Origin: Hyphomicrobiales bacterium
GTDB lineage: Bacteria > Pseudomonadota > Alphaproteobacteria > Rhizobiales > Rhizobiaceae
Length of the DNA stretch: 64,000 bases
Reading direction: 5' to 3'
Assembly: GCA_900466005.1 (NCBI GenBank)
Contig: UEGQ01000003.1
Span: forward strand, 496,001 to 560,000
Both the position numbers and the translations under genes were made by a program. Each line of letters starts with the position of its first letter. Within the stretch, counting starts at the first letter, position 1. Under the pieces are notes generated by a model that did not search any database, had not been told where the DNA came from, and saw nothing but the letters and a program-made list of their open reading frames with translations. This document shows, one piece after another, positions 1 through 64,000 of this stretch.

Positions 1-98
1 CGCTGCTGCTGGACGTCGAGCAATCCTACAAGGCTTCTGCCAAGCTGGTGTCGACCATCGATTCCATGCTGAAGGCGGTCCTGGATATGGCGGGATAA
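1..98 (+). CDS. flgK: FlgK, hook-filament junction protein 1 (3' end only)
   Basis: The first 98 bases encode about 31 residues ending in a TAA stop at 96-98, in the frame whose codons start at position 3. The peptide has the conserved FlgK C-terminal helix pattern (EQSYKASAKLVSTIDSML, then a short hydrophobic tail). This helix packs with the D0 region of the hook-filament junction. The stop lies 4 bases before the flgL start, as expected for flgK-flgL co-transcription. The rest of the gene lies outside the window. The call rests on this short tail plus position directly before flgL. Confidence 0.8.
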   Translation, partial: LLLDVEQSYKASAKLVSTIDSMLKAVLDMAG

Positions 99-102
99 TC
101 TG

Positions 103-1131
103 ATGTCGACGAGCAACGTTTCGAACCTCTCCATCCAGACTTCGATGCGCCTGACAATCCGTCAGGCGCAGGCCGAACTCATCAAGGCGCAGCAAGAGGT
201 AACGACCGGTATGTACGCCGATGTCGGAGCCTCGATCGGCAGCGAAACGTCCAGGGTTCTCGACCTGACCCGCGACAGCATGCGTTTGCACTCGATGATC
301 GACACCAATGCGATCGTCACCCAGCGTCTCGATGCTTCGCAGGAGACGCTCAACCAGATGGCGACCTCCGCGCAAGAAATGCAGGATGCCTTGATCGCGC
401 TTGGTCAATCCGGCACGACGACCACCATCGACGTGGCCGTCAACACTGTTTCGAACGTGTTGTCGAACTTCACCAATCTGGCCAACACGTCGTTCAGCGG
501 CGAGTACCTGTTCTCGGGCGTCAATACCGACGTGCAGCCGCTCGCCGAGTATGACGCTGGTTCGGCGGCGAAGGCCTCCTTCGATGCGGCCTATGCTGCC
601 TATCCGTGGTCGACGCCGAAGACCGCCGCCGAGATGGACGACTTCATTACCAACGTGATCGAGCCCATGTATACCGGGGCGGGCTGGGCGACCGACTGGT
701 CGAGCGCCGCGGATGCGGTGATGACGAGCCGCATCAGCCAGAGCGAAGTCGTAGAGACCTCGACCAGCGCCAACGAAAGCGGGATGCGCTATTTCGCGCT
801 CGCTGCCGTGGTTGCGAAGGAACTGCTCGGCCAGAACCTTGATGAAAGCGTGCGTTCGGTCGTCACCGACAAGGCAATCGCGTACATCAGTAAGGCTACC
901 GCCGGGTTGAACGAGCAGCGCACACAGCTCGGTCTCTCCCAAAGTCGCGTGAAGAAGGCCAACACGTCCCTTCAGATCCAGATCAACATTCTCGATACGA
1001 CAAAGGCCGACCGGGTGGAGGTCGATGCATACGAAGCTTCGACTCGCGTCAACAATCTTCTTTCGCTCGCAGAGGCGTCCTACACCCTGACCGCCAAGAT
1101 CCAGCAGTTGAGTCTCGTGAACTACCTTTGA
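103..1131 (+). CDS. flgL: FlgL, hook-filament junction protein 3
   Basis: This 342-residue flagellin-family protein should form the ring between hook and filament. The N-terminal D0/D1 helix (about residues 8-60, with QAELIKAQQEVTTG) and the C-terminal coiled coil (about 290-342, with RVNNLLSLAEASYTLTAKIQQ) are the paired export and polymerisation segments of FlgL. The middle region is variable. The start ATG is 4 bases after the flgK stop, so translation is probably coupled. It is followed after 37 bases by flaF, the usual rhizobial order. Confidence 0.93.
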   Translation: MSTSNVSNLSIQTSMRLTIRQAQAELIKAQQEVTTGMYADVGASIGSETSRVLDLTRDSMRLHSMIDTNAIVTQRLDASQETLNQMATSAQEMQDALIALGQSGTTTTIDVAVNTVSNVLSNFTNLANTSFSGEYLFSGVNTDVQPLAEYDAGSAAKASFDAAYAAYPWSTPKTAAEMDDFITNVIEPMYTGAGWATDWSSAADAVMTSRISQSEVVETSTSANESGMRYFALAAVVAKELLGQNLDESVRSVVTDKAIAYISKATAGLNEQRTQLGLSQSRVKKANTSLQIQINILDTTKADRVEVDAYEASTRVNNLLSLAEASYTLTAKIQQLSLVNYL

Positions 1132-1168
1132 TGATCAAAGGGAAGCCATGACTATGAAGGACAGTTGA

Positions 1169-1516
1169 ATGTATCAGTTCACATATGCCGAGATCATGGA
1201 AGATGACGTCGCGAACGCCAAGGACCGTGAACGGCAGGCGCTGTCGCGATCGATCGAGTTGCTCGAGAAGGCACGCGATGACGAAGAGTATTCCCGCAAC
1301 GCCATCGAGGCACTCTTCTATACCCGCCGGGTCTGGATCCGCCTCATAGAGGACTTGAAGCAGCCCGAGAACGAGCTCGGAGCGGAGCTGCGCGCCAACC
1401 TGATTTCCATAGCCATCTGGATCTTGAAGGAATGTGATCGGATCAGGAAGCGCGAGTCCAACAATTTCCAGAGCGTAATCGACGTGACAACCATCATCAG
1501 GGATGGACTGAAATGA
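1169..1516 (+). CDS. flaF: FlaF, flagellar biosynthesis regulator
   Basis: A 115-residue, mostly helical FlaF-family protein. In Caulobacter and rhizobia FlaF works with FlbT to control flagellin synthesis and secretion. Characteristic residues include the N-terminal YAEIMEDD stretch and the [11 protein letters not shown] segment around residue 50. GAAGGA at 1155-1160 is the ribosome-binding site. The last four bases form ATGA, overlapping the flbT start, so the two are translationally coupled. Confidence 0.92.
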
Positions 1517-1962
1517 AAAGTACACTGCGCATCTCTCTCAAATCCGGGGAACGCATCTTCATCAACGGCGCAGTGCTGCGTGTCGACCGCAAGGTCGCGC
1601 TGGAGTTCCTCAACGACGTTACCTTCCTGCTCGAAAATCACGTCCTGCAGCCGGAAGACGCCACAACTCCGCTTCGGCAGCTCTACTTCATCGCACAGAT
1701 GATGCTGATCAACCCGGAGGGCCGCGAACAATCGATGGCCATGTTCCGCAAGTCGATCACCATGCTGCTCGCCTGCTTCCAGAACGACGAGGTTCTGGCC
1801 GAACTCAAGCGGGTCGACGGCATGGTTACCTCCGGCCGAGCCTTCGATGCCCTGAAGGCGATTCGCGGCCTCTATCCGATCGAGGATCGCATCCTCAACA
1901 ACCAGGAGATCGCGCCGGCGACGGTGGAGCAGATTAGCAAGGAGATGGCACCATGGCGGTAA
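1513..1962 (+). CDS. flbT: FlbT, flagellin mRNA-binding translational regulator
   Basis: This 149-residue protein matches the FlbT family. FlbT binds the 5' untranslated region of flagellin mRNA and couples flagellin translation and decay to assembly of the basal body. Visible family features are the N-terminal beta-rich [18 protein letters not shown] region and the [21 protein letters not shown] segment. The start overlaps flaF by 4 bases and the 3' end overlaps flgD by 10 bases, placing it inside a tightly packed operon. Confidence 0.92.
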
Positions 1963-2429
1963 GCGGCGTAAACGCGGCGGCCGGCATAAACAATGCGGCG
2001 TCGACCACCAATACCACGGGGACGAACGACAAGTCGGCGTCGGATGCGGCGGCTGCAGCCTCGCTCGACTACAACTCCTTCCTGAAGCTGCTGATTGCGC
2101 AGATGCAGAACCAGGATCCGACCGATCCGATGGATGCGACGGAGCAGATCGCGCAGCTCGCCACCTTTTCGCAGGTCGAACAGACGATCCAGACCAATGC
2201 CAAGCTGGAAACGCTGATCACCGGTGACGCGCTGAATGCCGCCTCCAACTACATCGGCCAGACGATCACCAGTGCCGACGGCAAGACCACCGGCATAATC
2301 GAGTCGGTCCGCGTCTACGCCGACACGATGGTTGCGACCACGACCGACGGGAAGGAAGTCCCGATCACGGTCGGTGTGACGGTCGGCAAGCCCTCGACGT
2401 CGGGGGACGGTGCTGATACCTCTGCATGA
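1953..2429 (+). CDS. flgD: FlgD, hook-capping scaffold protein (short form)
   Basis: At 158 residues this is shorter than enterobacterial FlgD (over 200). It has the defining N-terminal segment around residues 38-75 ([20 protein letters not shown], then [15 protein letters not shown]). FlgD forms a temporary cap at the growing hook and is lost when the hook is complete. The C-terminal Tudor/FnIII-like part is reduced to roughly 55 residues, as in other rhizobia. The start codon lies within the flbT coding sequence. Confidence 0.92.
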
Positions 2430-2477
2430 GGACGCGCGGGATGTGATTCCCGCGCCAGGAAGAGGGATTTTCGCTCG

Positions 2478-2744
2478 ATGAATGAGGCCGACGCCCTGGA
2501 CATCATGCAGGCCGCGGTGTGGACGGTGCTTGTGGCATCAGGCCCCGCCGTGCTCGCGGCGATGATCGTCGGCGTGGTGATCGCCCTGATCCAGGCGCTC
2601 ACCCAGGTTCAGGAAATGACGCTCACCTTCGTCCCGAAGATCGTCACGATCCTCATCGTGATCGGCATCAGCGCGCCTTTCGTCGGCGGGCAGATCGCCC
2701 TCTTTTCGAATCTCGTCTTCTCGCGCGTGCAGTCGGGTTTCTAG
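2478..2744 (+). CDS. fliQ: FliQ, flagellar export gate subunit
   Basis: An 88-residue protein with two transmembrane helices (about residues 12-37 and 50-78), the standard FliQ size and topology. FliQ forms the FliPQR export gate in the MS-ring. The helix 1/2 turn carries ALTQVQEMTLTFVPKI, very close to the family consensus. The start follows an AGGAAGAGGG-type ribosome-binding site. It belongs to the same operon as fliR and flhA, but fliP is not in the window. Confidence 0.95.
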   Translation: MNEADALDIMQAAVWTVLVASGPAVLAAMIVGVVIALIQALTQVQEMTLTFVPKIVTILIVIGISAPFVGGQIALFSNLVFSRVQSGF

Positions 2745-2862
2745 GCGGGCGTTCCGTCTGCTCTGCCACCCTCGCGCAAGCTTCGTCTCCTAAGCCTTCA
2801 TGTGAATACGGCCGACTGCGTCCAGCCTTCGGCCGCCTTCTCATGAAGAGACGGAACGATTT

Positions 2863-4950
2863 ATGGCACAACCCACTGCAGTCCCCCTTCCGAAGGTGAG
2901 CCCAAACGGCCGCGACGTCGGATTTGCTCTCGGCATCGTGGGCATTCTCTGCATCCTGTTCCTGCCGATTCCGCCGTTCCTGATCGATATGGGACTGGCT
3001 TTCTCGATCGCCTTTTCCGTTCTCATCCTCATGGTTTCGTTGTGGATACAGCGGCCGCTCGATTTCTCGTCCTTCCCGACCATTCTGCTCATTTCGACGA
3101 TGATCCGGCTGTCGCTCAATATCGCGACGACCCGCGTCATCCTTTCTCACGGAAATGAAGGGCACACGGCCGCCGGCGGCGTCATCGCCGGCTTCTCGAG
3201 CCTCGTGATGTCTGGCGACTTCGTCATCGGTCTGATCGTGTTCATGATCCTGGTGACGGTCAACTTCATCGTCATCACCAAAGGCGCCACGCGCATCGCG
3301 GAAGTCGGCGCCCGCTTTACCCTGGATGCCATTCCCGGCAAGCAGATGTCGATCGACGCCGACTTGTCGGCTGGCATTATCGACGAGAAGGAGGCTCAGC
3401 GCCGCCGCCACGAACTCGAGCAGGAAAGCTCGTTCTTCGGCGCCATGGACGGTGCTTCCAAGTTCGTACGCGGTGACGCCATCGCCGGCCTCATCATCAC
3501 CGCCATCAACATTTTCGGCGGAATCGTCATCGGCTACTTCCGCCACGGCATGGAAATCGGCGAAGCCGCAGACGTCTTCGTGAAGCTGTCGGTCGGCGAC
3601 GGTATTGTGTCGCAGGTGCCGGCGCTCATCGTCTCGCTTGCCGCCGGCCTTCTCGTGTCGCGCGGTGGCACGCCCGGCTCAACCGATCAGGCCGTCGTCA
3701 ACCAGCTCAGCGGATACCCGCGCGCCTTGTCCGTTGCTGCGGCCCTGATGGTGCTGCTGTCGATCATTCCCGGCCTGCCGTTGGTGCCCTTTCTCGCGCT
3801 CGGCGGCATCATGGCCTTCGGCAGCTGGTTCATTCCGCGCCAGATCGAAGCGGAGAACAAGCTGAAGCGTGAGCAGGAGGAAAAGAAGGTCATCCAGAGC
3901 AAGGAGGCAGAGAAGGACTCGGTGAAGTCCGTGTTGCGGACTGCCGAAATCGAGCTAGCACTCGGCAAGCTCGTTTCGACCCGGCTGCTCGGCGCTCACC
4001 AGGAGCTCGCTTTCCGCGTCGGCAAGATGCGCCGAAAGTTCGCGAGTCAGTACGGCTTTGTCGTTCCCGAGATCAAGGTTACCGACGATATCGCCATCCC
4101 GGAAAAAGCCTATCATATCCGCATCCATGGCACCACAGTGGCCTCCAACCAGCTTCGGGTCGGGGAAGTGTTGGTCATCACCGGCTCCGGCCGCAAGCCG
4201 AAGGTGCCGGGTGACGAAATTCGGGAACCGGCTTTCGGCATGCCGGCGGTTTCCGTTCTGGAAGCGTTTACCGAAGACCTCAAACGCGAAGGTTTCCACC
4301 CGATCGACAACGTCTCCGTCGTGCTGACGCACCTGAGCGAGGTGATCCGGAACAACCTGCCGCAGCTTCTTTCCTACAAGGACGTCAAGATCCTGATCGA
4401 CAGGCTCGACCCGGAATACAAGAAGCTCGCGGACGAGATCTGTTCGTCGCACATGTCGTATTCGGGACTGCAGGCGGTGCTCAAGCTTCTGTTGGCTGAA
4501 CGAGTGTCGATCCGAAACCTGCACCTCATTCTCGAGGCCGTTGCGGAACTCGCTCCCCATGTCCGCAAGACCGAACAGATCGTCGAGCATGTCCGCGTAC
4601 GGATGGCCCAGCAGCTCTGCGGCGATCTCGCCGACAATGGCGTGCTGCGCGTGTTGCGGCTCGGCAGCAAATGGGACCTCGTTTTCCACCAGGCACTGAA
4701 GCGCGATGCCAAGGGCGAGATTGTCGAATTCGACATCGATCCGCGCAGCCTGGAAGAATTCAGTGAGCAGGCGAGCAAAGTAATCCGTGAATTCATGGAC
4801 CGCGGCATGCCCTTCGTGCTTGTCACGTCTCCAGAAACCCGCTCCTATGTACGCATGATCATCGAACGCCTCTTCGCGACCTTGCCGGTTCTGTCGCATG
4901 TCGAACTCGCCAAGGGCATCGAAATCAAGATATTGGGTTCCATTTCATGA
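2863..4950 (+). CDS. flhA: FlhA, flagellar type III export gate protein
   Basis: A full-length (695-residue) FlhA/FHIPEP-family protein. The first ~330 residues hold about eight transmembrane helices that form the proton-driven export channel. The family signature [14 protein letters not shown] lies between helices, around residues 160-175. A linker leads to the cytoplasmic domain (about 360-695), which forms the nonameric docking ring for substrates and chaperones. A 118-base gap separates it from fliQ. The stop codon overlaps the fliR start (ATGA), indicating coupling. Confidence 0.97.
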
Positions 4951-5696
4951 TAACCGACCCCGAGGGGACCGTGCTCGCCCTGTTCGCGGCCTTCTGCCGC
5001 ATCGGGACGTGCCTGATGGTCCTCCCCGGTTTCTCGTCGGCAAGGATTGCCCCTCAAATCCGGCTCTTCATCTCGCTTGCCGTCTCGCTCGCCGTCCTGC
5101 CGGTTCTCTGGGACAGCATCTACCCCAAGGTGCACTCGGCCGGCTACGGCTACATCGGCATCGTCGCCGGCGAGGTCCTGGTCGGCGCGATGTACGGAAT
5201 GATCCCGCGGCTCTTCGTCCTTGGCCTGCAATTTGCTGGATCGGCGATCTCGATGTCGATCGGCTTTAATGCGCCGGGCGGCGCGGACATCCTCGAGGAC
5301 AACAGCGAGAACCAGCTGACCAACATGATCAGCTTCGCGGGGCTCATGCTGCTCTTCGTGATGGACTTCCATCATACGGTGTTGCGCGCACTCGTCGATT
5401 CCTACGGACTGATGCCGCTTGGCGTCTTCCCGGATGCGCAGAAAATGTTGATTTCGTTGACGGATACCCTCAGCGCGACGTTCTATCTCATGCTGCGGCT
5501 GGCAAGCCCCTTCATCATCTTCGGGCTGATGTTCAACTTCTCCGTCGGTCTCATCAACAAGCTCGCCCCGCAGATCCCCATCTACTTCATTTCGCTGCCT
5601 TACCTCATCATCGGCGGCCTTTTCCTCCTCTATTTCGCGATAGCCGCGCTGGTCAGCCAGTTCGCCGGGCAATTCGCGGTCATATTCCTGGGATAG
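4947..5696 (+). CDS. fliR: FliR, flagellar export gate subunit
   Basis: A 249-residue membrane protein with five to six hydrophobic helices, the usual FliR length. FliR sits at the base of the FliPQR pore and contacts FlhB. Family residues are visible in [21 protein letters not shown] (cytoplasmic loop, about residues 108-128) and in the conserved [17 protein letters not shown] stretch near residue 205. It starts inside the flhA stop codon (ATGA) and is followed after 10 bases by a small coiled-coil gene. Confidence 0.95.
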
Positions 5697-5706
5697 GAGC
5701 GGGGAC

Positions 5707-6117
5707 ATGGGGCCGACCAGAAAATCGGAAAAGCTCGCCCGCCTCGTTTCCGTCCAGCGACACATGGAGCGCATGGCCGAGAGCGACCTTTCCAACACAG
5801 CCCGGCAGCGGGATGAAGTCTCGGCCTCGATGCGCACGGTGATGGACGCTATTGGGTCGCTCGACCCGGTTCATCGGCTTTTTGCTCAGAACTATGCCGA
5901 ACGTTTCGACCGTCTGGCGAACATGGAAAAGCAGCTTGCCGGCATCCAGCAGGCGCAGGAGGTCAAGGTCGTCAGGGAGCGCGTGAAGGGCGACCGCCTG
6001 GAGGAGAACAGGCGAGACGCCCGGCTGGACGAGGATCGTGAGGCCGACGACAACGCCATCTACGACCTCGTCGACATGCGCTACGCAACGCCAGCCTCCA
6101 GCAAGCTTCAGGAGTGA
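5707..6117 (+). CDS. Small coiled-coil flagellar operon protein, FliJ-like
   Basis: A 136-residue, strongly charged, helical protein with no membrane segment or signal peptide. Residues about 8-115 read as a long coiled coil rich in Arg, Glu and Asp. It has no clear sequence signature I recognise. Size, helical character and position right behind fliR in a flagellar operon fit the export escort FliJ, which would otherwise be missing here. The start has a strong GGAGCGGGGA site just upstream. FliJ function is inference; membership of the flagellar operon is well supported. Confidence 0.55.
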   Translation: MGPTRKSEKLARLVSVQRHMERMAESDLSNTARQRDEVSASMRTVMDAIGSLDPVHRLFAQNYAERFDRLANMEKQLAGIQQAQEVKVVRERVKGDRLEENRRDARLDEDREADDNAIYDLVDMRYATPASSKLQE

Positions 6118-6150
6118 TAGTCCCCGCGAACAAGCAATGAGGACGATCAC

Positions 6151-6705
6151 GTGGCAATCTCACCTCCGAGCGATCTCGTTCTGGACGTCGTCCAGGCAGC
6201 CGACCCTCTGGACGTACAGGCGGCACAGGCTCGTCTGAAGGCGAACCGGGCGGCCTTCGCCGCCACCAGCCTTGCGGAGAAGGGGGCGGGCTTCGGAGCG
6301 GCAGTCGACATTCTGGACGGCGCTGCATCGAAGGCCGGTCTCGGCAACGTGCAGAAGACCGGACACGACGAAACGCCGAAGGTCTACCGCGACTTCGAGT
6401 CGGTAGTTTTGCAGAACTTCGTGAAGTCCATGCTGCCGACCGATGCGGAAGCCGTCTACGGCAAGGGCAATGCCGGTGAGATGTGGAAGAGCATGATGGC
6501 CGAGCAGATCGGCGGGGTGCTCTCGGAAAACGGCGGTATCGGCATCGCCGACCAGATGTATTCGCAGGAACTCGCGCGGCACCGTTCGAAGGGCGTCGTC
6601 AACGCTGCCGTCGACGAGAAGGACCGCAGTGTCGCTCTCAGCATGGTGACCGATCTCGAGCGACGCACGCTCGGCGTCTCGGAAACCGAAAAACACAGCG
6701 TATAA
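6151..6705 (+). CDS. FlgJ-like rod-binding protein without muramidase domain
   Basis: The central part of this 184-residue protein (about 78-155) matches the FlgJ N-terminal rod-binding domain: FESVVLQNFVKSMLP, GEMWKSMMAEQIGG, then GGIGIADQM. In enterobacteria that domain is the rod cap and is fused to a peptidoglycan hydrolase; here the hydrolase domain is absent, as in other alphaproteobacteria. The start is GTG at 6151, 7 bases after GAGGA (6139-6143). An upstream ATG at 6137 is out of frame. Confidence 0.8.
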   Translation: MAISPPSDLVLDVVQAADPLDVQAAQARLKANRAAFAATSLAEKGAGFGAAVDILDGAASKAGLGNVQKTGHDETPKVYRDFESVVLQNFVKSMLPTDAEAVYGKGNAGEMWKSMMAEQIGGVLSENGGIGIADQMYSQELARHRSKGVVNAAVDEKDRSVALSMVTDLERRTLGVSETEKHSV

Positions 6706-6727
6706 CAATCAGGATCTGGGGCTCTAA

Positions 6728-7093
6728 ATGGAAGTCACCTCTAGCGACTACCGCATCAAGACGGTTCTCGGCCGTCTTGAAATGATCATCGACAACGAGA
6801 ACCAGCGCATCGGCAAGGATCCGGAGTTCGACCTCAAGGTATCCAACGCGCACAAGAGTCGCTGCCTTTACGAACTCACCATGCTCTGCCGCGATTCCGA
6901 TCCGCGTGACCTGGCGGCGGGTTACATCGAGCAGATGCACAGCCTGAAGAAGAAGCTTGACCTGAACGCACAGCGCGTCGAGGCCCACCTTCACGCCGTT
7001 CGCGCGGTCGCCGATCTCCTCAAAGGTGCAGTCAGGGATGCCGACGCGGACGGCACCTACTCCCAGGAACAGTTCCGGTACAGCGAAAACTGA
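6728..7093 (+). CDS. FlgN-like flagellar export chaperone candidate
   Basis: A 121-residue helical protein without membrane segments. The stretch IIDNENQRIGKDPEFDL, then AHKSRCLYELTMLCR, recalls the FlgN helical layout in which a helix with a conserved Glu-Asn is followed by a Lys-Ser/Arg-Leu-Leu-type helix. FlgN chaperones the junction proteins FlgK and FlgL, and both are encoded at the start of this operon. The match is weak and made by eye. Its stop (TGATG) overlaps the next start by one base, so it is translationally coupled to the FliL-like gene. Confidence 0.5.
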   Translation: MEVTSSDYRIKTVLGRLEMIIDNENQRIGKDPEFDLKVSNAHKSRCLYELTMLCRDSDPRDLAAGYIEQMHSLKKKLDLNAQRVEAHLHAVRAVADLLKGAVRDADADGTYSQEQFRYSEN

Positions 7094-7623
7094 TGGTCAA
7101 ACTCGTCTTCGCCGGATTGTGGGTCTGCATCATCACGCTCGGAGCGGTCTTCTTCTCCGTTCGCATGGCGACGGCGCCCGTCGCCGCACCCGAAGCCGAA
7201 GCAAAAGCGCCGACGGAGCTTGTCCGCGGAGAGTCGATCACGGTTCCGATGATCGCCAGCGGAGGCGTCAAAGGCTATTTCCTCGGCCGCATTTCCTTCA
7301 TGGTGAACAAGGAGAAGCTCAAGGGCGCCAATCTGCCGATGACCGAGGTGATGACCGATGAGTTGTTCACGCTGCTCGTCGGCAACAAGATGGTCGATCT
7401 CGCCGATACCCAGTCCTTCGACCTCGCGGCGTTCCGTGAGGCGATAAAGGCCGACATCAACAAGCGGCTGGGGGACGGCCTCGTCGACGAGGTCCTCGTC
7501 GAACAGCTCGACTACCTGTCGAAAGAAGATGTCCGCGCCACCAGCGAGGCGCCCAAGAGCCCGACCGCCGCACCCGTCAAGATCGTCGAAGGTGTGAAGG
7601 TTCAGGATCCCGCCAACCACTGA
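7093..7623 (+). CDS. Membrane-anchored FliL-like protein
   Basis: A 176-residue protein with one N-terminal transmembrane helix (about 5-25), an Ala/Pro/Glu-rich linker, and a periplasmic domain from about residue 45. The domain resembles the FliL layout: a segment ending in GRISFMVNKEKL, then EVMTDELFTLLVGNK, then FREAIKADINKRLGDGLVDEVLVEQLDYL. This matches the FliL order of beta strand, short helix, and a helix with N-x-x-L-x-x-G followed by a strand. FliL rings around stators are known. This would be a second, divergent member, assigned by architecture only. Confidence 0.55.
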   Translation: MVKLVFAGLWVCIITLGAVFFSVRMATAPVAAPEAEAKAPTELVRGESITVPMIASGGVKGYFLGRISFMVNKEKLKGANLPMTEVMTDELFTLLVGNKMVDLADTQSFDLAAFREAIKADINKRLGDGLVDEVLVEQLDYLSKEDVRATSEAPKSPTAAPVKIVEGVKVQDPANH

Positions 7624-7724
7624 CGGCGTCGACCCGCTTCGTGTCGTCCATAGGGCCTCCGATCCTTCCGCGGGGCGGTTGCCTCGGCCAATGCGGAATG
7701 CGCGGTTAATGTGGCGCTCTGCAT

Positions 7725-7753
7725 TTGACTGATTTTCTTAAGCGCAATGTGTT
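7725..7753 (+). promoter_or_regulatory. Weak candidate promoter upstream of the wecG-like gene
   Basis: The 252-base gap 7624-7875 has a TTGACT -35-like hexamer at 7725-7730 and an AT-rich stretch including TGTGTT at 7748-7753 with 17-base spacing. The -10 match is poor. I see no clear terminator or operator in the rest of the gap. Confidence 0.25.
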
Positions 7754-7875
7754 ATTCAGCTGCTAAGGGAATACCGATTGTTCTCCCGGAGCCTGAACCC
7801 GATGCCGCCGCCTGATGCGTTTCCCTTCCGAGGTTTCGAACGGTATTCCTGCGGCCGGGTCGGAGCGGGCTTGAA

Positions 7876-8658
7876 ATGACGTCTGCCGCGAACAAGACAA
7901 CCTGCTCGCAGCATCGCCCGGTTTTCGGATTCCCGGTCTGCGACATGAGCTGGCAGGAGGCGCTCGCCCTCGTGAGCGATCTGGCCTCTTCGCGCTCCGG
8001 CCAGACCCAGATATTCTTCCTCAACGCGAACAACGCCAACATCATGCTGGCAGACGAGGAATACCGCAGGGTGCTGGAGGGGCGCCTCGTCCTGCCGGAC
8101 GGGATCGGCATGGATATCGCGTCGAAGTCGTTCAACGGTGTGCCGTTTGCCGCAAACCTCAACGGAACCGACTTTGTGCCCGCCCTTCTCACCTACATGG
8201 CTGCGGGCAAGCGTGTCGGCCTCATCGGCGGTCACCCGGACGTTCTGTCGAAGGCCGCGGCGCGGCTGCGGGAACACAGCCCCTGGCATAAGATCATCGA
8301 GATCGCCGACGGCTTCTTCGACAAGAACGACAGTGCCGCGGTGCTGGAGAAATTGGCCGTGGCGAAGGTCGATGTGCTGCTGGTCGCCATGGGAACGCCG
8401 CTGCAGGAAAAGTGGATCGGCCGGAACATCACCCCGGAGCATGCCCGCGTCGTCATCGGTGTCGGCGCTCTCTTCGATTTCCTTGCCGGGCGGGTTCCGC
8501 GCGCACCGGAATGGGTGCGTCGACTGCGGTGCGAATGGGCCTACCGGCTCTGGATCGAGCCGAAGCGTCTCTGGTACCGCTATGTCGTCGGTATTCCGGT
8601 CTTCCTCCTGAGGGTCATGCAGCACAAGATTGCCGGGCGTCGCGATAACAGGTCGTGA
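7876..8658 (+). CDS. WecG/TagA/CpsF-family glycosyltransferase
   Basis: This 260-residue protein belongs to GT family 26, which adds N-acetylmannosaminuronate-type sugars to lipid-linked intermediates in surface polysaccharide synthesis. Family motifs are visible in order: [12 protein letters not shown] (about 50-61), LPDGIGM (about 75), [11 protein letters not shown] (about 94-104), GLIGG (about 116), and the conserved GTPLQEKWI (about 174-182) followed by [11 protein letters not shown]. The C-terminal basic, hydrophobic segment (about 220-250) probably binds the membrane. No partner polysaccharide genes are adjacent, so the glycan is unknown. Confidence 0.85.
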
Positions 8659-8807
8659 CCCGGAGCAGTCTCTGGCTTGCGTTCCCGCGGCCCGGCATGC
8701 TTGGTTTCCGCTTGCAATTGCCGTTTTTTGACACCATAGGGCGGGCACAGGCAAACGGCGCTACGTCCCGGACGCTAGCTTTGCCGGCAGCAAACCAACG
8801 TGAGGGG

Positions 8808-9713
8808 ATGAGCGTGACCACGGTTATTGACGGCAAGAAGGCGGCAGCTTCGGTCATCGAGGCAGTGACGAAAGCGGCTGCGGATCTGGAAAAGGATACC
8901 GGCAGGAGGCCGGGACTGGCAGTTGTCCTGGTCGGCACTGACCCGGCGAGCCAGACTTACGTGGCCTCAAAGAGCCGGATGGCGAAGGAGTGCGGATTCA
9001 CCTCTGTTCAGCATACGCTCCCGGAGGAGACGACGCAGGAGGCGCTTTTGGCGCTCGTGGCGGAACTCAATGCCGATCCGTCAGTCGACGGTGTGCTCGT
9101 CCAGCTGCCGCTCCCGAAGCACCTCGATTCGGAGAAGGTCATTCAGTCGATCCGGCCCGAAAAGGACGTTGACGGCCTGCATGTCGTCAATGCCGGCAAG
9201 CTTGCGACGGGAGACAGTGAGACCGGTCTCGTCTCCTGCACGCCGGCCGGAGCGATGATCCTCGTCCGGTCGATCCACGGCCGCGACCTGTCCGGCCTCA
9301 ACGCGCTGGTCATCGGCCGCTCCAATCTCTTCGGCAAGCCGATGGCGCAGCTCTTGCTCGCTGCCAATGCCACCGTCACCATCGGCCATTCGCGCAGCCG
9401 TGACCTCCCGGCGCTTGCTCGCAACGCCGATATCCTGGTGGCCGCGGTCGGCCGGCCCGAGATGGTCAAGGCGGACTGGGTGAAACCGGGTGCGACGGTG
9501 ATCGACGTCGGCATCAATCGCATCGCTGCACCGGAGCGAGGCGAGGGCAGGACGCGGCTCGTCGGCGACGTCGCCTTCCCGGAATGCGCGCCTGTCGCCG
9601 GTGCCATCTCGCCGGTTCCCGGCGGTGTCGGTCCGATGACGATCGCCATGCTGATGGCAAACACGGTCATCGCCGCCTACCGTGCGGAAGGCAAGCCGGC
9701 TCCGAAATTCTGA
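8808..9713 (+). CDS. folD: FolD, methylenetetrahydrofolate dehydrogenase/cyclohydrolase
   Basis: Bifunctional one-carbon enzyme that interconverts methylene-, methenyl- and 10-formyl-tetrahydrofolate using NADP. At 301 residues from ATG 8808 it has the family length. Key residues are present: Y51 and K55 in TYVASKSRM (catalytic pair), [12 protein letters not shown], the Rossmann GRSNLFGKP loop, and [10 protein letters not shown] near the C-terminus. The open frame extends upstream to 8655 but that part lacks family similarity. A GTG at 8814 has better spacing from GAGGGG (8802-8807) and is an alternative start. Confidence 0.95.
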
Positions 9714-9730
9714 CTGCGAGCCCGCCGGGG

Positions 9731-9754
9731 CCGGTCCGCTCAGCGCGGAGCCGG
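9731..9754. terminator. Stem-loop between convergent folD and aglR
   Basis: CCGGTCCGC at 9731-9739 can pair with GCGGAGCCGG at 9745-9754 with one bulged base. The loop includes the aglR stop codon. No T-run follows on either side, so it may only slow or protect the converging transcripts. Confidence 0.3.
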
Positions 9755-10765
9755 TCCGGTCGATGCGCGGATGACGAGGTCCGCCTTCCAGAGTTCCTGT
9801 TCCGCGGGCTGTGGCTCCGTCCGCTTGATCTGCGCGATCAGCCGCTCGGCGATGCGAATGCCGGCAGCCCTCAGTGATGAACGGGTGGTCGTCAGCGGTA
9901 CCGTGAAATTTTCAGGCTTGAGAAGCGGCAGAACATCGTCATGGGCGACGAGCGAGATATCGTGCCCGAGCCGGAGTCCGGCGAGATTGATGGCTCTGAC
10001 GGCGCCGAGCGCCAGCACCGTACTGGCACAGAGCACGGCCGTCGGCGGATCCTTTTCCTGCAGCAGCGCCGACATTTGCCGGAAGCCCTGTTCGTCGGTC
10101 ATCACGGTGTGATGGGTGAGGGCGGGGTCGAGCGACAGGCCACGCGCCTTGAGCGCAGCCTTGGTGCCCAGTTTGCGGCGAATGGCGAAATCCAGGTCCC
10201 GCGGGCCGTTGAGAAGTGCGATCCGACGGTGGCCGAGATCGAGCAGCAGATCGGTCGCGTCGCGGAACGCACCCTCGTTGTCGACGTCGAGATAGGGATA
10301 ATCCTCCTTGATGCCATGCGAGCGTCCGTGGATCAGAAAGGGCACGCGCAGCGACTTCGCCATCGCGATGCGGGGATCCTTCTCACGCATGTAGGCGAGA
10401 TAGTAGCCGTCGACGCTGCCGCTCGCCACCAGCCAGCGGATCGCCTGTTCCTCTTCCCGCGGATGGGAAGGCATGATGACGAAATGGAAATCGTGCTTCA
10501 GCGCTTCTTCGCCGATGCCGGAGAGGAACTCGCCAAAATGCACGTCGGAGGCGTGTCCGGGAGCGGCCGGCATCACGAGGCCGATCGACCCGGCTCGTCC
10601 GGTCGCAAGCCGCTGGGCGGCACGGTTTGGGCGATAGCCGGTCTCTTCGGCCGCCTTGAGCACGCGCTTTCGCGTTTCTTCGTTGACCTCCGGATAGCCG
10701 TTGATCGCCCGGCTGATCGTCGTCTGCGACAGGCCGAGAAGTTCCGACAATTGCTTGAGGTTCAC
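9740..10765 (-). CDS. aglR: AglR, LacI-family regulator of alpha-glucoside use
   Basis: A 341-residue LacI/GalR-type repressor. The N-terminal helix-turn-helix (LKQLSELLGLSQTTISRAINGYPEVNEETR) and hinge helix (RPNRAAQRLATGR) are followed by a periplasmic-binding-like sugar-sensing core. It is transcribed divergently from aglE across a 300-base gap containing a perfect LacI-type palindrome, so it most likely controls the agl operon in response to an alpha-glucoside. The name follows the S. meliloti agl locus. The ligand cannot be read from the sequence. Confidence 0.88.
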   Translation of the reverse strand: MNLKQLSELLGLSQTTISRAINGYPEVNEETRKRVLKAAEETGYRPNRAAQRLATGRAGSIGLVMPAAPGHASDVHFGEFLSGIGEEALKHDFHFVIMPSHPREEEQAIRWLVASGSVDGYYLAYMREKDPRIAMAKSLRVPFLIHGRSHGIKEDYPYLDVDNEGAFRDATDLLLDLGHRRIALLNGPRDLDFAIRRKLGTKAALKARGLSLDPALTHHTVMTDEQGFRQMSALLQEKDPPTAVLCASTVLALGAVRAINLAGLRLGHDISLVAHDDVLPLLKPENFTVPLTTTRSSLRAAGIRIAERLIAQIKRTEPQPAEQELWKADLVIRASTGPAPR

Positions 10766-10983
10766 GGTCCTCCACTCCTCCTGGGCGCCGGTCGTGGAAC
10801 CGGACAGAGCGCCGGCTCCTTTGGGGCGCTCGGCCTATTTAGCAGCAGGTCGGGGGCTGACAACAAGAAAATAAAAAGGCAATCTTGCGTTGTTTGAGTG
10901 ATCGCGAAAGCACGCGGCATCCAAGGCCGACGTGACGAAAAGAGCTTGACTCTTTTTCCTGCAAAGTGAAATGACTGAGAAGC

Positions 10984-10995
10984 CAAAGCGCTTTG
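10984..10995. promoter_or_regulatory. LacI-type operator CAAAGCGCTTTG, probable AglR site
   Basis: A perfect 12-base palindrome with the central CG typical of LacI/GalR operators, lying in the aglR-aglE gap (10766-11065). The AAAGCGCTTT core is the classic shape recognised by the hinge helix of this family. It lies just upstream of the best aglE promoter candidate. Binding by AglR is inferred from family and position. Confidence 0.7.
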
Positions 10996-11008
10996 AATGA
11001 CCCGCTTA

Positions 11009-11037
11009 TTGACAATTTGGCCCGTCGGCTCATCCGA
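11009..11037 (+). promoter_or_regulatory. Candidate aglE promoter
   Basis: A consensus TTGACA -35 hexamer at 11009-11014 is followed at 17 bases by a weak -10 (ATCCGA, 11032-11037). It lies 52 bases before the aglE start and just downstream of the palindromic operator. A second -35-like TTGACT is at 10946-10951. The weak -10 would fit a promoter needing activation. The rest of the 10766-11065 gap holds AT-rich DNA and presumably the aglR promoter. Confidence 0.45.
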
Positions 11038-11065
11038 CGGAGAGTGTGATGGGAGGTAAGATCAC

Positions 11066-12418
11066 ATGAAGAAGGCCTTTACTTTGGGCGTTGCCGTACT
11101 CGCCCTGACTGCCGTGTCCGCCGGTGCTGCGGAGCTGAAGTTCAAGCCCGGCGAAGACAGCAAGTTCAACTGGGCGAGCTACGAGGAGCTGAAGAAGACG
11201 CAGCTCAAGGGCGAGCAGATCACCATTTTCGGGCCTTGGCTCGGCCCCGACCAGCAGCTGGTCGAGAGTGTTCTTGCCTATTTTGCCGAGGCGACCGGCG
11301 CCGACGTGCGTTACACCGGTTCCGACAGCTTCGAGCAGCAGATCGTCGTCGACCTCGAAGCCGGTTCGGCTCCGAACATCGCGATCTTCCCGCAGCCGGG
11401 CCTCGCATCCGACATGGCAAAGCGCGGCTTCCTGACCGATCTCGGCGCGGAAAACGCATCCTGGCTGAAGGACAACTATGCGGCTGGTCAGTCCTGGGTC
11501 GACCTCGGCACCTATGCCGGCAAGGATGGCAACAAGGCCTTTTACGGCTTCCCCTTCAAGACCGATCTGAAGTCTCTCGTCTGGTATTCGCCGGAAAACT
11601 TCGAAGATGCCGGCTATGAAGTGCCGAAGACCATGGAAGAGCTGAAGGCTCTGACCGAGAAGATCGTCGCCGATGGTGGCAAGCCGTGGTGCATCGGTCT
11701 CGGCTCGGGTGCGGCCACCGGTTGGCCGGCCACCGACTGGGTCGAAGACATGATGTTGCGTACGGCATCGCCGGAAGACTACGACAAGTGGGTCTCCAAC
11801 GAGATGAAGTTCGACGATCCGATCGTCATCAATGCCATCAACGAGTTCGGCTGGTTCGCCAAGAACGACAAGTTTGTCGCCGGTGGTGTGGGTGCGGTCG
11901 CCTCGACCGACTTCCGTGACAGCCCGAAGGGCCTCTTCGCCTCGCCGCCGCAGTGCTACATGCACCGCCAGGCCTCCTTCATCCCGTCCTTCTTCCCCGA
12001 AGGCACGGTCGTCGGTCAGGATGTCGACTTCTTCTACTTCCCGGCCTATGCCGACAAAAATCTCGGCAATCCCGTTCTCGGGGCCGGTACGACCTTCACC
12101 ATCACCAAGGACAGCAAGGCAGCCCGCGCCTTCATCGAGTTCCTGAAGTCGCCGATCGCCCATGAAATCTGGATGGCGCAGAAGGGCTTCCTGACCCCCT
12201 ACAAGAAGGTCAACACCGAGGTCTTCACCGATCCGACCGTCCGCAAGATGAATGACATCCTGTTGCAGGCGACCACCTTCCGCTTCGACGCTTCCGACCT
12301 GATGCCGGGTGCGGTCGGCGCCGGCAGCTTCTGGACCGGCATGGTCGACTTCGTCGGTGGCAAGTCCGCCGAAGATGTCGCCGCGTCCATCCAGAAGTCC
12401 TGGGACGCGATAAAGTAA
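11066..12418 (+). CDS. aglE: AglE, alpha-glucoside ABC transporter substrate-binding protein
   Basis: A 450-residue periplasmic binding protein. The Sec signal peptide is clear: KK, hydrophobic core 5-18, cleavage near AGA-AE at residues 19-23. The mature part is a cluster B/MalE-like sugar-binding protein with typical GSDSFEQQIVVDLEAG and PNIAIFPQPG segments. It captures alpha-glucosides such as sucrose, maltose or trehalose for AglFGK. It is first in the operon, separated from aglF by a gap holding a strong stem-loop, which fits the excess of binding protein over permease normally needed. Confidence 0.93.
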   Translation: MKKAFTLGVAVLALTAVSAGAAELKFKPGEDSKFNWASYEELKKTQLKGEQITIFGPWLGPDQQLVESVLAYFAEATGADVRYTGSDSFEQQIVVDLEAGSAPNIAIFPQPGLASDMAKRGFLTDLGAENASWLKDNYAAGQSWVDLGTYAGKDGNKAFYGFPFKTDLKSLVWYSPENFEDAGYEVPKTMEELKALTEKIVADGGKPWCIGLGSGAATGWPATDWVEDMMLRTASPEDYDKWVSNEMKFDDPIVINAINEFGWFAKNDKFVAGGVGAVASTDFRDSPKGLFASPPQCYMHRQASFIPSFFPEGTVVGQDVDFFYFPAYADKNLGNPVLGAGTTFTITKDSKAARAFIEFLKSPIAHEIWMAQKGFLTPYKKVNTEVFTDPTVRKMNDILLQATTFRFDASDLMPGAVGAGSFWTGMVDFVGGKSAEDVAASIQKSWDAIK

Positions 12419-12442
12419 GGTTCGGCCAAAAAAGCCGACGAT

Positions 12443-12475
12443 GGATCGTCCGGGGCCGGCGTGCCCCGGCGATCC
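12443..12475 (+). ncRNA. Intercistronic mRNA hairpin between aglE and aglF
   Basis: GGATCG (12443-12448), one bulged T, CCGGGGC (12450-12456), a six-base loop, GCCCCGG (12463-12469) and CGATCC (12470-12475) form a 13-bp stem. No T-run follows, so this is more likely an mRNA-stabilising or partial-attenuation element after the binding-protein gene than a full terminator. Confidence 0.65.
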
Positions 12476-12511
12476 GGACAGCCGGACGGCAAGCGTCGGG
12501 GGGAGGACATC

Positions 12512-13753
12512 ATGCATCCAGCATTGCAGGCTCTGGTTACGATCGTCATCGGTGTCGGTGGCTGTGTCGCCTATTTCTACCTGTCGAACGTTTTCCTCGA
12601 TCGTGTTCTTTTTCCCGCGACAGGCCCGAACGCCGGGCGCAACATCAACCGGGCGAATATGGTTCGACCGTGGCTGTTCCTGTTTCCCGCTCTTTTCGCG
12701 CTCGGCCTTTATCTCGCCTACCCCGTCTTCGCGACGCTGTGGTTGTCGCTCACCGATCGCAGCGCCGGCGGCGCGTTCGTGGGGCTCGCCAACTATCAGC
12801 GGATGTTGAACGAATCGAAGTTCTGGGAAGCCATCAGTAACAACATGCTCTGGCTGATCGTGGTGCCTGCCGCATCCACCGCCTTCGGCCTTCTCGCTGC
12901 CCAGCTGACCGACCGTATCTCCTGGGGCAGCCTTGCGAAGTCCCTGATTTTCATGCCGATGGCGATCTCCTTCGTCGGCGCCTCGGTCATTTTCAAGCTG
13001 GTCTATGACACGCGTGCCGCCGGGCAGGAGCAGATCGGTATCCTGAACGCCCTCTGGCTTTCTTTCGACGGAGGCTGGGGTTCCCTCCTCATGCTGCGTC
13101 TTCTGCCGGCGCTGATCCTGCTCGCGTTTGCGGCCTTCGTCGCCTACGGCATCTACCAGGCGCTTCGCCCGCTCGTCTGGGGAGTCGGCTACCATGGCGG
13201 AAGCTCCTGGCAGGGCGTGCCGGTTCGCCTGGCGATCGCCGGCGCCGGCGCATGGCTCTGCTATCTTTCCCTCCATTCGATCTACTCGGTCTTCGTCTTC
13301 GACTTTCCCTACGGGCAGCCCCAGACGTGGCTCACGATCCCCTTCTGGAACAGCTTCTTTCTGATGGTTGTATTGATCTGGATTCAGACCGGCTTTGCCA
13401 TGGTGATCCTCTCGGCAGCCTTGCGCGGGATACCGGAAGAGACCATCGAGGCGGCAGTCATCGACGGAGCCAACGATTTCGAAATCTTCTTCAAGATCAA
13501 GGTACCGCAGATCATGGGTACGGTGGTCGTCGTCTGGACCACGATCACCCTGGTCGTCCTGAAGATCTTCGACATCGTCTATGCCATGACCAACGGCCAG
13601 TGGGAGACGCAGGTTCTCGCCAACTACATGTACGACAAGCTGTTCCGCGCCAATGACTGGGGCGTCGGTTCGGCGAGCGCCATCGTCATCATGGTCCTGG
13701 TGCTGCCGATTCTGGTCTGGAACGTCTACAACGCGCGCAAAGAAATGCGCTGA
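12512..13753 (+). CDS. aglF: AglF, alpha-glucoside ABC transporter permease
   Basis: A 413-residue inner-membrane permease with about eight transmembrane segments. The MalF-type EAA loop reads EETIEAAVIDGANDFEIFFKIKVPQI (around residues 310-335), which docks on the ATPase. The frame is open further upstream to 12461, but ATG 12512 is chosen because GGGGGAGGAC sits just before it and the extension lies in the aglE-aglF hairpin. The long first periplasmic region is typical of AglF/MalF proteins. Confidence 0.92.
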   Translation: MHPALQALVTIVIGVGGCVAYFYLSNVFLDRVLFPATGPNAGRNINRANMVRPWLFLFPALFALGLYLAYPVFATLWLSLTDRSAGGAFVGLANYQRMLNESKFWEAISNNMLWLIVVPAASTAFGLLAAQLTDRISWGSLAKSLIFMPMAISFVGASVIFKLVYDTRAAGQEQIGILNALWLSFDGGWGSLLMLRLLPALILLAFAAFVAYGIYQALRPLVWGVGYHGGSSWQGVPVRLAIAGAGAWLCYLSLHSIYSVFVFDFPYGQPQTWLTIPFWNSFFLMVVLIWIQTGFAMVILSAALRGIPEETIEAAVIDGANDFEIFFKIKVPQIMGTVVVVWTTITLVVLKIFDIVYAMTNGQWETQVLANYMYDKLFRANDWGVGSASAIVIMVLVLPILVWNVYNARKEMR

Positions 13754-13769
13754 GCGAGGGGCTGGAACA

Positions 13770-14933
13770 ATGGCATCGATCGCAGGCAAGAAATCCGGCC
13801 TCGTATGGGCGGTCCACATTTCGGTTCTCGTTCTGGTGGTGCTCTGGCTGTTGCCGACGGCCGGTCTCTTCATCTCGTCCTTCCGCACCGCGGATCAGAT
13901 TGCGACCAGCGGCTGGTGGAGTTCCCTGTTCCCTCAGGAGCAGAACCTTGTCCTGCGCGCGGCCGCGCCTTCGACGCAGAAGCAGGAGGGGAGCCTCTAC
14001 GTCCTTTCGGGCAATATTCTCGCCGACAACAAAGCCTCCGCCGAAATGAACATCTCTGCCTGGGGAACGTCCTCGCGCGCGATCGGCCAGTATGCGCCGG
14101 GGGATACCGCCGACCTCGGCGAGAGCGGCCGTGTCACCCTTCAGGCGAACGGTGATTATCGCATCGAGAGCAATGCCGAATTCACCGGCAGCCGGGCCCC
14201 GCGTCTCTTCGTGACCGCGATGGTGCCTCCGAAGTTTACGCTGGACAACTACCGGCACGTACTTCTCTCCGGTTCGACGACCGATTCTATGGCGAAGGCC
14301 TTCTTCAACACGCTGACGGTGACGATTCCGGCCACGGTCATACCGATTCTGATCGCGGCCTTTGCCGCCTATGCGCTCGCGTGGATGGAGTTTCCGGGCC
14401 GCGCCCTGCTGATCGCCGCCGTTGTCGCGTTGCTTGTCGTTCCGCTGCAGCTCGCGCTCATCCCGCTGCTCAGGCTGCATCTCGCGATCGGCATCGGCAA
14501 GGGCTATCTGGGTGTCTGGCTCGCCCACACCGGGTTTGGCCTGCCGCTCGCGATCTATCTGCTCCGCAACTACATGGTCGGCCTGCCGCGCGACATCATC
14601 GAATGCGCGAAGGTGGACGGCGCTACCGACTTCCAGATCTTCACGCGCATCATCCTGCCGCTTTCGTTTCCGGCGCTCGCGTCCTTCGCGATCTTCCAGT
14701 TCCTGTGGACCTGGAACGATCTTCTGGTGGCCAAGGTTTTCCTAATCGACGCCACCGGGGAAACCACCGTCATGACCAACCAGATCGTCGAGCTCCTCGG
14801 AACCCGTGGCGGCAACTGGGAAATCCTCGCGACGGCGGCCTTCGTTTCCATGGCCGTGCCACTGGTCGTCTTCTTTGCGATGCAGCGCTACCTCGTGCGC
14901 GGCCTGCTCGCGGGCTCGGTGAAGGGCGGCTGA
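13770..14933 (+). CDS. aglG: AglG, alpha-glucoside ABC transporter permease
   Basis: A 387-residue MalG-type permease. One transmembrane helix near residues 10-32 is followed by an unusually large periplasmic insert (about 45-180, including a beta-rich segment) typical of AglG. The remaining helices surround the EAA loop RDIIECAKVDGATDFQIFTRIILP. The start ATG 13770 follows GAGGGG and lies 17 bases after the aglF stop. The longer frame from 13653 overlaps aglF and is rejected. It pairs with AglF to form the channel. Confidence 0.92.
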   Translation: MASIAGKKSGLVWAVHISVLVLVVLWLLPTAGLFISSFRTADQIATSGWWSSLFPQEQNLVLRAAAPSTQKQEGSLYVLSGNILADNKASAEMNISAWGTSSRAIGQYAPGDTADLGESGRVTLQANGDYRIESNAEFTGSRAPRLFVTAMVPPKFTLDNYRHVLLSGSTTDSMAKAFFNTLTVTIPATVIPILIAAFAAYALAWMEFPGRALLIAAVVALLVVPLQLALIPLLRLHLAIGIGKGYLGVWLAHTGFGLPLAIYLLRNYMVGLPRDIIECAKVDGATDFQIFTRIILPLSFPALASFAIFQFLWTWNDLLVAKVFLIDATGETTVMTNQIVELLGTRGGNWEILATAAFVSMAVPLVVFFAMQRYLVRGLLAGSVKGG

Positions 14934-14972
14934 GGAGCGGTGGACGGTTTGTACAATCCAGAAGGAAGAAAC

Positions 14973-16628
14973 ATGACAGCAATGACTGAGGCGACGCTTT
15001 CGCCCGACAAGGACTGGTGGCGCGGTGCGGTGATCTACCAGATCTATCCGCGCTCCTACCAGGACTCCAACGGCGACGGCATCGGTGATCTCAAGGGGAT
15101 CACCGCGCGCTTGCCGCACATCGCGGGACTGGGCGCCGACGCCATCTGGATTTCTCCCTTCTTCACTTCGCCGATGAAGGACTTCGGCTACGATGTCTCG
15201 AACTACACCGACGTCGATCCGATGTTCGGATCGCTGGCCGATTTCGATGCGATGATCGCCGAGGCCCATCGCCTTGGCATCAGGGTCATGATCGACCTCG
15301 TCATCTCGCATACGTCCGACCAGCATCCCTGGTTTGTCGAAAGCCGTTCGAGCCGCATCAACGCGAAGTCCGACTGGTATGTCTGGTCGGATCCGAAGCC
15401 GGACGGCACGCCGCCGAACAACTGGCTCTCGATCTTCGGCGGGTCCGCCTGGCAGTGGGACCCGACCCGCATGCAGTATTTCATGCACAACTTCCTGACG
15501 TCGCAGCCGGACCTCAACATGCACAACCCGCAGGTCCAGGACGCGGTGCTCGATGCCACCCGTTTCTGGCTGCAGAGGGGGGTGGACGGCTTCCGGCTCG
15601 ACACGATCAATTTCTACTTCCACGACAAGCTTTTGCGCGACAATCCGCCGCTTGCGCCGGAACGGCGCAACGCCTCCACCGCGCCGGCGGTCAATCCCTA
15701 CAATTTCCAGGATCACCTCCACGACAAGAACCAGCCGGAAAACCTCGAATTCCTGAAGCGTTTCCGTGCGCTGCTCGAGGAGTATCCGGCGATCGCCGCC
15801 GTGGGCGAGGTGGGCGACAGCCAGTACGGGCTGGAAATCGTCGGCCAGTACACCTCCGGCAACGACAAGATGCAGATGTGCTATGCCTTTGAGTTCCTGG
15901 CTCCCGAGCCGTTGACCCCGAAGGTGATCGCCGAGACCCAGAAGGCCTTTGCCGCAGCCGCGCCGGAAGGCTGGGCTTGCTGGGCTTTCTCCAACCACGA
16001 CGTGGTCCGCCATGTGAGCCGCTGGGGTGCGGGCGTTGCCGATCGCACCGCCTTTGCCAAGCTGATGGCGGCGATCCTGATGACCCAGCGCGGCTCGGTC
16101 TGCATCTACCAGGGTGAGGAACTGGGGCTCACCGAAGCCGACATTGCCTTTGAGGACCTGCAGGACCCTTACGGCATCGAGTTCTGGCCGGAGTTCAAGG
16201 GACGCGACGGCTGCCGCACGCCGATGGTCTGGGACAATCTCGCCGCCCACGCGGGTTTCTCCACCGCCGCGAAGACCTGGCTGCCGATCCCGGTCGAGCA
16301 CGTTCTGAACGCGGTGAGCGCGCAGGAGGGCCGGGAGGATTCGGTGCTCGAGCAGTACCGTCGCTTCCTCGCCTTCCGACGTGGTCATCCGGCGCTCGTC
16401 AAGGGCGCGATCGAGTTCCACACGGTCGACGCGACGGCACTCGTCTTCAGCCGCATTCTCGGCAACGAAACTGTCCTCTGCGCGTTCAACATGAGTGCGG
16501 GACCGGCGACACTGACCATGCCCGCCGGCCGGTGGACGGCGCTCGAAGGGCACGGCTTTGCAGCCGACGTCGTTGGTGACAAGATCAAGCTTCCGGCCTG
16601 GGGCGCGTTCTTCGCGCGTCGTGGCTGA
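14973..16628 (+). CDS. aglA: AglA, GH13 alpha-glucosidase
   Basis: A 551-residue cytoplasmic glycoside hydrolase of family 13 that cleaves imported alpha-glucosides to hexoses. The N-terminal YQIYPRSYQDSNGDGIGDL region and the four conserved GH13 regions are present. The nucleophile is D210 in GFRLDTINF, the acid/base E279 in VGEVGD, and the transition-state Asp D343 in FSNHDVVR. ATG 14973 is preceded by GAAGGAAGA; an in-frame GTG at 14940 is less likely. Placement between permease and ATPase genes ties it to agl uptake. Confidence 0.94.
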   Translation: MTAMTEATLSPDKDWWRGAVIYQIYPRSYQDSNGDGIGDLKGITARLPHIAGLGADAIWISPFFTSPMKDFGYDVSNYTDVDPMFGSLADFDAMIAEAHRLGIRVMIDLVISHTSDQHPWFVESRSSRINAKSDWYVWSDPKPDGTPPNNWLSIFGGSAWQWDPTRMQYFMHNFLTSQPDLNMHNPQVQDAVLDATRFWLQRGVDGFRLDTINFYFHDKLLRDNPPLAPERRNASTAPAVNPYNFQDHLHDKNQPENLEFLKRFRALLEEYPAIAAVGEVGDSQYGLEIVGQYTSGNDKMQMCYAFEFLAPEPLTPKVIAETQKAFAAAAPEGWACWAFSNHDVVRHVSRWGAGVADRTAFAKLMAAILMTQRGSVCIYQGEELGLTEADIAFEDLQDPYGIEFWPEFKGRDGCRTPMVWDNLAAHAGFSTAAKTWLPIPVEHVLNAVSAQEGREDSVLEQYRRFLAFRRGHPALVKGAIEFHTVDATALVFSRILGNETVLCAFNMSAGPATLTMPAGRWTALEGHGFAADVVGDKIKLPAWGAFFARRG

Positions 16629-16645
16629 CAACGAGAGGGGAGAAC

Positions 16646-17737
16646 ATGGCAGGTCTCGTTCTGAAGGATATCCGCAAGAATTACGGGCAGGTCAAAGTCC
16701 TTCATGGCATCGACCTGGAGATCAAGCAGGGCGAGTTCATCGTCTTCGTCGGGCCCTCGGGTTGCGGCAAGTCGACCCTGTTGCGCATGATTGCCGGGCT
16801 GGAGGATGTGACCTCAGGCGAACTCCTCATCGACGGTCAGATCGTCAACGACGTCCCGCCCTCGAAGCGCGGCATCGCCATGGTCTTCCAGTCGTATGCG
16901 CTCTATCCGCACATGACGGTCTACGACAACATGGCGTTCGGTATGCGGATCGCCGGCCTCCCTCGCGACGAGATCGACAAGCGCGTGCGGTCTGCCGCCG
17001 ATATCCTGCAACTCGGCCCTTATCTCGACCGACTGCCGAAGGCACTTTCCGGTGGCCAGCGTCAGCGTGTCGCGATCGGCCGGGCGATCTGCCGCGACCC
17101 CAAGGTCTTCCTCTTCGACGAGCCGCTGTCGAACCTCGACGCGGCACTGCGCGTGGCGACCCGCATCGAGATCGCCAAGCTCAACGAGAGCATGCCGGAC
17201 ACGACGATGATCTACGTCACCCATGACCAGGTCGAGGCGATGACGCTTGCCGACCGTATCGTCGTACTGTCGGCCGGCCGTATCGAGCAGGTCGGCGCAC
17301 CGCTCGAGCTCTACGAGCACCCGGCCAACCTTTTCGTCGCGCGGTTCATCGGCTCGCCGGCCATGAACATCATGCCGGCGACGATCCTGGAAACCGGCAA
17401 GACGACGACGATCGCGCTCAAGGACGGGAGCACGGTCTCGGTGGACATCGAGACGCCGGCCTCCGACAAGGGAAAGAAGGCGAGCTTCGGTGTGCGGCCG
17501 GAGGATCTCAGCATCGCCAACGGCGACAACCAGCTCTTCGAGGGCACCGTCAGTCTCGTCGAGGCGCTCGGCGAAGTGACCCTCCTCTATGTCGACGGCC
17601 CGGTCGAGGACGAACCGATCACGGTCAAGCTGCCGGGCGTGGCCGACGTCAGGAAGGGTGCGACGCTGCGCTTTGCCGCGGACCGGGCGAAACTGCATCT
17701 CTTCGATGAGAGCGGGCACAGCTATTACAAGGGTTGA
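16646..17737 (+). CDS. aglK: AglK, alpha-glucoside ABC transporter ATPase
   Basis: A 363-residue MalK/UgpC-type ATPase. Walker A is GPSGCGKST (36-44), the Q-loop VFQSYALYPHMTV, the signature LSGGQRQRVAIGRA begins at 134, Walker B is VFLFDEPLS, followed by the H-loop VTHDQ. Residues from about 240 form the OB-fold (TOBE) regulatory domain. Such subunits often serve several sugar importers. It is the last gene of the operon, with no strong terminator visible in the 134 bases behind it. Confidence 0.94.
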   Translation: MAGLVLKDIRKNYGQVKVLHGIDLEIKQGEFIVFVGPSGCGKSTLLRMIAGLEDVTSGELLIDGQIVNDVPPSKRGIAMVFQSYALYPHMTVYDNMAFGMRIAGLPRDEIDKRVRSAADILQLGPYLDRLPKALSGGQRQRVAIGRAICRDPKVFLFDEPLSNLDAALRVATRIEIAKLNESMPDTTMIYVTHDQVEAMTLADRIVVLSAGRIEQVGAPLELYEHPANLFVARFIGSPAMNIMPATILETGKTTTIALKDGSTVSVDIETPASDKGKKASFGVRPEDLSIANGDNQLFEGTVSLVEALGEVTLLYVDGPVEDEPITVKLPGVADVRKGATLRFAADRAKLHLFDESGHSYYKG

Positions 17738-17871
17738 CCACAGGTCCTTAACCTCTCGTTTGCCATGATACAGAACCCGCACGGAACGCAGGTTCGGGCC
17801 CTCCCGATGTCACGTTCTGTTAAATCTCGAAGCGCTACTTTTCCTTCAGACGATGTGGAAGGGGAACCGAG

Positions 17872-18279
17872 ATGGGAAGCTTTTCGGGTGGCACGAACTA
17901 CCTGCAGAGGGAAGAATCCTTCATGTACGACCGCGAAGGGCGGTTCCGCATGGAAGACACCCGCAATGCGGCACGCATCGAGTATACCGAAAAGGGCGTC
18001 ATGCACATGGCGGCGCGGCGCTGCGACGTCATCAGGATTTCCCGCAGCAGCGCCATCCTCGCGCTGCTCACCCAGTACACGCTGCCGCAACAGTTCTACC
18101 TCGATATCCCCGATGCGCGGATATCAAAGATCGGCTGTGTCCTGATGAAGGTCTTCGTCAACGACACGATCGAAGTGCGTTTCCTCCGTCTGCTCACGGA
18201 GAAGGAACTCGATCGCATCTTCGTCTTCTCCACCCATCCCGCCCATCGCGACAAGGTGCTCGACATCCGTTCCTGGTGA
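17872..18279 (+). CDS. PilZ-like domain protein
   Basis: A 135-residue soluble protein. The segment RRCDVIRISRSSAILAL, then LPQQFYLDIPDARISKIGCVLMKVFVNDTIEVRFL, has the order of strands seen in rhizobial PilZ-domain proteins. The N-terminal RxxxR and (D/N)xSxxG motifs that bind cyclic di-GMP are not intact, so ligand binding is doubtful. GGGGAA (17861-17866) supports the ATG at 17872. It stands alone after aglK. Function is otherwise unknown. Confidence 0.6.
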   Translation: MGSFSGGTNYLQREESFMYDREGRFRMEDTRNAARIEYTEKGVMHMAARRCDVIRISRSSAILALLTQYTLPQQFYLDIPDARISKIGCVLMKVFVNDTIEVRFLRLLTEKELDRIFVFSTHPAHRDKVLDIRSW

Positions 18280-18322
18280 GAACCGCCCTCCGCTGAAGCG
18301 GAAGCAATGACGAACGAATACG

Positions 18323-18351
18323 AGGCCGTGCCTGTGCGCGGCCTTTCTGTT
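18323..18351 (+). terminator. Possible terminator after the PilZ-like gene
   Basis: AGGCCG (18323-18328) pairs with CGGCCT (18339-18344) around a 10-base loop and is followed by TTCTGTTT. The rest of the 292-base gap 18280-18571 is AT-richer near 18425-18470 and probably holds the promoter of the next gene, but I see no convincing hexamer pair. Confidence 0.4.
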
Positions 18352-18571
18352 TGCCGGCGTCGGCTGCTCCATTCCCGGACCCATCCTGCGGCTCTCCGGC
18401 CGCCGCGGCACACTTCTTCGCAGCGCGTAAACCTCTTGGTTACCAACTTTCTTCATAGTTTAGCTTGTCCGAAAGGCGTCGCCCCTCTTTGGCCATAACC
18501 GGATCATCAATTCGGCAAAGTTGCTGGGCAGGAGCGGCGGATGAGTTTTGTGTCCGGTAGCGAGTAAGAGT

Positions 18572-19906
18572 ATGTCGTCCCTGACCCAGTTGCGTCGCCA
18601 ACAGAACAGTGCCTCTCGAAGCGGCGGTCTGTCGCGCAAGTCTCTCGTTGTGGCAGGGCTGCTCGGCGCCGGCGTGGTGACCGCGCTCTGGACCTCGGCG
18701 GTCATTGCCACCGTCCACACCGTGGGTGGCTCCGGCGATGTCGCCTACCGGCACGGCACCCGGGCGGGTCTGGCGCTGGCGCTTCACGATCCCGCACTCG
18801 CGGCCGCAACGCCTTCAAAGACCTCTCGTCCGCCGGCGCCACCGGCCGTCATCGAGGCGACCAAGATGCGGATCGCCGCGGCGGTCGCCAGCACCGACGA
18901 CACGGAATTTGCGGTCCTCCCAGATGCGATGAGCCTCGCCGCCGTCGATAAGTCCGATCGCCTCGCCTGGTCGCGGGCCGGAATATCCCCTGATGAGCAG
19001 GCGCTGACCGTCTTGAAGAAGGCGCTGGCCCGCGCCGATGGCGAACGCGTGGCCAGGCTTGCTCTTGCGGCCGAGCTCGAGAAGGAGCAGGCGACGCTCG
19101 CCAAGGCGCAGATGACGGCCTCCGCAGCCTCGACGAACGACGAACTGACCACCGGCTCTATTCCCGCCTCGAACGACGCGGCAACCGCGCTCGCCTATGC
19201 CGCACCCACCTCGGCGCGCGAGACGGTCGACAGTGTGCTCGTCGAGGATGCCTTCGGCGAGGTGCTTGCCGGCGGCGAGGAGATCGACGACGCCCTTCCG
19301 GAAGACGGGCCTTTGCCTGCGGCGCGCCCCCGGATTGCCGCGCCTGCCGCGAAGGCCGACGTCGAGCAAGACCCCAAACCGGAAGACAAGCCGGCGAAGT
19401 CGCCGCTTCTCAGCTATGCCAAGCCTTCGAAGTCGATCATCGAGGAGGATGAGGACCGTCCATCGATCTTCGGCCGCAAGGCGCCGCTTCCCGGCCGCGG
19501 CAGCCGCATCGCAGTCTATGATATCTCCGCCGGCGTCGTTCACATGCCGAACGGCGAAAGGCTCGAGGCTCATTCCGGCCGCGGCTCCTATCGCGACAAT
19601 CCGAAATACGTGCATGTGAAGAACCGCGGCTCGACGCCGCCGAATGTCTACAGCCTGCGCATGCGCGAGTCCCGCTTCCACGGCGTCGAGGCGATCCGCA
19701 TGACCCCGGTCGGCGATGCCAAGATGTACGGCCGTGACGGCTTCCTCACCCACACCTATCTCCTGCGGGTGCGCGGCGATTCCTCTGGCTGCGTCGTGTT
19801 CAACGACTACAATCGCTTCCTGAAGGCCTTCAAGCGCGGCGAGGTCAAGACCCTGATCGTCGTGCCCCGCATGGCCGACCTCAACCGCTACATGGCGATG
19901 CTCTAG
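18572..19906 (+). CDS. Membrane-anchored DUF2778/Tlde1-like L,D-transpeptidase-fold protein
   Basis: A 444-residue protein with a short cytoplasmic N-terminus, one transmembrane helix (about 25-50), a long Ala/Pro/Glu-rich periplasmic linker (about 60-310) and a C-terminal catalytic-type domain. The domain carries the DUF2778 pattern: AHSGRG, then GRDGFLTHTYLLRVRGDSSGCVVFND, with H394 and C407 as the likely L,D-transpeptidase pair. Tlde1 domains are known as type VI toxins cutting or exchanging tetrapeptide stems. With a membrane anchor and no type VI genes nearby, a housekeeping wall-modifying role is more likely. The stop shares a CTAG with the convergent regulator gene. Confidence 0.72.
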   Translation: MSSLTQLRRQQNSASRSGGLSRKSLVVAGLLGAGVVTALWTSAVIATVHTVGGSGDVAYRHGTRAGLALALHDPALAAATPSKTSRPPAPPAVIEATKMRIAAAVASTDDTEFAVLPDAMSLAAVDKSDRLAWSRAGISPDEQALTVLKKALARADGERVARLALAAELEKEQATLAKAQMTASAASTNDELTTGSIPASNDAATALAYAAPTSARETVDSVLVEDAFGEVLAGGEEIDDALPEDGPLPAARPRIAAPAAKADVEQDPKPEDKPAKSPLLSYAKPSKSIIEEDEDRPSIFGRKAPLPGRGSRIAVYDISAGVVHMPNGERLEAHSGRGSYRDNPKYVHVKNRGSTPPNVYSLRMRESRFHGVEAIRMTPVGDAKMYGRDGFLTHTYLLRVRGDSSGCVVFNDYNRFLKAFKRGEVKTLIVVPRMADLNRYMAML

Positions 19907-20397
19907 TCGTCGGCGACGGCGTCCCGCCGCCCGGGGGACAGGATGTTCTCCCGCGTGGTCGTGATCTCCTTCACCAGTCGCCTGAGATGTTCCGGGGACA
20001 GGCCGGTCGCCTCGCCGATGCAGGAGGGAATGGCGCGAGCCTTTTCCCTGAGGGCCCTTCCTTGCTCCGTAAGCCGTAGACGCACTTGGCGCTCGTCCGA
20101 CGGATCGCGGCTGCGGCTGATGTGGCCGAGCCCCTCCAGCCGCTTCAGCAGCGGCGTGAGCGTGCTCGAATCGAGATGAAGGCGCTGGCCGATTTCCTTC
20201 ACCGTCTGGTCGTCCCGTTTCCAGAGTGCGACCATCACCAGGTATTGCGGATAGGTGAGGCCGATCCCGTCGAGCAGAGGGCGGTAGAGCTGATTGAACG
20301 CATGTCCCGCCGAGTAGATCGCGAAGCAGAGAAGGTCGTCAAGGTCTAGGACGGAGGTGTCGTCCTGATGCCGAGTTGTTGTCATGAAGCCGCTCAA
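19903..20397 (-). CDS. OhrR-like MarR-family redox regulator
   Basis: A 164-residue MarR-family protein closely resembling OhrR. The N-terminal DLLCFAIYSAGHAFNQLYRPLLDGIGLTYPQYLVM block has the peroxide-sensing cysteine at C24. The winged helix (LDSSTLTPLLKRLEGLGHISRSRDPSDERQV) follows, and a second cysteine is at C126, fitting the two-Cys OhrR type. OhrR senses organic hydroperoxides and usually represses ohr, but no ohr is here; the divergent gene is an alpha/beta hydrolase. Two GTGCAC-centred palindromes lie in the shared promoter. ATG at 20385 is an alternative start. Confidence 0.8.
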   Translation of the reverse strand: MSGFMTTTRHQDDTSVLDLDDLLCFAIYSAGHAFNQLYRPLLDGIGLTYPQYLVMVALWKRDDQTVKEIGQRLHLDSSTLTPLLKRLEGLGHISRSRDPSDERQVRLRLTEQGRALREKARAIPSCIGEATGLSPEHLRRLVKEITTTRENILSPGRRDAVADD

Positions 20398-20424
20398 TGC
20401 CGTGGTGTGATATCATTCAAATAA

Positions 20425-20436
20425 TTTGTGCACGAT
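20425..20436. promoter_or_regulatory. Operator half of an inverted pair (TTTGTGCACGAT)
   Basis: Contains the palindrome GTGCAC centred at 20430/20431. The exact reverse complement of the 12-mer recurs 57 bases away at 20482-20493. Both flank the hydrolase promoter in the gap divergent from the OhrR-like gene, so it is a likely MarR-family operator. Confidence 0.6.
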
Positions 20437-20451
20437 TTAATCGCAAGCCTA

Positions 20452-20480
20452 TTGACTGTGTCCCCGTTCCGCATAATAAA
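20452..20480 (+). promoter_or_regulatory. Promoter of the alpha/beta hydrolase gene
   Basis: TTGACT at 20452-20457 with 16-17 bases to TAATAA/AATAAA (20474-20480). The predicted start point near 20487 falls inside the second GTGCAC operator, an arrangement suited to repression. Confidence 0.6.
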
Positions 20481-20481
20481 G

Positions 20482-20493
20482 ATCGTGCACAAA
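20482..20493. promoter_or_regulatory. Second operator (ATCGTGCACAAA)
   Basis: Exact reverse complement of the element at 20425-20436, overlapping the predicted transcription start of the hydrolase gene. A further related GAATTGTGC follows at 20495-20503. Confidence 0.6.
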
Positions 20494-20530
20494 CGAATTG
20501 TGCGTCATTAAATATGAGGGAAGCAAAGGC

Positions 20531-21505
20531 ATGCAATTGACCGATAACCCCTTTTCGATGAGCCGGCGCGAGGCCGTCAAACTGGCGGCAACCCTTGTCA
20601 TCACCGCCGCCGCCGCTCCCTCCCTTCTCGCCGCGCGGGATGCACACCAGACACCCAACACAGGAGATGAAACAATGAGCACGATCACCACCACCGACGG
20701 TACCGAAATCTTCTACAAGGACTGGGGACCGAAGGACGCCCAGCCGATCGTCTTCCACCACGGATGGCCGCTGTCCTCCGACGACTGGGACGCCCAGATG
20801 CTGTTCTTTCTCCAGAACGGTTTCCGGGTGATCGCCCATGACCGTCGCGGCCATGGCCGCTCGGCCCAGGTCGGCGAAGGCCACGATATGGACCACTACG
20901 CCGCCGACGTCGCGGCACTGACCGAGAGCCTCGACCTGCGCGACGCCGTCCATATCGGTCACTCGACCGGCGGCGGCGAGGCGGCCGCCTATGTCGCCCG
21001 CCACGGCAAGGGCCGCGTCGCCAAGCTGGTCATGGTCGGCGCCGTACCGCCGATCATGGTCAAGACGGCGGCCAATCCCGGCGGCTTGCCGATCGAGGTG
21101 TTCGACGGCTTCCGTGCCGCGCTGGCCGCCAATCGCGCTCAGTTCTACCTCGACGTTGCCTCCGGTCCCTTCTACGGCTTTAACCGCGAGGGTGCCGAGG
21201 TTTCCGAGGGCGCGATCCGCAATTGGTGGCGCCAGGGTATGAACGGTGGCGCCAAGGCCCACTACGACGGCATCAAGGCCTTCTCGGAGACAGACTTCAC
21301 GGAGGACCTGAGGAAGATCGAGGTCCCGACGCTCGTGATGCATGGTGGCGACGACCAGATTGTCCCGATCGACGACAGCGCCCGCCTTGCCGTCAAGCTT
21401 CTGAAGAAGGGCGAGTTGAAGGTCTACGAAGGTTTTTCGCACGGCATGCTGACCGTCAATGCCGACGTGATCAATCCCGATCTCCTGGCGTTCGTCAGAG
21501 CCTGA
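20531..21505 (+). CDS. Alpha/beta hydrolase (chloroperoxidase/esterase type) with Tat-like leader
   Basis: From ATG 20531 this is a 324-residue protein. The N-terminus reads [20 protein letters not shown], a twin-arginine-type leader. The catalytic part starts around residue 49 ([18 protein letters not shown]) and is a non-heme haloperoxidase-like hydrolase: [12 protein letters not shown] oxyanion region, [10 protein letters not shown], nucleophile Ser in GHSTGGGEA, Asp in HGGDDQIVP, His in GFSHGM. A second ATG at 20675 with its own AGGAG (20662-20666) would give a leaderless cytoplasmic form. The divergent OhrR-like regulator suggests peroxide-linked expression. Confidence 0.85.
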
Positions 21506-21511
21506 CGACGG

Positions 21512-21540
21512 AGAGGGCGCGGAGCGTTCCGCGCCCTCTT
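21512..21540 (+). terminator. Rho-independent-type terminator after the hydrolase gene
   Basis: A perfect 12-bp stem (AGAGGGCGCGGA at 21512-21523 with TCCGCGCCCTCT at 21528-21539) around a GCGT loop, starting 7 bases after the stop. The following T-run is short, and the stem may act in both directions. Confidence 0.7.
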
Positions 21541-21569
21541 GCAAGATCGCCCGCGCTATCCTCACGCCC

Positions 21570-21690
21570 CGGTGAGCGCCAGATGATGGTGCCTGCGTCG
21601 TCCGAGACGAGCAGCGAATCGTCGGGGCCGATCGTCATGTCGACCGGGCGACCGTATGAGAATTTCTCGTCGTCCGACCGGAAGCAGAGG
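21570..21690 (-). pseudogene. 3' remnant of a PQQ-type sorbosone/glucose dehydrogenase-like gene
   Basis: In one minus-strand frame, 21570-21677 reads SDDEKFSYGRPVDMTIGPDD followed by SLLVSDDAGTIIWRSP. This matches the C-terminal end of L-sorbosone dehydrogenase/PQQ-dependent beta-propeller proteins, where GRPVxxxxxPDGSLLVSDDxxGxIWRV is the last blade. The upstream part of such a gene is absent; the AraC gene begins where the rest should be. It is too short to fold, so it looks like a gene end left behind after a deletion or insertion. Confidence 0.55.
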
Positions 21691-21751
21691 TCGAGCGAGG
21701 CGGTGTGGTCGAAGACGTGGATCACGGCGCCGCGTGCTCGGCCTCGAAGCC

Positions 21752-22741
21752 CTAATCCGCGATGTTGGCGAGTGTACCCGGCGGGCGCCCGGTCACCCGC
21801 TTGAAGGCGCGCGAGAAGGCTGCCTGCGAGCCGTAGCCCAGCCGGTGGGCGGCGGTCTCGATCGGCATGCGGTCGCGACCGATCCACTGTGCGGCAAGGC
21901 GCATGCGAAGCTCCGTCAGGTAGCGCACGGGCGTCACGCCCGTGACCGCAAGGAAACGCTCGGCGAAGACGGAGCGTGATGCGCCCATGAGCTTCGCCAG
22001 TTCCGCAAGCGTCCAGTCGCGACCCGGCTCGCGATGAAGGGCGACCAGCACGCGCCCGAGACGCGGATCGCGTAGCGCGGCAATCCATCCGCTCGCGTCG
22101 CCGCAGCCGCATTCCACCCATGCCCGGACGATGGAGGCTGCGACCACGTCCGCGAGGCGGGCGAGGATGCCCGCATAGCCGGCGCGGCCCTGGCTGACCT
22201 CCCGTGCCATGGCCTCGAGCATCGGCAGGATTTCCGGATAGCGCACCATGATCGTGCCCACCCGCATGACCTCGGGCATCAGCGCCACGAGCGGATGCAT
22301 GCCGCCGAGATCGAAATCCATGCAGGCGGAGAAAATCAGGACGCGTTCCTTCTCGCTGCAGGCGCTCTCGTCGCAGGCCCTGATGTCGCTCACCATCGAG
22401 CAGAGAGGCTCCCGCCGCAACGAGGCGAGCTCGGTGCAGGGCTGGGAAAAATCCGGTGACGAACCGATCAGGTGAAGGCCACCGCGCGGCAGAAGCGCCG
22501 CATCGCCCGCCTTCATGTCATGCAGCGCGCCGCTTGGCGCCCGTAGCGCGATCGACCCACGCGCCACGAACAGGAATTTGGCGCGACTGTCTCCTTCGCC
22601 GAAGGCATAGGCAAATGGTGGCGAGAGCTCGATACGACGGTAGTCGACGCCCACGAGCCGCATGCCGAGCAGCAGCTCGCTGACGAGGTCCGCGTCGAGT
22701 AAGCCGGTCGGAGCTGAATTGTCGGACTTTCGATCAAGCAT
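21752..22741 (-). CDS. AraC-family regulator with cupin_6-type sensor domain
   Basis: A 329-residue regulator. Residues about 15-200 are the cupin-like sensor (LVSELLLGMRLVGVDYRR start, GDAALLPRGGLHLI), and residues about 225-325 hold two AraC helix-turn-helix units (LAELAKLMGASRSVFAERF and IETAAHRLGYGSQAAFSRAFKRVTG). It diverges from an MFS transporter and probably controls it. The ATG at 22741 lacks a ribosome-binding site, so a leaderless transcript or a different start is possible; the palindrome next to it would allow autorepression. Confidence 0.85.
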   Translation of the reverse strand: MLDRKSDNSAPTGLLDADLVSELLLGMRLVGVDYRRIELSPPFAYAFGEGDSRAKFLFVARGSIALRAPSGALHDMKAGDAALLPRGGLHLIGSSPDFSQPCTELASLRREPLCSMVSDIRACDESACSEKERVLIFSACMDFDLGGMHPLVALMPEVMRVGTIMVRYPEILPMLEAMAREVSQGRAGYAGILARLADVVAASIVRAWVECGCGDASGWIAALRDPRLGRVLVALHREPGRDWTLAELAKLMGASRSVFAERFLAVTGVTPVRYLTELRMRLAAQWIGRDRMPIETAAHRLGYGSQAAFSRAFKRVTGRPPGTLANIAD

Positions 22742-22747
22742 AACGGA

Positions 22748-22760
22748 CTATGTGACATAG
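22748..22760. promoter_or_regulatory. Palindrome CTATGTGACATAG between araC-type and MFS genes
   Basis: A perfect 13-base palindrome centred on 22754, flanked by GGACT (22745-22749) and AGTCC (22763-22767). Further CGGACT-like copies lie in the first codons of the regulator gene. Such clustered repeats fit an AraC-type operator controlling both divergent genes. Confidence 0.55.
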
Positions 22761-22825
22761 AAAGTCCGGAGAGTCCAGACTAGCTTCTTGCCGTGCAACT
22801 CCTCCCACCGCGAAAGGACAAACTG

Positions 22826-24031
22826 ATGACTTCCACGACCAATCGCGACCGGGGCGCCGGCGGGCCACAAGTGCCGGCCTGGTCCGCGGTCGCCTCCATG
22901 ACCATCGGTGTTTTCAGTCTCGTGACCGCCGAGTTCCTGCCGGCGAGCCTCCTGACTCCCATCGCAGCCGATCTGTCGATCAGCGAAGGCTCGGCCGGGC
23001 AGGCGGTGACGACCACCGCGCTATTCGGCTTCGCCACCAGTCTGCTGATTACCGCCGCGGCGCGCGGGATCGACCGTCGCAAACTGCTGATGTTCTTTTC
23101 CGCGCTGCTGGTCGCCTCCAACCTGCTTGTCGCGCTCGCGCCGGGATTGCCGCTGCTGCTCTTCGGGCGCGTGCTCCTTGGTGTGGCGCTCGGTGGTTTC
23201 TGGGCCATGTCGACCGCCGTCACGATGCGGCTGGTGCCGACGGTACTCGTGCCGAAGGCGCTTGCCATCCTCATGAGCGGCGTATCGGTCGCAACCGTGC
23301 TCGCGGCACCGATAGGAAGCTATCTCGGCGATCTCATCGGCTGGCGCGACGTCTTCCTGCTTGCCGCCGCGCTGGGGCTCGCCGCCCTGCTGGCGCAGTG
23401 GCTGAGCCTGCCGAGCCTGCGCCCGACCGGCACCGCAAAACTCGGCACACTGGTCGAGGTGCTCCGCCGACCGGGTATCGGCCTCGGCATGCTGGCCGTC
23501 CTCCTCGTCTTCGGCGGCCATTTCGTCTTCTTTACGTATCTCCGCGCGTATCTCGAGAACGGCAGCGGATTTTCGATCGCCTCGATCTCGACGGTCCTGC
23601 TCGGCTTCGGCGTCGCCAATTTCCTCGGCACGCTTCTGGCCGGCAGGCTCGTACAGAAGAGCCTGCGCCTGACGTTGGTCACGGCGCCGCTTCTCATGGG
23701 CACGCTCGCGCTGGCGATCGTCGCGATCGGCACCAATCCGGTCTTCGACGTCCTTGCGGTGGTGCTCTGGGGCCTGTTCTTCGGCGGCGTGCCGGTGGCG
23801 TGGTCGAGCTGGATCGCGCGCACCGTGCCCGATGAGGCCGAAAGCGCGGGGGGCCTCTTCGTCGCCTCGATCAACTTCGCAATCGGCCTTGGCGCCGGAT
23901 TGGGTGGCGTGATCTTCGACTTCGGCGGCGGCATGGCTACGACCGCCACGAGCGGGGCCGTGCTGATCCTCGCGGCCTTCAGTATTCTGGTGGGTGTACG
24001 CTCGCGGGCCCCGGTGCCCGTGGCAGCCTGA
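22826..24031 (+). CDS. MFS transporter, drug/metabolite efflux type
   Basis: A 401-residue protein with 12 hydrophobic segments and the major-facilitator layout of the AraJ/NepI/Bcr-like exporters. The DxxxR(R/K)-type loop after helix 2 reads RGIDRRKLL, and the helix 4-5 region carries GRVLLGVALGGFWAM. ATG 22826 is preceded by AAAGGA (22814-22819); an upstream in-frame GTG at 22793 is less likely. The substrate is unknown. The divergent AraC-type gene is its probable regulator. Confidence 0.85.
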   Translation: MTSTTNRDRGAGGPQVPAWSAVASMTIGVFSLVTAEFLPASLLTPIAADLSISEGSAGQAVTTTALFGFATSLLITAAARGIDRRKLLMFFSALLVASNLLVALAPGLPLLLFGRVLLGVALGGFWAMSTAVTMRLVPTVLVPKALAILMSGVSVATVLAAPIGSYLGDLIGWRDVFLLAAALGLAALLAQWLSLPSLRPTGTAKLGTLVEVLRRPGIGLGMLAVLLVFGGHFVFFTYLRAYLENGSGFSIASISTVLLGFGVANFLGTLLAGRLVQKSLRLTLVTAPLLMGTLALAIVAIGTNPVFDVLAVVLWGLFFGGVPVAWSSWIARTVPDEAESAGGLFVASINFAIGLGAGLGGVIFDFGGGMATTATSGAVLILAAFSILVGVRSRAPVPVAA

Positions 24032-24051
24032 GATCAGGTTTGGAAGAAGGT

Positions 24052-24083
24052 GAAGGGCGGGTCCGCGTGACCCGCCCTTCTTT
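24052..24083. terminator. Strong terminator between MFS gene and edd
   Basis: A perfect 12-bp stem, GAAGGGCGGGTC (24052-24063) with GACCCGCCCTTC (24069-24080), around a CGCGT loop and followed by TTTC. It lies between convergent genes and may end transcription from both sides. Confidence 0.8.
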
Positions 24084-24110
24084 CATGCGTACAGCGCGTC
24101 GCGTCGAAGC

Positions 24111-25928
<1,818 letters not shown>

Positions 25929-26055
25929 GGATGTCATCCTGTCTGTTCGGGTGAACGGACCGCGAAGGGAAGATCGCACGCCCGTTCGGGCTCATCTCGG
26001 CGTCGGCCCGGCCGGCAGTCACGCTGCCGGCGGTGCGGACGCGACAAGAAGGGTG

Positions 26056-26754
26056 TCAGGGCGCCCAGTATATCTCGACGGGCGAGGCGGCGCGATTGAG
26101 AACCGCACGAACCGGCATTTCAGCCTCGTCTCTGCCGGCGAGCGCCTTTTCGAGCACGGCCTTCTTCTCCGCGCCTTCGATATGAAGCACCAGAAGCCGG
26201 GCATCCTGAAGGCTGGAGAAGGAGAAGGTGAGGCGGGTTTCGCCGGCGCCTTCGGCCTCCATGGTCATCACCCGCCGCGGCAGCGAGAGGTCGAGCGCTT
26301 CCGCAAGATGGTTGCCGCCTGGGAAGAAGGAGGCGGTGTGGCCGTCATTGCCCATGCCGAGCACGACGACGTCGAAGGGCTGCGCGAGCATGGCCGCCGC
26401 TTCGGTCGCGTGTTCGGCGGCTTCTTCCGCCGAGGCGGCAGGGCTGAAGAGCGGCAGGAAGCGCGCGTTTGCCGCGGCGTTCTTCAAAAGATGGGTCGCG
26501 ACCAGAAGATGATTGGAGCGCGGATTGTCGGCGGGCACGAAGCGCTCGTCGACGAGCGTCACGGTGACCTTCTCCCAGTCGATCGCCTCCCGCGAGAGGG
26601 CGTCGAAGAAGGTCTTCGGCGTCGATCCGCCGGAGACGGCGATCGAAGCTTTCCCGCGCGCGGCGACCGCCGCCAAAAGGGCGGCGGCGACCGTGGTGGC
26701 AAGCGCTGCCGCGAGTGCGGCGCCGTTTTCGAAGATGTTTTCCTTCATGGCCAT
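26056..26754 (-). CDS. pgl: Pgl, 6-phosphogluconolactonase
   Basis: A 232-residue protein of the NagB-like 6-phosphogluconolactonase family, hydrolysing 6-phosphogluconolactone made by Zwf. Family residues include ISGGSTPKTFFDAL-type GGSTP (about 40), TLVDERFVPADNPRSN (about 75-90) and GMGNDGHTASFFPG (about 135-148). It begins 5 bases after the zwf stop and precedes edd by 127 bases. The second Met (26748) is an alternative start. Confidence 0.94.
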   Translation of the reverse strand: MAMKENIFENGAALAAALATTVAAALLAAVAARGKASIAVSGGSTPKTFFDALSREAIDWEKVTVTLVDERFVPADNPRSNHLLVATHLLKNAAANARFLPLFSPAASAEEAAEHATEAAAMLAQPFDVVVLGMGNDGHTASFFPGGNHLAEALDLSLPRRVMTMEAEGAGETRLTFSFSSLQDARLLVLHIEGAEKKAVLEKALAGRDEAEMPVRAVLNRAASPVEIYWAP

Positions 26755-26759
26755 GGCGC

Positions 26760-28241
26760 CTACTCGATCTCATGCCAGGTACGGCCGTCACGCTCAATGA
26801 GCGCGATCGCCTGGCTCGGTCCCCAGGTGCCGGCCGTGTAGCCTTGCGTCTTCTGCCCGGTTTCCTCCCAGGACGTCAGGATCGGGTCGACCCAGCGCCA
26901 GGCGGCCTCGACCTCGTCGCGACGCATGAACAGCGTCTGGTTGGAGCGGATGACGTCCATCAGCAGGCGCTCGTAGGCGTCCGGATTGCGCACGTCGAAG
27001 GCCTGCGCGAAGCTCATGTCGAGCGACACGTGGCGCAGACGCATGCCGCCCGGACCCGGATCCTTGATCATCAGCCACTGCTTGACGCCTTCGTCCGGCT
27101 GCAGGCGGATGACGAGCTTGTTCGCCTCGATGCGGCCGGCGGCATCGCCGAAGATCGAATGCGGGATCGGCTTGAAGGTGATGACGATTTCCGACATGCG
27201 GGTCGCGAGCCGCTTGCCGGTCCGCAGGTAGAAGGGCACACCGGCCCAGCGCCAGTTGCCGATCTCGGCCTTGATAGCGACGAAGGTTTCCGTGTCGGAG
27301 GGGCCTTCGAGTTCCTCGGTATAGCCCTTGACCGGACCACCGGCGGAGGCGCCGGCCTTGTACTGGCCGCGCACCGTCAGGCGCTCGACGTTCGAGGGGT
27401 CGATCGGCTTCAGCGAGCGCAGCACCTTGAGCTTCTCGTCGCGGACGGCTTCCGCATCCATCGAGTTCGGCGCTTCCATGGCGACGAGGCAGAGAAGTTG
27501 CAGCATGTGGTTCTGCACCATGTCGCGCAGCGCCCCGGCCTTGTCGTAGTAGCTGACGCGGCCCTCGAGCCCGACCGACTCGGCGACCGTGATCTGCACG
27601 TGGTCGATATGGGCCGAGTTCCAGAGCGGCTCGTAGAGGGCGTTGGCAAACCTGAGCGCCATCAGGTTCTGCACCGTTTCCTTGCCGAGATAGTGGTCGA
27701 TGCGGAAGATCTGCTCTTCCTTGAAGACCTTGCCGATCGTGTCGTTCAGCACCTGTGCCGAGGCGAGATCGCGACCGATCGGCTTTTCGACGACGATGCG
27801 GGTGGACTTGGTGATGAGATCGAAATCACGAATCTTGTCGGCGATATCGCCGAAGATCGCCGGCGAGACGGCAAGATAGAAGGCCCGGACGACATCCTTG
27901 CCGTCGCCGAGCAGCGCCTTCATTTTGTCCCAGCCCTCGGGCGACTTGGCGTCGACGGGGACATAGAAGATGCGTTCGCAGAACTTTGCGACCTCCGCGT
28001 CGTCATATTCGCCCTGGCGCAGGTGCTGCTTCAGCGCGTTCTCGGCAAATTTCCGGTAGTCGTCGTCGGAGAGCGGCGTGCGCGACGCGCCGATGATGCG
28101 GGTCGGCTCGGTCAGCTGTCCGGCGAGCTGCCGGTGATAGAGCGCCGGCAGAAGCTTGCGTTCGGCAAGGTCGCCGGTGCCGCCGAAGACGACGTAGTCA
28201 AAGGGCTCAACGGGGATAATCTGGCTGCTCATGCGAGGCAT
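26760..28241 (-). CDS. zwf: Zwf, glucose-6-phosphate 1-dehydrogenase
   Basis: A 493-residue full-length enzyme oxidising glucose-6-phosphate with NAD(P). The nucleotide loop is GGTGDLAERK (about 20-29), EKPIGRDLASA lies near residue 153, and the active-site signature is RIDHYLGKE with the catalytic His pattern. It opens the zwf-pgl-edd operon, which feeds the Entner-Doudoroff pathway, the main sugar route in rhizobia. ATG 28232 (MSSQIIPVEPF) is an alternative start; neither has a strong ribosome-binding site. The upstream 91 bases are AT-rich near 28270-28290 and probably hold the promoter. Confidence 0.95.
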   Translation of the reverse strand: MPRMSSQIIPVEPFDYVVFGGTGDLAERKLLPALYHRQLAGQLTEPTRIIGASRTPLSDDDYRKFAENALKQHLRQGEYDDAEVAKFCERIFYVPVDAKSPEGWDKMKALLGDGKDVVRAFYLAVSPAIFGDIADKIRDFDLITKSTRIVVEKPIGRDLASAQVLNDTIGKVFKEEQIFRIDHYLGKETVQNLMALRFANALYEPLWNSAHIDHVQITVAESVGLEGRVSYYDKAGALRDMVQNHMLQLLCLVAMEAPNSMDAEAVRDEKLKVLRSLKPIDPSNVERLTVRGQYKAGASAGGPVKGYTEELEGPSDTETFVAIKAEIGNWRWAGVPFYLRTGKRLATRMSEIVITFKPIPHSIFGDAAGRIEANKLVIRLQPDEGVKQWLMIKDPGPGGMRLRHVSLDMSFAQAFDVRNPDAYERLLMDVIRSNQTLFMRRDEVEAAWRWVDPILTSWEETGQKTQGYTAGTWGPSQAIALIERDGRTWHEIE

Positions 28242-28309
28242 CTCTCAGTCGGAAACGTTGGTGCGTTTCTAATCTAATCGATTTAAAAAAGCCAGTGGGG
28301 CGATGCCGA

Positions 28310-28329
28310 TTTCGCGCCTGATCGCGAAA
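28310..28329 (-). terminator. Stem-loop directly after the puuB-like gene
   Basis: TTTCGCG and CGCGAAA pair around a six-base loop just past the stop on the minus strand. No T-run follows immediately, so terminator activity is uncertain. Confidence 0.35.
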
Positions 28330-28332
28330 AGT

Positions 28333-29631
28333 TCAGAACCGGTCCCTCAACGCATACCACGTGAGCGCCAGGAAGAGCAGTGGGCTTCGGAGCCGCGGAC
28401 CGCCCGGGAAGGACCGGATTTTCAGGTCCCGCAGGTATTCGAGTTCCGACGAACGCCCGAGTACCATGTCTGCATAGAGCTTGCCGCAGTAGTTCGACAG
28501 CATGACGCCGTGGCCGGAATAGCCACCGATCGAGGTCACGCCCGGCATCACCTCGCGAACAAACGGTTTGCGCGGCATGGTGATGCCGACCGAGCCGCCC
28601 CAGCCATGGGTGATCTCGACATCTTCCAGCTCCGGATAAATCTCGGCGATCTGCCGGCGAATATGGGCCGAGATATCCCGCGGTGCGTCGGCCGTATAGG
28701 CCTCGCGTCCGCCGAAGAGCAAGCGGCCGTCGCGGGACTTGCGGAAATAGCGCACGACGAAACGGGAATCGGCGACCGCCTCGCTGCCGGGAATGACGCC
28801 CGGGAACTTGTCGAGCGGCGCGGTCGCCCCGATAAAGGAACGGATCGGCATGACATGCGCCGCGGTGACCGGTTCGAGGTTGCCGAGATAGGCATTGGTG
28901 GCGATCAGCACGCGGTTTGCGGTGATCGTTCCCTTCGGCGTGTCGATGTGTGTCTTGCCGCCGGCCTGACGGATCGCCGTCGCCGGCGTCATCTCGTGGA
29001 TCGCGGCTCCCGCGGCGCTTGCCGCGCGTGCAAGCCCGACCACCAGCTTCAGCGGGTGGATATGGCCCGTGCCGCTGTCATGGACGCCATAGTGGTAATG
29101 GCTGGAGCCGAGGCGTTCGGCAGTTTCTTTCGCATCCATGAACCGCAGATGCGGGTAGCCGTAGCGTGTCGCGGCAATCTCCGCGGTGTGCCGGTACTCC
29201 TTCTCGTGCCCCGGTTTGTGGGCGACGTTCATCTGCCCCGGCATGAACTCCATGTCGATCTGGTGTTCGGCGGCGAAATCGAGGAGGTATTTCTTTGCGT
29301 GTTCGGCAAGGTCGAACAGAACCTTCGACCGCTCGTAGCCGAGTTCGGCTTCGAGTTCGTCCGGATAGGCGCGTTGGCCGGTGCCCAACTGCCCGCCGTT
29401 GCGGCCAGACGCCCCGTCGCCGATCCGGCAGGCCTCGATCAGCACGACCGAGACCCCGCCCTTCGCGAGCGTGTACGCGGCCTGCAGGCCGGTATAACCG
29501 CCGCCGACAATGGCGACGTCGGCCGTGGTCGAGCCGTCGAGCGCCGGATATTCGGGACGCTCGCCGACGGTCGCCTGGTACCAGGAAATCCCCGGCGCGA
29601 TCGGACTTTGCCAGGTCATGGGCGCCCTCAC
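28333..29631 (-). CDS. puuB: FAD-dependent gamma-glutamylputrescine oxidase-like protein
   Basis: A 432-residue D-amino-acid-oxidase-family flavoprotein. The FAD site is VAIVGGGYTGLQAAYTLAKGG (about 37-57), followed by the covalent-type family block GASGRNGGQLGTGQR. The C-terminal GYSGHGVMLSNYCGKL contacts the flavin. Such proteins oxidise gamma-glutamylputrescine or related amines. The GTG start (29631) forms GTGA with the stop of the upstream puuA-like gene, so translation is coupled; ATG 29619 is an alternative. The neighbour makes polyamine catabolism the best guess. The substrate is not proven by sequence. Confidence 0.8.
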   Translation of the reverse strand: MRAPMTWQSPIAPGISWYQATVGERPEYPALDGSTTADVAIVGGGYTGLQAAYTLAKGGVSVVLIEACRIGDGASGRNGGQLGTGQRAYPDELEAELGYERSKVLFDLAEHAKKYLLDFAAEHQIDMEFMPGQMNVAHKPGHEKEYRHTAEIAATRYGYPHLRFMDAKETAERLGSSHYHYGVHDSGTGHIHPLKLVVGLARAASAAGAAIHEMTPATAIRQAGGKTHIDTPKGTITANRVLIATNAYLGNLEPVTAAHVMPIRSFIGATAPLDKFPGVIPGSEAVADSRFVVRYFRKSRDGRLLFGGREAYTADAPRDISAHIRRQIAEIYPELEDVEITHGWGGSVGITMPRKPFVREVMPGVTSIGGYSGHGVMLSNYCGKLYADMVLGRSSELEYLRDLKIRSFPGGPRLRSPLLFLALTWYALRDRF

Positions 29632-31064
29632 ACGTTCAGCAGCAGGAATTCACGTTCCCACGGACTGATCACCTGCATGAAGGTCTCGAACTCGCCGCGC
29701 TTCACGCCGGCATAGAGCCCGATGAACTCTTCGCCGAGCACCTCGGCGAGCGCGGGTTCGGATTCCATCAGCGAGACGGCTTCGAGCAGCCCCCGCGGCA
29801 GCTCGACCGAACCTTCGTTCGCGGTGCCTTCGGAGGCCTCCGTCGGTTCCGTGCCCCTGACGATGCCGAGATAGCCGGCGGCGAGCGAGGCGGCGAGCGC
29901 GAGGTACGGATTGGCGTCAGAGCTCGGCAGGCGGTTTTCGACACGGCGCGCGGCGGCGTTCGATACCGGCACGCGGAAGGCCGTGGTGCGGTTGTCGTAA
30001 CCCCACGCATTATTGACCGGCGCGGACATGTCGGGCGTCAGCCTGCGATAGGAGTTCACATAGGGCGCCATCATGACCAGCGCCTTCGGCACGAAGGCCT
30101 GCATGCCGCCGATGAAATGGAAGAACTCCTTTGACGCAGACCCGTCCGGATTGGAGAAGATGTTCTTGCCTGTCTCCATGTCCACGACGGACTGGTGGAT
30201 GTGCATGGCCGAACCCGGCTGTCCCTGCATGGGCTTGGCCATGAAGGTCGCGTAGATGCCGTGCTTCAGTGCCGCCTCGCGGATCGTGCGCTTAAACAGG
30301 AAGACCTGGTCGGCGAGTTCGATCGGATTGCCGTGGCGCAGGTTGATCTCGAGCTGGGCCGGACCTTCTTCGTGAATGAGGGTGTCGATCTCCAGCCCCT
30401 GCTTTTCGGAGAAGTGGTAGATGTCGTCGATCAGCTCGTCGAATTCGTTGATCCCGGCGATCGAATAACCCTGACCTCCGAGGATCGACCGGCCGGACCG
30501 GCCCTTCGGCGGATGCAACGGATAGTCGGGGTCGTCGTTCATGGCGACCAGATAGAACTCGATTTCCGGTGCGACGACTGGCCGCCAGCCTTTCTCCTCG
30601 TAGAGCCGCATGACGTTCTTCAGCACGTTGCGCGGCGTATAGGAGACCTGGTCGCCGTTCGAGCCGACGACGTCGCAGATGACCTGCGCGGTCGGGTCGG
30701 TCTCCCACGGCACGACGGAGAGGGTCGAGAGGTCGGGCACGAGCTTCAGGTCGCTGTCGCGAGGCTCATAGCGGAACTGGCCGCTCTCTTCCGGATACTC
30801 GCCGGAAATCGTGTGGCGGTAGAGCGCCGAGGGCAGGGCGAGCGACGTGTCGCCGGTGAACTTCGACGTCGGCATCATCTTGCCGCGCGGTACGCCCGCG
30901 AGGTCCGGCGTGATGCATTCGATGTCCTCGATGCCGCGGGCGCGGAGCCAGGCCGTGGCATCCTTCCACGTCTTCACGCCGCGGGTCGACTGGATGTCCG
31001 GGGGAATGCTTGCCTTCTTCGATGCCGCGCCGTGGGGTCTGAGCATTGTTTTCTTTGCAGGCAT
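29628..31064 (-). CDS. puuA: Glutamine synthetase-like gamma-glutamylpolyamine synthetase
   Basis: A 478-residue protein of the glutamine synthetase fold. The N-terminal beta-grasp carries DLAGVPRGKMMP; the catalytic part has APEIEFYLV, EGPAQLEINLRH, MAKPMQGQPGSAMHIHQS and NRTTAFRVPVS, with Glu and His metal ligands intact. Divergence from GlnA and fusion to a GTGA-coupled amine oxidase fit PuuA, which glutamylates putrescine or another amine. The N-terminal ~30 residues are basic and variable. A 14-base palindrome lies 20 bases before the start. Confidence 0.82.
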   Translation of the reverse strand: MPAKKTMLRPHGAASKKASIPPDIQSTRGVKTWKDATAWLRARGIEDIECITPDLAGVPRGKMMPTSKFTGDTSLALPSALYRHTISGEYPEESGQFRYEPRDSDLKLVPDLSTLSVVPWETDPTAQVICDVVGSNGDQVSYTPRNVLKNVMRLYEEKGWRPVVAPEIEFYLVAMNDDPDYPLHPPKGRSGRSILGGQGYSIAGINEFDELIDDIYHFSEKQGLEIDTLIHEEGPAQLEINLRHGNPIELADQVFLFKRTIREAALKHGIYATFMAKPMQGQPGSAMHIHQSVVDMETGKNIFSNPDGSASKEFFHFIGGMQAFVPKALVMMAPYVNSYRRLTPDMSAPVNNAWGYDNRTTAFRVPVSNAAARRVENRLPSSDANPYLALAASLAAGYLGIVRGTEPTEASEGTANEGSVELPRGLLEAVSLMESEPALAEVLGEEFIGLYAGVKRGEFETFMQVISPWEREFLLLNV

Positions 31065-31083
31065 GTCTCACCGGTTGGGTTGT

Positions 31084-31097
31084 TGATGGCGCCATCA
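31084..31097. promoter_or_regulatory. Perfect palindrome TGATGGCGCCATCA upstream of puuA
   Basis: A 14-base perfect palindrome 20 bases upstream of the puuA start on the minus strand, with offset CCGGTT (31071-31076) and AACCGG (31099-31104) around it. It lies in the 127-base gap divergent from the flavoprotein gene and is a likely repressor operator. Confidence 0.55.
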
Positions 31098-31191
31098 TAA
31101 CCGGACTTCGCGAATTGGCGAGGGGGGAAACGACGTTGACTTTGCGGCGCCGATCGAAAACACAGGTCTTCTTTGTTACGGGGGCCGGGAC

Positions 31192-32373
31192 TTGGCGCGT
31201 ATATTTGATGTTGCTGTCATAGGAGCCGGCGCCGCGGGCATAATGTGCGCGATCGTCGCGGGCAAACGCGGCCGCCGGGTGGTGGTGCTCGATCACGCCG
31301 GCGCGCCGGGGGAGAAAATCCGCATCTCGGGCGGCGGCCGCTGCAACTTCACGAACATTCATGCCGGGCCGAAGAACTTCCTCTCGGCCAATCCGCATTT
31401 CGCCAAATCCGCACTCGCCCGCTTCACGCCCGCCGATTTTGTCGCGATGGTCGATCGCCACGCGATCCCCTGGCACGAGAAGACGCTCGGACAGTTGTTC
31501 TGCGACGGCAGTGCCAAGGACATCATCCGTATGCTGCTCGACGAGATGCGGGCGGCGGGTGTGGAACTGCGGCTCGGCGTCGAGATTTCCGCGGTCGAAA
31601 AGGGCGAGGGCGGCTTTCGCCTGCAAACGACGGACGGTGAAATCTGCGCCGCTTCCGTGGTGATCGCGACCGGCGGCAAGTCGATACCGAAGATGGGAGC
31701 GACGGGATTTGCCTACCGCGTCGCCGCTGACTTCGACCTCGAGGTGACGGAGACGCGCCCCGGCCTCGTGCCGCTCACGCTCGACCCGGCGCTGCTTGCC
31801 GAACTTTCGCCGCTTGCCGGCATTTCGGTCGATGCCGAGGTGCGGCACGGCAAGACCTCCTTCCGGGAGGCGTTGCTTTTCACCCACCGCGGCCTGAGCG
31901 GTCCGACGATCCTGCAGATTTCGAGCTACTGGAGGGAGGGCGACGAGATCACACTGTCGCTCGAGCCGGATGCCGATTTAGCCGCCCTGTTGAAGGCGGC
32001 GAAGCGCGAGAACGGCCGGCAGGCGGTGCAGACCGTACTCGCCCGGCATCTGCCTAGGCGGCTTGCTCAATATGTCGTCGAGCGGCTCGCCGTCGACAGG
32101 CCGCTCGCCGACCTGTCGGACAAGGCGCTGGAGGCGCTTGCCGCATTCCTCCATGGCTGGGTGATCAAACCGGCCGGCTCGGAGGGTTACCGCACGGCGG
32201 AGGTGACCCTCGGCGGCATCGACACGACTGAACTCGACTCGAAGACGATGATGGCGAAGCGTGTGCCCGGACTCTATTTCGTCGGCGAATGCGTCGATGT
32301 CACCGGCTGGCTCGGCGGCTATAACTTTCAGTGGGCCTGGGCCTCCGGTCATGCCGCCGGCGAGAGCGTGTGA
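31192..32373 (+). CDS. HI0933/YhiN-family NAD(P)/FAD flavoprotein
   Basis: A 393-residue flavoprotein of the BaiN/HI0933 family. FAD motif FDVAVIGAGAAGIMCAIVAG begins at residue 5, followed by the family-specific KIRISGGGRCNFTN (about 45-58) and the C-terminal GLYFVGECVDVTGWLGGYNFQWAWASG. Members are poorly understood reductases. The start is TTG at 31192, supported by the GGGGGCCGGGA site just upstream and by the FAD motif position. It stands alone, divergent from puuA. Confidence 0.88.
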   Translation: MARIFDVAVIGAGAAGIMCAIVAGKRGRRVVVLDHAGAPGEKIRISGGGRCNFTNIHAGPKNFLSANPHFAKSALARFTPADFVAMVDRHAIPWHEKTLGQLFCDGSAKDIIRMLLDEMRAAGVELRLGVEISAVEKGEGGFRLQTTDGEICAASVVIATGGKSIPKMGATGFAYRVAADFDLEVTETRPGLVPLTLDPALLAELSPLAGISVDAEVRHGKTSFREALLFTHRGLSGPTILQISSYWREGDEITLSLEPDADLAALLKAAKRENGRQAVQTVLARHLPRRLAQYVVERLAVDRPLADLSDKALEALAAFLHGWVIKPAGSEGYRTAEVTLGGIDTTELDSKTMMAKRVPGLYFVGECVDVTGWLGGYNFQWAWASGHAAGESV

Positions 32374-32515
32374 TGAGCTTTTTCAGCACTTGTTAACGGG
32401 GCGGGCGCATGCTCGTCCGACGGGATACGACGATCGTCGTTGCGACATCTTGTCGAGTGGCGAACCGCGACAACCGTGAACTAGGTTGCTCAACAGTATT
32501 CGTGGGGTAGCAGTG

Positions 32516-32656
32516 ATGAGACAGTCAAATCGCAGAGCACGCGCAATCGCCATTGCCACGGCGCAAGACGATCGCCGCGTCCTTCTTCGGCGCACGGCCG
32601 CCCTCGGCTTTGCCGCCTGCTGCATTCTGACAGCCTTCGCCGTACTCGCCTTTTAG
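32516..32656 (+). CDS. Possible 46-residue membrane peptide
   Basis: ATG 32516 to TAG 32656 gives 46 residues: a charged, Arg-rich N-terminal half followed by a hydrophobic helix ALGFAACCILTAFAVLAF at the C-terminus. A GGGG stretch lies about 9 bases before the start. The design resembles small tail-anchored membrane proteins. It overlaps the antisense gene 32525-32887 almost completely, so only one of the two may be real in this stretch. Confidence 0.4.
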   Translation: MRQSNRRARAIAIATAQDDRRVLLRRTAALGFAACCILTAFAVLAF

Positions 32657-32887
32657 GCAATACGGTATCGCCGTCAGGCCGGCCTCGCAGCGGCTGGCAT
32701 TTCCCTCACAATCTGCAACGGGCGGTTTCGCCCGGCCGGATAACCGGGCGAAGATCTTGCGCGCCTTGCGCCATGGAGCCTCACCATAGCGCGCATAATA
32801 GGCGTCTTCCTCTGCGAGCGTCGGCCGCCGCGGCACCGATCGCGAAGACAGCAGGCGGACGAGCAGCAATCCTGCGAATTCATACAT
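32525..32887 (-). CDS. Small hypothetical protein
   Basis: A 120-residue frame starting MYEFAGLLLVRLLSSR with a near-ideal AAGGAG site 8 bases before ATG 32887. The N-terminal third (hydrophobic start, then RPTLAEEDAYYARYGEAPWRKARKIFARL) looks like a conserved short rhizobial protein. The C-terminal part is Cys/Gly-rich and low in complexity. It is not a family I can name. It diverges from the LysR gene across 91 bases. Confidence 0.55.
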   Translation of the reverse strand: MYEFAGLLLVRLLSSRSVPRRPTLAEEDAYYARYGEAPWRKARKIFARLSGRAKPPVADCEGNASRCEAGLTAIPYCLKGEYGEGCQNAAGGKAEGGRAPKKDAAIVLRRGNGDCACSAI

Positions 32888-32966
32888 GGATGCATCTCCT
32901 TCGGGTGAAACACATCCATCTATTTATCGCGCCAAATTTGCTTTATGAACCGACAGAAATGCACTA

Positions 32967-32988
32967 GGTTTTTCAGCTATGAAAAACC
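32967..32988. promoter_or_regulatory. Inverted repeat over the LysR start codon
   Basis: GGTTTTTCA (32967-32975) and TGAAAAACC (32980-32988) are exact reverse complements separated by GCTA. The ATG of the LysR gene (32979-32981) lies in the loop/stem. As RNA it could hide the start codon; as DNA it could be an operator. Confidence 0.55.
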
Positions 32989-33848
32989 CGTCCTGGGACG
33001 CCTACCAGATTTTTCTGCTCGTCGCTCGCCATGGCGGTCTTTCCGGCGCGGCCACCGAGACTGGGTTGAGCCCGGCGACCATCGGCCGGCGGATGATAGA
33101 GTTCGAGCGTCGGATCGGCCGTCCGCTCTTCGTGCGCAGTCAGACCGGTTACGGGCTCACCGGCGATGGACGGCAGCTCCTCGAACACCTCGGCGAGATG
33201 GAGGTGGCGGCCCGCCGCATCGAAGTCTGGCGCGAGGAGGCCGCGGCTCCGGCGCTGGTCAGGCTGGCGGCGGGGACGTGGATCGCATGGCTCGTCAGCG
33301 AGAATTTCCCGGCCCTGCTCACCGAGCGCGATCCGTTCCGTATCGACATCCACATCGCCGAGCAGCGGGCGGCGCTGGCGCACCGCGAATGCGACATTGG
33401 CATTCGCGCCTTCGAGCCGGAAGAACTGAACCTCGCCAAGATCCCGGCGGGCACAACCGCCTACGCCCCCTACCGGGCGCGCAACACCGTAGATCACGGC
33501 CCGGGTCGCTGGCTGGCGGTGGATACCGAGAATGCGATCTCCGCCTATCTGCGCTGGCCGCATGAGAACAAGGCCGAGAACATCGTGGTGACCGTCAATC
33601 GTCCCCGGTCGCTGCGCGACCTCGCGCTCGCCGGCGCGGGCATCGCGGTCCTGCCGTGCTTCGTCGGCGATCTGGAGCCGAAGCTCGAACGGGCCGGGCC
33701 CGAGATCGCCGAACTGCGCCACCGCCAATGGATCGTGATGAACAACGACGACCGTCATCGGCGCGAGATACGAACCGTTGCCGACCGCCTGTCGCGCCTT
33801 TTGAAAGCGCACGAGGAACTCTTCTGCGGGAAACGTCCGCTGGCCTGA
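32979..33848 (+). CDS. LysR-family transcriptional regulator
   Basis: A 289-residue LysR-type regulator. The N-terminal helix-turn-helix is AYQIFLLVARHGGLSGAATETGLSPATIGRRMIEFERRIG (residues 8-47). The remainder is a shortened effector domain with AGAGIAVLPCFVGDLEP near residue 210. No classical ribosome-binding site precedes the ATG, and an inverted repeat spans it. The target is unknown; neighbours are a small antisense-oriented gene upstream and the mcpZ-like receptor downstream. Confidence 0.87.
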   Translation: MKNPSWDAYQIFLLVARHGGLSGAATETGLSPATIGRRMIEFERRIGRPLFVRSQTGYGLTGDGRQLLEHLGEMEVAARRIEVWREEAAAPALVRLAAGTWIAWLVSENFPALLTERDPFRIDIHIAEQRAALAHRECDIGIRAFEPEELNLAKIPAGTTAYAPYRARNTVDHGPGRWLAVDTENAISAYLRWPHENKAENIVVTVNRPRSLRDLALAGAGIAVLPCFVGDLEPKLERAGPEIAELRHRQWIVMNNDDRHRREIRTVADRLSRLLKAHEELFCGKRPLA

Positions 33849-33981
33849 GGCGCTGTCGAGGCGCCCCGGGCAGGCCTTCGCTGCACGACACTCGGGCGTA
33901 TCTGTCCCCTTACTTTAGTAGCACACCGTTCAGAAATTCTTCAGTCCCTCATGAGAGAAGCGTTTCAGGGGCACACGTCTG

Positions 33982-34001
33982 GTTCGATCAATGTATCGAA
34001 C
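33982..34001. promoter_or_regulatory. Inverted repeat upstream of the mcpZ-like gene
   Basis: GTTCGAT (33982-33988) and ATCGAAC (33995-34001) form a perfect 7-bp inverted repeat with a 6-base spacer, 26 bases before the preferred start codon. It spans an upstream in-frame ATG (33991). It may be an operator or a short hairpin in the leader. Confidence 0.45.
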
Positions 34002-34026
34002 ACGGCAACTCATGAGGGGTAAGCTG

Positions 34027-36558
34027 ATGCTGGTCGACCGTCTGCTGGCGCGTTTCAAGATCCAGACCAAGGTTCTCGTCTTCATCTTTCCGTTCGTCCT
34101 GAGCATTTCGGCGGTAGGGCTCACGGGTCTCTATGCCTCGAACATGCTGCAGGGCCGTATGGATATCTCCAATACCGTCCTGCAGACGTTGAGCGGGTTC
34201 AAGAAGGTTTATGTCTCGATGACGACCTTCCTGCAGGAGACGAACGAGCAGACCAGGGCCGCTCTCGACCAAGAGATCGCAACACAGTCGGCTGCGCTGA
34301 AGGATACCCATGCGGGTCTGTCCGGGCTCGAGGGACAGCCGGAGATGGATGCCGCGATTGCCGGCACCGACGCGATCGGCGTCAAGGCGGCGGACCTCTG
34401 GAGCCTGCACCAGGACGAGGTTGCGCTGCGCGGCGGACTTGAAGGCGACCTCGCTGCCCTCATGACCGCGCGCGGCGAACTCATCAAATATGCGACGACC
34501 GTGCGCGAGGCGCTCGCCGCCGACGAATCCAAGGCCAAGGGGCTGCTGCGCCAGGCGGAAAAGCTCAACCGCGGCGCAGCCCTCATCTCCAAGATCGTCA
34601 CCGCTTACAACACGCTGACGACGCCGCAGGAGAAGATGGATCTGGTCAAGAAGGAATTCGGGGATCTCGCGACCGCGAGCACGGACATCACGAGTGTCCT
34701 GCCGGTCGACCAGGTCGCGCTCGGCAATGCGATCGCCGACAGCGTCGCGGTGGTCAAGAAGCAGCTCGATCTCGGCGTCGTCAACGACGGAACCATCGGT
34801 GCCGTCGACCGGGCGATCAACCTCCTGCGTCCGGCCGGCATCAAGCTGCAGGGCGCCTCGACCGTGAAATCCCGCGAGGCGACGCGCGTCTTCGGTACGC
34901 TCGACCGGCCGATGGCCGAGGCGACGGCGCTGCTCGCGGCGACCCAGAAGCTCGCCGATGCGGTCAACACCGTGGATTCCCGCGCCTCCCGCTTCCTTGG
35001 AGCGCCGCAGGAGGAGAACCTCTCGCGCCTGAAGACCGCGCTTGACGGTCTGCGTGCGGACGCCGATGGACTCACCGCCGATCCCGCAGTCGCCAACGAT
35101 GCCCATGAAAAGGTCGCTGCTCTGTTGCCGCTCGCCGACTCGATTGCCACGCGTGCCGGCGATCTCGTCGGACTTGCCGTCAAGCGTGCCGAGTCCTTCA
35201 AGGCGGCCGCAAGCGATATCGACGGGATCTGGTCGAATCTCACCGCCTTCGCCGCCCTGCAACGCGAGGCGGCGGGAAGTGAACGCGACAAGGCGAACCG
35301 CATTTCGGCGAGCGCGACGATCCTCGGCGTGCTGATCGCGATCTTTGCCGGCATCGGCCTCGTCGTCACGTTCAAGGGGCCGATCACCCAGATCACCGCG
35401 GCCATGCGCCGGCTCGCCGCCGGCGATCTCGATGTCGGCGTGAATGGCGACGCCCGCGCCGACGAGATCGGCGAGATGGCCCGTGCGCTCGGCGTCTTCA
35501 AGGAAAATGCGCTTGCCAAGATCCGCATCGAGGCGGAAAGCGAACAGGAGCGTGCTGCGGCGGAGGCCGAACGGCAGCGCAACGATCTCGAGAAGCAGGA
35601 GATTGATCGTCAGATCGAGTTTGCCGTCAACGCCCTTGCCGCCGGTCTCGGGCGGCTCGCCGACGGCGATATCTCGGCGACGATCGAGACACCCTTCGTC
35701 GGTCGGCTCGAGGACCTGCGCAACGACTTCAATCGCTCACTGACCCGTCTTCAGGATACGATCGGCACGATCATCACCAATGTTTCCCTCATCCAGGGCA
35801 ACGGTCAGCAGATGTCGCAGTCCGCGGCGGAGCTGTCGCGTCGGACCGAAGCACAGGCCGCCTCGCTCGAAGAGACGGCGGCCGCCGTCGACGAGATCAC
35901 GGTGACCGTGCGTTCCTCGGCCGAAAGGGCCCGCGAGGCCAATGCGATCGTGGTTGCCACCCGAAGCAGCGCCGAGGATTCCGCGGAAGTCGTCAAGAAT
36001 GCGATCTCGGCCATGGGCCGGATCGAGAATGCCTCGCAGAAGATCGAGCAGATCATCGATGTGATCGAGGACATTGCTTTCCAGACGAACCTGCTTGCGC
36101 TCAATGCCGGTATCGAGGCGGCGCGGGCCGGGGACGCCGGCAAGGGCTTTGCCGTCGTCGCCCAGGAGGTGCGCGAGCTTGCCCAGCGCTCCGGCTCCGC
36201 GGCGAAGGAGATCAAGGACCTGATCAACACGGCGGCTGCCGAGGTGGGCGGCGGTTCGCGTCTCGTCCAGCAGACGGGTGAGGTTCTGACGCGCATCGGC
36301 GAGCAGATCATGACCATCAGCCAGCACGTCGAGGTGATTGCTCGCGGCAGCCAGGACCAGTCGGCGGCGCTCGCGGAGGTCAACGACGCCGTCAACCAGA
36401 TGGACCAGATGACCCAGCAGAACGCCGCGATGGTCGAGGAGACGAGTGCGGCAAGCAGCCAGCTCGCCTCCGAGGCCGATGCGTTGCTGGCCCTCGTCCA
36501 GCAGTTCCGCATCGATGGCCGGCAACAGGAACACCGGGCGGTACGCCCGGCGGCCTGA
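34027..36558 (+). CDS. mcpZ: McpZ-like methyl-accepting chemotaxis protein with large periplasmic domain
   Basis: From ATG 34027 (GAGGGG nine bases upstream) this is an 843-residue receptor; ATG 33991 and 34012 are in-frame alternatives. One transmembrane helix lies near 16-38. A roughly 390-residue, almost entirely helical periplasmic region follows, and a second helix ([18 protein letters not shown]) lies near 432-450. Then come a HAMP ([10 protein letters not shown]), a second HAMP-like repeat ([11 protein letters not shown]) and the signalling tip [39 protein letters not shown]. No C-terminal CheR-binding pentapeptide is present. Synteny and the outsized sensor match S. meliloti McpZ; the ligand is unknown. 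Confidence 0.85.
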
Positions 36559-36572
36559 TCGCATCACCGCAC

Positions 36573-36626
36573 AAAAATAAGCCCGCGCAGGTCCCCGGAT
36601 TTCCTCCGGCCGGGGCTCGCGCGGGC
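36573..36626 (-). terminator. Rho-independent terminator of the small gene at 36670-36915
   Basis: GCCCGCGC (36581-36588) pairs with GCGCGGGC (36619-36626), with an inner CCCCGG/CCGGGG stem. On the minus strand the stem is followed by TTATTTTTGT, the classic arrangement. It may also limit read-through from the mcpZ-like gene. Confidence 0.8.
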
Positions 36627-36669
36627 AAGTTCCGGCACCCATCGGGCGCCGGGTTGGGGATGGTCTTCC

Positions 36670-36915
36670 TCAGGCGGCGTTGCGGCCCTGAGTAACGATG
36701 ACCGGGATCAGCAGGTCACCCCAGTTGCCGTCACCGCCGTGATGGCGTGCCGAGCGGACGAGCTCGACGGATACGCCGGCGTCGACGGCCTTCATGACGG
36801 ATTGGTTCAGGCGGTGCAGGTCGTTGGCGACCATGCGGATCATTGCCTGTTGCTCGGCGGTCATGGCCGATGCCTGTTCTTCTGCGCGTTCCTTGACTCG
36901 GGTCTGGGGTGTCAT
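36670..36915 (-). CDS. Small hypothetical helical protein
   Basis: An 81-residue soluble protein with an AGGAG site 8 bases before the ATG and its own terminator, so it is probably a real gene. Residues 5-50 form an amphipathic helix (RAEEQASAMTAEQQAMIRMVANDLHRLNQSVMKAVDAG); the C-terminus is RSARHHGGDGNWGDLLIPVIV. It belongs to no family I recognise. It lies downstream of aceA on the same strand but behind a GC-rich hairpin. Confidence 0.65.
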   Translation of the reverse strand: MTPQTRVKERAEEQASAMTAEQQAMIRMVANDLHRLNQSVMKAVDAGVSVELVRSARHHGGDGNWGDLLIPVIVTQGRNAA

Positions 36916-36968
36916 TGCATTTCTCCTCTTATATGCGGGGTTCTTGAACTATTAGTCTTGGTCTAAGG

Positions 36969-36990
36969 CCCCTCCCCTTGTGGGGAGGGG
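36969..36990 (-). terminator. Perfect hairpin downstream of aceA
   Basis: CCCCTCCCC (36969-36977) and GGGGAGGGG (36982-36990) form a 9-bp stem with a 4-base loop, 9 bases after the aceA stop. There is no T-run on the minus-strand side, so it may protect the aceA mRNA 3' end or partly end transcription. Confidence 0.5.
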
Positions 36991-36998
36991 AATTTGCC

Positions 36999-38288
<1,290 letters not shown>

Positions 38289-38365
38289 AGCAAACTCCCT
38301 TTTGCTCCGGTGCTCAAGAAGCCCGATTTCCTGCTTCGCGGCTCCTCGCTCTTGATGTGACGATA

Positions 38366-38384
38366 TTTACAGTGCGGCGCAAAA
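38366..38384. promoter_or_regulatory. aceA upstream element with PhaR-like TGC-N3-GCA core
   Basis: TTTACAG then TGCGGCGCAAAA (38373-38384) lies 85-96 bases before the aceA start. The second part differs at one position from the PhaR/AniA-type pattern TGCRNYGCASMA. A related TTTGACA-N9-TGTAAA element lies at 38440-38461. Confidence 0.4.
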
Positions 38385-38440
38385 AACGGCCAGAAAATTC
38401 GATAAAACAACAGGATGAAAGAGGTTAGAATGTCTTGCGT

Positions 38441-38469
38441 TTGACAATGCGGCGCTGTAAAATTGTAAA
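38441..38469 (+). promoter_or_regulatory. Promoter of the aceA-divergent regulator
   Basis: A consensus TTGACA at 38441-38446 and a 17-base spacer lead to TGTAAA (38464-38469) as the -10. The -10 is itself one copy of the repeated TGTAAA motif, which suggests autoregulation. Confidence 0.55.
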
Positions 38470-38525
38470 AATAGTAAAAGCATCCCGAGGCATCGGATCG
38501 GCCTCGTTCTGTAAAGGTATGTAAA
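38456..38525. repeat. Repeated TGTAAA motif cluster, likely operator
   Basis: TGTAAA occurs at 38456-38461, 38464-38469, 38510-38515 and 38520-38525 in the same orientation, with an AGTAAA variant at 38473-38478. The last copy directly touches the regulator start codon. This clustering in 70 bases points to protein binding by the XRE-type regulator encoded next to it. Confidence 0.55.
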
Positions 38526-39950
38526 ATGGCGGAGCACAAGATCTTTGCCGGTCCAAGGGTCCGGCGTATCCGCAACGGTCTCGGCCTCACTCAGACGGCC
38601 ATGGCCGAAGCGCTGGAAATATCGCCCTCCTACCTGAACCTCATCGAGCGCAACCAGCGCCCGCTGACGGTGCAGCTGCTGCTGAAGCTCGCGGCTGTCT
38701 ACAAGGTTGATCTCGACGAGTTGCAGGGGGAGGCCGGCGGCACCGCGAGCCAGTTGCGCGAAGTCTTTGCCGATCCCTTGCTCGCCGGCGAGGTGCCGGG
38801 CGACCAGGAGCTGATCGAGGTGGCCGAGGCCGCGCCAAACGCGGCGAACGGCGTGATAAAGCTCTACCGGGCCTATCGCGAGCAAGCGAGCCGGCTGACC
38901 GACCTCGCCGAGCTTCTGGCTCGCGAGGGCCACGCAACCTCGCTTTCCGGTACGCGGCTACCGATCGACGAGGTGCGCGAGACCTTCGAGAAACGGCCGA
39001 ACTTCTTCGCGCGGATCGAGGATGCGGCGGAGGTCTTCCACGCCGGGCTCGGTCTCTCTGCTGGCGACGATCTCGTCGTCGCGCTGAAAAACTGGCTTCG
39101 CGCCAAGCATGGCATCGTCGTGCGCGCGCTGCCGATCCATGCGATGCCCAATCTGCGTCGGCGCTACGACCGGCATTCGATGCGGCTCTTCCTGTCCGAG
39201 CGGTTGTCGCCTTTCGACCAGTTGCGCGAGATCGCCATGGAGGTCTGTCTGCTGGCGCTCGGAGAGGAGATCCATGCCGAGCTGGAGGCGCTCTCCTTCT
39301 CGACCGGCGAGGCGAAGCGTCTCGGCCGCTTCGAGCTTGCCCGTTATGCCGCCCATGCGCTCATCATGCCCTATGGTGCCTTTCTTTCGGCTGCCCAGCG
39401 TGCCCGGTATGACGTCGACGTCCTGCGCTCCCGCTTTTCCGTCTCCTACGAACAGGTGGCGAACCGGCTGACGATGCTGCAGCGCCCGGGCGCTGCAGGC
39501 ATCCCCTTCTTCATGCTCGAGGTCGACAATGCCGGCCATCGCTTCCGCAAGGCGGGCGCGGGCGGCTTCCCGCAGGCGAAGTTCGGCGGCGGCTGCCCGA
39601 AGCTCAACATTCATGCCGCCTTCGCCCAGCCCGCGCAGATCCTCGTCGACCATGTGGAAATGCCCGACGGCACCGGCTTCCTGACGGTCTCGCGAACCCT
39701 CGACGGGCCGCAGGCGGGATTCAACGAGCGGGTCCGGCGTACGGCGCTACTGCTCGGCTGCGACATCGCCTATCGCGACGAAGTGGTCTACGGTCAGACG
39801 GTCGCCGGCGGCCTGCCGCCGGTTGGCGTCGGTACGGTGTGCCGGCTCTGCGAAAGACAGGGCTGTCTCGCCCGCGCCGAGCCTCCGGTGACACGTCCGC
39901 TCGGCCTGGACGAAATGGTGACCGGGCTCTCCGCCTTCGACTTCCAGTGA
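38526..39950 (+). CDS. XRE/short-chain fatty acyl regulator (ScfR/RamB-like)
   Basis: A 474-residue regulator: XRE helix-turn-helix at about 10-65 (RVRRIRNGLGLTQTAMAEALEISPSYLNLIERNQRPLT), a middle IrrE/ImmA-like region (about 150-320), and a C-terminal domain (about 320-470) with a Cys-rich knuckle VCRLCERQGCLARAEPP. This layout is that of RamB/ScfR proteins, which sense acyl-CoA status and control glyoxylate and propionate genes. The HExxH peptidase motif of true IrrE proteins is absent. Divergence from aceA makes aceA the expected target. Confidence 0.88.
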   Translation: MAEHKIFAGPRVRRIRNGLGLTQTAMAEALEISPSYLNLIERNQRPLTVQLLLKLAAVYKVDLDELQGEAGGTASQLREVFADPLLAGEVPGDQELIEVAEAAPNAANGVIKLYRAYREQASRLTDLAELLAREGHATSLSGTRLPIDEVRETFEKRPNFFARIEDAAEVFHAGLGLSAGDDLVVALKNWLRAKHGIVVRALPIHAMPNLRRRYDRHSMRLFLSERLSPFDQLREIAMEVCLLALGEEIHAELEALSFSTGEAKRLGRFELARYAAHALIMPYGAFLSAAQRARYDVDVLRSRFSVSYEQVANRLTMLQRPGAAGIPFFMLEVDNAGHRFRKAGAGGFPQAKFGGGCPKLNIHAAFAQPAQILVDHVEMPDGTGFLTVSRTLDGPQAGFNERVRRTALLLGCDIAYRDEVVYGQTVAGGLPPVGVGTVCRLCERQGCLARAEPPVTRPLGLDEMVTGLSAFDFQ

Positions 39951-40095
39951 GCGACGTCTTCTTGCAGTGAACGACGCGTTCTTGCCGATATAGCTTTTTC
40001 CCCTTGTCGCCTGCTGATTTCCTTTCTAGTCTGCCAAAAACGAAGAATAATGAAGGGCATTCGCCCACCCCGGGGAATATAAGACAGGAGATATT

Positions 40096-41193
40096 ATGAG
40101 ATCCGCTTTCATCCGTTTGGCGTCCGTAGCCACGGCGACGCTGCTGTTTGCGGCTGCCGCGAATGCACAGGAACGCGTGGTCCACGTCTACAACTGGTCG
40201 GACTACATCGACGAGTCGGTGCTGGAAGAATTCACCAAGGAGACCGGCATCAAGGTCGTCTACGACGTGTTCGACAGCAACGAACTGCTCGAAACCAAGC
40301 TGCTTGCCGGTGGCTCGGGTTACGACGTCGTCGTTCCGACCGCTCCCTTCCTCGCGCGCCAGATCCAGGCGGGCGTCTTCCAGAAGCTCGACAAGTCGAA
40401 GCTGCCGAACTTGAAGAACATGTGGCCGGACGTCATGGAGCGCCTGGCCAAGTACGACCCCGGCAATGAATATGCCGTCAACTACATGTGGGGCACGACC
40501 GGCATCGGCTACAATGTCGACAAGGTGAAGGCCGCGCTCGGCGACGTGCCGGTCGACAGCTGGGACGTTCTCTTCAAGCCGGAGAATGCCGAGAAGCTGA
40601 AATCCTGCGGTATCAACATCCTCGACGCCTCCGACGAAACCTTCGCGATCGCTCTCAACTACGTCGGCAAGAACCCGGACAGCAAGGATGCGGCCGAACT
40701 CGAAGAGGGCGGCAAGGTCTACATGGACATCCGTCCGTCGGTGAAGACCTTCAACTCGTCGGCCTATATCGACGACCTCGCCAACGGCGACATCTGCATG
40801 ACGATCGGCTGGTCCGGCGACGTGCTGCAGGCCAAGGCTCGCGCCGAAGAAGCCAACAATGGCGTCCACATCGAATACGTCATCCCGAAGCAAGGGACCT
40901 ATATGTGGTTCGACAACCTGGCGGTCCCGGCGGATGCCAAGAACGTCGAAGAAGCCCACGAGTTCATCAACTTCCTGATGAAGCCAGACGTCATCGCCAA
41001 GGCGTCGAACTACGTGCAGTATGCGAACGGCAACCTCGCCTCGCAGTCGCTGCTCGATGAGAGCGTCTTCAAGAACCCCTCCGTCTATCCCGATCCGGAG
41101 ACGATGAAGAAGCTCTTCACCATCTCTCCCTATGGCCCGAAGGAACAGCGTGTCCTGAACCGCGTCTGGACACAGATAAAAACGGGCAACTGA
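40096..41193 (+). CDS. potF: PotF-like polyamine ABC transporter substrate-binding protein
   Basis: A 365-residue periplasmic protein with a Sec signal (cleavage near ANA-QE, residue 24). The mature start VVHVYNWSDYIDESVLEEF and the DVVVPTAPFLARQI segment are typical of PotF/PotD, including the Trp and Asp residues that line the polyamine site. AGGAG precedes the ATG. It heads a complete potFGHI set for putrescine-type uptake. The 145-base upstream gap is AT-rich near its end and likely carries the promoter. Confidence 0.93.
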   Translation: MRSAFIRLASVATATLLFAAAANAQERVVHVYNWSDYIDESVLEEFTKETGIKVVYDVFDSNELLETKLLAGGSGYDVVVPTAPFLARQIQAGVFQKLDKSKLPNLKNMWPDVMERLAKYDPGNEYAVNYMWGTTGIGYNVDKVKAALGDVPVDSWDVLFKPENAEKLKSCGINILDASDETFAIALNYVGKNPDSKDAAELEEGGKVYMDIRPSVKTFNSSAYIDDLANGDICMTIGWSGDVLQAKARAEEANNGVHIEYVIPKQGTYMWFDNLAVPADAKNVEEAHEFINFLMKPDVIAKASNYVQYANGNLASQSLLDESVFKNPSVYPDPETMKKLFTISPYGPKEQRVLNRVWTQIKTGN

Positions 41194-41208
41194 CCCGCAG
41201 GCGAATTG

Positions 41209-41246
41209 ACCGGGCGCGCATCGACGCGCCCGGTGTCGTTTTCACG
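41209..41246 (+). terminator. Attenuator-like hairpin between potF and potG
   Basis: A perfect 10-bp stem, ACCGGGCGCG (41209-41218) with CGCGCCCGGT (41225-41234), around a 6-base loop, followed by GTCGTTTTC. It resembles a weak terminator that lets some transcripts continue into potG. Confidence 0.65.
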
Positions 41247-41282
41247 GGATGATCTTTTAGATTCAGGAATTTGGGTCGGGCT

Positions 41283-42443
41283 ATGGCGAAGTCTCTGGGG
41301 CCGGTAAAACGAAAATTCTCACCATGGACGGATCCGGGCGCGGTGCCCTTCATCCGCTTTGAAAACGTCACCAAGCGCTTCGGTGACTTCACGGCGGTGA
41401 GCAATCTCACTTTGGACATCTACGAGCGGGAGTTCTTCTCGCTGCTTGGGCCTTCGGGATGTGGCAAGACCACGCTGATGCGCATGCTGGCGGGCTTCGA
41501 GGAACCCACCGAGGGACGCATCCTGCTGCAGGGCAAGGATATCTCCGGCGTGCCGCCCTACCGCCGTCCGACCAACATGATGTTCCAGTCCTACGCGCTC
41601 TTCCCGCACATGACCGTCGAGAAGAACATCGCCTTCGGGCTCGAACAGGACAAGTTACCGAAAGGCGAGATCGACGCGCGCGTCCAGGAGATGCTGAAGC
41701 TCGTCAAGCTCGAGCCGTTCGCCAAGCGCAAGCCGAACCAGCTTTCCGGCGGCCAGCGCCAGCGTGTGGCGCTCGCCCGTTCGCTCGCCAAGCGTCCGAA
41801 GGTGCTGCTGCTCGATGAGCCGCTCGGCGCGCTCGACCGCAAGCTGCGCGAGGAGACGCAGTTCGAGCTCATCGACATCCAGACGACGCTCGGTCTCACC
41901 TTCCTGATCGTTACCCACGACCAGGAAGAGGCGATGACGGTGTCCGACCGCATCGCCGTGATGGACAAGGGGGTCATCGTGCAGGTAGCGACGCCGGCGG
42001 AGATCTACGAGGCGCCGAACAGCCGTTACGTCGCCGACTTCATCGGAGACATCAACATCGTCGAAGGCACTTTCGAGGGCCGCGCCAACGACGGACGCAA
42101 CGGCAGCGAAGTCGTCAGGGTCTCCTGCGGAAGCTTCACGGCCGCGGTCGAGCAGCAATGCGACGTGGCGCCCGGCGCGAGCGTCGCTTTCGCGGTTCGT
42201 CCCGAGAAAGTGCGCATCTCGCTGGACAAGCCGGCGGAGACCGCGACCAATGCGCTTCACGGCGAGGTTTGGGACATCGGTTATCTCGGCGACTTTTCGG
42301 TCTTCGTCGTCAAGCTGGAGGACGGGCGCACCTTCCGCGCCGCGCAGGCCAATATCTCCCGTCTCGTCGACCGGCCGATCACCTATGGCGACATGGTGTG
42401 GCTGACGTGGCCGGCCGATGCCGGCCTCGTGCTGACGCGCTGA
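41283..42443 (+). CDS. potG: PotG-like polyamine ABC transporter ATPase
   Basis: A 386-residue ATPase of the PotA/PotG group. Walker A is GPSGCGKTT (about 62-70), Q-loop MMFQSYALFPHMTV, signature LSGGQRQRVALARS, Walker B VLLLDEPLGALD, H-loop VTHDQEEAMT. A TOBE domain follows from about residue 290. ATG 41283 gives the usual PotG N-terminus (MAKSLGP); the frame is open from TTG 41271. It powers the PotHI channel. Confidence 0.94.
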   Translation: MAKSLGPVKRKFSPWTDPGAVPFIRFENVTKRFGDFTAVSNLTLDIYEREFFSLLGPSGCGKTTLMRMLAGFEEPTEGRILLQGKDISGVPPYRRPTNMMFQSYALFPHMTVEKNIAFGLEQDKLPKGEIDARVQEMLKLVKLEPFAKRKPNQLSGGQRQRVALARSLAKRPKVLLLDEPLGALDRKLREETQFELIDIQTTLGLTFLIVTHDQEEAMTVSDRIAVMDKGVIVQVATPAEIYEAPNSRYVADFIGDINIVEGTFEGRANDGRNGSEVVRVSCGSFTAAVEQQCDVAPGASVAFAVRPEKVRISLDKPAETATNALHGEVWDIGYLGDFSVFVVKLEDGRTFRAAQANISRLVDRPITYGDMVWLTWPADAGLVLTR

Positions 42444-42453
42444 GGAGAGAACG

Positions 42454-43359
42454 ATGGAAGAAGAGATATCGCTCCCCAAGGCAAGCCCGGCGCGCTGGCT
42501 CGTCGTTCTCGTTCCGTATGTGTGGATGGCGCTTTTCTTTCTCGCACCCTTCTTGATCGTCGTGAAGATATCGCTCTCCGACACCGCAATTGCCATGCCG
42601 CCCTACCTCCCCGTGTTCGAGGGCTTCTCCGCGCTCCGCGACTTCATCTCGCAGCTCGATTTCGAGAATTATCTCTTCCTCACCGAGGATCCGCTCTATT
42701 ACAGCGCCTATCTGTCGTCCCTGCGGATCGCGGTGATTTCCACCTTTCTTCTCCTTCTGATCGGTTATCCGATCGCGCTCGGCATGGCGCGGGCCTCCGT
42801 GACCATCCGTCCGACGCTGCTGATGCTCGTCATCCTGCCCTTCTGGACCTCGTTCCTGATCCGCGTCTACGCCTGGATCGGCATTCTCAAGCCGGAGGGG
42901 CTTTTGACGCTCGTGCTGCAGGCTCTGCACATCTATGGACCGGACCAGCAGGTGCAGATCTTCCGCACAGAAACGGCGATCTTCATCGGCATCGTCTATT
43001 CCTATCTGCCCTTCATGGTGCTGCCGCTCTATTCGGCGCTCGAAAAGCTCGACGGCACGCTCCTGGAGGCGGCGAGCGACCTCGGATGTCCGCCGTGGAA
43101 GGCCTTCTGGCGCATCACCTTCCCGCTGTCGATCCCCGGCGTGATCGCCGGTTCCATGATCTGCTTCATCCCGATCACCGGCGAGTTTGTCATTCCGGAC
43201 CTGCTCGGCGGCCCGAACACGCTGATGATCGGCAAGACGCTCTGGACGGAGTTCTTCGGCAATCGCGACTGGCCGCTCGCCTCCGCGGTCGCCGTGGTCC
43301 TGCTGCTGCTGCTGGTCATTCCGATCATGATCTTCCAGAACCAGCAGCAGAAGGTGTGA
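42454..43359 (+). CDS. potH: PotH-like polyamine ABC transporter permease
   Basis: A 301-residue inner-membrane protein with six transmembrane segments and the BPD-type EAA loop LLEAASDLGCPPWKAFWRITFPLSIPG near residues 205-230. GGAGAG lies just before the ATG, 10 bases after potG. It forms the polyamine channel with PotI. Confidence 0.93.
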   Translation: MEEEISLPKASPARWLVVLVPYVWMALFFLAPFLIVVKISLSDTAIAMPPYLPVFEGFSALRDFISQLDFENYLFLTEDPLYYSAYLSSLRIAVISTFLLLLIGYPIALGMARASVTIRPTLLMLVILPFWTSFLIRVYAWIGILKPEGLLTLVLQALHIYGPDQQVQIFRTETAIFIGIVYSYLPFMVLPLYSALEKLDGTLLEAASDLGCPPWKAFWRITFPLSIPGVIAGSMICFIPITGEFVIPDLLGGPNTLMIGKTLWTEFFGNRDWPLASAVAVVLLLLLVIPIMIFQNQQQKV

Positions 43360-43368
43360 GGTGACGCC

Positions 43369-44184
43369 ATGAAACCGGGCAAGTTCGACGCCACCGTCCT
43401 GACCATCGGGTTCGCCTTCCTCTATCTCCCGATCGTCATTCTCGTCATCTATTCCTTCAACGAGTCGAAGCTCGTCACCGTATGGGGCGGTTTCTCGCTC
43501 AAATGGTACGGCGCGCTCTGGCAGAACCAGGGCCTGCTCGATGCCGCGTGGGTGACGATCCGCGTCGGCCTGATCAGCGCCACGCTGGGCACCGTTCTCG
43601 GCACACTGGCGGCGCTCGCGCTGGTGCGCTACGGCCGGTTTCCCGGGCGGATGCTGTTTTCAGGCATGGTCTATGCGCCGCTCGTGATGCCGGAGGTGAT
43701 CACCGGCCTTTCGCTGCTTCTGCTGTTCGTCGCGGTCGGGCTCGATCGCGGCATGCTGACGCTGACGCTCGCCCACGTCACCTTCACCATGTGCTATGTG
43801 GCGATCGTCGTGCAATCCCGGCTCCTGACCTTCGACCGCAGCCTGGAGGAGGCGGCGCTTGATCTTGGCTGCCCGCCGGTCCGAACCTTCTTCAGGATCA
43901 CGCTGCCGCTCATCATGCCGGCCGTCGTTTCCGGCTGGATGCTCGCCTTCACGCTGTCGCTCGACGATCTGGTCATATCGAGCTTCACGACGGGGCCCGG
44001 AGCGACGACCCTGCCGATCAAGATTTATTCGCAGGTCCGCCTCGGAGTCACGCCGGAGATCAACGCCGTCTGCACCATCCTCATCGGCGTCGTGACCATC
44101 GGCGTCATCATCGCCTCGATCACCACCAAGCGGCGCGAGTTGCAGCGCCTGCGCGACGAGCACGTCGCCGCGACCCAGGCCTGA
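43369..44184 (+). CDS. potI: PotI-like polyamine ABC transporter permease
   Basis: A 271-residue permease with six hydrophobic helices and EAA loop LEEAALDLGCPPVRTFFRITLPLIMP (about 164-189). The segment LSLDDLVISSFTTGPGATTLPIKIYSQVRLGVTPEINA is highly typical of PotI. It starts 9 bases after potH and ends the operon, convergent with an AsmA-type gene 9 bases away. Confidence 0.93.
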   Translation: MKPGKFDATVLTIGFAFLYLPIVILVIYSFNESKLVTVWGGFSLKWYGALWQNQGLLDAAWVTIRVGLISATLGTVLGTLAALALVRYGRFPGRMLFSGMVYAPLVMPEVITGLSLLLLFVAVGLDRGMLTLTLAHVTFTMCYVAIVVQSRLLTFDRSLEEAALDLGCPPVRTFFRITLPLIMPAVVSGWMLAFTLSLDDLVISSFTTGPGATTLPIKIYSQVRLGVTPEINAVCTILIGVVTIGVIIASITTKRRELQRLRDEHVAATQA

Positions 44185-44193
44185 CGGCGTTCC

Positions 44194-46035
44194 TTACGGC
44201 GCAGGCGACATCACGGGATCGGGCCAGGAACCGCCGATAAAGAAGCGAAGCGGCGGCGTCGCCGCGTCCCCGGCAGTGGCCGGCGGCGAGAGAGTGGCCG
44301 AAAGCGCAAGCCCTTGGCTCGCATAGGGAATGATGCCGGACAGCTGCAGGTCGTCCGACGGCCCCTCGAGTCGCGCCTCGTCGATCGTCGCCGATCCTGC
44401 GGAGAGGTGCGCTATGAAGAGCAGTGTGTCGAAGGGCAGGTTGGCGCCGATTGCTTCGCTGAGGTGGAAGAACGGCTTTGCTCCGGCGAGCCGACGCAGT
44501 GCCGCGGTATCGACGCCACGCAAGGCGCCGGCGCTGGCTGCAAATCGTACCGTGCCGTCGATGCCTGAGGGGGCTGCCGTCCATATCGGGCGGTCGGCCT
44601 TGAGGGCGAGTTCGAGCGAGCCGCGACCGTCTGGCAGCGGCCCCTTGAGCGCGAGGCGTTCGGAAAGATCCGACAAGTCCGCGTCGGCGAGCGAAAGCTG
44701 CAGTGTTCCGCCGTCGGCAAAACTCGGGCCGGCACCGTCGAGCCGCGCCTGCAGCCGACCACTCGCAAAGGTGCCGTCGGCAATGTCGAACCGAATCTTG
44801 TCGCGTGTTGCAAGCAGGCTTGCGGCGATATTCTCGATCGTGAAGGGCGCGAGCCGCGCTTGGCCGGCCGAAAGAGACAGGTCGAAATCGAGTTGGCGCG
44901 GGGGTGTTTCGCCGGAGACATCCTTTCGGGAAAAGGCGTCGAGCAGGCGGGTCACGTCGATGCGGTCGAAGGCGAGCGTGCCGGAGAGCCTGCGTCGTCC
45001 GGCTTCGGGCGGCGACAGCTCGAGAATACCGGTCGCATGGGCGTCGTCGACCGTGAGTTCCAGCTGGTCGAAACGCAGGTCGCGGCCGGTCTTGACGAGT
45101 TCGGCGGAAACGCTCGCAGTGCGCGCGGTTTCGATCCCCGGCAGGTGCACGCCACTCAGGGCGGCAAGCGACTTGACGTCGCGACTGCTGGCTTTCATGG
45201 CGCCGGAAACCAGATCGTCGCCGGCGAGACTTGCCCGTCCGTCGAAGGAGGCAGTCAGGATCGGCGAGGTCCAGTCAAGTCCGATTGACGCCTCGCGCCC
45301 GCCGAAGAGCAGCAGCGGTTGCGGTGTCGAGAGGTCGAGCCGGGCCTCGCGCCCCCCGGTCCTGAGCGTCACATAGGCGGTGAGCGCGGAGGAAAGCCGC
45401 GGCCACGAGACGTCGGCCAAGATGCCGTCGACGACGAAGGTTCGTCGCGAGGCCTGGTCATGGATTGCAATGCTACCCTCCTCGACGGTCACGGAGCCGA
45501 CCTGGGCGTCGGCGTCGGCATCCAGCGTCTGGTGTCCGCCCTCGCGCGGACGAACGCTCTTCCCCGCGCTGCTCAGGCGCCCCTCGCTTGCCCAGTCGAG
45601 CCGCCCTTGCTGGTCGCGTTCCACGAAGACGCGGGGGTGCCCCAGACGGAACTCGCGAAATTCCGGAGAGCCACGGACCGCGTCGAGCAAGCCGAAAGAG
45701 GCGGAGAGCCGTTCGATTTCGGCGAGCACCTTCTCGCCCTCTGCGGTCGGCTTGCTGATCCGCACGGCGTTGAGGGTGATCCGCGGTTCGGGGAAGAAGG
45801 AGATTTCCGGAGCGCCCTTGATGTGGACGGTGTGCCCTGTCCATTCGGCGACGGCCCGTTCCAGGGCCGATCGAACGAGGCTGCTCGACACGAGATAGGG
45901 GGCGGCGAGGCGGGAGACGAGATAGACCGAAAGGATGGTGAGAACGGCGACCAGGCCCCATTGCAGGAGCCGTTCCGTCTTCCGCTTCTGCCTGGTTATC
46001 TTCCTGGGCACGCTCTTGTTCCGTTCGTCGGTCAT
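44194..46035 (-). CDS. AsmA-family outer-membrane biogenesis-type protein
   Basis: From ATG 46035 ([12 protein letters not shown]) this is 613 residues. A basic N-terminus and one transmembrane helix (about 25-48) are followed by a long periplasmic region rich in beta repeats. The [31 protein letters not shown] start and the C-terminal AsmA-type block ([12 protein letters not shown]) mark the family, whose members form bridge-like lipid-transfer or assembly proteins of the envelope. The frame is open to 46119, but that extension has no family match. It diverges from acsA2. Specific role unknown. Confidence 0.78.
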
Positions 46036-46146
46036 GTTCGAATGTAAGCCCGTTCTGCCGCTTTGGCGATGCGGCGTCTCGATCGCGGATATCGCAAATG
46101 CCGGGCGGTGGCAATTCACTCGGCTGCTGCACCTGCGCTCTTTATA

Positions 46147-46158
46147 TTGCGGTGCAAA
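46147..46158. promoter_or_regulatory. PhaR-like TGC-N3-GCA element upstream of acsA2
   Basis: TTGC-GGT-GCAA (46147-46157) is a perfect inverted repeat with a 3-base centre, just upstream of a TATACA -10-like hexamer (46163-46168). It resembles the PhaR/AniA core found upstream of phaP in this window, with one mismatch to the extended pattern. Confidence 0.45.
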
Positions 46159-46192
46159 CTGCTATACAGGCAAAGGACGTGAGGAGGACGCC

Positions 46193-48145
<1,953 letters not shown>

Positions 48146-48157
48146 TCGCCTCGCGTG

Positions 48158-48178
48158 ACCGGGGCGCTCAGCCCCGGT
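48158..48178. terminator. Hairpin between convergent acsA2 and the iron-type permease gene
   Basis: ACCGGGGC (48158-48165) pairs with GCCCCGGT (48171-48178) around a 5-base loop that contains the permease stop codon. It is probably shared by both converging transcripts, but there is no strong T-run. Confidence 0.45.
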
Positions 48179-49844
48179 TCTCGAGCGAGCGCGAGACGAG
48201 CACGACCGGGATCAACCCGGCGACGATGATGATGAGCGCGGCGACGGAAGCGTCCTGCACCTTGGCCCGCGAGGCATCCTCGTAGACGAGAGTCGCCAGC
48301 GTGTTGAAGTTGAAGGGCCGGAGCAGGATCGTCGCCGACAACTCCTTCATCGTCTCGATGAAGACGAGAAGCGCGGCCGTCAGCACCGCCGGCCGCATGT
48401 TGGGCAGCAAGACCTCTTTCAGCGTCTGGAAACGGGTGCGCCCGAGCGCCCGCGCCGCCATGTCGAGGTGCGGCGAGAGCTTGTGGAAGCCGGCGTCGAT
48501 GGTCCCCTCCGCCATGGTGAGGAAGCGCACCGTCGCAGCATAGACGATCGCAAAGCCGGTGCCGGAAAGCAGCAGGCCCGTCGAGATGCCGAACGCCGAG
48601 CGCAGCGCACCGTCGACGGCGTTGTCGATGGCGGCGAGCGGGATCAGCACGCCCATGCCTAGGATCGTGCCCGGCACGCCGTAGCCGAGCGAGGCGAGGC
48701 GGCTTGCGCCGGCCGTCAGCGCGGTGCGTTCGGTCCGCGATGCATAGGCGAGCATGAAGGCGAGCAGGATCGTCACGATCGCGGCGGCGGAGGACACCAG
48801 TATCGAGTGGCCGAGCGCCTTCAGAAGGCGCGCATCGGCGAAGTCGTCGAGACGACGCAGCGCGAAGGCAGAGAGAACGGCGACCGGCGTGACGAAACCG
48901 ACGAGGACGGGGATGCTGCAGAAGACGGTCGCAGTCCATCGGCGGGCGCCAGTGAGCTTCAGGCGCACGGCGTCGGGAACGACCGCCGTCGTCTTGTTGG
49001 ACGAGAAGCGCTGCAGGCGCCGGGCGCGACGCTCGACGACCAGCAGGCCGACGACGAAGACGAGCATGACGCAGGCGATCTGGGCCGCGCCCGAAAGGCT
49101 GCCCCGATTGAGCCAGGTGTCGTAGATCGAGAAAGTGAGCGTGTTGACGCCGAGGTATTCGACCGCGCCGATATCGTTCAGCGTTTCCATCATGACGAGC
49201 GTCAGCCCGACGATGATCGCCGGCCGCGCCATGGGGATCTGCACGCGGGTGAAGACCCTGAGCGGCCCGGCGCCGAGGGTGCGCGCAACGTCGGCCGCGG
49301 CGCGGCCCTGCATGACGAACATCGAGCGGCAGGCGAGATAGACGTAAGGGTAGAGAACCGCCGACATCACCAGCACGGCCCCGCCGAGCGAGCGGATGTC
49401 GGGAAAGCTGTAGTCACGGGCCGACCGAAAGCCGAAGAGCGCGCGATAGGCGCCCTGTACCGGCCCGGTGAAATCGAGGAATTCGCCGAAGGCGTAGGCC
49501 GCGAGATAGGAGGGGATGGCGAGCGGCAGCACCAGCGCGGAGGAGAGAAGGCGCCGCAGCGGGAAATCGCAGGAGGCGACGAGCCAGGCGGTTCCGATCC
49601 CGAACATGCCGGTGAAGACGCCGGTGGCGGCAAGCAATGCCACTGTGCGGCCGGTCGCCCGCGGCACGACATTGGTCAGCATGTGCTCCCAGTCGCCGCC
49701 ATCGCCGAGCCCGATCACGAAGATCGCGACGATCGGCATGGTTACGACGACCGCGGCGACGATCGCCGAGACGGCTGCGACCCCGACACGGCCTTGCGCC
49801 GGCCTTGCATATCCTGTCGCTGCTTCGGACGTTTCGACCGACAA
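48168..49844 (-). CDS. FbpB/AfuB-type iron(III) ABC transporter permease, fused two-domain form
   Basis: A 558-residue membrane protein with about twelve helices arranged as two permease halves. Each half has an EAA loop: ADVARTLGAGPLRVFTRVQIPMARP (about 184-208) and MAARALGRTRFQTLKEVLLPNMRP (about 460-483). This duplicated form is typical of Fe3+ importers (FbpB/SfuB). No binding protein or ATPase gene is next to it, so its partners must be encoded elsewhere or it has been retained alone. The family call is firm; the metal is inferred. Confidence 0.85.
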   Translation of the reverse strand: MSVETSEAATGYARPAQGRVGVAAVSAIVAAVVVTMPIVAIFVIGLGDGGDWEHMLTNVVPRATGRTVALLAATGVFTGMFGIGTAWLVASCDFPLRRLLSSALVLPLAIPSYLAAYAFGEFLDFTGPVQGAYRALFGFRSARDYSFPDIRSLGGAVLVMSAVLYPYVYLACRSMFVMQGRAAADVARTLGAGPLRVFTRVQIPMARPAIIVGLTLVMMETLNDIGAVEYLGVNTLTFSIYDTWLNRGSLSGAAQIACVMLVFVVGLLVVERRARRLQRFSSNKTTAVVPDAVRLKLTGARRWTATVFCSIPVLVGFVTPVAVLSAFALRRLDDFADARLLKALGHSILVSSAAAIVTILLAFMLAYASRTERTALTAGASRLASLGYGVPGTILGMGVLIPLAAIDNAVDGALRSAFGISTGLLLSGTGFAIVYAATVRFLTMAEGTIDAGFHKLSPHLDMAARALGRTRFQTLKEVLLPNMRPAVLTAALLVFIETMKELSATILLRPFNFNTLATLVYEDASRAKVQDASVAALIIIVAGLIPVVLVSRSLENRG

Positions 49845-49952
49845 GCTCTTCGTCTCCGATACCAGATACCTCGCCCGTGACGGGCGCCCACGACGACCAT
49901 CTACCGGAAACGGGCTAGGAAGGGAACCGGCGGCATTCCGCTGCGCGCGGCG

Positions 49953-52900
49953 TCAGTTCGCCAGGACGCGCGGCGAAGGGAAGGTGATCTCGACGAGCGT
50001 GCCCTCGTTCGGAGCCGAGTGGATCGCGAAGCTCGCCCGGTTGGCGTCGACCATTGCCTTGGTCAGCGGCAGGCCGAGCCCGGTGCCGTCGCTGCGACCG
50101 CGCCCACCCGCGGCGACCTGCCGGAACGGCTTCATCGCCATCTCGAGCTCAGTACGCGACATGCCGATGCCGGTGTCGCGGATGCGCAGGACGACGCTGC
50201 CGTTGCTCTCGTAGGAGGTCGACACGATGATCTGTCCGCCCGACGGGGTGAAGCGGATGGCATTCGCCAGGATGTTGAGCACGATCTGCTTGATCGAACG
50301 AAGGTCGGCGACCACATTCGGCACCGACTGCGACAGGGCAGTGCGGATGATCACGCGCTGCGTGTTCGCCTGCGGCTGGACAAGCGAAACGGCAGACGCA
50401 ACGGCTTCGTTCAGGCCGACGGCCTCGAAGTCGAGCTCCATTTCGCCCGCCTCGATCTTGGAGATGTCGAGGAGGTCGTTGACGATGTCGAGCACGTGGC
50501 GGCCGGAGCGAACGATGTCGTTGGCGTATTCGCTATAGCGCGGATGGCCGATCGGGCCGAAGCGCTCACCGGCCATCATGTCGGCAAAGCCGATGATGGC
50601 GTTGAGCGGCGTGCGGATTTCGTGGCTGACGCGTGCGAGGAAGTCGCTCTTGTGGGTGTTGGCGGTTTCGGCCGCGCGCTTGGCGTTGCGCAGTTCCTCC
50701 TCGGTCCGCTTCCATTGCGTGATGTCGCGGATGACGGCGCAATAGCCGTTCGAGGCGGAGAGCTTGCCGATCGTCATGAAGAGCGGCAGGAACCCGCCGG
50801 ACGCCTCGCGGCCGATCACCTCGCGCCCGTCGTTCAGCACGCTTGCGACGCCGTGGCCGGCAAGACCCGCCAGATAATCGAGAACCGCCTTCTGGCTCTC
50901 ATGGGCGAAGAGCATCACGAAGGGTTTGCCTCGGGTCTCCGCCTCGTCGAAGTTGAAGAGGGCGCTTGCCGCACGGTTCATCGAGCGGATGTCGCCCTCG
51001 GGACCGAGCACGACGACGCCGTCGGTCGCCGTTTCGAGTATGGCGCGCAGTTCCTCGATTTCCGCCTTCAGCGCATGGTTCTCGTCGGCGGGCTTCGGCG
51101 CCGGCTCGACGACGGTGAGCTGGACAGGGGGCCGTGCTGCCTTCACCGGAGCTTCGGTGGGGATGAGAGCAAGCAGGAGCGCACTCGACTGTTCCCACCG
51201 CACCGATTGCAGGCGCGCGGTGACCGGCACCAACTTGTCGTCGGCGCGCACCACTACCATGCCGCTTGCCTGCTCGGCGGCACCTTCCAGCTCCTGGCGC
51301 TGAAGCAGCACGTCGAGGCCGCCGGCCTCCGCCAGTGCGTCCAGAGAGCTGTAGCCGGTGAGGTTCAGGAATTCGGGATTGGCGTGAATCAGCCGGTCGC
51401 CGACATGGACGAGCAGTGCCACCGGCATCAAGTCGATGACGTCGGGCGACAGCCCGATGTCACGTCGGCTGCGCGGCACGGCGGTAGATGCAGTCGGCGA
51501 GAGTTCCTCCGCCGGCTGAGCCGGAGTGGATTCGGCGGGCATCTCCGTGACAACAGAGGTCTGCTCTTCCGGTTCAAACACCGGGGTCTCCGGCTCGGGC
51601 TGACCGGCCTCGGCGATCGGCGGCTCCGCAGCACTGTCGCGTGCCTTTTCCTGTTGCGGGGCTTCCGCGCCGATCAGGCCGTTCGCCTCGAGCCGGCGGG
51701 CGATCTCGCGGAAGGCCGCTTGCTCGACCGGGGTGAGGCCGTCGCGGCCGCGCGCACGTCGTTCTTCGAGCTGCACCACCTTGTCGGAATGCCGCTTGCC
51801 AGGTGTTTCGGAGATGAGAAGCGCCGGCGGCTCATTTTCCGGAAGTGGCCGCTCCTCCTGTTCTGCTGCTGTTTCGGCCGGGACGGAGGTCTCCGACGGT
51901 TCGGCTTCCGCGGCTTCCGCGGTCTCTGCGGCGGGTTCTCCGTCCGCCGACGAGACGTCTTCGGAGGGCGCGCCGAGCGTCAGACCCGTGCCGGCGGCGT
52001 CGACGACGGCGTCCGCCAGTCGCACGATGCCGAAGCCACGGAACCCGTCGAAATCGCGGTTGCGGTCATAGGTCGGGAGCGCAGCGAGGTCGACGGGCAC
52101 ACGCAAGGTCGTGCCTTCCACCGGCCAAAAGACGGTGCGCCCGGACCATGTATCGCGACGCTTCAGGAGGTCGGCGATCTTTCCCTCCGGATCGAGGTTG
52201 AACGTCTGCGCGACCTCGACGAAGGTTCGTCCTTCGATGGCCGCCGAATGCGGCCCGACGGCTTCGGCAAATTCCTTCGAGACTTCGCTGAAACGACCTT
52301 CAGCGTCGATCTTCCAGACGAAGCGCGAGGCCCTGCTGCTCGGACGATAGGCGAAGTCACGGTCCGACGTTGCCCCCGTCGCGGAGACCTCCGGTTCGGA
52401 AACGGTGGCCGTTTCCTTCGGTCTCGGTCGTTCCATATCCTCGTGCGGTTGCTCCGCCTCGGGTTCCGTCCGCGCCGGTGTCACGGCCTGCTCGACCGGA
52501 GCTTCCGGGGCAGTTTCCGCCGCCGCGATCGCTTCCGCTTCCGCTTCTTCGGCTTCGGTCGTCAGAGACTCGGGTGCCGTCTCGATCTCTTCGATGTCGC
52601 CGATCGCGTCGACGACGGCGCCGTAAGCGGCGGTCGTATCCTCGGCCGGCGGCTCTTCGGCTGCCGGCGGTTGCGTTGCAGGCTCCTCGAAGCCGCCGCT
52701 CGGATCAAGATTGCCGAGGATGGTCTCCACAGCGAAGAGGAGATAGAGCGCCGGTTCATCGTCGACCTTGCCGATCGCTGCCGGCAGATAGCCACGGCCG
52801 GTCGGGATCGGTCGCTTCACCAGTCGATCGCGGTCGACATCGACGAGTGCCACCAAAGTGCGCGCCGTCTGGGGCGTGATCAACAGGCCGGAAAAGGCGG

Positions 52901-53381
52901 GCGAGGCGGCAATGATCCGGCCGTCGGCGGCAAGCATCGCCATGTGTGTGTCCGGATCGTCGAGCCCGGTCAGCATCTCGCTTGCGCATTCGTCGACACT
53001 CGGCCGTCGGCTTGTCGGCGGTATCGCGAGCAGCACCACCGGCTCGCCCGAGCGGATCTCGACCATCTCGGCGGCCGCCTGAACGGGAACGCGCTGAAAA
53101 CCCTGGGTCAGCCGGAGAAGCAGCGAACGCCGGTCGCCGACTTTCTGCAATTGCCGCGCGGTCGATTCGATCTGGCGGAAGGCGAGGTCGCCGCGGTCGG
53201 GGCCCTGGTCGAGGAAATCGTAGATCGAGCCGTTGCCGAAGAAGCGCGCGCCCGCGCCGTTCGCCCAGAGCACCTGCTCGAGCCCGGCGGAAAACAGCAC
53301 CAGGGCCTCGCCGCGCGCAAAGCGCCCGCGGACACTCTCGTGCACGGCGACGTCGATGAACGGGTACTGCTGAACAGGCAT
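49953..53381 (-). CDS. cbrA: CbrA-type PAS sensor histidine kinase (DivJ/PleC family)
   Basis: A 1142-residue soluble-looking kinase. PAS-type segments lie near 20-120, 345-450, 640-720 and 765-885, joined by Ala/Glu/Pro-rich acidic linkers (about 240-340 and 480-640). The HisKA box is FLARVSHEIRTPLNAIIGFADMM with H920, followed by GERFGPIGHPRYSEYANDI, a hallmark of DivJ/PleC/PdhS kinases. The ATPase domain has N-box NILANAIRFTPSGG, G1 RDTGIGMS and G2 GRSDGTGLGLPLTK. In S. meliloti the syntenic gene cbrA acts on DivK and CtrA to control the cell cycle, exopolysaccharide and flagella. Identity rests on architecture plus neighbouring phaP and acsA2. Confidence 0.88.
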   Translation of the reverse strand: MPVQQYPFIDVAVHESVRGRFARGEALVLFSAGLEQVLWANGAGARFFGNGSIYDFLDQGPDRGDLAFRQIESTARQLQKVGDRRSLLLRLTQGFQRVPVQAAAEMVEIRSGEPVVLLAIPPTSRRPSVDECASEMLTGLDDPDTHMAMLAADGRIIAASPAFSGLLITPQTARTLVALVDVDRDRLVKRPIPTGRGYLPAAIGKVDDEPALYLLFAVETILGNLDPSGGFEEPATQPPAAEEPPAEDTTAAYGAVVDAIGDIEEIETAPESLTTEAEEAEAEAIAAAETAPEAPVEQAVTPARTEPEAEQPHEDMERPRPKETATVSEPEVSATGATSDRDFAYRPSSRASRFVWKIDAEGRFSEVSKEFAEAVGPHSAAIEGRTFVEVAQTFNLDPEGKIADLLKRRDTWSGRTVFWPVEGTTLRVPVDLAALPTYDRNRDFDGFRGFGIVRLADAVVDAAGTGLTLGAPSEDVSSADGEPAAETAEAAEAEPSETSVPAETAAEQEERPLPENEPPALLISETPGKRHSDKVVQLEERRARGRDGLTPVEQAAFREIARRLEANGLIGAEAPQQEKARDSAAEPPIAEAGQPEPETPVFEPEEQTSVVTEMPAESTPAQPAEELSPTASTAVPRSRRDIGLSPDVIDLMPVALLVHVGDRLIHANPEFLNLTGYSSLDALAEAGGLDVLLQRQELEGAAEQASGMVVVRADDKLVPVTARLQSVRWEQSSALLLALIPTEAPVKAARPPVQLTVVEPAPKPADENHALKAEIEELRAILETATDGVVVLGPEGDIRSMNRAASALFNFDEAETRGKPFVMLFAHESQKAVLDYLAGLAGHGVASVLNDGREVIGREASGGFLPLFMTIGKLSASNGYCAVIRDITQWKRTEEELRNAKRAAETANTHKSDFLARVSHEIRTPLNAIIGFADMMAGERFGPIGHPRYSEYANDIVRSGRHVLDIVNDLLDISKIEAGEMELDFEAVGLNEAVASAVSLVQPQANTQRVIIRTALSQSVPNVVADLRSIKQIVLNILANAIRFTPSGGQIIVSTSYESNGSVVLRIRDTGIGMSRTELEMAMKPFRQVAAGGRGRSDGTGLGLPLTKAMVDANRASFAIHSAPNEGTLVEITFPSPRVLAN

Positions 53382-53507
53382 GATGGACCCAAATTAGCAA
53401 CCGCCGCGTTATTCGGCAATTAACAGATTCTTAATATCTCCGGGGGCCGCGAGGGTCCAGCACGGCAGGGGGCTTTTGGCAAACACGGTTAACCGTTCCG
53501 TTTATTG

Positions 53508-53519
53508 TGCGTCGCACAA
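53508..53519. promoter_or_regulatory. PhaR/AniA-like site 1 upstream of phaP (TGCGTCGCACAA)
   Basis: Lies in the 17-base perfect palindrome ATTGTGC-GTC-GCACAAT (53504-53520). It fully matches the TGCRNYGCASMA pattern I recall for rhizobial PhaR regulators of PHB metabolism. A second full match follows 18 bases downstream. Confidence 0.65.
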
Positions 53520-53524
53520 TAATG

Positions 53525-53553
53525 TTGCAATGCACAAGAAGGAGTGCTATATA
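53525..53553 (+). promoter_or_regulatory. phaP promoter
   Basis: TTGCAA at 53525-53530 as -35, a 17-base spacer, and TATATA at 53548-53553 as -10. The -35 is part of the second PhaR-like site, so repressor binding would block RNA polymerase. Confidence 0.6.
53526..53537. promoter_or_regulatory. PhaR/AniA-like site 2 upstream of phaP (TGCAATGCACAA)
   Basis: Second full match to the TGC-N3-GCA type pattern, on the same face and 18 bases from site 1, overlapping the -35 of the phaP promoter. Confidence 0.65.
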
Positions 53554-53610
53554 AGGATCATCCAATCCATTCGGGCGTCCTTAAACGTCCCAACACAGGA
53601 GTGCATCGAA

Positions 53611-54060
53611 ATGGCAAATGCAAACAAGAACGACGTCTTCTCCTTCTCGGCTTTCGACCCGTCGAAGTTCACCGAGACCTTCCGCGACTTCGCCGAAAAG
53701 GGTGCTGCGCAGTCGAAGGACGCCTACGCCAAGATGAAGACTGCCGCCGAGGAGGCCAGCAAGACCGTCGAGAACACGATGCAGACCGCCCAGGCCGGTA
53801 CCGTCGAACTCGGCCTCAAGGCCATCGAAGCCCTGCGGACCAATGCCGACATGTCGCTTTCCCATATGGAAGCGCTGCTCGGCGTGAAGTCGGTTGCCGA
53901 ACTCGTCGAACTGCAGACCGCCTTCCTGCGTAAGCAGGCTGAGGTGACGGTCGAGCAGGCGAAGGCCATGCAGGAAGCCGCCAAGAAGGTTGCCGAGACT
54001 GTTACCAAGCAGGGCAAGGAAGCCGCCGACAAGGCCATGTCTTCGCTGAAGGTCGCCTGA
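53611..54060 (+). CDS. phaP: Phasin, PHB granule surface protein
   Basis: A 149-residue helical protein of the phasin_2 family. The N-terminal FSFSAFDPSKFTETFRDFAEKG and the amphipathic helices AYAKMKTAAEEASKTVENTMQTAQAG and LVELQTAFLRKQAEVTVEQAKAMQEAAKK are typical. It coats polyhydroxybutyrate granules and controls their size and number. AGGAG (53597-53601) supports ATG 53611. The frame is open upstream to 53476, but that part runs through the promoter and PhaR-like sites. A strong terminator follows. Confidence 0.92.
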   Translation: MANANKNDVFSFSAFDPSKFTETFRDFAEKGAAQSKDAYAKMKTAAEEASKTVENTMQTAQAGTVELGLKAIEALRTNADMSLSHMEALLGVKSVAELVELQTAFLRKQAEVTVEQAKAMQEAAKKVAETVTKQGKEAADKAMSSLKVA

Positions 54061-54090
54061 TCCGGGCAATCCGCATCACCGAAATGAAAG

Positions 54091-54118
54091 GGCCGGGGCT
54101 TTGCTCCGGTCTTTTTTT
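54091..54118 (+). terminator. Rho-independent terminator of phaP
   Basis: GGCCGGGGC (54091-54099) pairs with GCTCCGGTC (54103-54111), including two G-T pairs and a 3-base loop, followed by seven T residues. A classic intrinsic terminator 31 bases after the stop. Confidence 0.9.
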
Positions 54119-54136
54119 GTCTGTGTCGAAAAGGGC

Positions 54137-54165
54137 TTGAAAAAAACGCTGAGTGCTCGTATGTG
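54137..54165 (+). promoter_or_regulatory. Candidate tRNA-His promoter
   Basis: TTGAAA at 54137-54142, 17 bases, then TATGTG at 54160-54165. The predicted start is about 25 bases before the tRNA. Confidence 0.45.
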
Positions 54166-54195
54166 ACCCCCTACAACGTCCTGGACGCTGTTTGT

Positions 54196-54272
54196 GCGGT
54201 TGTAGCTCAGTTGGTTAGAGCGCAGGTTTGTGGCACCTGAGGTCGTAGGTTCGATTCCCACCAACCGTACCA
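54196..54272 (+). tRNA. tRNA-His (anticodon GTG)
   Basis: A 77-base cloverleaf with encoded CCA. The acceptor stem pairs GCGGTTG with CAACCGT (G1-T72 wobble), the D-arm is GCTC/GAGC, the anticodon stem CAGGT/ACCTG carries loop TTGTGGC with anticodon GTG, and the T-arm is GTAGG-TTCGATT-CCCAC with one A-C mismatch. Position 73 is A and there is no templated G-1 pairing to C73, the known alphaproteobacterial tRNA-His form. It is transcribed in the same direction as phaP and followed by a T-rich stretch at 54273-54284. Confidence 0.97.
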
Positions 54273-54360
54273 TTTTCTCTTTTTGAGAACTCCCCCCGAA
54301 ACATTGCCTTTTCCATTGGTCGCCGCCGCTTTGAGCAGTCGGCCGTCCTGTCCCTGCCGA

Positions 54361-54792
54361 CTACTCTTCGACGCCGAGGAGCGACAGCGTGCGCGGATCG
54401 GGACTGCCGTAGAAGTGCCGGAGCGCCTCGCCGAAGGGGTGGTCGGCAGCATCCGCCGCAAGGAAGAGCGTCAGGCACGAACGAAACTTGACGTCGTCCG
54501 GCGAGCCGAAGATTGCCGCCGCGCTCCGATCCGGGTGCGAGAGAACGGCTTCGACGCATTCGCTCAGTCGCGGTCCGAGGAGCGGATGGGCGAGATAGGC
54601 GCGGGCCTCGTCGAGCGAGGCGATGCCGTAGTGTTGCGCCATCGGCGACTGCCCGAGGCCGGAAAGCTGCGGAAAGACGAACCACATCCAGTGTGTCCGT
54701 TTGCGGCCCTCACGCAATTCCCGAAGGACGTCGGCGTAGACCGGTGCCTGCGCCTCGACGAAGCGTTCGAGATCGAAGCCATCATTCCCCAT
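54361..54792 (-). CDS. DUF1810-family protein
   Basis: A 143-residue protein matching DUF1810: FDLERFVEAQAPVYADVLRELREGRKRTHWMWFVFPQL at the N-terminus, then YGIASLDEARAYLAHPLLGPRL and DDVKFRSCLTLF. The Trp-Met-Trp-Phe cluster and the His-rich segments are conserved. GAGGAG lies 7 bases before ATG 54792. The longer open frame beyond the start is a shadow. Function is unknown, though distant links to NADAR-like nucleotide enzymes have been suggested for similar proteins. Confidence 0.85.
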   Translation of the reverse strand: MGNDGFDLERFVEAQAPVYADVLRELREGRKRTHWMWFVFPQLSGLGQSPMAQHYGIASLDEARAYLAHPLLGPRLSECVEAVLSHPDRSAAAIFGSPDDVKFRSCLTLFLAADAADHPFGEALRHFYGSPDPRTLSLLGVEE

Positions 54793-55055
54793 CACCGTCT
54801 CCTCGACTTGCTCCCCGTCCGACGGCGCCGACCGAGCGGCGGCCGGGCGTCGAGGAACGATTTTCGCCCAGACGTGCAGGATTGCAACAGGTAGCATTCT
54901 GCCCATTTTTTGCCTGAAAATGTCGTGATCTTTCGTGTTCGGGGGCGAGGCGGGCGTTCGGGAGGTACCTGTCGCCGCACAATTCCCGCCGTGACTTTGT
55001 CGTCCGAATCGGATGAGAGAGCCCGCTCGAATAAGAAGCATGAGGGAGGTAACCC

Positions 55056-55322
55056 TTGGACATCTCTGAAGATGACATCGCCCTGATCCGGGTGATGAAG
55101 CGCTACTTTGAAACCAAGGCGGAGGTCGGCGCGCTGAAGGCGCAGCTCGAAGCGGCGCGGCGTGCCGCCGGGGCCGAAATCGCGAGCTTCTACGATCCGC
55201 GCAACAATCTCGAACATGCGGACGTGATTGTCCGCCAGGAGCAGCTGAAGCGCGACATGCTGCGGCTGATGGATCGTGCCGAAGCCTGGGGACGCGGAGA
55301 GACGATCGACCCGGTAGGCTGA
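55056..55322 (+). CDS. Small coiled-coil hypothetical protein
   Basis: An 88-residue soluble protein starting at TTG 55056, with a strong GGGAGGT site (55044-55050) that makes the gene credible. Residues about 10-45 form a coiled coil (VMKRYFETKAEVGALKAQLEAARRAAGAEIA) and the rest is charged helix. It belongs to no named family I recognise. It sits 94 bases before the phosphoribosyltransferase gene on the same strand. The upstream gap 54793-55055 shows no clear promoter or operator. Confidence 0.65.
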   Translation: MDISEDDIALIRVMKRYFETKAEVGALKAQLEAARRAAGAEIASFYDPRNNLEHADVIVRQEQLKRDMLRLMDRAEAWGRGETIDPVG

Positions 55323-55416
55323 GCCGCCGCGACGATCGCGCGATTGCGGTACCCGGCCCCGTGGCGTTATTCTGGCGATAGGAGACGGCAGTCGCGCTTC
55401 GAAGGAGGTGGCCCGC

Positions 55417-56100
55417 ATGTCCTTTATCGATCGGAACGAGGCCGGCGAACGGCTGGCGACGGCGCTTGCCGGCTACCGCGGCACCGACGCGGTGGTCCTG
55501 GCGCTGCCGCGCGGCGGCGTCGAGGTGGGCCTGCCAGTGGCCAGGGCGCTCGGCCTGCCGCTTGATCTTCTCCTTGTGCGCAAGATCGGCGTTCCTTTCC
55601 AGCCGGAGGTCGCCATGGGCGCGATCGTCGACGGCGACAGGCCGGAGGTCGTGCGCAACGAGGATGTAATCCGCTATGCGGGGGTGTCGGACAAGGATTT
55701 CGACGCCGCCTGCCGCAAGCAACTCGAAGAGATCGAGCGCCGCCGCGGCATCTACCTCAAGGGGCGCGAGCCCGTCCCGGTTAGCGGCAGGACCGCCATC
55801 GTCGTGGACGACGGCGTGGCGACCGGGGCGACGCTGAAGGCCGCGCTGAAAGGGCTCGCGGCGAAGAATCCACGCCATATCGTGGTCGCCATGCCGGTGA
55901 TACCGGCAAGCCTGATCCCGGAGCTGGAGGAACTCGCCGAAAAGGTCATCTGCCTCGAAGATCTCGGGCCGATCGGCGCCGTCGGCGCCCACTACCGCTA
56001 TTTCCCCCAGCTCGAAGACGCAGACGTCGTCGCCTGCCTCGATGCCGCGGCGAAGCCAACGGTCGCAACGCCGTCAGGCGGGGGACCTCCGCCGGCGTGA
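55417..56100 (+). CDS. Phosphoribosyltransferase-fold protein (COG1926 type)
   Basis: A 227-residue protein with the type I phosphoribosyltransferase fold. The N-terminal AVVLALPRGGVEVGLPVARALGLPLDLLLVRKIGVP is typical of the COG1926 predicted phosphoribosyltransferases, and the PRPP loop is VVDDGVATGAT at 129-139. The base or acceptor is unknown. GAAGGAGG lies 8 bases before ATG 55417; an in-frame GTG at 55408 is less likely. It converges with a PRPP-synthetase-like gene 12 bases away, so PRPP supply and use are encoded side by side. Confidence 0.85.
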   Translation: MSFIDRNEAGERLATALAGYRGTDAVVLALPRGGVEVGLPVARALGLPLDLLLVRKIGVPFQPEVAMGAIVDGDRPEVVRNEDVIRYAGVSDKDFDAACRKQLEEIERRRGIYLKGREPVPVSGRTAIVVDDGVATGATLKAALKGLAAKNPRHIVVAMPVIPASLIPELEELAEKVICLEDLGPIGAVGAHYRYFPQLEDADVVACLDAAAKPTVATPSGGGPPPA

Positions 56101-56112
56101 GATCGTGCGCAA

Positions 56113-57603
56113 TCAGCCGCCGGAAGGTGTCTGGCATCGGGTGATTGCCGCCGAGAAGATCTCGGCGACCGAGACGCTTGCCAGCCGTTTGCCGAGGGGC
56201 GAGGCGGCGGCATCGACCTGCACGGTATCCGTGATCAACAGTTCCGCGATCGGCGCCCTGGCGAGACGCTCCTCCGCCCCTTGTGAAAACAGCGCGTGCG
56301 TCGCGATCAGCCGAACCTCCCTGGCGCCGCGCGCCATGCAGGCCTCGGCGACCCTGACCATCGTTCCGCCGGAGCTGATGAGGTCGTCGATGATGATCGC
56401 CACGCGGTCCTTCACATCGCCTGCGAAGAGGTCGCCGGAAACGACGCCGGCGCTCCGCTGCTTTTCCATGAAGGCCTTGCCGACCGGTCGCCCGAGCTGC
56501 TTTTCCAGCCGTTCACGGAAGCTGTCGGCGCGTTTTCCGCCGCCGAGATCGGGGGAGACGACGGTGACCTCGGCAGAGCCGACCTTCTCTGCGGTGTGGC
56601 GGGCGAAAGCGTCATAGGCGTCGAGGTGCAGTGTCGGAATGCGGAAGGACGACTGGTAGGCCGCGACATTGTGAGCTTCGATCGTGATCACGCGATCGGC
56701 GCCCATCGCCTCGATGAGTTCGGCGACGTAACGGCCGGTCAACGGATCGCGTGACTTGGTCTGGCGGTCCTTCCGGAGGTAACACAGATAGGGCGTAACC
56801 GCAGTCACGCTCCTCGCGCCGTTGGTCTTCAGCGTCGCGATGAAGAAGAGCAGCCGGCAGAGCCGGTCGTTGGTCGAGTGGCCGCTGCCGCCGTTGAGGC
56901 TTGCGATGACGAAGGTGTCGCGGCCGCGCACGCTTTCGAGCGGCCGTGCCTTGTGCTCTCCGTCCTCGAATTCCCGCTCTTCGAGCAGGCTCAGTTCCAG
57001 CCCCATTGCCCGGGCGACCCTGCCGCCGAACTCGACATCGCGGGCGAAGGAGAAGAGGAGGGGGGTGGTCGCGGCAGCGACTTTCGCCGGGCCGGCAGCA
57101 GCGGCGGCGACCGGGCGCAGGAGCACGCCGCCGAACACCGCGTCGATCGCCCGGCCGTCCCCGGAGAGCGGTGCGACGACGATTTCCGCGACGATGCGGC
57201 CGCCATCCGCCCCGTGGGTCGTGAAGGTGGCGGAGATCGGCTCTCCCGTCCGGCAAACGAACTCGAACAGCATGCGCAGCCGTACGCTGCCGCGCGGGAA
57301 GGCCGCATCCGAAAGCAGCCTCGTGTCGCCTTCCTCGCCGATCAGGGGACGCACGGCCTCGGCGCCCGCATGGAGCACGTAGTCGCGCTCGGCCGTCTTT
57401 GCCCGGCGAAAGATGAAGGCTGCCTGAGGGCTGCCGTGGGCCACCGGTTCGAGCGCCGCAATCGGCGGGGCGATCAGGTCGGCGCGCTTGTCCTTCCACT
57501 CTTCGAGAAGCGCCGCCAGCACTTCGTCCCGCGGGGTAGGCGCGCTGTCGATGCGATCGAAGAACTGCTTCAGGCCGGGGTCGAGTTGAGCAAGCACTGT
57601 CAT
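56113..57603 (-). CDS. PRPP synthetase-like protein fused to an N-terminal PAS-like domain
   Basis: From ATG 57603 (GAGGT upstream) this is 496 residues, far longer than Prs (about 310). Residues about 60-165 read as a PAS_5-type sensor (DYVLHAGAEAV, FEFVCRTGEPISATFTTH, AEIVVAPLSGDGRAIDAVFGG). Residues about 180-480 resemble ribose-phosphate pyrophosphokinase: FEDGEHKARPLESVRGRDTFVI, TPYLCYLRKDRQT, ITIEAHN, VVSPDLGGGKRA and the PRPP loop DDLISSGGT at 406-414. Active-site patterns look intact though divergent (EAH for DLH). It diverges from a kinase-like gene across two FNR/FixK-type boxes. PRPP synthesis itself is inferred. Confidence 0.78.
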   Translation of the reverse strand: MTVLAQLDPGLKQFFDRIDSAPTPRDEVLAALLEEWKDKRADLIAPPIAALEPVAHGSPQAAFIFRRAKTAERDYVLHAGAEAVRPLIGEEGDTRLLSDAAFPRGSVRLRMLFEFVCRTGEPISATFTTHGADGGRIVAEIVVAPLSGDGRAIDAVFGGVLLRPVAAAAAGPAKVAAATTPLLFSFARDVEFGGRVARAMGLELSLLEEREFEDGEHKARPLESVRGRDTFVIASLNGGSGHSTNDRLCRLLFFIATLKTNGARSVTAVTPYLCYLRKDRQTKSRDPLTGRYVAELIEAMGADRVITIEAHNVAAYQSSFRIPTLHLDAYDAFARHTAEKVGSAEVTVVSPDLGGGKRADSFRERLEKQLGRPVGKAFMEKQRSAGVVSGDLFAGDVKDRVAIIIDDLISSGGTMVRVAEACMARGAREVRLIATHALFSQGAEERLARAPIAELLITDTVQVDAAASPLGKRLASVSVAEIFSAAITRCQTPSGG

Positions 57604-57663
57604 GGTAACCTCGCATGCGTGATCGTCGCCCTTGAGCCTTGTCACGTCTGCAGCGCCTCCGTC

Positions 57664-57677
57664 TTGATCGGTGTCAA
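57664..57677. promoter_or_regulatory. FNR/FixK-type box 1 (TTGAT-CGGT-GTCAA)
   Basis: Matches TTGAY-N4-RTCAA exactly. It lies 61 bases upstream of the PAS-Prs start codon, in the 182-base divergent gap, and is the closer box for that gene. Confidence 0.7.
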
Positions 57678-57709
57678 AAGGCGGCGTGGGCTTTCCTGCA
57701 AGACGCGCG

Positions 57710-57723
57710 TTGACAGGCGTCAA
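57710..57723. promoter_or_regulatory. FNR/FixK-type box 2 (TTGAC-AGGC-GTCAA)
   Basis: Second exact TTGAY-N4-RTCAA match, 46 bases from box 1. A TATTAT -10 candidate at 57748-57753 would put the box centre near -43 for the kinase-like gene, close to the class II activator position of about -41.5. Confidence 0.7.
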
Positions 57724-57785
57724 GGCATCCCTGTCTAATCCCGCGCATATTATGATGTCTTCACGGATGGGAAGCCATAGGCCTT

Positions 57786-58820
57786 ATGCCGGTTACGATC
57801 GAAGAGAAGCTCGCCGCGCTCCGAAAGCCTGCGCTCTATGGAAACGGAGCCGCCGAGGTGCTGGCCGTCGAAACCCACATGTCCTGGGTCTTTCTCGTCG
57901 GCGACGTGGTCTACAAGATCAAGAAGCCGGTACATTTTCCCTTCATCGACTTCACGACGCTCGATGCGCGTGAACGGAATTGCCGCGAAGAAGTGCGCCT
58001 GAACCGCCGGCTTGCGCCCGACGTCTATCTCGGCACGGTGGCACTGGTTCGTCGGGCGGATGGGGCCGTCGCGCTCGGAGGCCCTGGTCAGGTGATCGAC
58101 TGGCTGGTGCGCATGCGCCGTTTGCCGCAGGACCGCATGCTGAGCGCGGTGCTCACCGCCGGCGGTGCGGACGGGGCGACGGCCGACCGGCTGACGCGGG
58201 TGCTCGCGGACTTCTACCGCAAGGCGGAGCGCTCGCCGCTCTCCCCGCAGGAGCACGTGCAGTGTTTCGAGAGCCAGCAGGCGCAAAACCGGCAGGTGCT
58301 CAGCCATCGGGATTTCGACGTCGACATGCAGGCCATCCGGCGGGTGCTGAACCGTAACGACGAGTGCCTCCACGCGCTCCGGCCGTTGATCGAGGCGCGG
58401 GTGGCCGACGGCCGCTTCGTCGAGGGACATGGCGACCTCCGGCCGGAACACGTCTGCCTGACCGATCCGATCACGATCATCGATTGCCTGGAGTTCAGCT
58501 ACCTGCTTCGCCTTGTCGACCCCTTCGAGGAGATCGCTTTCCTCGGCATGGAATGCGCCTTCCTCGGCGTACCGGAAATCGGGCGCGAGCTTGCGGCCCG
58601 TCTCGGGGTGGCGTTGGGCGACTCGGTCGCGCCGGAACTCTATCAATTCTATTCCGCCTTCCGTGCGACGATGCGAGCCCGTATGGCGCTCGGCCATCTC
58701 GTCTATGGCCCGGCCGTCAACCGCCGCGCCTGGGAACGCAAGACCGACCGCTACATCGCGCTCGCCGAACATTTTCTCGCCATGCCGGAACTGGCGGCAG
58801 TCTCCGCCCGCGATATGTAA
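57786..58820 (+). CDS. Aminoglycoside-phosphotransferase-fold kinase (COG2187 type)
   Basis: A 344-residue protein resembling the N-terminal half of COG2187 proteins. Features are ETHMSWVFLVGDVVYKIKKPV with the ATP-binding Lys (about 30-50), EEVRLNRRLAPDVYLGTV, and the catalytic loop VEGHGDLRPEHVCL then ITIIDCLEFSYLLRLVDP (Asp residues near 221 and 235). Many relatives are fused to a P-loop kinase domain that is missing here. The substrate is unknown. It diverges from the PAS-Prs gene with two FNR/FixK-type boxes between them. Confidence 0.75.
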   Translation: MPVTIEEKLAALRKPALYGNGAAEVLAVETHMSWVFLVGDVVYKIKKPVHFPFIDFTTLDARERNCREEVRLNRRLAPDVYLGTVALVRRADGAVALGGPGQVIDWLVRMRRLPQDRMLSAVLTAGGADGATADRLTRVLADFYRKAERSPLSPQEHVQCFESQQAQNRQVLSHRDFDVDMQAIRRVLNRNDECLHALRPLIEARVADGRFVEGHGDLRPEHVCLTDPITIIDCLEFSYLLRLVDPFEEIAFLGMECAFLGVPEIGRELAARLGVALGDSVAPELYQFYSAFRATMRARMALGHLVYGPAVNRRAWERKTDRYIALAEHFLAMPELAAVSARDM

Positions 58821-58865
58821 CGGGTGCGGCGCCGGCCCGAACTCCGCCGATACGAGGACGACGTG

Positions 58866-59522
58866 ATGCTGCTTAAACTGCGCAAGGTCAGCAAATCCTA
58901 CATGACGGCCGAGGGGCCGCTTGAAGTCCTGCACGAGGTCGACCTTGCGCTCGATGCCGGAAGCACGCTGGCCCTCACCGGGGAGTCGGGCAGCGGCAAG
59001 TCGACCCTTCTTCATCTGGCCGCCGGCCTCGACTCACCGGATTCGGGTGTCGTCGAGGTCGCCGGTCAGAACGTCGCGACGCTCGATGACGCGGGCAGGG
59101 CGGCGTTGCGGCGCGGCACCGTCGGCCTCGTCTTCCAGCAATTCAACCTTATTCCCTCGCTCGACGTGGCGGCGAACCTTGCCTTTCATGCGCGGCTTGC
59201 CGGCCGGCATGACCCCCGTTGGCAGGCGGAGCTGACGGAAAGACTCGGCCTGAGCAGTCTCACGCGACGCTATCCCGAGCAGCTTTCCGGCGGGCAGCAG
59301 CAGCGGGTAGCGATCGGCCGTACGCTTGCCGCACGTCCGAAACTGGTTCTCGCCGACGAGCCGACCGGCAATCTCGACGAGCCGACGGGCGACGCCGTGC
59401 TCGCGCTGATGCTGACGCTGGTCGCCGAGACCGGGGCCGCTCTTCTGATGGTCACTCATTCTGAGCGCCTCGCCGCGCAACTCGATCGTCGCGTCCACCT
59501 CAAGGCCGGGCGGATTGCATGA
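58866..59522 (+). CDS. LolD/MacB-type ABC transporter ATPase
   Basis: A 218-residue ATPase. Walker A is GESGSGKST (39-47), Q-loop VFQQFNLIPSLDV, signature LSGGQQQRVAIGRT, Walker B LVLADEPTGNLD and H-loop VTHSERLA. The QxxQFNLIPxLxxxxN pattern marks the MacB/LolD/FtsE (type VII) group, which works with FtsX-like permeases as mechanotransmission pumps. ATG 58866 follows GAGGAC; a GTG at 58824 is less likely. Its stop overlaps the permease start (ATGA). Confidence 0.9.
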   Translation: MLLKLRKVSKSYMTAEGPLEVLHEVDLALDAGSTLALTGESGSGKSTLLHLAAGLDSPDSGVVEVAGQNVATLDDAGRAALRRGTVGLVFQQFNLIPSLDVAANLAFHARLAGRHDPRWQAELTERLGLSSLTRRYPEQLSGGQQQRVAIGRTLAARPKLVLADEPTGNLDEPTGDAVLALMLTLVAETGAALLMVTHSERLAAQLDRRVHLKAGRIA

Positions 59523-61930
59523 TGTGGCTTGCGGGGCTCGGCGCACTCCTTTCCCATTGGCGGCGCCAGCCGCTGCAGTTTGCCATGCTGTTTGCCGGAC
59601 TGGCGCTCGCCACCGGTCTCTGGTCCGGGGTGCAGGCGATCAATGCCGAGGCGCGGGCAAGCTATGGCCGGGCTGCCGCCATGCTCGGGCAGAACCGGCT
59701 CGAACAACTCGTGGCAAAGGACGGAGGATCGATCGCCGGTGACCGGTTCGCGGCCCTGCGGCGCGGCGGCTGGCTCGTCTCGCCGGTGGTCGAAGGCGAG
59801 TTGCGGGTGGGCAGCCTGCGCCTGCGGCTGATCGGCATCGATCCGCTGACGCTACCGGCCGAGGCGCGGCAGGTGGAGGTGACGGGCGGCGAGGCACTGC
59901 GCCGCTTCCTGACACCGCCGGGCCTTATCTTCGCAAGTCGCGAGACAGCAGGACAACTTGCCGGCGAGCGATTGCCGCCGCTCGAGATCGCCGAGGATAT
60001 TCCGGCCGGAACCGCGATCACCGATATCGCCGTCGCCCGCGATCTGCTCGGACAGACGGAGATGATATCGCGCTTCGTCCTCGCGCCGGAACAGCCTTTG
60101 GGGCGAACGCCGCTTGCCGATCTCGCGCCGGACCTGGAGCTGCGAAAGCCCGACGCGCAGGGCGATCTCGCCCGCCTCACCGACAGCTTCCACCTGAACC
60201 TCACCGCTTTCGGAATGCTTGCCTTCGTCGTCGGGCTCTTCATCGTCTATTCGGCGATCGGTCTCGCCTTCGAACAGCGCCGACCGACCTTGCGCACGCT
60301 CCGGTCGCTCGGGCTTCCGGCCAGCGCCCTGACCATCCTGCTCGTGACCGAACTGGCGACCCTTTCGCTGGTTGCCGGGCTCTTCGGCGTGGCGCTCGGC
60401 TATCTCGTCGCCTCGGCGCTGCTGCCCGACGTAGCGGCGACCCTCCGCGGCCTCTATGGCGCCGACGTTCCGGGAACGCTGCAGCTGCGGCCGGAATGGT
60501 GGGCGACGGGGCTTGCGATCGCCGTCGCCGGCACGCTCGCCGCGGCCGGCCAGAACCTCTGGCGCGCCGCCCGGATGCCGCTTCTCGCGCCTGCCCAGCC
60601 ACGCGCCTGGGCGCGTGCCTCGGAGGCGGGCCTGCGGGTACAGGCGGTCGCCGCCGTATCTCTGTTTGTCGTGGCACTCGCGCTTACCCTTTGGGGACAG
60701 GACCTCGTCGCCGGCTTCGCCTTGCTCGGTGCCGTGCTGCTCGGTGCGGCACTTTTCCTGCCGGTGCTGCTGATGGCGCTGCTCGCGCTTTTCGAGAGGC
60801 TCTCGTCGGGACCGGTGTCGGCCTGGTTCTGGGCCGACACGCGCCAGCAACTGCCGCGGCTTTCGCTGGCGCTCATGGCGCTGTTGTTGGCCCTTGCCGC
60901 GAACGTCGGCGTCGGCACCATGGTGGCAAGCTTCCGGCTCACCTTCACCGGCTGGCTCGATCAGCGGCTGGCCGCCGAGCTCTACGTGACGGCCCGGACG
61001 GAGGACGAGGCGCGCGCCCTGCGCAACTGGCTCGAACCGCGCGTCGATGCTGCGCTGCCGATCTGGCATGTCGAGGGAGAGGTGCTGGGCGGTCCGGCGG
61101 AAATCTACGGGGTCGCCGATCATGCGACCTACCGGGAGAAATGGCCGCTCATCGAGTCCGTGCAGGGAGTCTGGGATGCCGTTGCTCGCGGAGACGCAGT
61201 GGTGATCAACGAGCAGCTCGCCCGCCGTCACGGGATTGCGCCCGACGATCGGCTGGCCTTGCCGGGAGGATGGACGGTTACGGTCGCCGGCATCTATTCC
61301 GACTACGGCAACCCGATCGGACAGGTGATCGTCGGCATCGACGCACTCACCGTGCATTACCCGGACGTGCCGCGGCTGCGCTTTGGTATCAGGCTTCCGC
61401 CGGCCGAGGCACCGGCACTCGCCGAGGCGTTGCGGGCGGAATTCGACCTGCCGCCGCAGAATGTCCTCGATCAGGCGAGCATCAAGGAGCGCTCGCTGCA
61501 GGTGTTCGAGCGCACCTTCGCTGTGACGGCGGCGCTCAACGTGCTGACGCTCGGGGTTGCGGGCGTGGCGATGTTCGCGAGCCTGACCACCCTTTCCGGC
61601 ATCCGCCTCGCGCAGATCGCTCCGGTCTGGGCGATGGGGCTTACGCGCAAGCGTCTGGTGCTGCTCGAACTCCTGAGGACCATGCTGCTTTCGGCCTTCA
61701 CGCTGGTTGCGGCCCTCCCGACAGGCGTCGCGCTCGCCTGGGTGCTGCTCTCGGTGGTCAATGTCGCTGCCTTCGGCTGGAGGCTGCCGATGTATCTCTT
61801 CCCGACCGACTGGCTGCGCCTTGCATTCCTCGCCGGACTTGCTTCACTCGTCTCGGTTGCGATACCCTTGCGGCGGCTCGCAAGGGTGACGCCAGCCGAT
61901 CTTCTCAAGGTCTTCGCCAATGAACGTTAG
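59519..61930 (+). CDS. FtsX-domain ABC permease (AttF/AttG-like, large form)
   Basis: An 803-residue permease with an N-terminal helix (about 10-30), a periplasmic domain (about 35-220), three helices of a first FtsX domain (about 225-350), a second set of helices and periplasmic part (about 380-680), and a final FtsX domain (about 685-800; VAMFASLTTLSGIRLAQIAPVWAMGLTRKRLVLLELLRT). This is the duplicated-FtsX layout of LolCE/AttFG-like systems. Coupled to the ATPase (ATGA) and overlapping the next gene by 11 bases, it forms an export cassette. Confidence 0.85.
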   Translation: MMWLAGLGALLSHWRRQPLQFAMLFAGLALATGLWSGVQAINAEARASYGRAAAMLGQNRLEQLVAKDGGSIAGDRFAALRRGGWLVSPVVEGELRVGSLRLRLIGIDPLTLPAEARQVEVTGGEALRRFLTPPGLIFASRETAGQLAGERLPPLEIAEDIPAGTAITDIAVARDLLGQTEMISRFVLAPEQPLGRTPLADLAPDLELRKPDAQGDLARLTDSFHLNLTAFGMLAFVVGLFIVYSAIGLAFEQRRPTLRTLRSLGLPASALTILLVTELATLSLVAGLFGVALGYLVASALLPDVAATLRGLYGADVPGTLQLRPEWWATGLAIAVAGTLAAAGQNLWRAARMPLLAPAQPRAWARASEAGLRVQAVAAVSLFVVALALTLWGQDLVAGFALLGAVLLGAALFLPVLLMALLALFERLSSGPVSAWFWADTRQQLPRLSLALMALLLALAANVGVGTMVASFRLTFTGWLDQRLAAELYVTARTEDEARALRNWLEPRVDAALPIWHVEGEVLGGPAEIYGVADHATYREKWPLIESVQGVWDAVARGDAVVINEQLARRHGIAPDDRLALPGGWTVTVAGIYSDYGNPIGQVIVGIDALTVHYPDVPRLRFGIRLPPAEAPALAEALRAEFDLPPQNVLDQASIKERSLQVFERTFAVTAALNVLTLGVAGVAMFASLTTLSGIRLAQIAPVWAMGLTRKRLVLLELLRTMLLSAFTLVAALPTGVALAWVLLSVVNVAAFGWRLPMYLFPTDWLRLAFLAGLASLVSVAIPLRRLARVTPADLLKVFANER

Positions 61931-62996
61931 GGCGTGCCTCCTTCTCCTGCTTGTCTCGGCCGCCGTACTGCCCGCGTCGACGTGGGCGCAGGGGTTCGCG
62001 GGCCTCGGCTCACAGGCCGAAGGCTTTGCCGTTCCCGAGCGCGGCGTGCCTCTCGTCTTCCCGCGCGATCACGGCGCCCATCCCGACTATCGCATCGAAT
62101 GGTGGTACCTGACCGCGAACCTGAGATCCGCCGACGGCCGAAGCTTCGGGTTGCAATGGACGCTGTTTCGTTCCGCACTCACGCCCGACGGCAAGGAGGC
62201 TTCCCAGATCTGGATGGGACACGCGGCGGCGACGTCGGCCGAACGGCACCTCGTTGCCGAACGCCTCGCCCGCGGCGGCACCGGACAGGCCGGCGTGACA
62301 CTGGCGCCGTTCTCGGCATGGATCGACGACTGGAAGATGGAAAGTCGCGTGAGTGCCGAGGCGCTTGCCGCCGGTGCCGACCCGCTTTCCAGCCTTGCGC
62401 TCGGCGCCTCGGGCAAGGATTTCCGCTATTCGATGGAGCTGGAGGCCAGGGGGGCGCTCGTGCCGCAGGGCGACCGCGGCTATTCGGTCAAATCGGCCGA
62501 GGGGCAGGCGAGCTACTATTATTCGCAGCCCTTCTATACGATCAGCGGCACGCTGGTTCTGCCCGAGGGGGAGGTCGCGGTCACGGGTGAGGCGTGGCTC
62601 GACCGGGAATGGTCGTCGCAGCCGCTCTCCGCCGGCCAGACCGGCTGGGACTGGTTCTCGCTGCATCTCGGCAGTGGCGAGAAGTTGATGGCCTTCCGGC
62701 TGCGCGGCGACGGCCACGGCTACATGTCCGGCACCTGGATTTCCGCCGATGGGCGGCCGACACCACTCGGGCCTTCCGACCTCGCTGTCACGCCACTCGA
62801 TACGGCGAGCGTCGCCGGTCACGTCCTGCCGGTTCGCTGGCGGGTCGAGGTTCCCGGCCACGATTTCGACGTGACAACCGCGGCGTTGAACGTCGACGCC
62901 TGGATGGCCGTCTCCTTTCCCTATTGGGAAGGACCGATCCGCTTTTCAGGGTCGCATGAGGGACAGGGCTATCTGGAAATGACCGGATACAGGTAG
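61920..62996 (+). CDS. AttH/CrtC-like lipocalin-type periplasmic protein
   Basis: A 358-residue protein with a Sec signal (cleavage near WAQG, residue 23). The mature part carries the AttH/CrtC hydroxyneurosporene-synthase-like pattern: FPRDHGAHPDYRIEWWYLTANL (about 45-66), ASYYYSQPFYTISGTL, and GEAWLDREWSSQPLSAGQTGWDWFSLHL. AttH proteins form two linked lipocalin-like barrels and are encoded with ABC-FtsX permeases. Overlap with the permease gene supports one transport unit, perhaps handling a lipid. The substrate is unknown. Confidence 0.85.
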   Translation: MNVRACLLLLLVSAAVLPASTWAQGFAGLGSQAEGFAVPERGVPLVFPRDHGAHPDYRIEWWYLTANLRSADGRSFGLQWTLFRSALTPDGKEASQIWMGHAAATSAERHLVAERLARGGTGQAGVTLAPFSAWIDDWKMESRVSAEALAAGADPLSSLALGASGKDFRYSMELEARGALVPQGDRGYSVKSAEGQASYYYSQPFYTISGTLVLPEGEVAVTGEAWLDREWSSQPLSAGQTGWDWFSLHLGSGEKLMAFRLRGDGHGYMSGTWISADGRPTPLGPSDLAVTPLDTASVAGHVLPVRWRVEVPGHDFDVTTAALNVDAWMAVSFPYWEGPIRFSGSHEGQGYLEMTGYR

Positions 62997-63005
62997 CCGG
63001 CCGGT

Positions 63006-63641
63006 TCAGGCGAGTTCGATTCCGTGCGAGGCGAGGTTGGCGGCCAGTTCCACGGCATTCCGGGCCTGCATTTTTGCAAGGATACGGGCGCGGTGGACTT
63101 CGACGGTGCGCATGGAAATGGAAAGCGCATCCGCGATCTGCTTGTTCAGCATGCCGGCCATCAACAACTTCAGCACGTCCATCTCGCGCGCCGAAAGCAG
63201 TTGCAGCTGCTGTTCGATCAACGCGCGCTGCCGGCTTTCCGACATCTTGCCGAAGCGCTTCTCGAGGCAGGCGATGACAGTGTTGACGAGCTGGTTGTCG
63301 TTGAAGGGTTTCTCGATGAAATCGGCAGCGCCCGTCTTCAGCGCCTCGACGGCGACCGGCACGTCGCCGTGTCCGGTGAGGAACACCACGGGCGCCTCGC
63401 AGCCCGCGGCCTTCAGCCGGTTGAAGGTCTCGAGCCCCGACAGCCCGCCCATGCGCATGTCGAGGATGATGCAGGAAAAGGGTTCGAGCGGCAGTGCTGC
63501 GAGCAACGCTTCGCCGCTTTCGAACGGAATGGCGCGCATCTGCCGGGACATGAGGAGGAAGGCGAGGGAATCGCGGATCGCGGGATCGTCGTCGACGAGA
63601 TAGACGGCGGCGTCCTTCAGGAAGGGCTTTGCTGAAATCAT
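63006..63641 (-). CDS. FixJ/DctR-type response regulator
   Basis: A 211-residue regulator. The receiver (about 10-125) has acidic pocket DDDP (about 17-20), phospho-acceptor Asp in IILDMRM (about residue 60), Thr in FLTGHG and Lys in IEKPF. The LuxR/GerE helix-turn-helix (about 145-205) is LLSAREMDVLKLLMAGMLNKQIADALSISMRTVEVHRARILAKM. The pattern is FixJ/TodT/DctR-like, and the overlap (ATGA) with the upstream kinase gene indicates a two-component pair. The signal and targets are not evident. Confidence 0.9.
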   Translation of the reverse strand: MISAKPFLKDAAVYLVDDDPAIRDSLAFLLMSRQMRAIPFESGEALLAALPLEPFSCIILDMRMGGLSGLETFNRLKAAGCEAPVVFLTGHGDVPVAVEALKTGAADFIEKPFNDNQLVNTVIACLEKRFGKMSESRQRALIEQQLQLLSAREMDVLKLLMAGMLNKQIADALSISMRTVEVHRARILAKMQARNAVELAANLASHGIELA

Positions 63642-64000
63642 TCGGCCGCCGCCCTTTCGGGTTGAGGCACCGGCAGAACGATCGAGAAGACCGTGCCGCC
63701 GGTCGGGATCGGATGGTGTTCGAGCCGCCCGTGGTGCAGCTCGATGATCGTGCGGCAGATGTTGAGCCCCATCCCCATACCGTCCTGCTTGCTGGTCACG
63801 AAGGGCTCGAAAAGACGCCCGGCGACCGTCGGCGAGATGCCCGGCCCGCTGTCCCGGACCTCGATCACCTGGTGATCGTCCTCCTGGCGCAGTTCGACCT
63901 CCAGCCGCACGCGCCGCGTCGACGGTCCCCCCATGGCCTCGATGCCGTTGCGCATCAGGTTGATCATCACCTGCTCCATCAGGATGCGGTCGGCACGCAC
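63638..64000 (-). CDS. Sensor histidine kinase, C-terminal part (runs off the window)
   Basis: The last 120 residues of a kinase whose 5' part lies beyond 64000. The ATPase domain is clear: N-box LMEQVMINLMRNGIEAM, G1 EVRDSGPGIS, F-box LFEPFVTSKQ, G2 DGMGMGLNICRTIIELHHG. The F-box and G2 style is that of FixL/DctS/TodS-type kinases. It ends overlapping the FixJ-type regulator start by 4 bases, its obvious partner. Whether a PAS-haem sensor precedes it cannot be seen. Confidence 0.9.
   Translation of the reverse strand: MRADRILMEQVMINLMRNGIEAMGGPSTRRVRLEVELRQEDDHQVIEVRDSGPGISPTVAGRLFEPFVTSKQDGMGMGLNICRTIIELHHGRLEHHPIPTGGTVFSIVLPVPQPERAAAE

Follow-up and report, generated by a model that had tools for sequence, protein, structure and literature searches.

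Described low-oxygen control regions

The anaeroboxes of rhizobial FixK/FnrN promoters, among them those of fixNOQP and fnrN, are the closest described relatives of the control region reported here, and in the excerpted text of PMC7888657 the activating boxes stand at a fixed -32 to -34 from the start. The motif class is the same as at our locus, and a two-box region is described there as well, at fnrN (PMC7888657, same excerpts). In R. leguminosarum fnrN, however, both boxes act on one gene, one activating it and the other repressing it (PMC7888657), whereas the boxes here lie between two divergent genes, each nearest to one of them. The core regulons of FNR, FixK and DNR in alphaproteobacteria belong to the same site class, and these three regulators have very similar target sites according to the available excerpts of PMC2908626. 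The FixK list given there includes an Hsp20, a CBS protein and a 'putative kinase', RSP0470; a word search of the text of PMC2908626 found no mention of pyrophosphokinase, phosphoribosyl or aminoglycoside. In Bradyrhizobium diazoefficiens the ribose-phosphate pyrophosphokinase gene bll3116 is induced by microoxia (log2 4.4 for protein, 7.7-fold for RNA), and so resembles the gene prs2 of our locus, as we read it, in being a PRPP synthetase gene that is up in low oxygen (PMC6515984, in part). In the same excerpts bll3116 is not marked as a FixK2 target, and its listed neighbours encode an MBL hydrolase and a protein of the thymidine phosphorylase family (PMC6515984).

For FNR/FixK boxes on a pair of prs2 and a kinase-like gene, we found no report in the open-licence literature, where absence counts little. 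In the DosR hypoxia regulon of Mycobacterium, the hypoxia-induced genes Rv2004c and Rv0571c are APH-like and phosphoribosyltransferase-domain genes; DosR is a different regulator from FNR/FixK, and the two cases are likened here by description alone.

Two boxes in a divergent gap

The window, by which we mean the whole 64-kb stretch of DNA analysed, contains a 182-base intergenic gap between two divergent genes, and this gap holds two FNR/FixK-type boxes:

56113-57603, minus strand: PRPP synthetase gene of the second type (prs2; prs for short), 496 aa with an N-terminal extension; TIGR01251, 231.1 bits against a cut-off of 113
57664-57677, no strand assigned: box 1, TTGATCGGTGTCAA, the prs-proximal FNR/FixK-type box; exact motif match
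57710-57723, no strand assigned: box 2, TTGACAGGCGTCAA, the kinase-proximal FNR/FixK-type box; exact motif match
57786-58820, plus strand: kinase-like (APH-type) gene, 344 aa; Pfam APH, 20.5 bits against a gathering score of 23.2

Both 14-mers lie exactly where the initial annotation had placed them, and a motif search finds them to be the only two strict matches to TTGAY-N4-RTCAA in the window. Shuffled versions of the window gave a mean of 0.13 strict matches, and one shuffle of 100 gave two anywhere in the window. With one mismatch allowed there are five matches against 3.35 expected, and 25 of 100 shuffles had as many, so that only the strict form of the motif is informative in the window. 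Measured from its centre, box 1 stands 67.5 nt away from the start codon of prs (57603); box 2, with its centre at 57716.5, stands 69.5 nt away from that of the kinase-like gene (57786).

The genome-wide motif scan that had been proposed as a check bears out the enrichment. In this genome (5.01 Mb in 42 contigs, close to Ciceribacter lividus) there are 57 strict sites, as against 5 for a reversed-pattern control. By sequence, the 182-base gap is a real and conserved candidate control region of the low-oxygen type, and as such a known kind of switch. As low-oxygen promoters go, the boxes are ordinary; their targets are less so. The more interesting result is the conserved partnership of prs2 and the kinase-like gene under a divergent control region. 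We think it likely, with some room for doubt, that the boxes are FNR/FixK-family operators which activate the pair at low oxygen, as a prs2/kinase-like module that tunes PRPP supply.

Conservation of the boxes

The initial annotation had staked its prediction on conservation in relatives, and here the boxes are kept. A box precedes prs in all six of the Ciceribacter genomes found with the same prs, and five of the six have the strict pair, the exception being C. daejeonense, where the kinase-proximal box is broken. The centre-to-centre spacing of the two boxes is 46 nt in the C. lividus group, as against 37 nt in the other Ciceribacter group.

Might the two matches be due to chance, or be a by-product of coding in an N-terminally longer PRPP synthetase? 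The prs reading frame is indeed open upstream, through both boxes, back to a TTG at 57723, and the reversed control does have five matches in the genome. The half-site cores, however, are kept while the centre and flanks change: between our genome and genome G173, 0 of 16 core positions changed versus 29 of 153 elsewhere (p 0.042), and between C. sichuanensis and C. naphthalenivorans 0 of 16 versus 52 of 119 (p 0.0002); in the comparison of C. sichuanensis with Rhizobium (Ciceribacter) daejeonense the rate was 1 of 16 versus 19 of 119 (p 0.27), which is not below background. We read the gap as non-coding because protein similarity to relatives begins at the prs ATG and because, ahead of that ATG, the alignment with a relative at 93% identity is interrupted by indels of 1 and 5 nt, and on the same two grounds the boxes were rejected as coding sequence. 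Pairs of boxes before prs2 in other genera (L009, L012) also speak against chance or coding, which we regard as very improbable.

Beyond Ciceribacter the boxes are found at some loci of both gene families. Within 300 nt before the kinase-like gene, a box is present in 7 and absent in 8 of 15 loci of the order (our own locus, L206, being excluded), present in 10 and absent in 11 of 21 named alphaproteobacterial loci, and present in 2 of 44 others; the longer APH-AAA relatives have one in 4 of 14 cases within the same distance. Within 300 nt before prs2, the counts are 5 of 9 family loci, 4 of 22 named alphaproteobacterial loci and 1 of 50 others. Which of the 72 named loci count as alphaproteobacterial was decided by us from record titles and general taxonomy. 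No box was seen within 300 nt of canonical prs (0 of 44 loci) or of PAS-prs outside Ciceribacter (0 of 4), and the reversed-motif control gave 0 in every set of relatives, for kinase-like and prs loci alike. The prs protein similarity search retained the best 80 of 204 loci, and L135, L137, L138 and L139 were excluded from the counts as duplicates of L055, L056, L058 and L057; several clusters of the neighbour census are antisense frames, and only its box counts are used. At L060, L061 and L062 a box stands before a co-directional gene that precedes prs.

In L009 and L012, two other genomes of the family, the centres of the paired boxes before prs2 are 41 and 43 nt apart, and the genes divergent from prs2 are CBS-like and Hsp20-like by eye.

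The box regulon and candidate regulators

We examined 51 of the 57 genome sites in context, plus one before a ccoN gene. Of these 51 sites, 44 are intergenic and 43 lie no more than 350 nt upstream of a called gene, the gene calls being those of a home-made caller that placed some starts wrongly (L056:10001 and L058:7176 are examples). When the 51 sites are scored against a leave-one-out matrix, box 1 ranks 29th and box 2 50th, which counts against the pair. A Pfam scan covered 20 of the 59 target proteins of the genome's boxes, and among those 20 are an FNR-type regulator, a radical-SAM protein with a HemN C-terminal domain, NnrS, COX2, PPDK, a beta-CASP hydrolase, two Usp proteins, FtsH, Hsp20 and archease; one of the 20, L187, had no Pfam match. 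The scanned box targets also include a multicopper oxidase, NirK-like by eye, and a 4Fe-4S/FMN-binding protein, NosR-like by eye. Two ccoN genes score over the cut-off; one has a strict box 321 nt before the aligned start, and the second has no strict box within 400 nt.

The genome encodes regulators of the right kind. One protein has N-terminal cysteines at positions 21, 27, 30 and 38 and the helix ETVSR, and another has the ETVSR helix without the four-cysteine cluster; the names FnrN-like and FixK-like that we give them are descriptive, because both fall under the NCBIfam cut-offs, and among the regulators scored only L041 (FtrB) is above cut-off. Each of two further superfamily regulators, L041 being one of them, has a box upstream of its own gene.

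Which regulator would serve the boxes? The boxes alone, as sequences, do not separate FixK, FnrN and DNR, and because the three have very similar targets (PMC2908626, in part) an NO-responsive regulator of the DNR type is possible. That the boxes are served mainly by such a DNR/NnrR-type protein, with the genes answering to denitrification and not to low oxygen itself, would fit the NnrS, NirK-like and NosR-like genes among the box targets, as well as the two superfamily regulators with boxes before their own genes. We consider this unlikely, however, given the FnrN-like and FixK-like proteins of the genome, the score of L041 as FtrB, and the regulators encoded next to prs in three sister species, for which the best NCBIfam score, below cut-off, is FnrL/FixK-like and not DNR-like. 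Control by an FNR/FixK-type activator is the reading that we prefer.

The FnrL/FixK-like gene in question comes next after prs in three other Ciceribacter species (L056:9806-10627, L057:9674-10513 and L058:9739-10551), and in none of the three does its product show an obvious cluster of four cysteines. Upstream of it, at about 90 nt, C. sichuanensis and C. naphthalenivorans have a strict box and daejeonense (L057) a box with one mismatch.

RNA repair may form part of one stress set with the box regulon: in our genome a strict box lies 102.5 nt before the archease gene (L185, C23:32518), and an RtcB ligase gene is found near prs2 in L099.

Promoter geometry

When -10-like hexamers were averaged over 57 site-directions, with the window's own four left out, a peak was found at base 37 from the box start, which is the position for class II FNR promoters (box centre at -41.5). 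One of 2000 shuffles reached the height of this peak at any offset, and none did so at offset 37. In 16 promoters of relatives the peak is likewise at base 37. The candidate elements in the gap are the following:

57746-57753, plus strand: candidate -10s of the kinase-like gene, CATATT (57746-57751) and TATTAT (57748-57753), at bases 37 and 39 from the start of box 2
57734-57739, plus strand: competing -10, TCTAAT, 18 nt after the TTGACA of box 2; offset 25
57636-57641, minus strand: CAAGGC, the hexamer at the class II -10 position for prs; a poor -10

For the kinase-like gene the class II spacing is present, with CATATT at 37 and TATTAT at 39, and both hexamers are identical in C. lividus and G173. 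The placing of box 2 near -43 in the initial annotation fits a predicted transcription start near 57758, and not the start codon at 57786. C. sichuanensis and C. naphthalenivorans showed no good -10 on the kinase side. For prs, the class II offset (base 37) offers only CAAGGC here and weak hexamers in relatives.

A second arrangement on the kinase side has to be weighed, in which box 2 overlaps a sigma-70 -35 element and a bound FNR-type protein represses the kinase-like gene. TTGACA at 57710 and TCTAAT at 57734 are separated by an 18-nt spacer and are unchanged in C. lividus and G173. However, a sigma-70 promoter scan of 57500-57900 reported no site; TCTAAT has no A at position 2, which the rule of the scan requires, so that TTGACA-N18-TCTAAT was assessed by hand. 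The two hexamers at the class II distance, CATATT and TATTAT, are just as well conserved, the genome-wide -10 peak is at base 37 and not at 25, and none of C. sichuanensis, C. daejeonense and C. naphthalenivorans shows the -35 overlap arrangement. Repression from box 2 is, we judge, a little less probable again than service by a DNR-type protein, and class II activation of the kinase-like gene is preferred.

As far as sequence can test it, the earlier prediction of FNR/FixK-type control is supported: the enrichment, the low-oxygen targets, the encoded regulators, the conservation and the class II geometry of the kinase-like gene all agree with it. Activation of prs is less well supported than that of the kinase-like gene because there is no good -10 at the right distance in our own species.

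The conserved partnership of prs2 and the kinase-like gene

By its score against a curated family, prs2 is predicted to encode a PRPP synthetase (ribose-phosphate diphosphokinase). The product is 97% identical to its Ciceribacter lividus counterpart and has about 180 extra N-terminal residues; PDB relatives cover residues 182-490. The N-terminal region is predicted from a structural model to be a PAS-fold domain:

57100-57603, minus strand: PAS-fold N-terminal domain of the PRPP synthetase (about residues 1-168); AlphaFold2 model and Foldseek

The AlphaFold2 model of this domain, built with ten sequences, has a pLDDT of 84.1 and a pTM of 0.81, and LOV/PAS structures head its Foldseek matches (best E 1e-4, TM to query 0.43). 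Three of four relatives that were scanned pass Pfam PAS_5, and the protein of the window has no Pfam PAS match; since the match of the window protein is one of fold only, we use the term PAS-fold and do not assign it to PAS_5.

The partner is called kinase-like only, because its Pfam APH match is under the gathering score, and no PDB sequence relative was found at E <= 1. A third gene recurs in the neighbourhood:

55417-56100, plus strand: phosphoribosyltransferase-domain gene, a recurrent neighbour; Pfam Pribosyltran, 44.3 bits

A relative of this gene is near 37 of the 72 named prs2 loci. Full-length prs is present in 6 of 63 Ciceribacter genomes, and a single-domain kinase-like gene (at least 48% identity) in 6 of the 62 genomes of the genus that were searched, the same six as for prs. 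A kinase-like relative is near 9 of 10 PAS-prs, 8 of 9 family prs2 and 65 of 72 named prs2 loci, versus none of 44 canonical prs loci. Flanks were 1.5 kb for loci outside the named set, all 44 canonical ones among them, and up to 8 kb for the named loci, so that the comparison with canonical prs at equal flanks is that of the family loci (8 of 9). These counts argue that this type of prs2 and the kinase-like gene are conserved partners, in a pairing that is little studied. The usual orientation, read from coordinates, is tail-to-tail (53 of 65 named pairs and 7 of 8 family pairs); the two genes are head-to-head in the six Ciceribacter genomes, and head-to-head with another gene between them in two Microvirga loci and in L006.

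Genes for nicotinate phosphoribosyltransferase, a PRPP user, are near some prs2 genes (L059:9541-10890, L060:4158-5522 and L113:5508-6863). The frame L099:6485-7969 was dropped as a thymidine phosphorylase neighbour; it has no Pfam match, and its hits in L059 and L060 lie on the strand opposite to the nicotinate phosphoribosyltransferase genes there, and its counts are not used.

A proposed low-oxygen switch

How would the gap work? As oxygen falls, a dimer of the FnrN or FixK type would bind both operators in the 182-base gap. From box 2, whose centre is some 41.5 nt upstream of the predicted kinase-like transcription start, it would activate the kinase-like gene in class II fashion, and from box 1 it would do likewise for the PAS-fused PRPP synthetase gene; each box may also boost activation of the other gene from farther upstream. 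Low oxygen would in this way probably switch on both prs2 and the kinase-like gene, and the pair would be the low-oxygen form of a widespread prs2/kinase-like module, adjusting PRPP for nucleotide or NAD salvage.

The synthesis of nucleotides, NAD, histidine and tryptophan draws on PRPP. A second synthetase switched by oxygen, together with a kinase-like partner that is unstudied, would tie respiration to the nucleotide economy, and the pairing, which none of the 44 canonical prs loci examined shows, offers a direct way into the function of the kinase-like family. It is tempting to go further, and to see in the pair a widespread PRPP-handling module that serves under energy stress and has come repeatedly under FNR/FixK control in Alphaproteobacteria; with the head-to-head arrangement and the PAS fusion of Ciceribacter, oxygen or redox state may then act on both transcription and enzyme. 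This wider view is offered tentatively, as one that we would sooner expect to fail than to hold.

Other genes of the window

Behind the kinase-like gene, on the same strand (58866-62996), are genes for an ABC ATPase, an FtsX-like permease and a CrtC/lipocalin protein. Near the pair, 63006-64000 holds a FixJ-like response regulator gene followed by the end of a kinase-like sensor gene. The regulator (63006-63641) was dropped as evidence for FixLJ, as it scores 211.6 bits against a FixJ cut-off of 255; the corresponding sensor of C. lividus (L055:2-1954) looks membrane-bound by eye. On the other side of the pair, 49953-53381 is a PdhS-type histidine kinase gene (1018.6 bits, under the cut-off of 2000), and near it is a phasin gene at 53611-54060.
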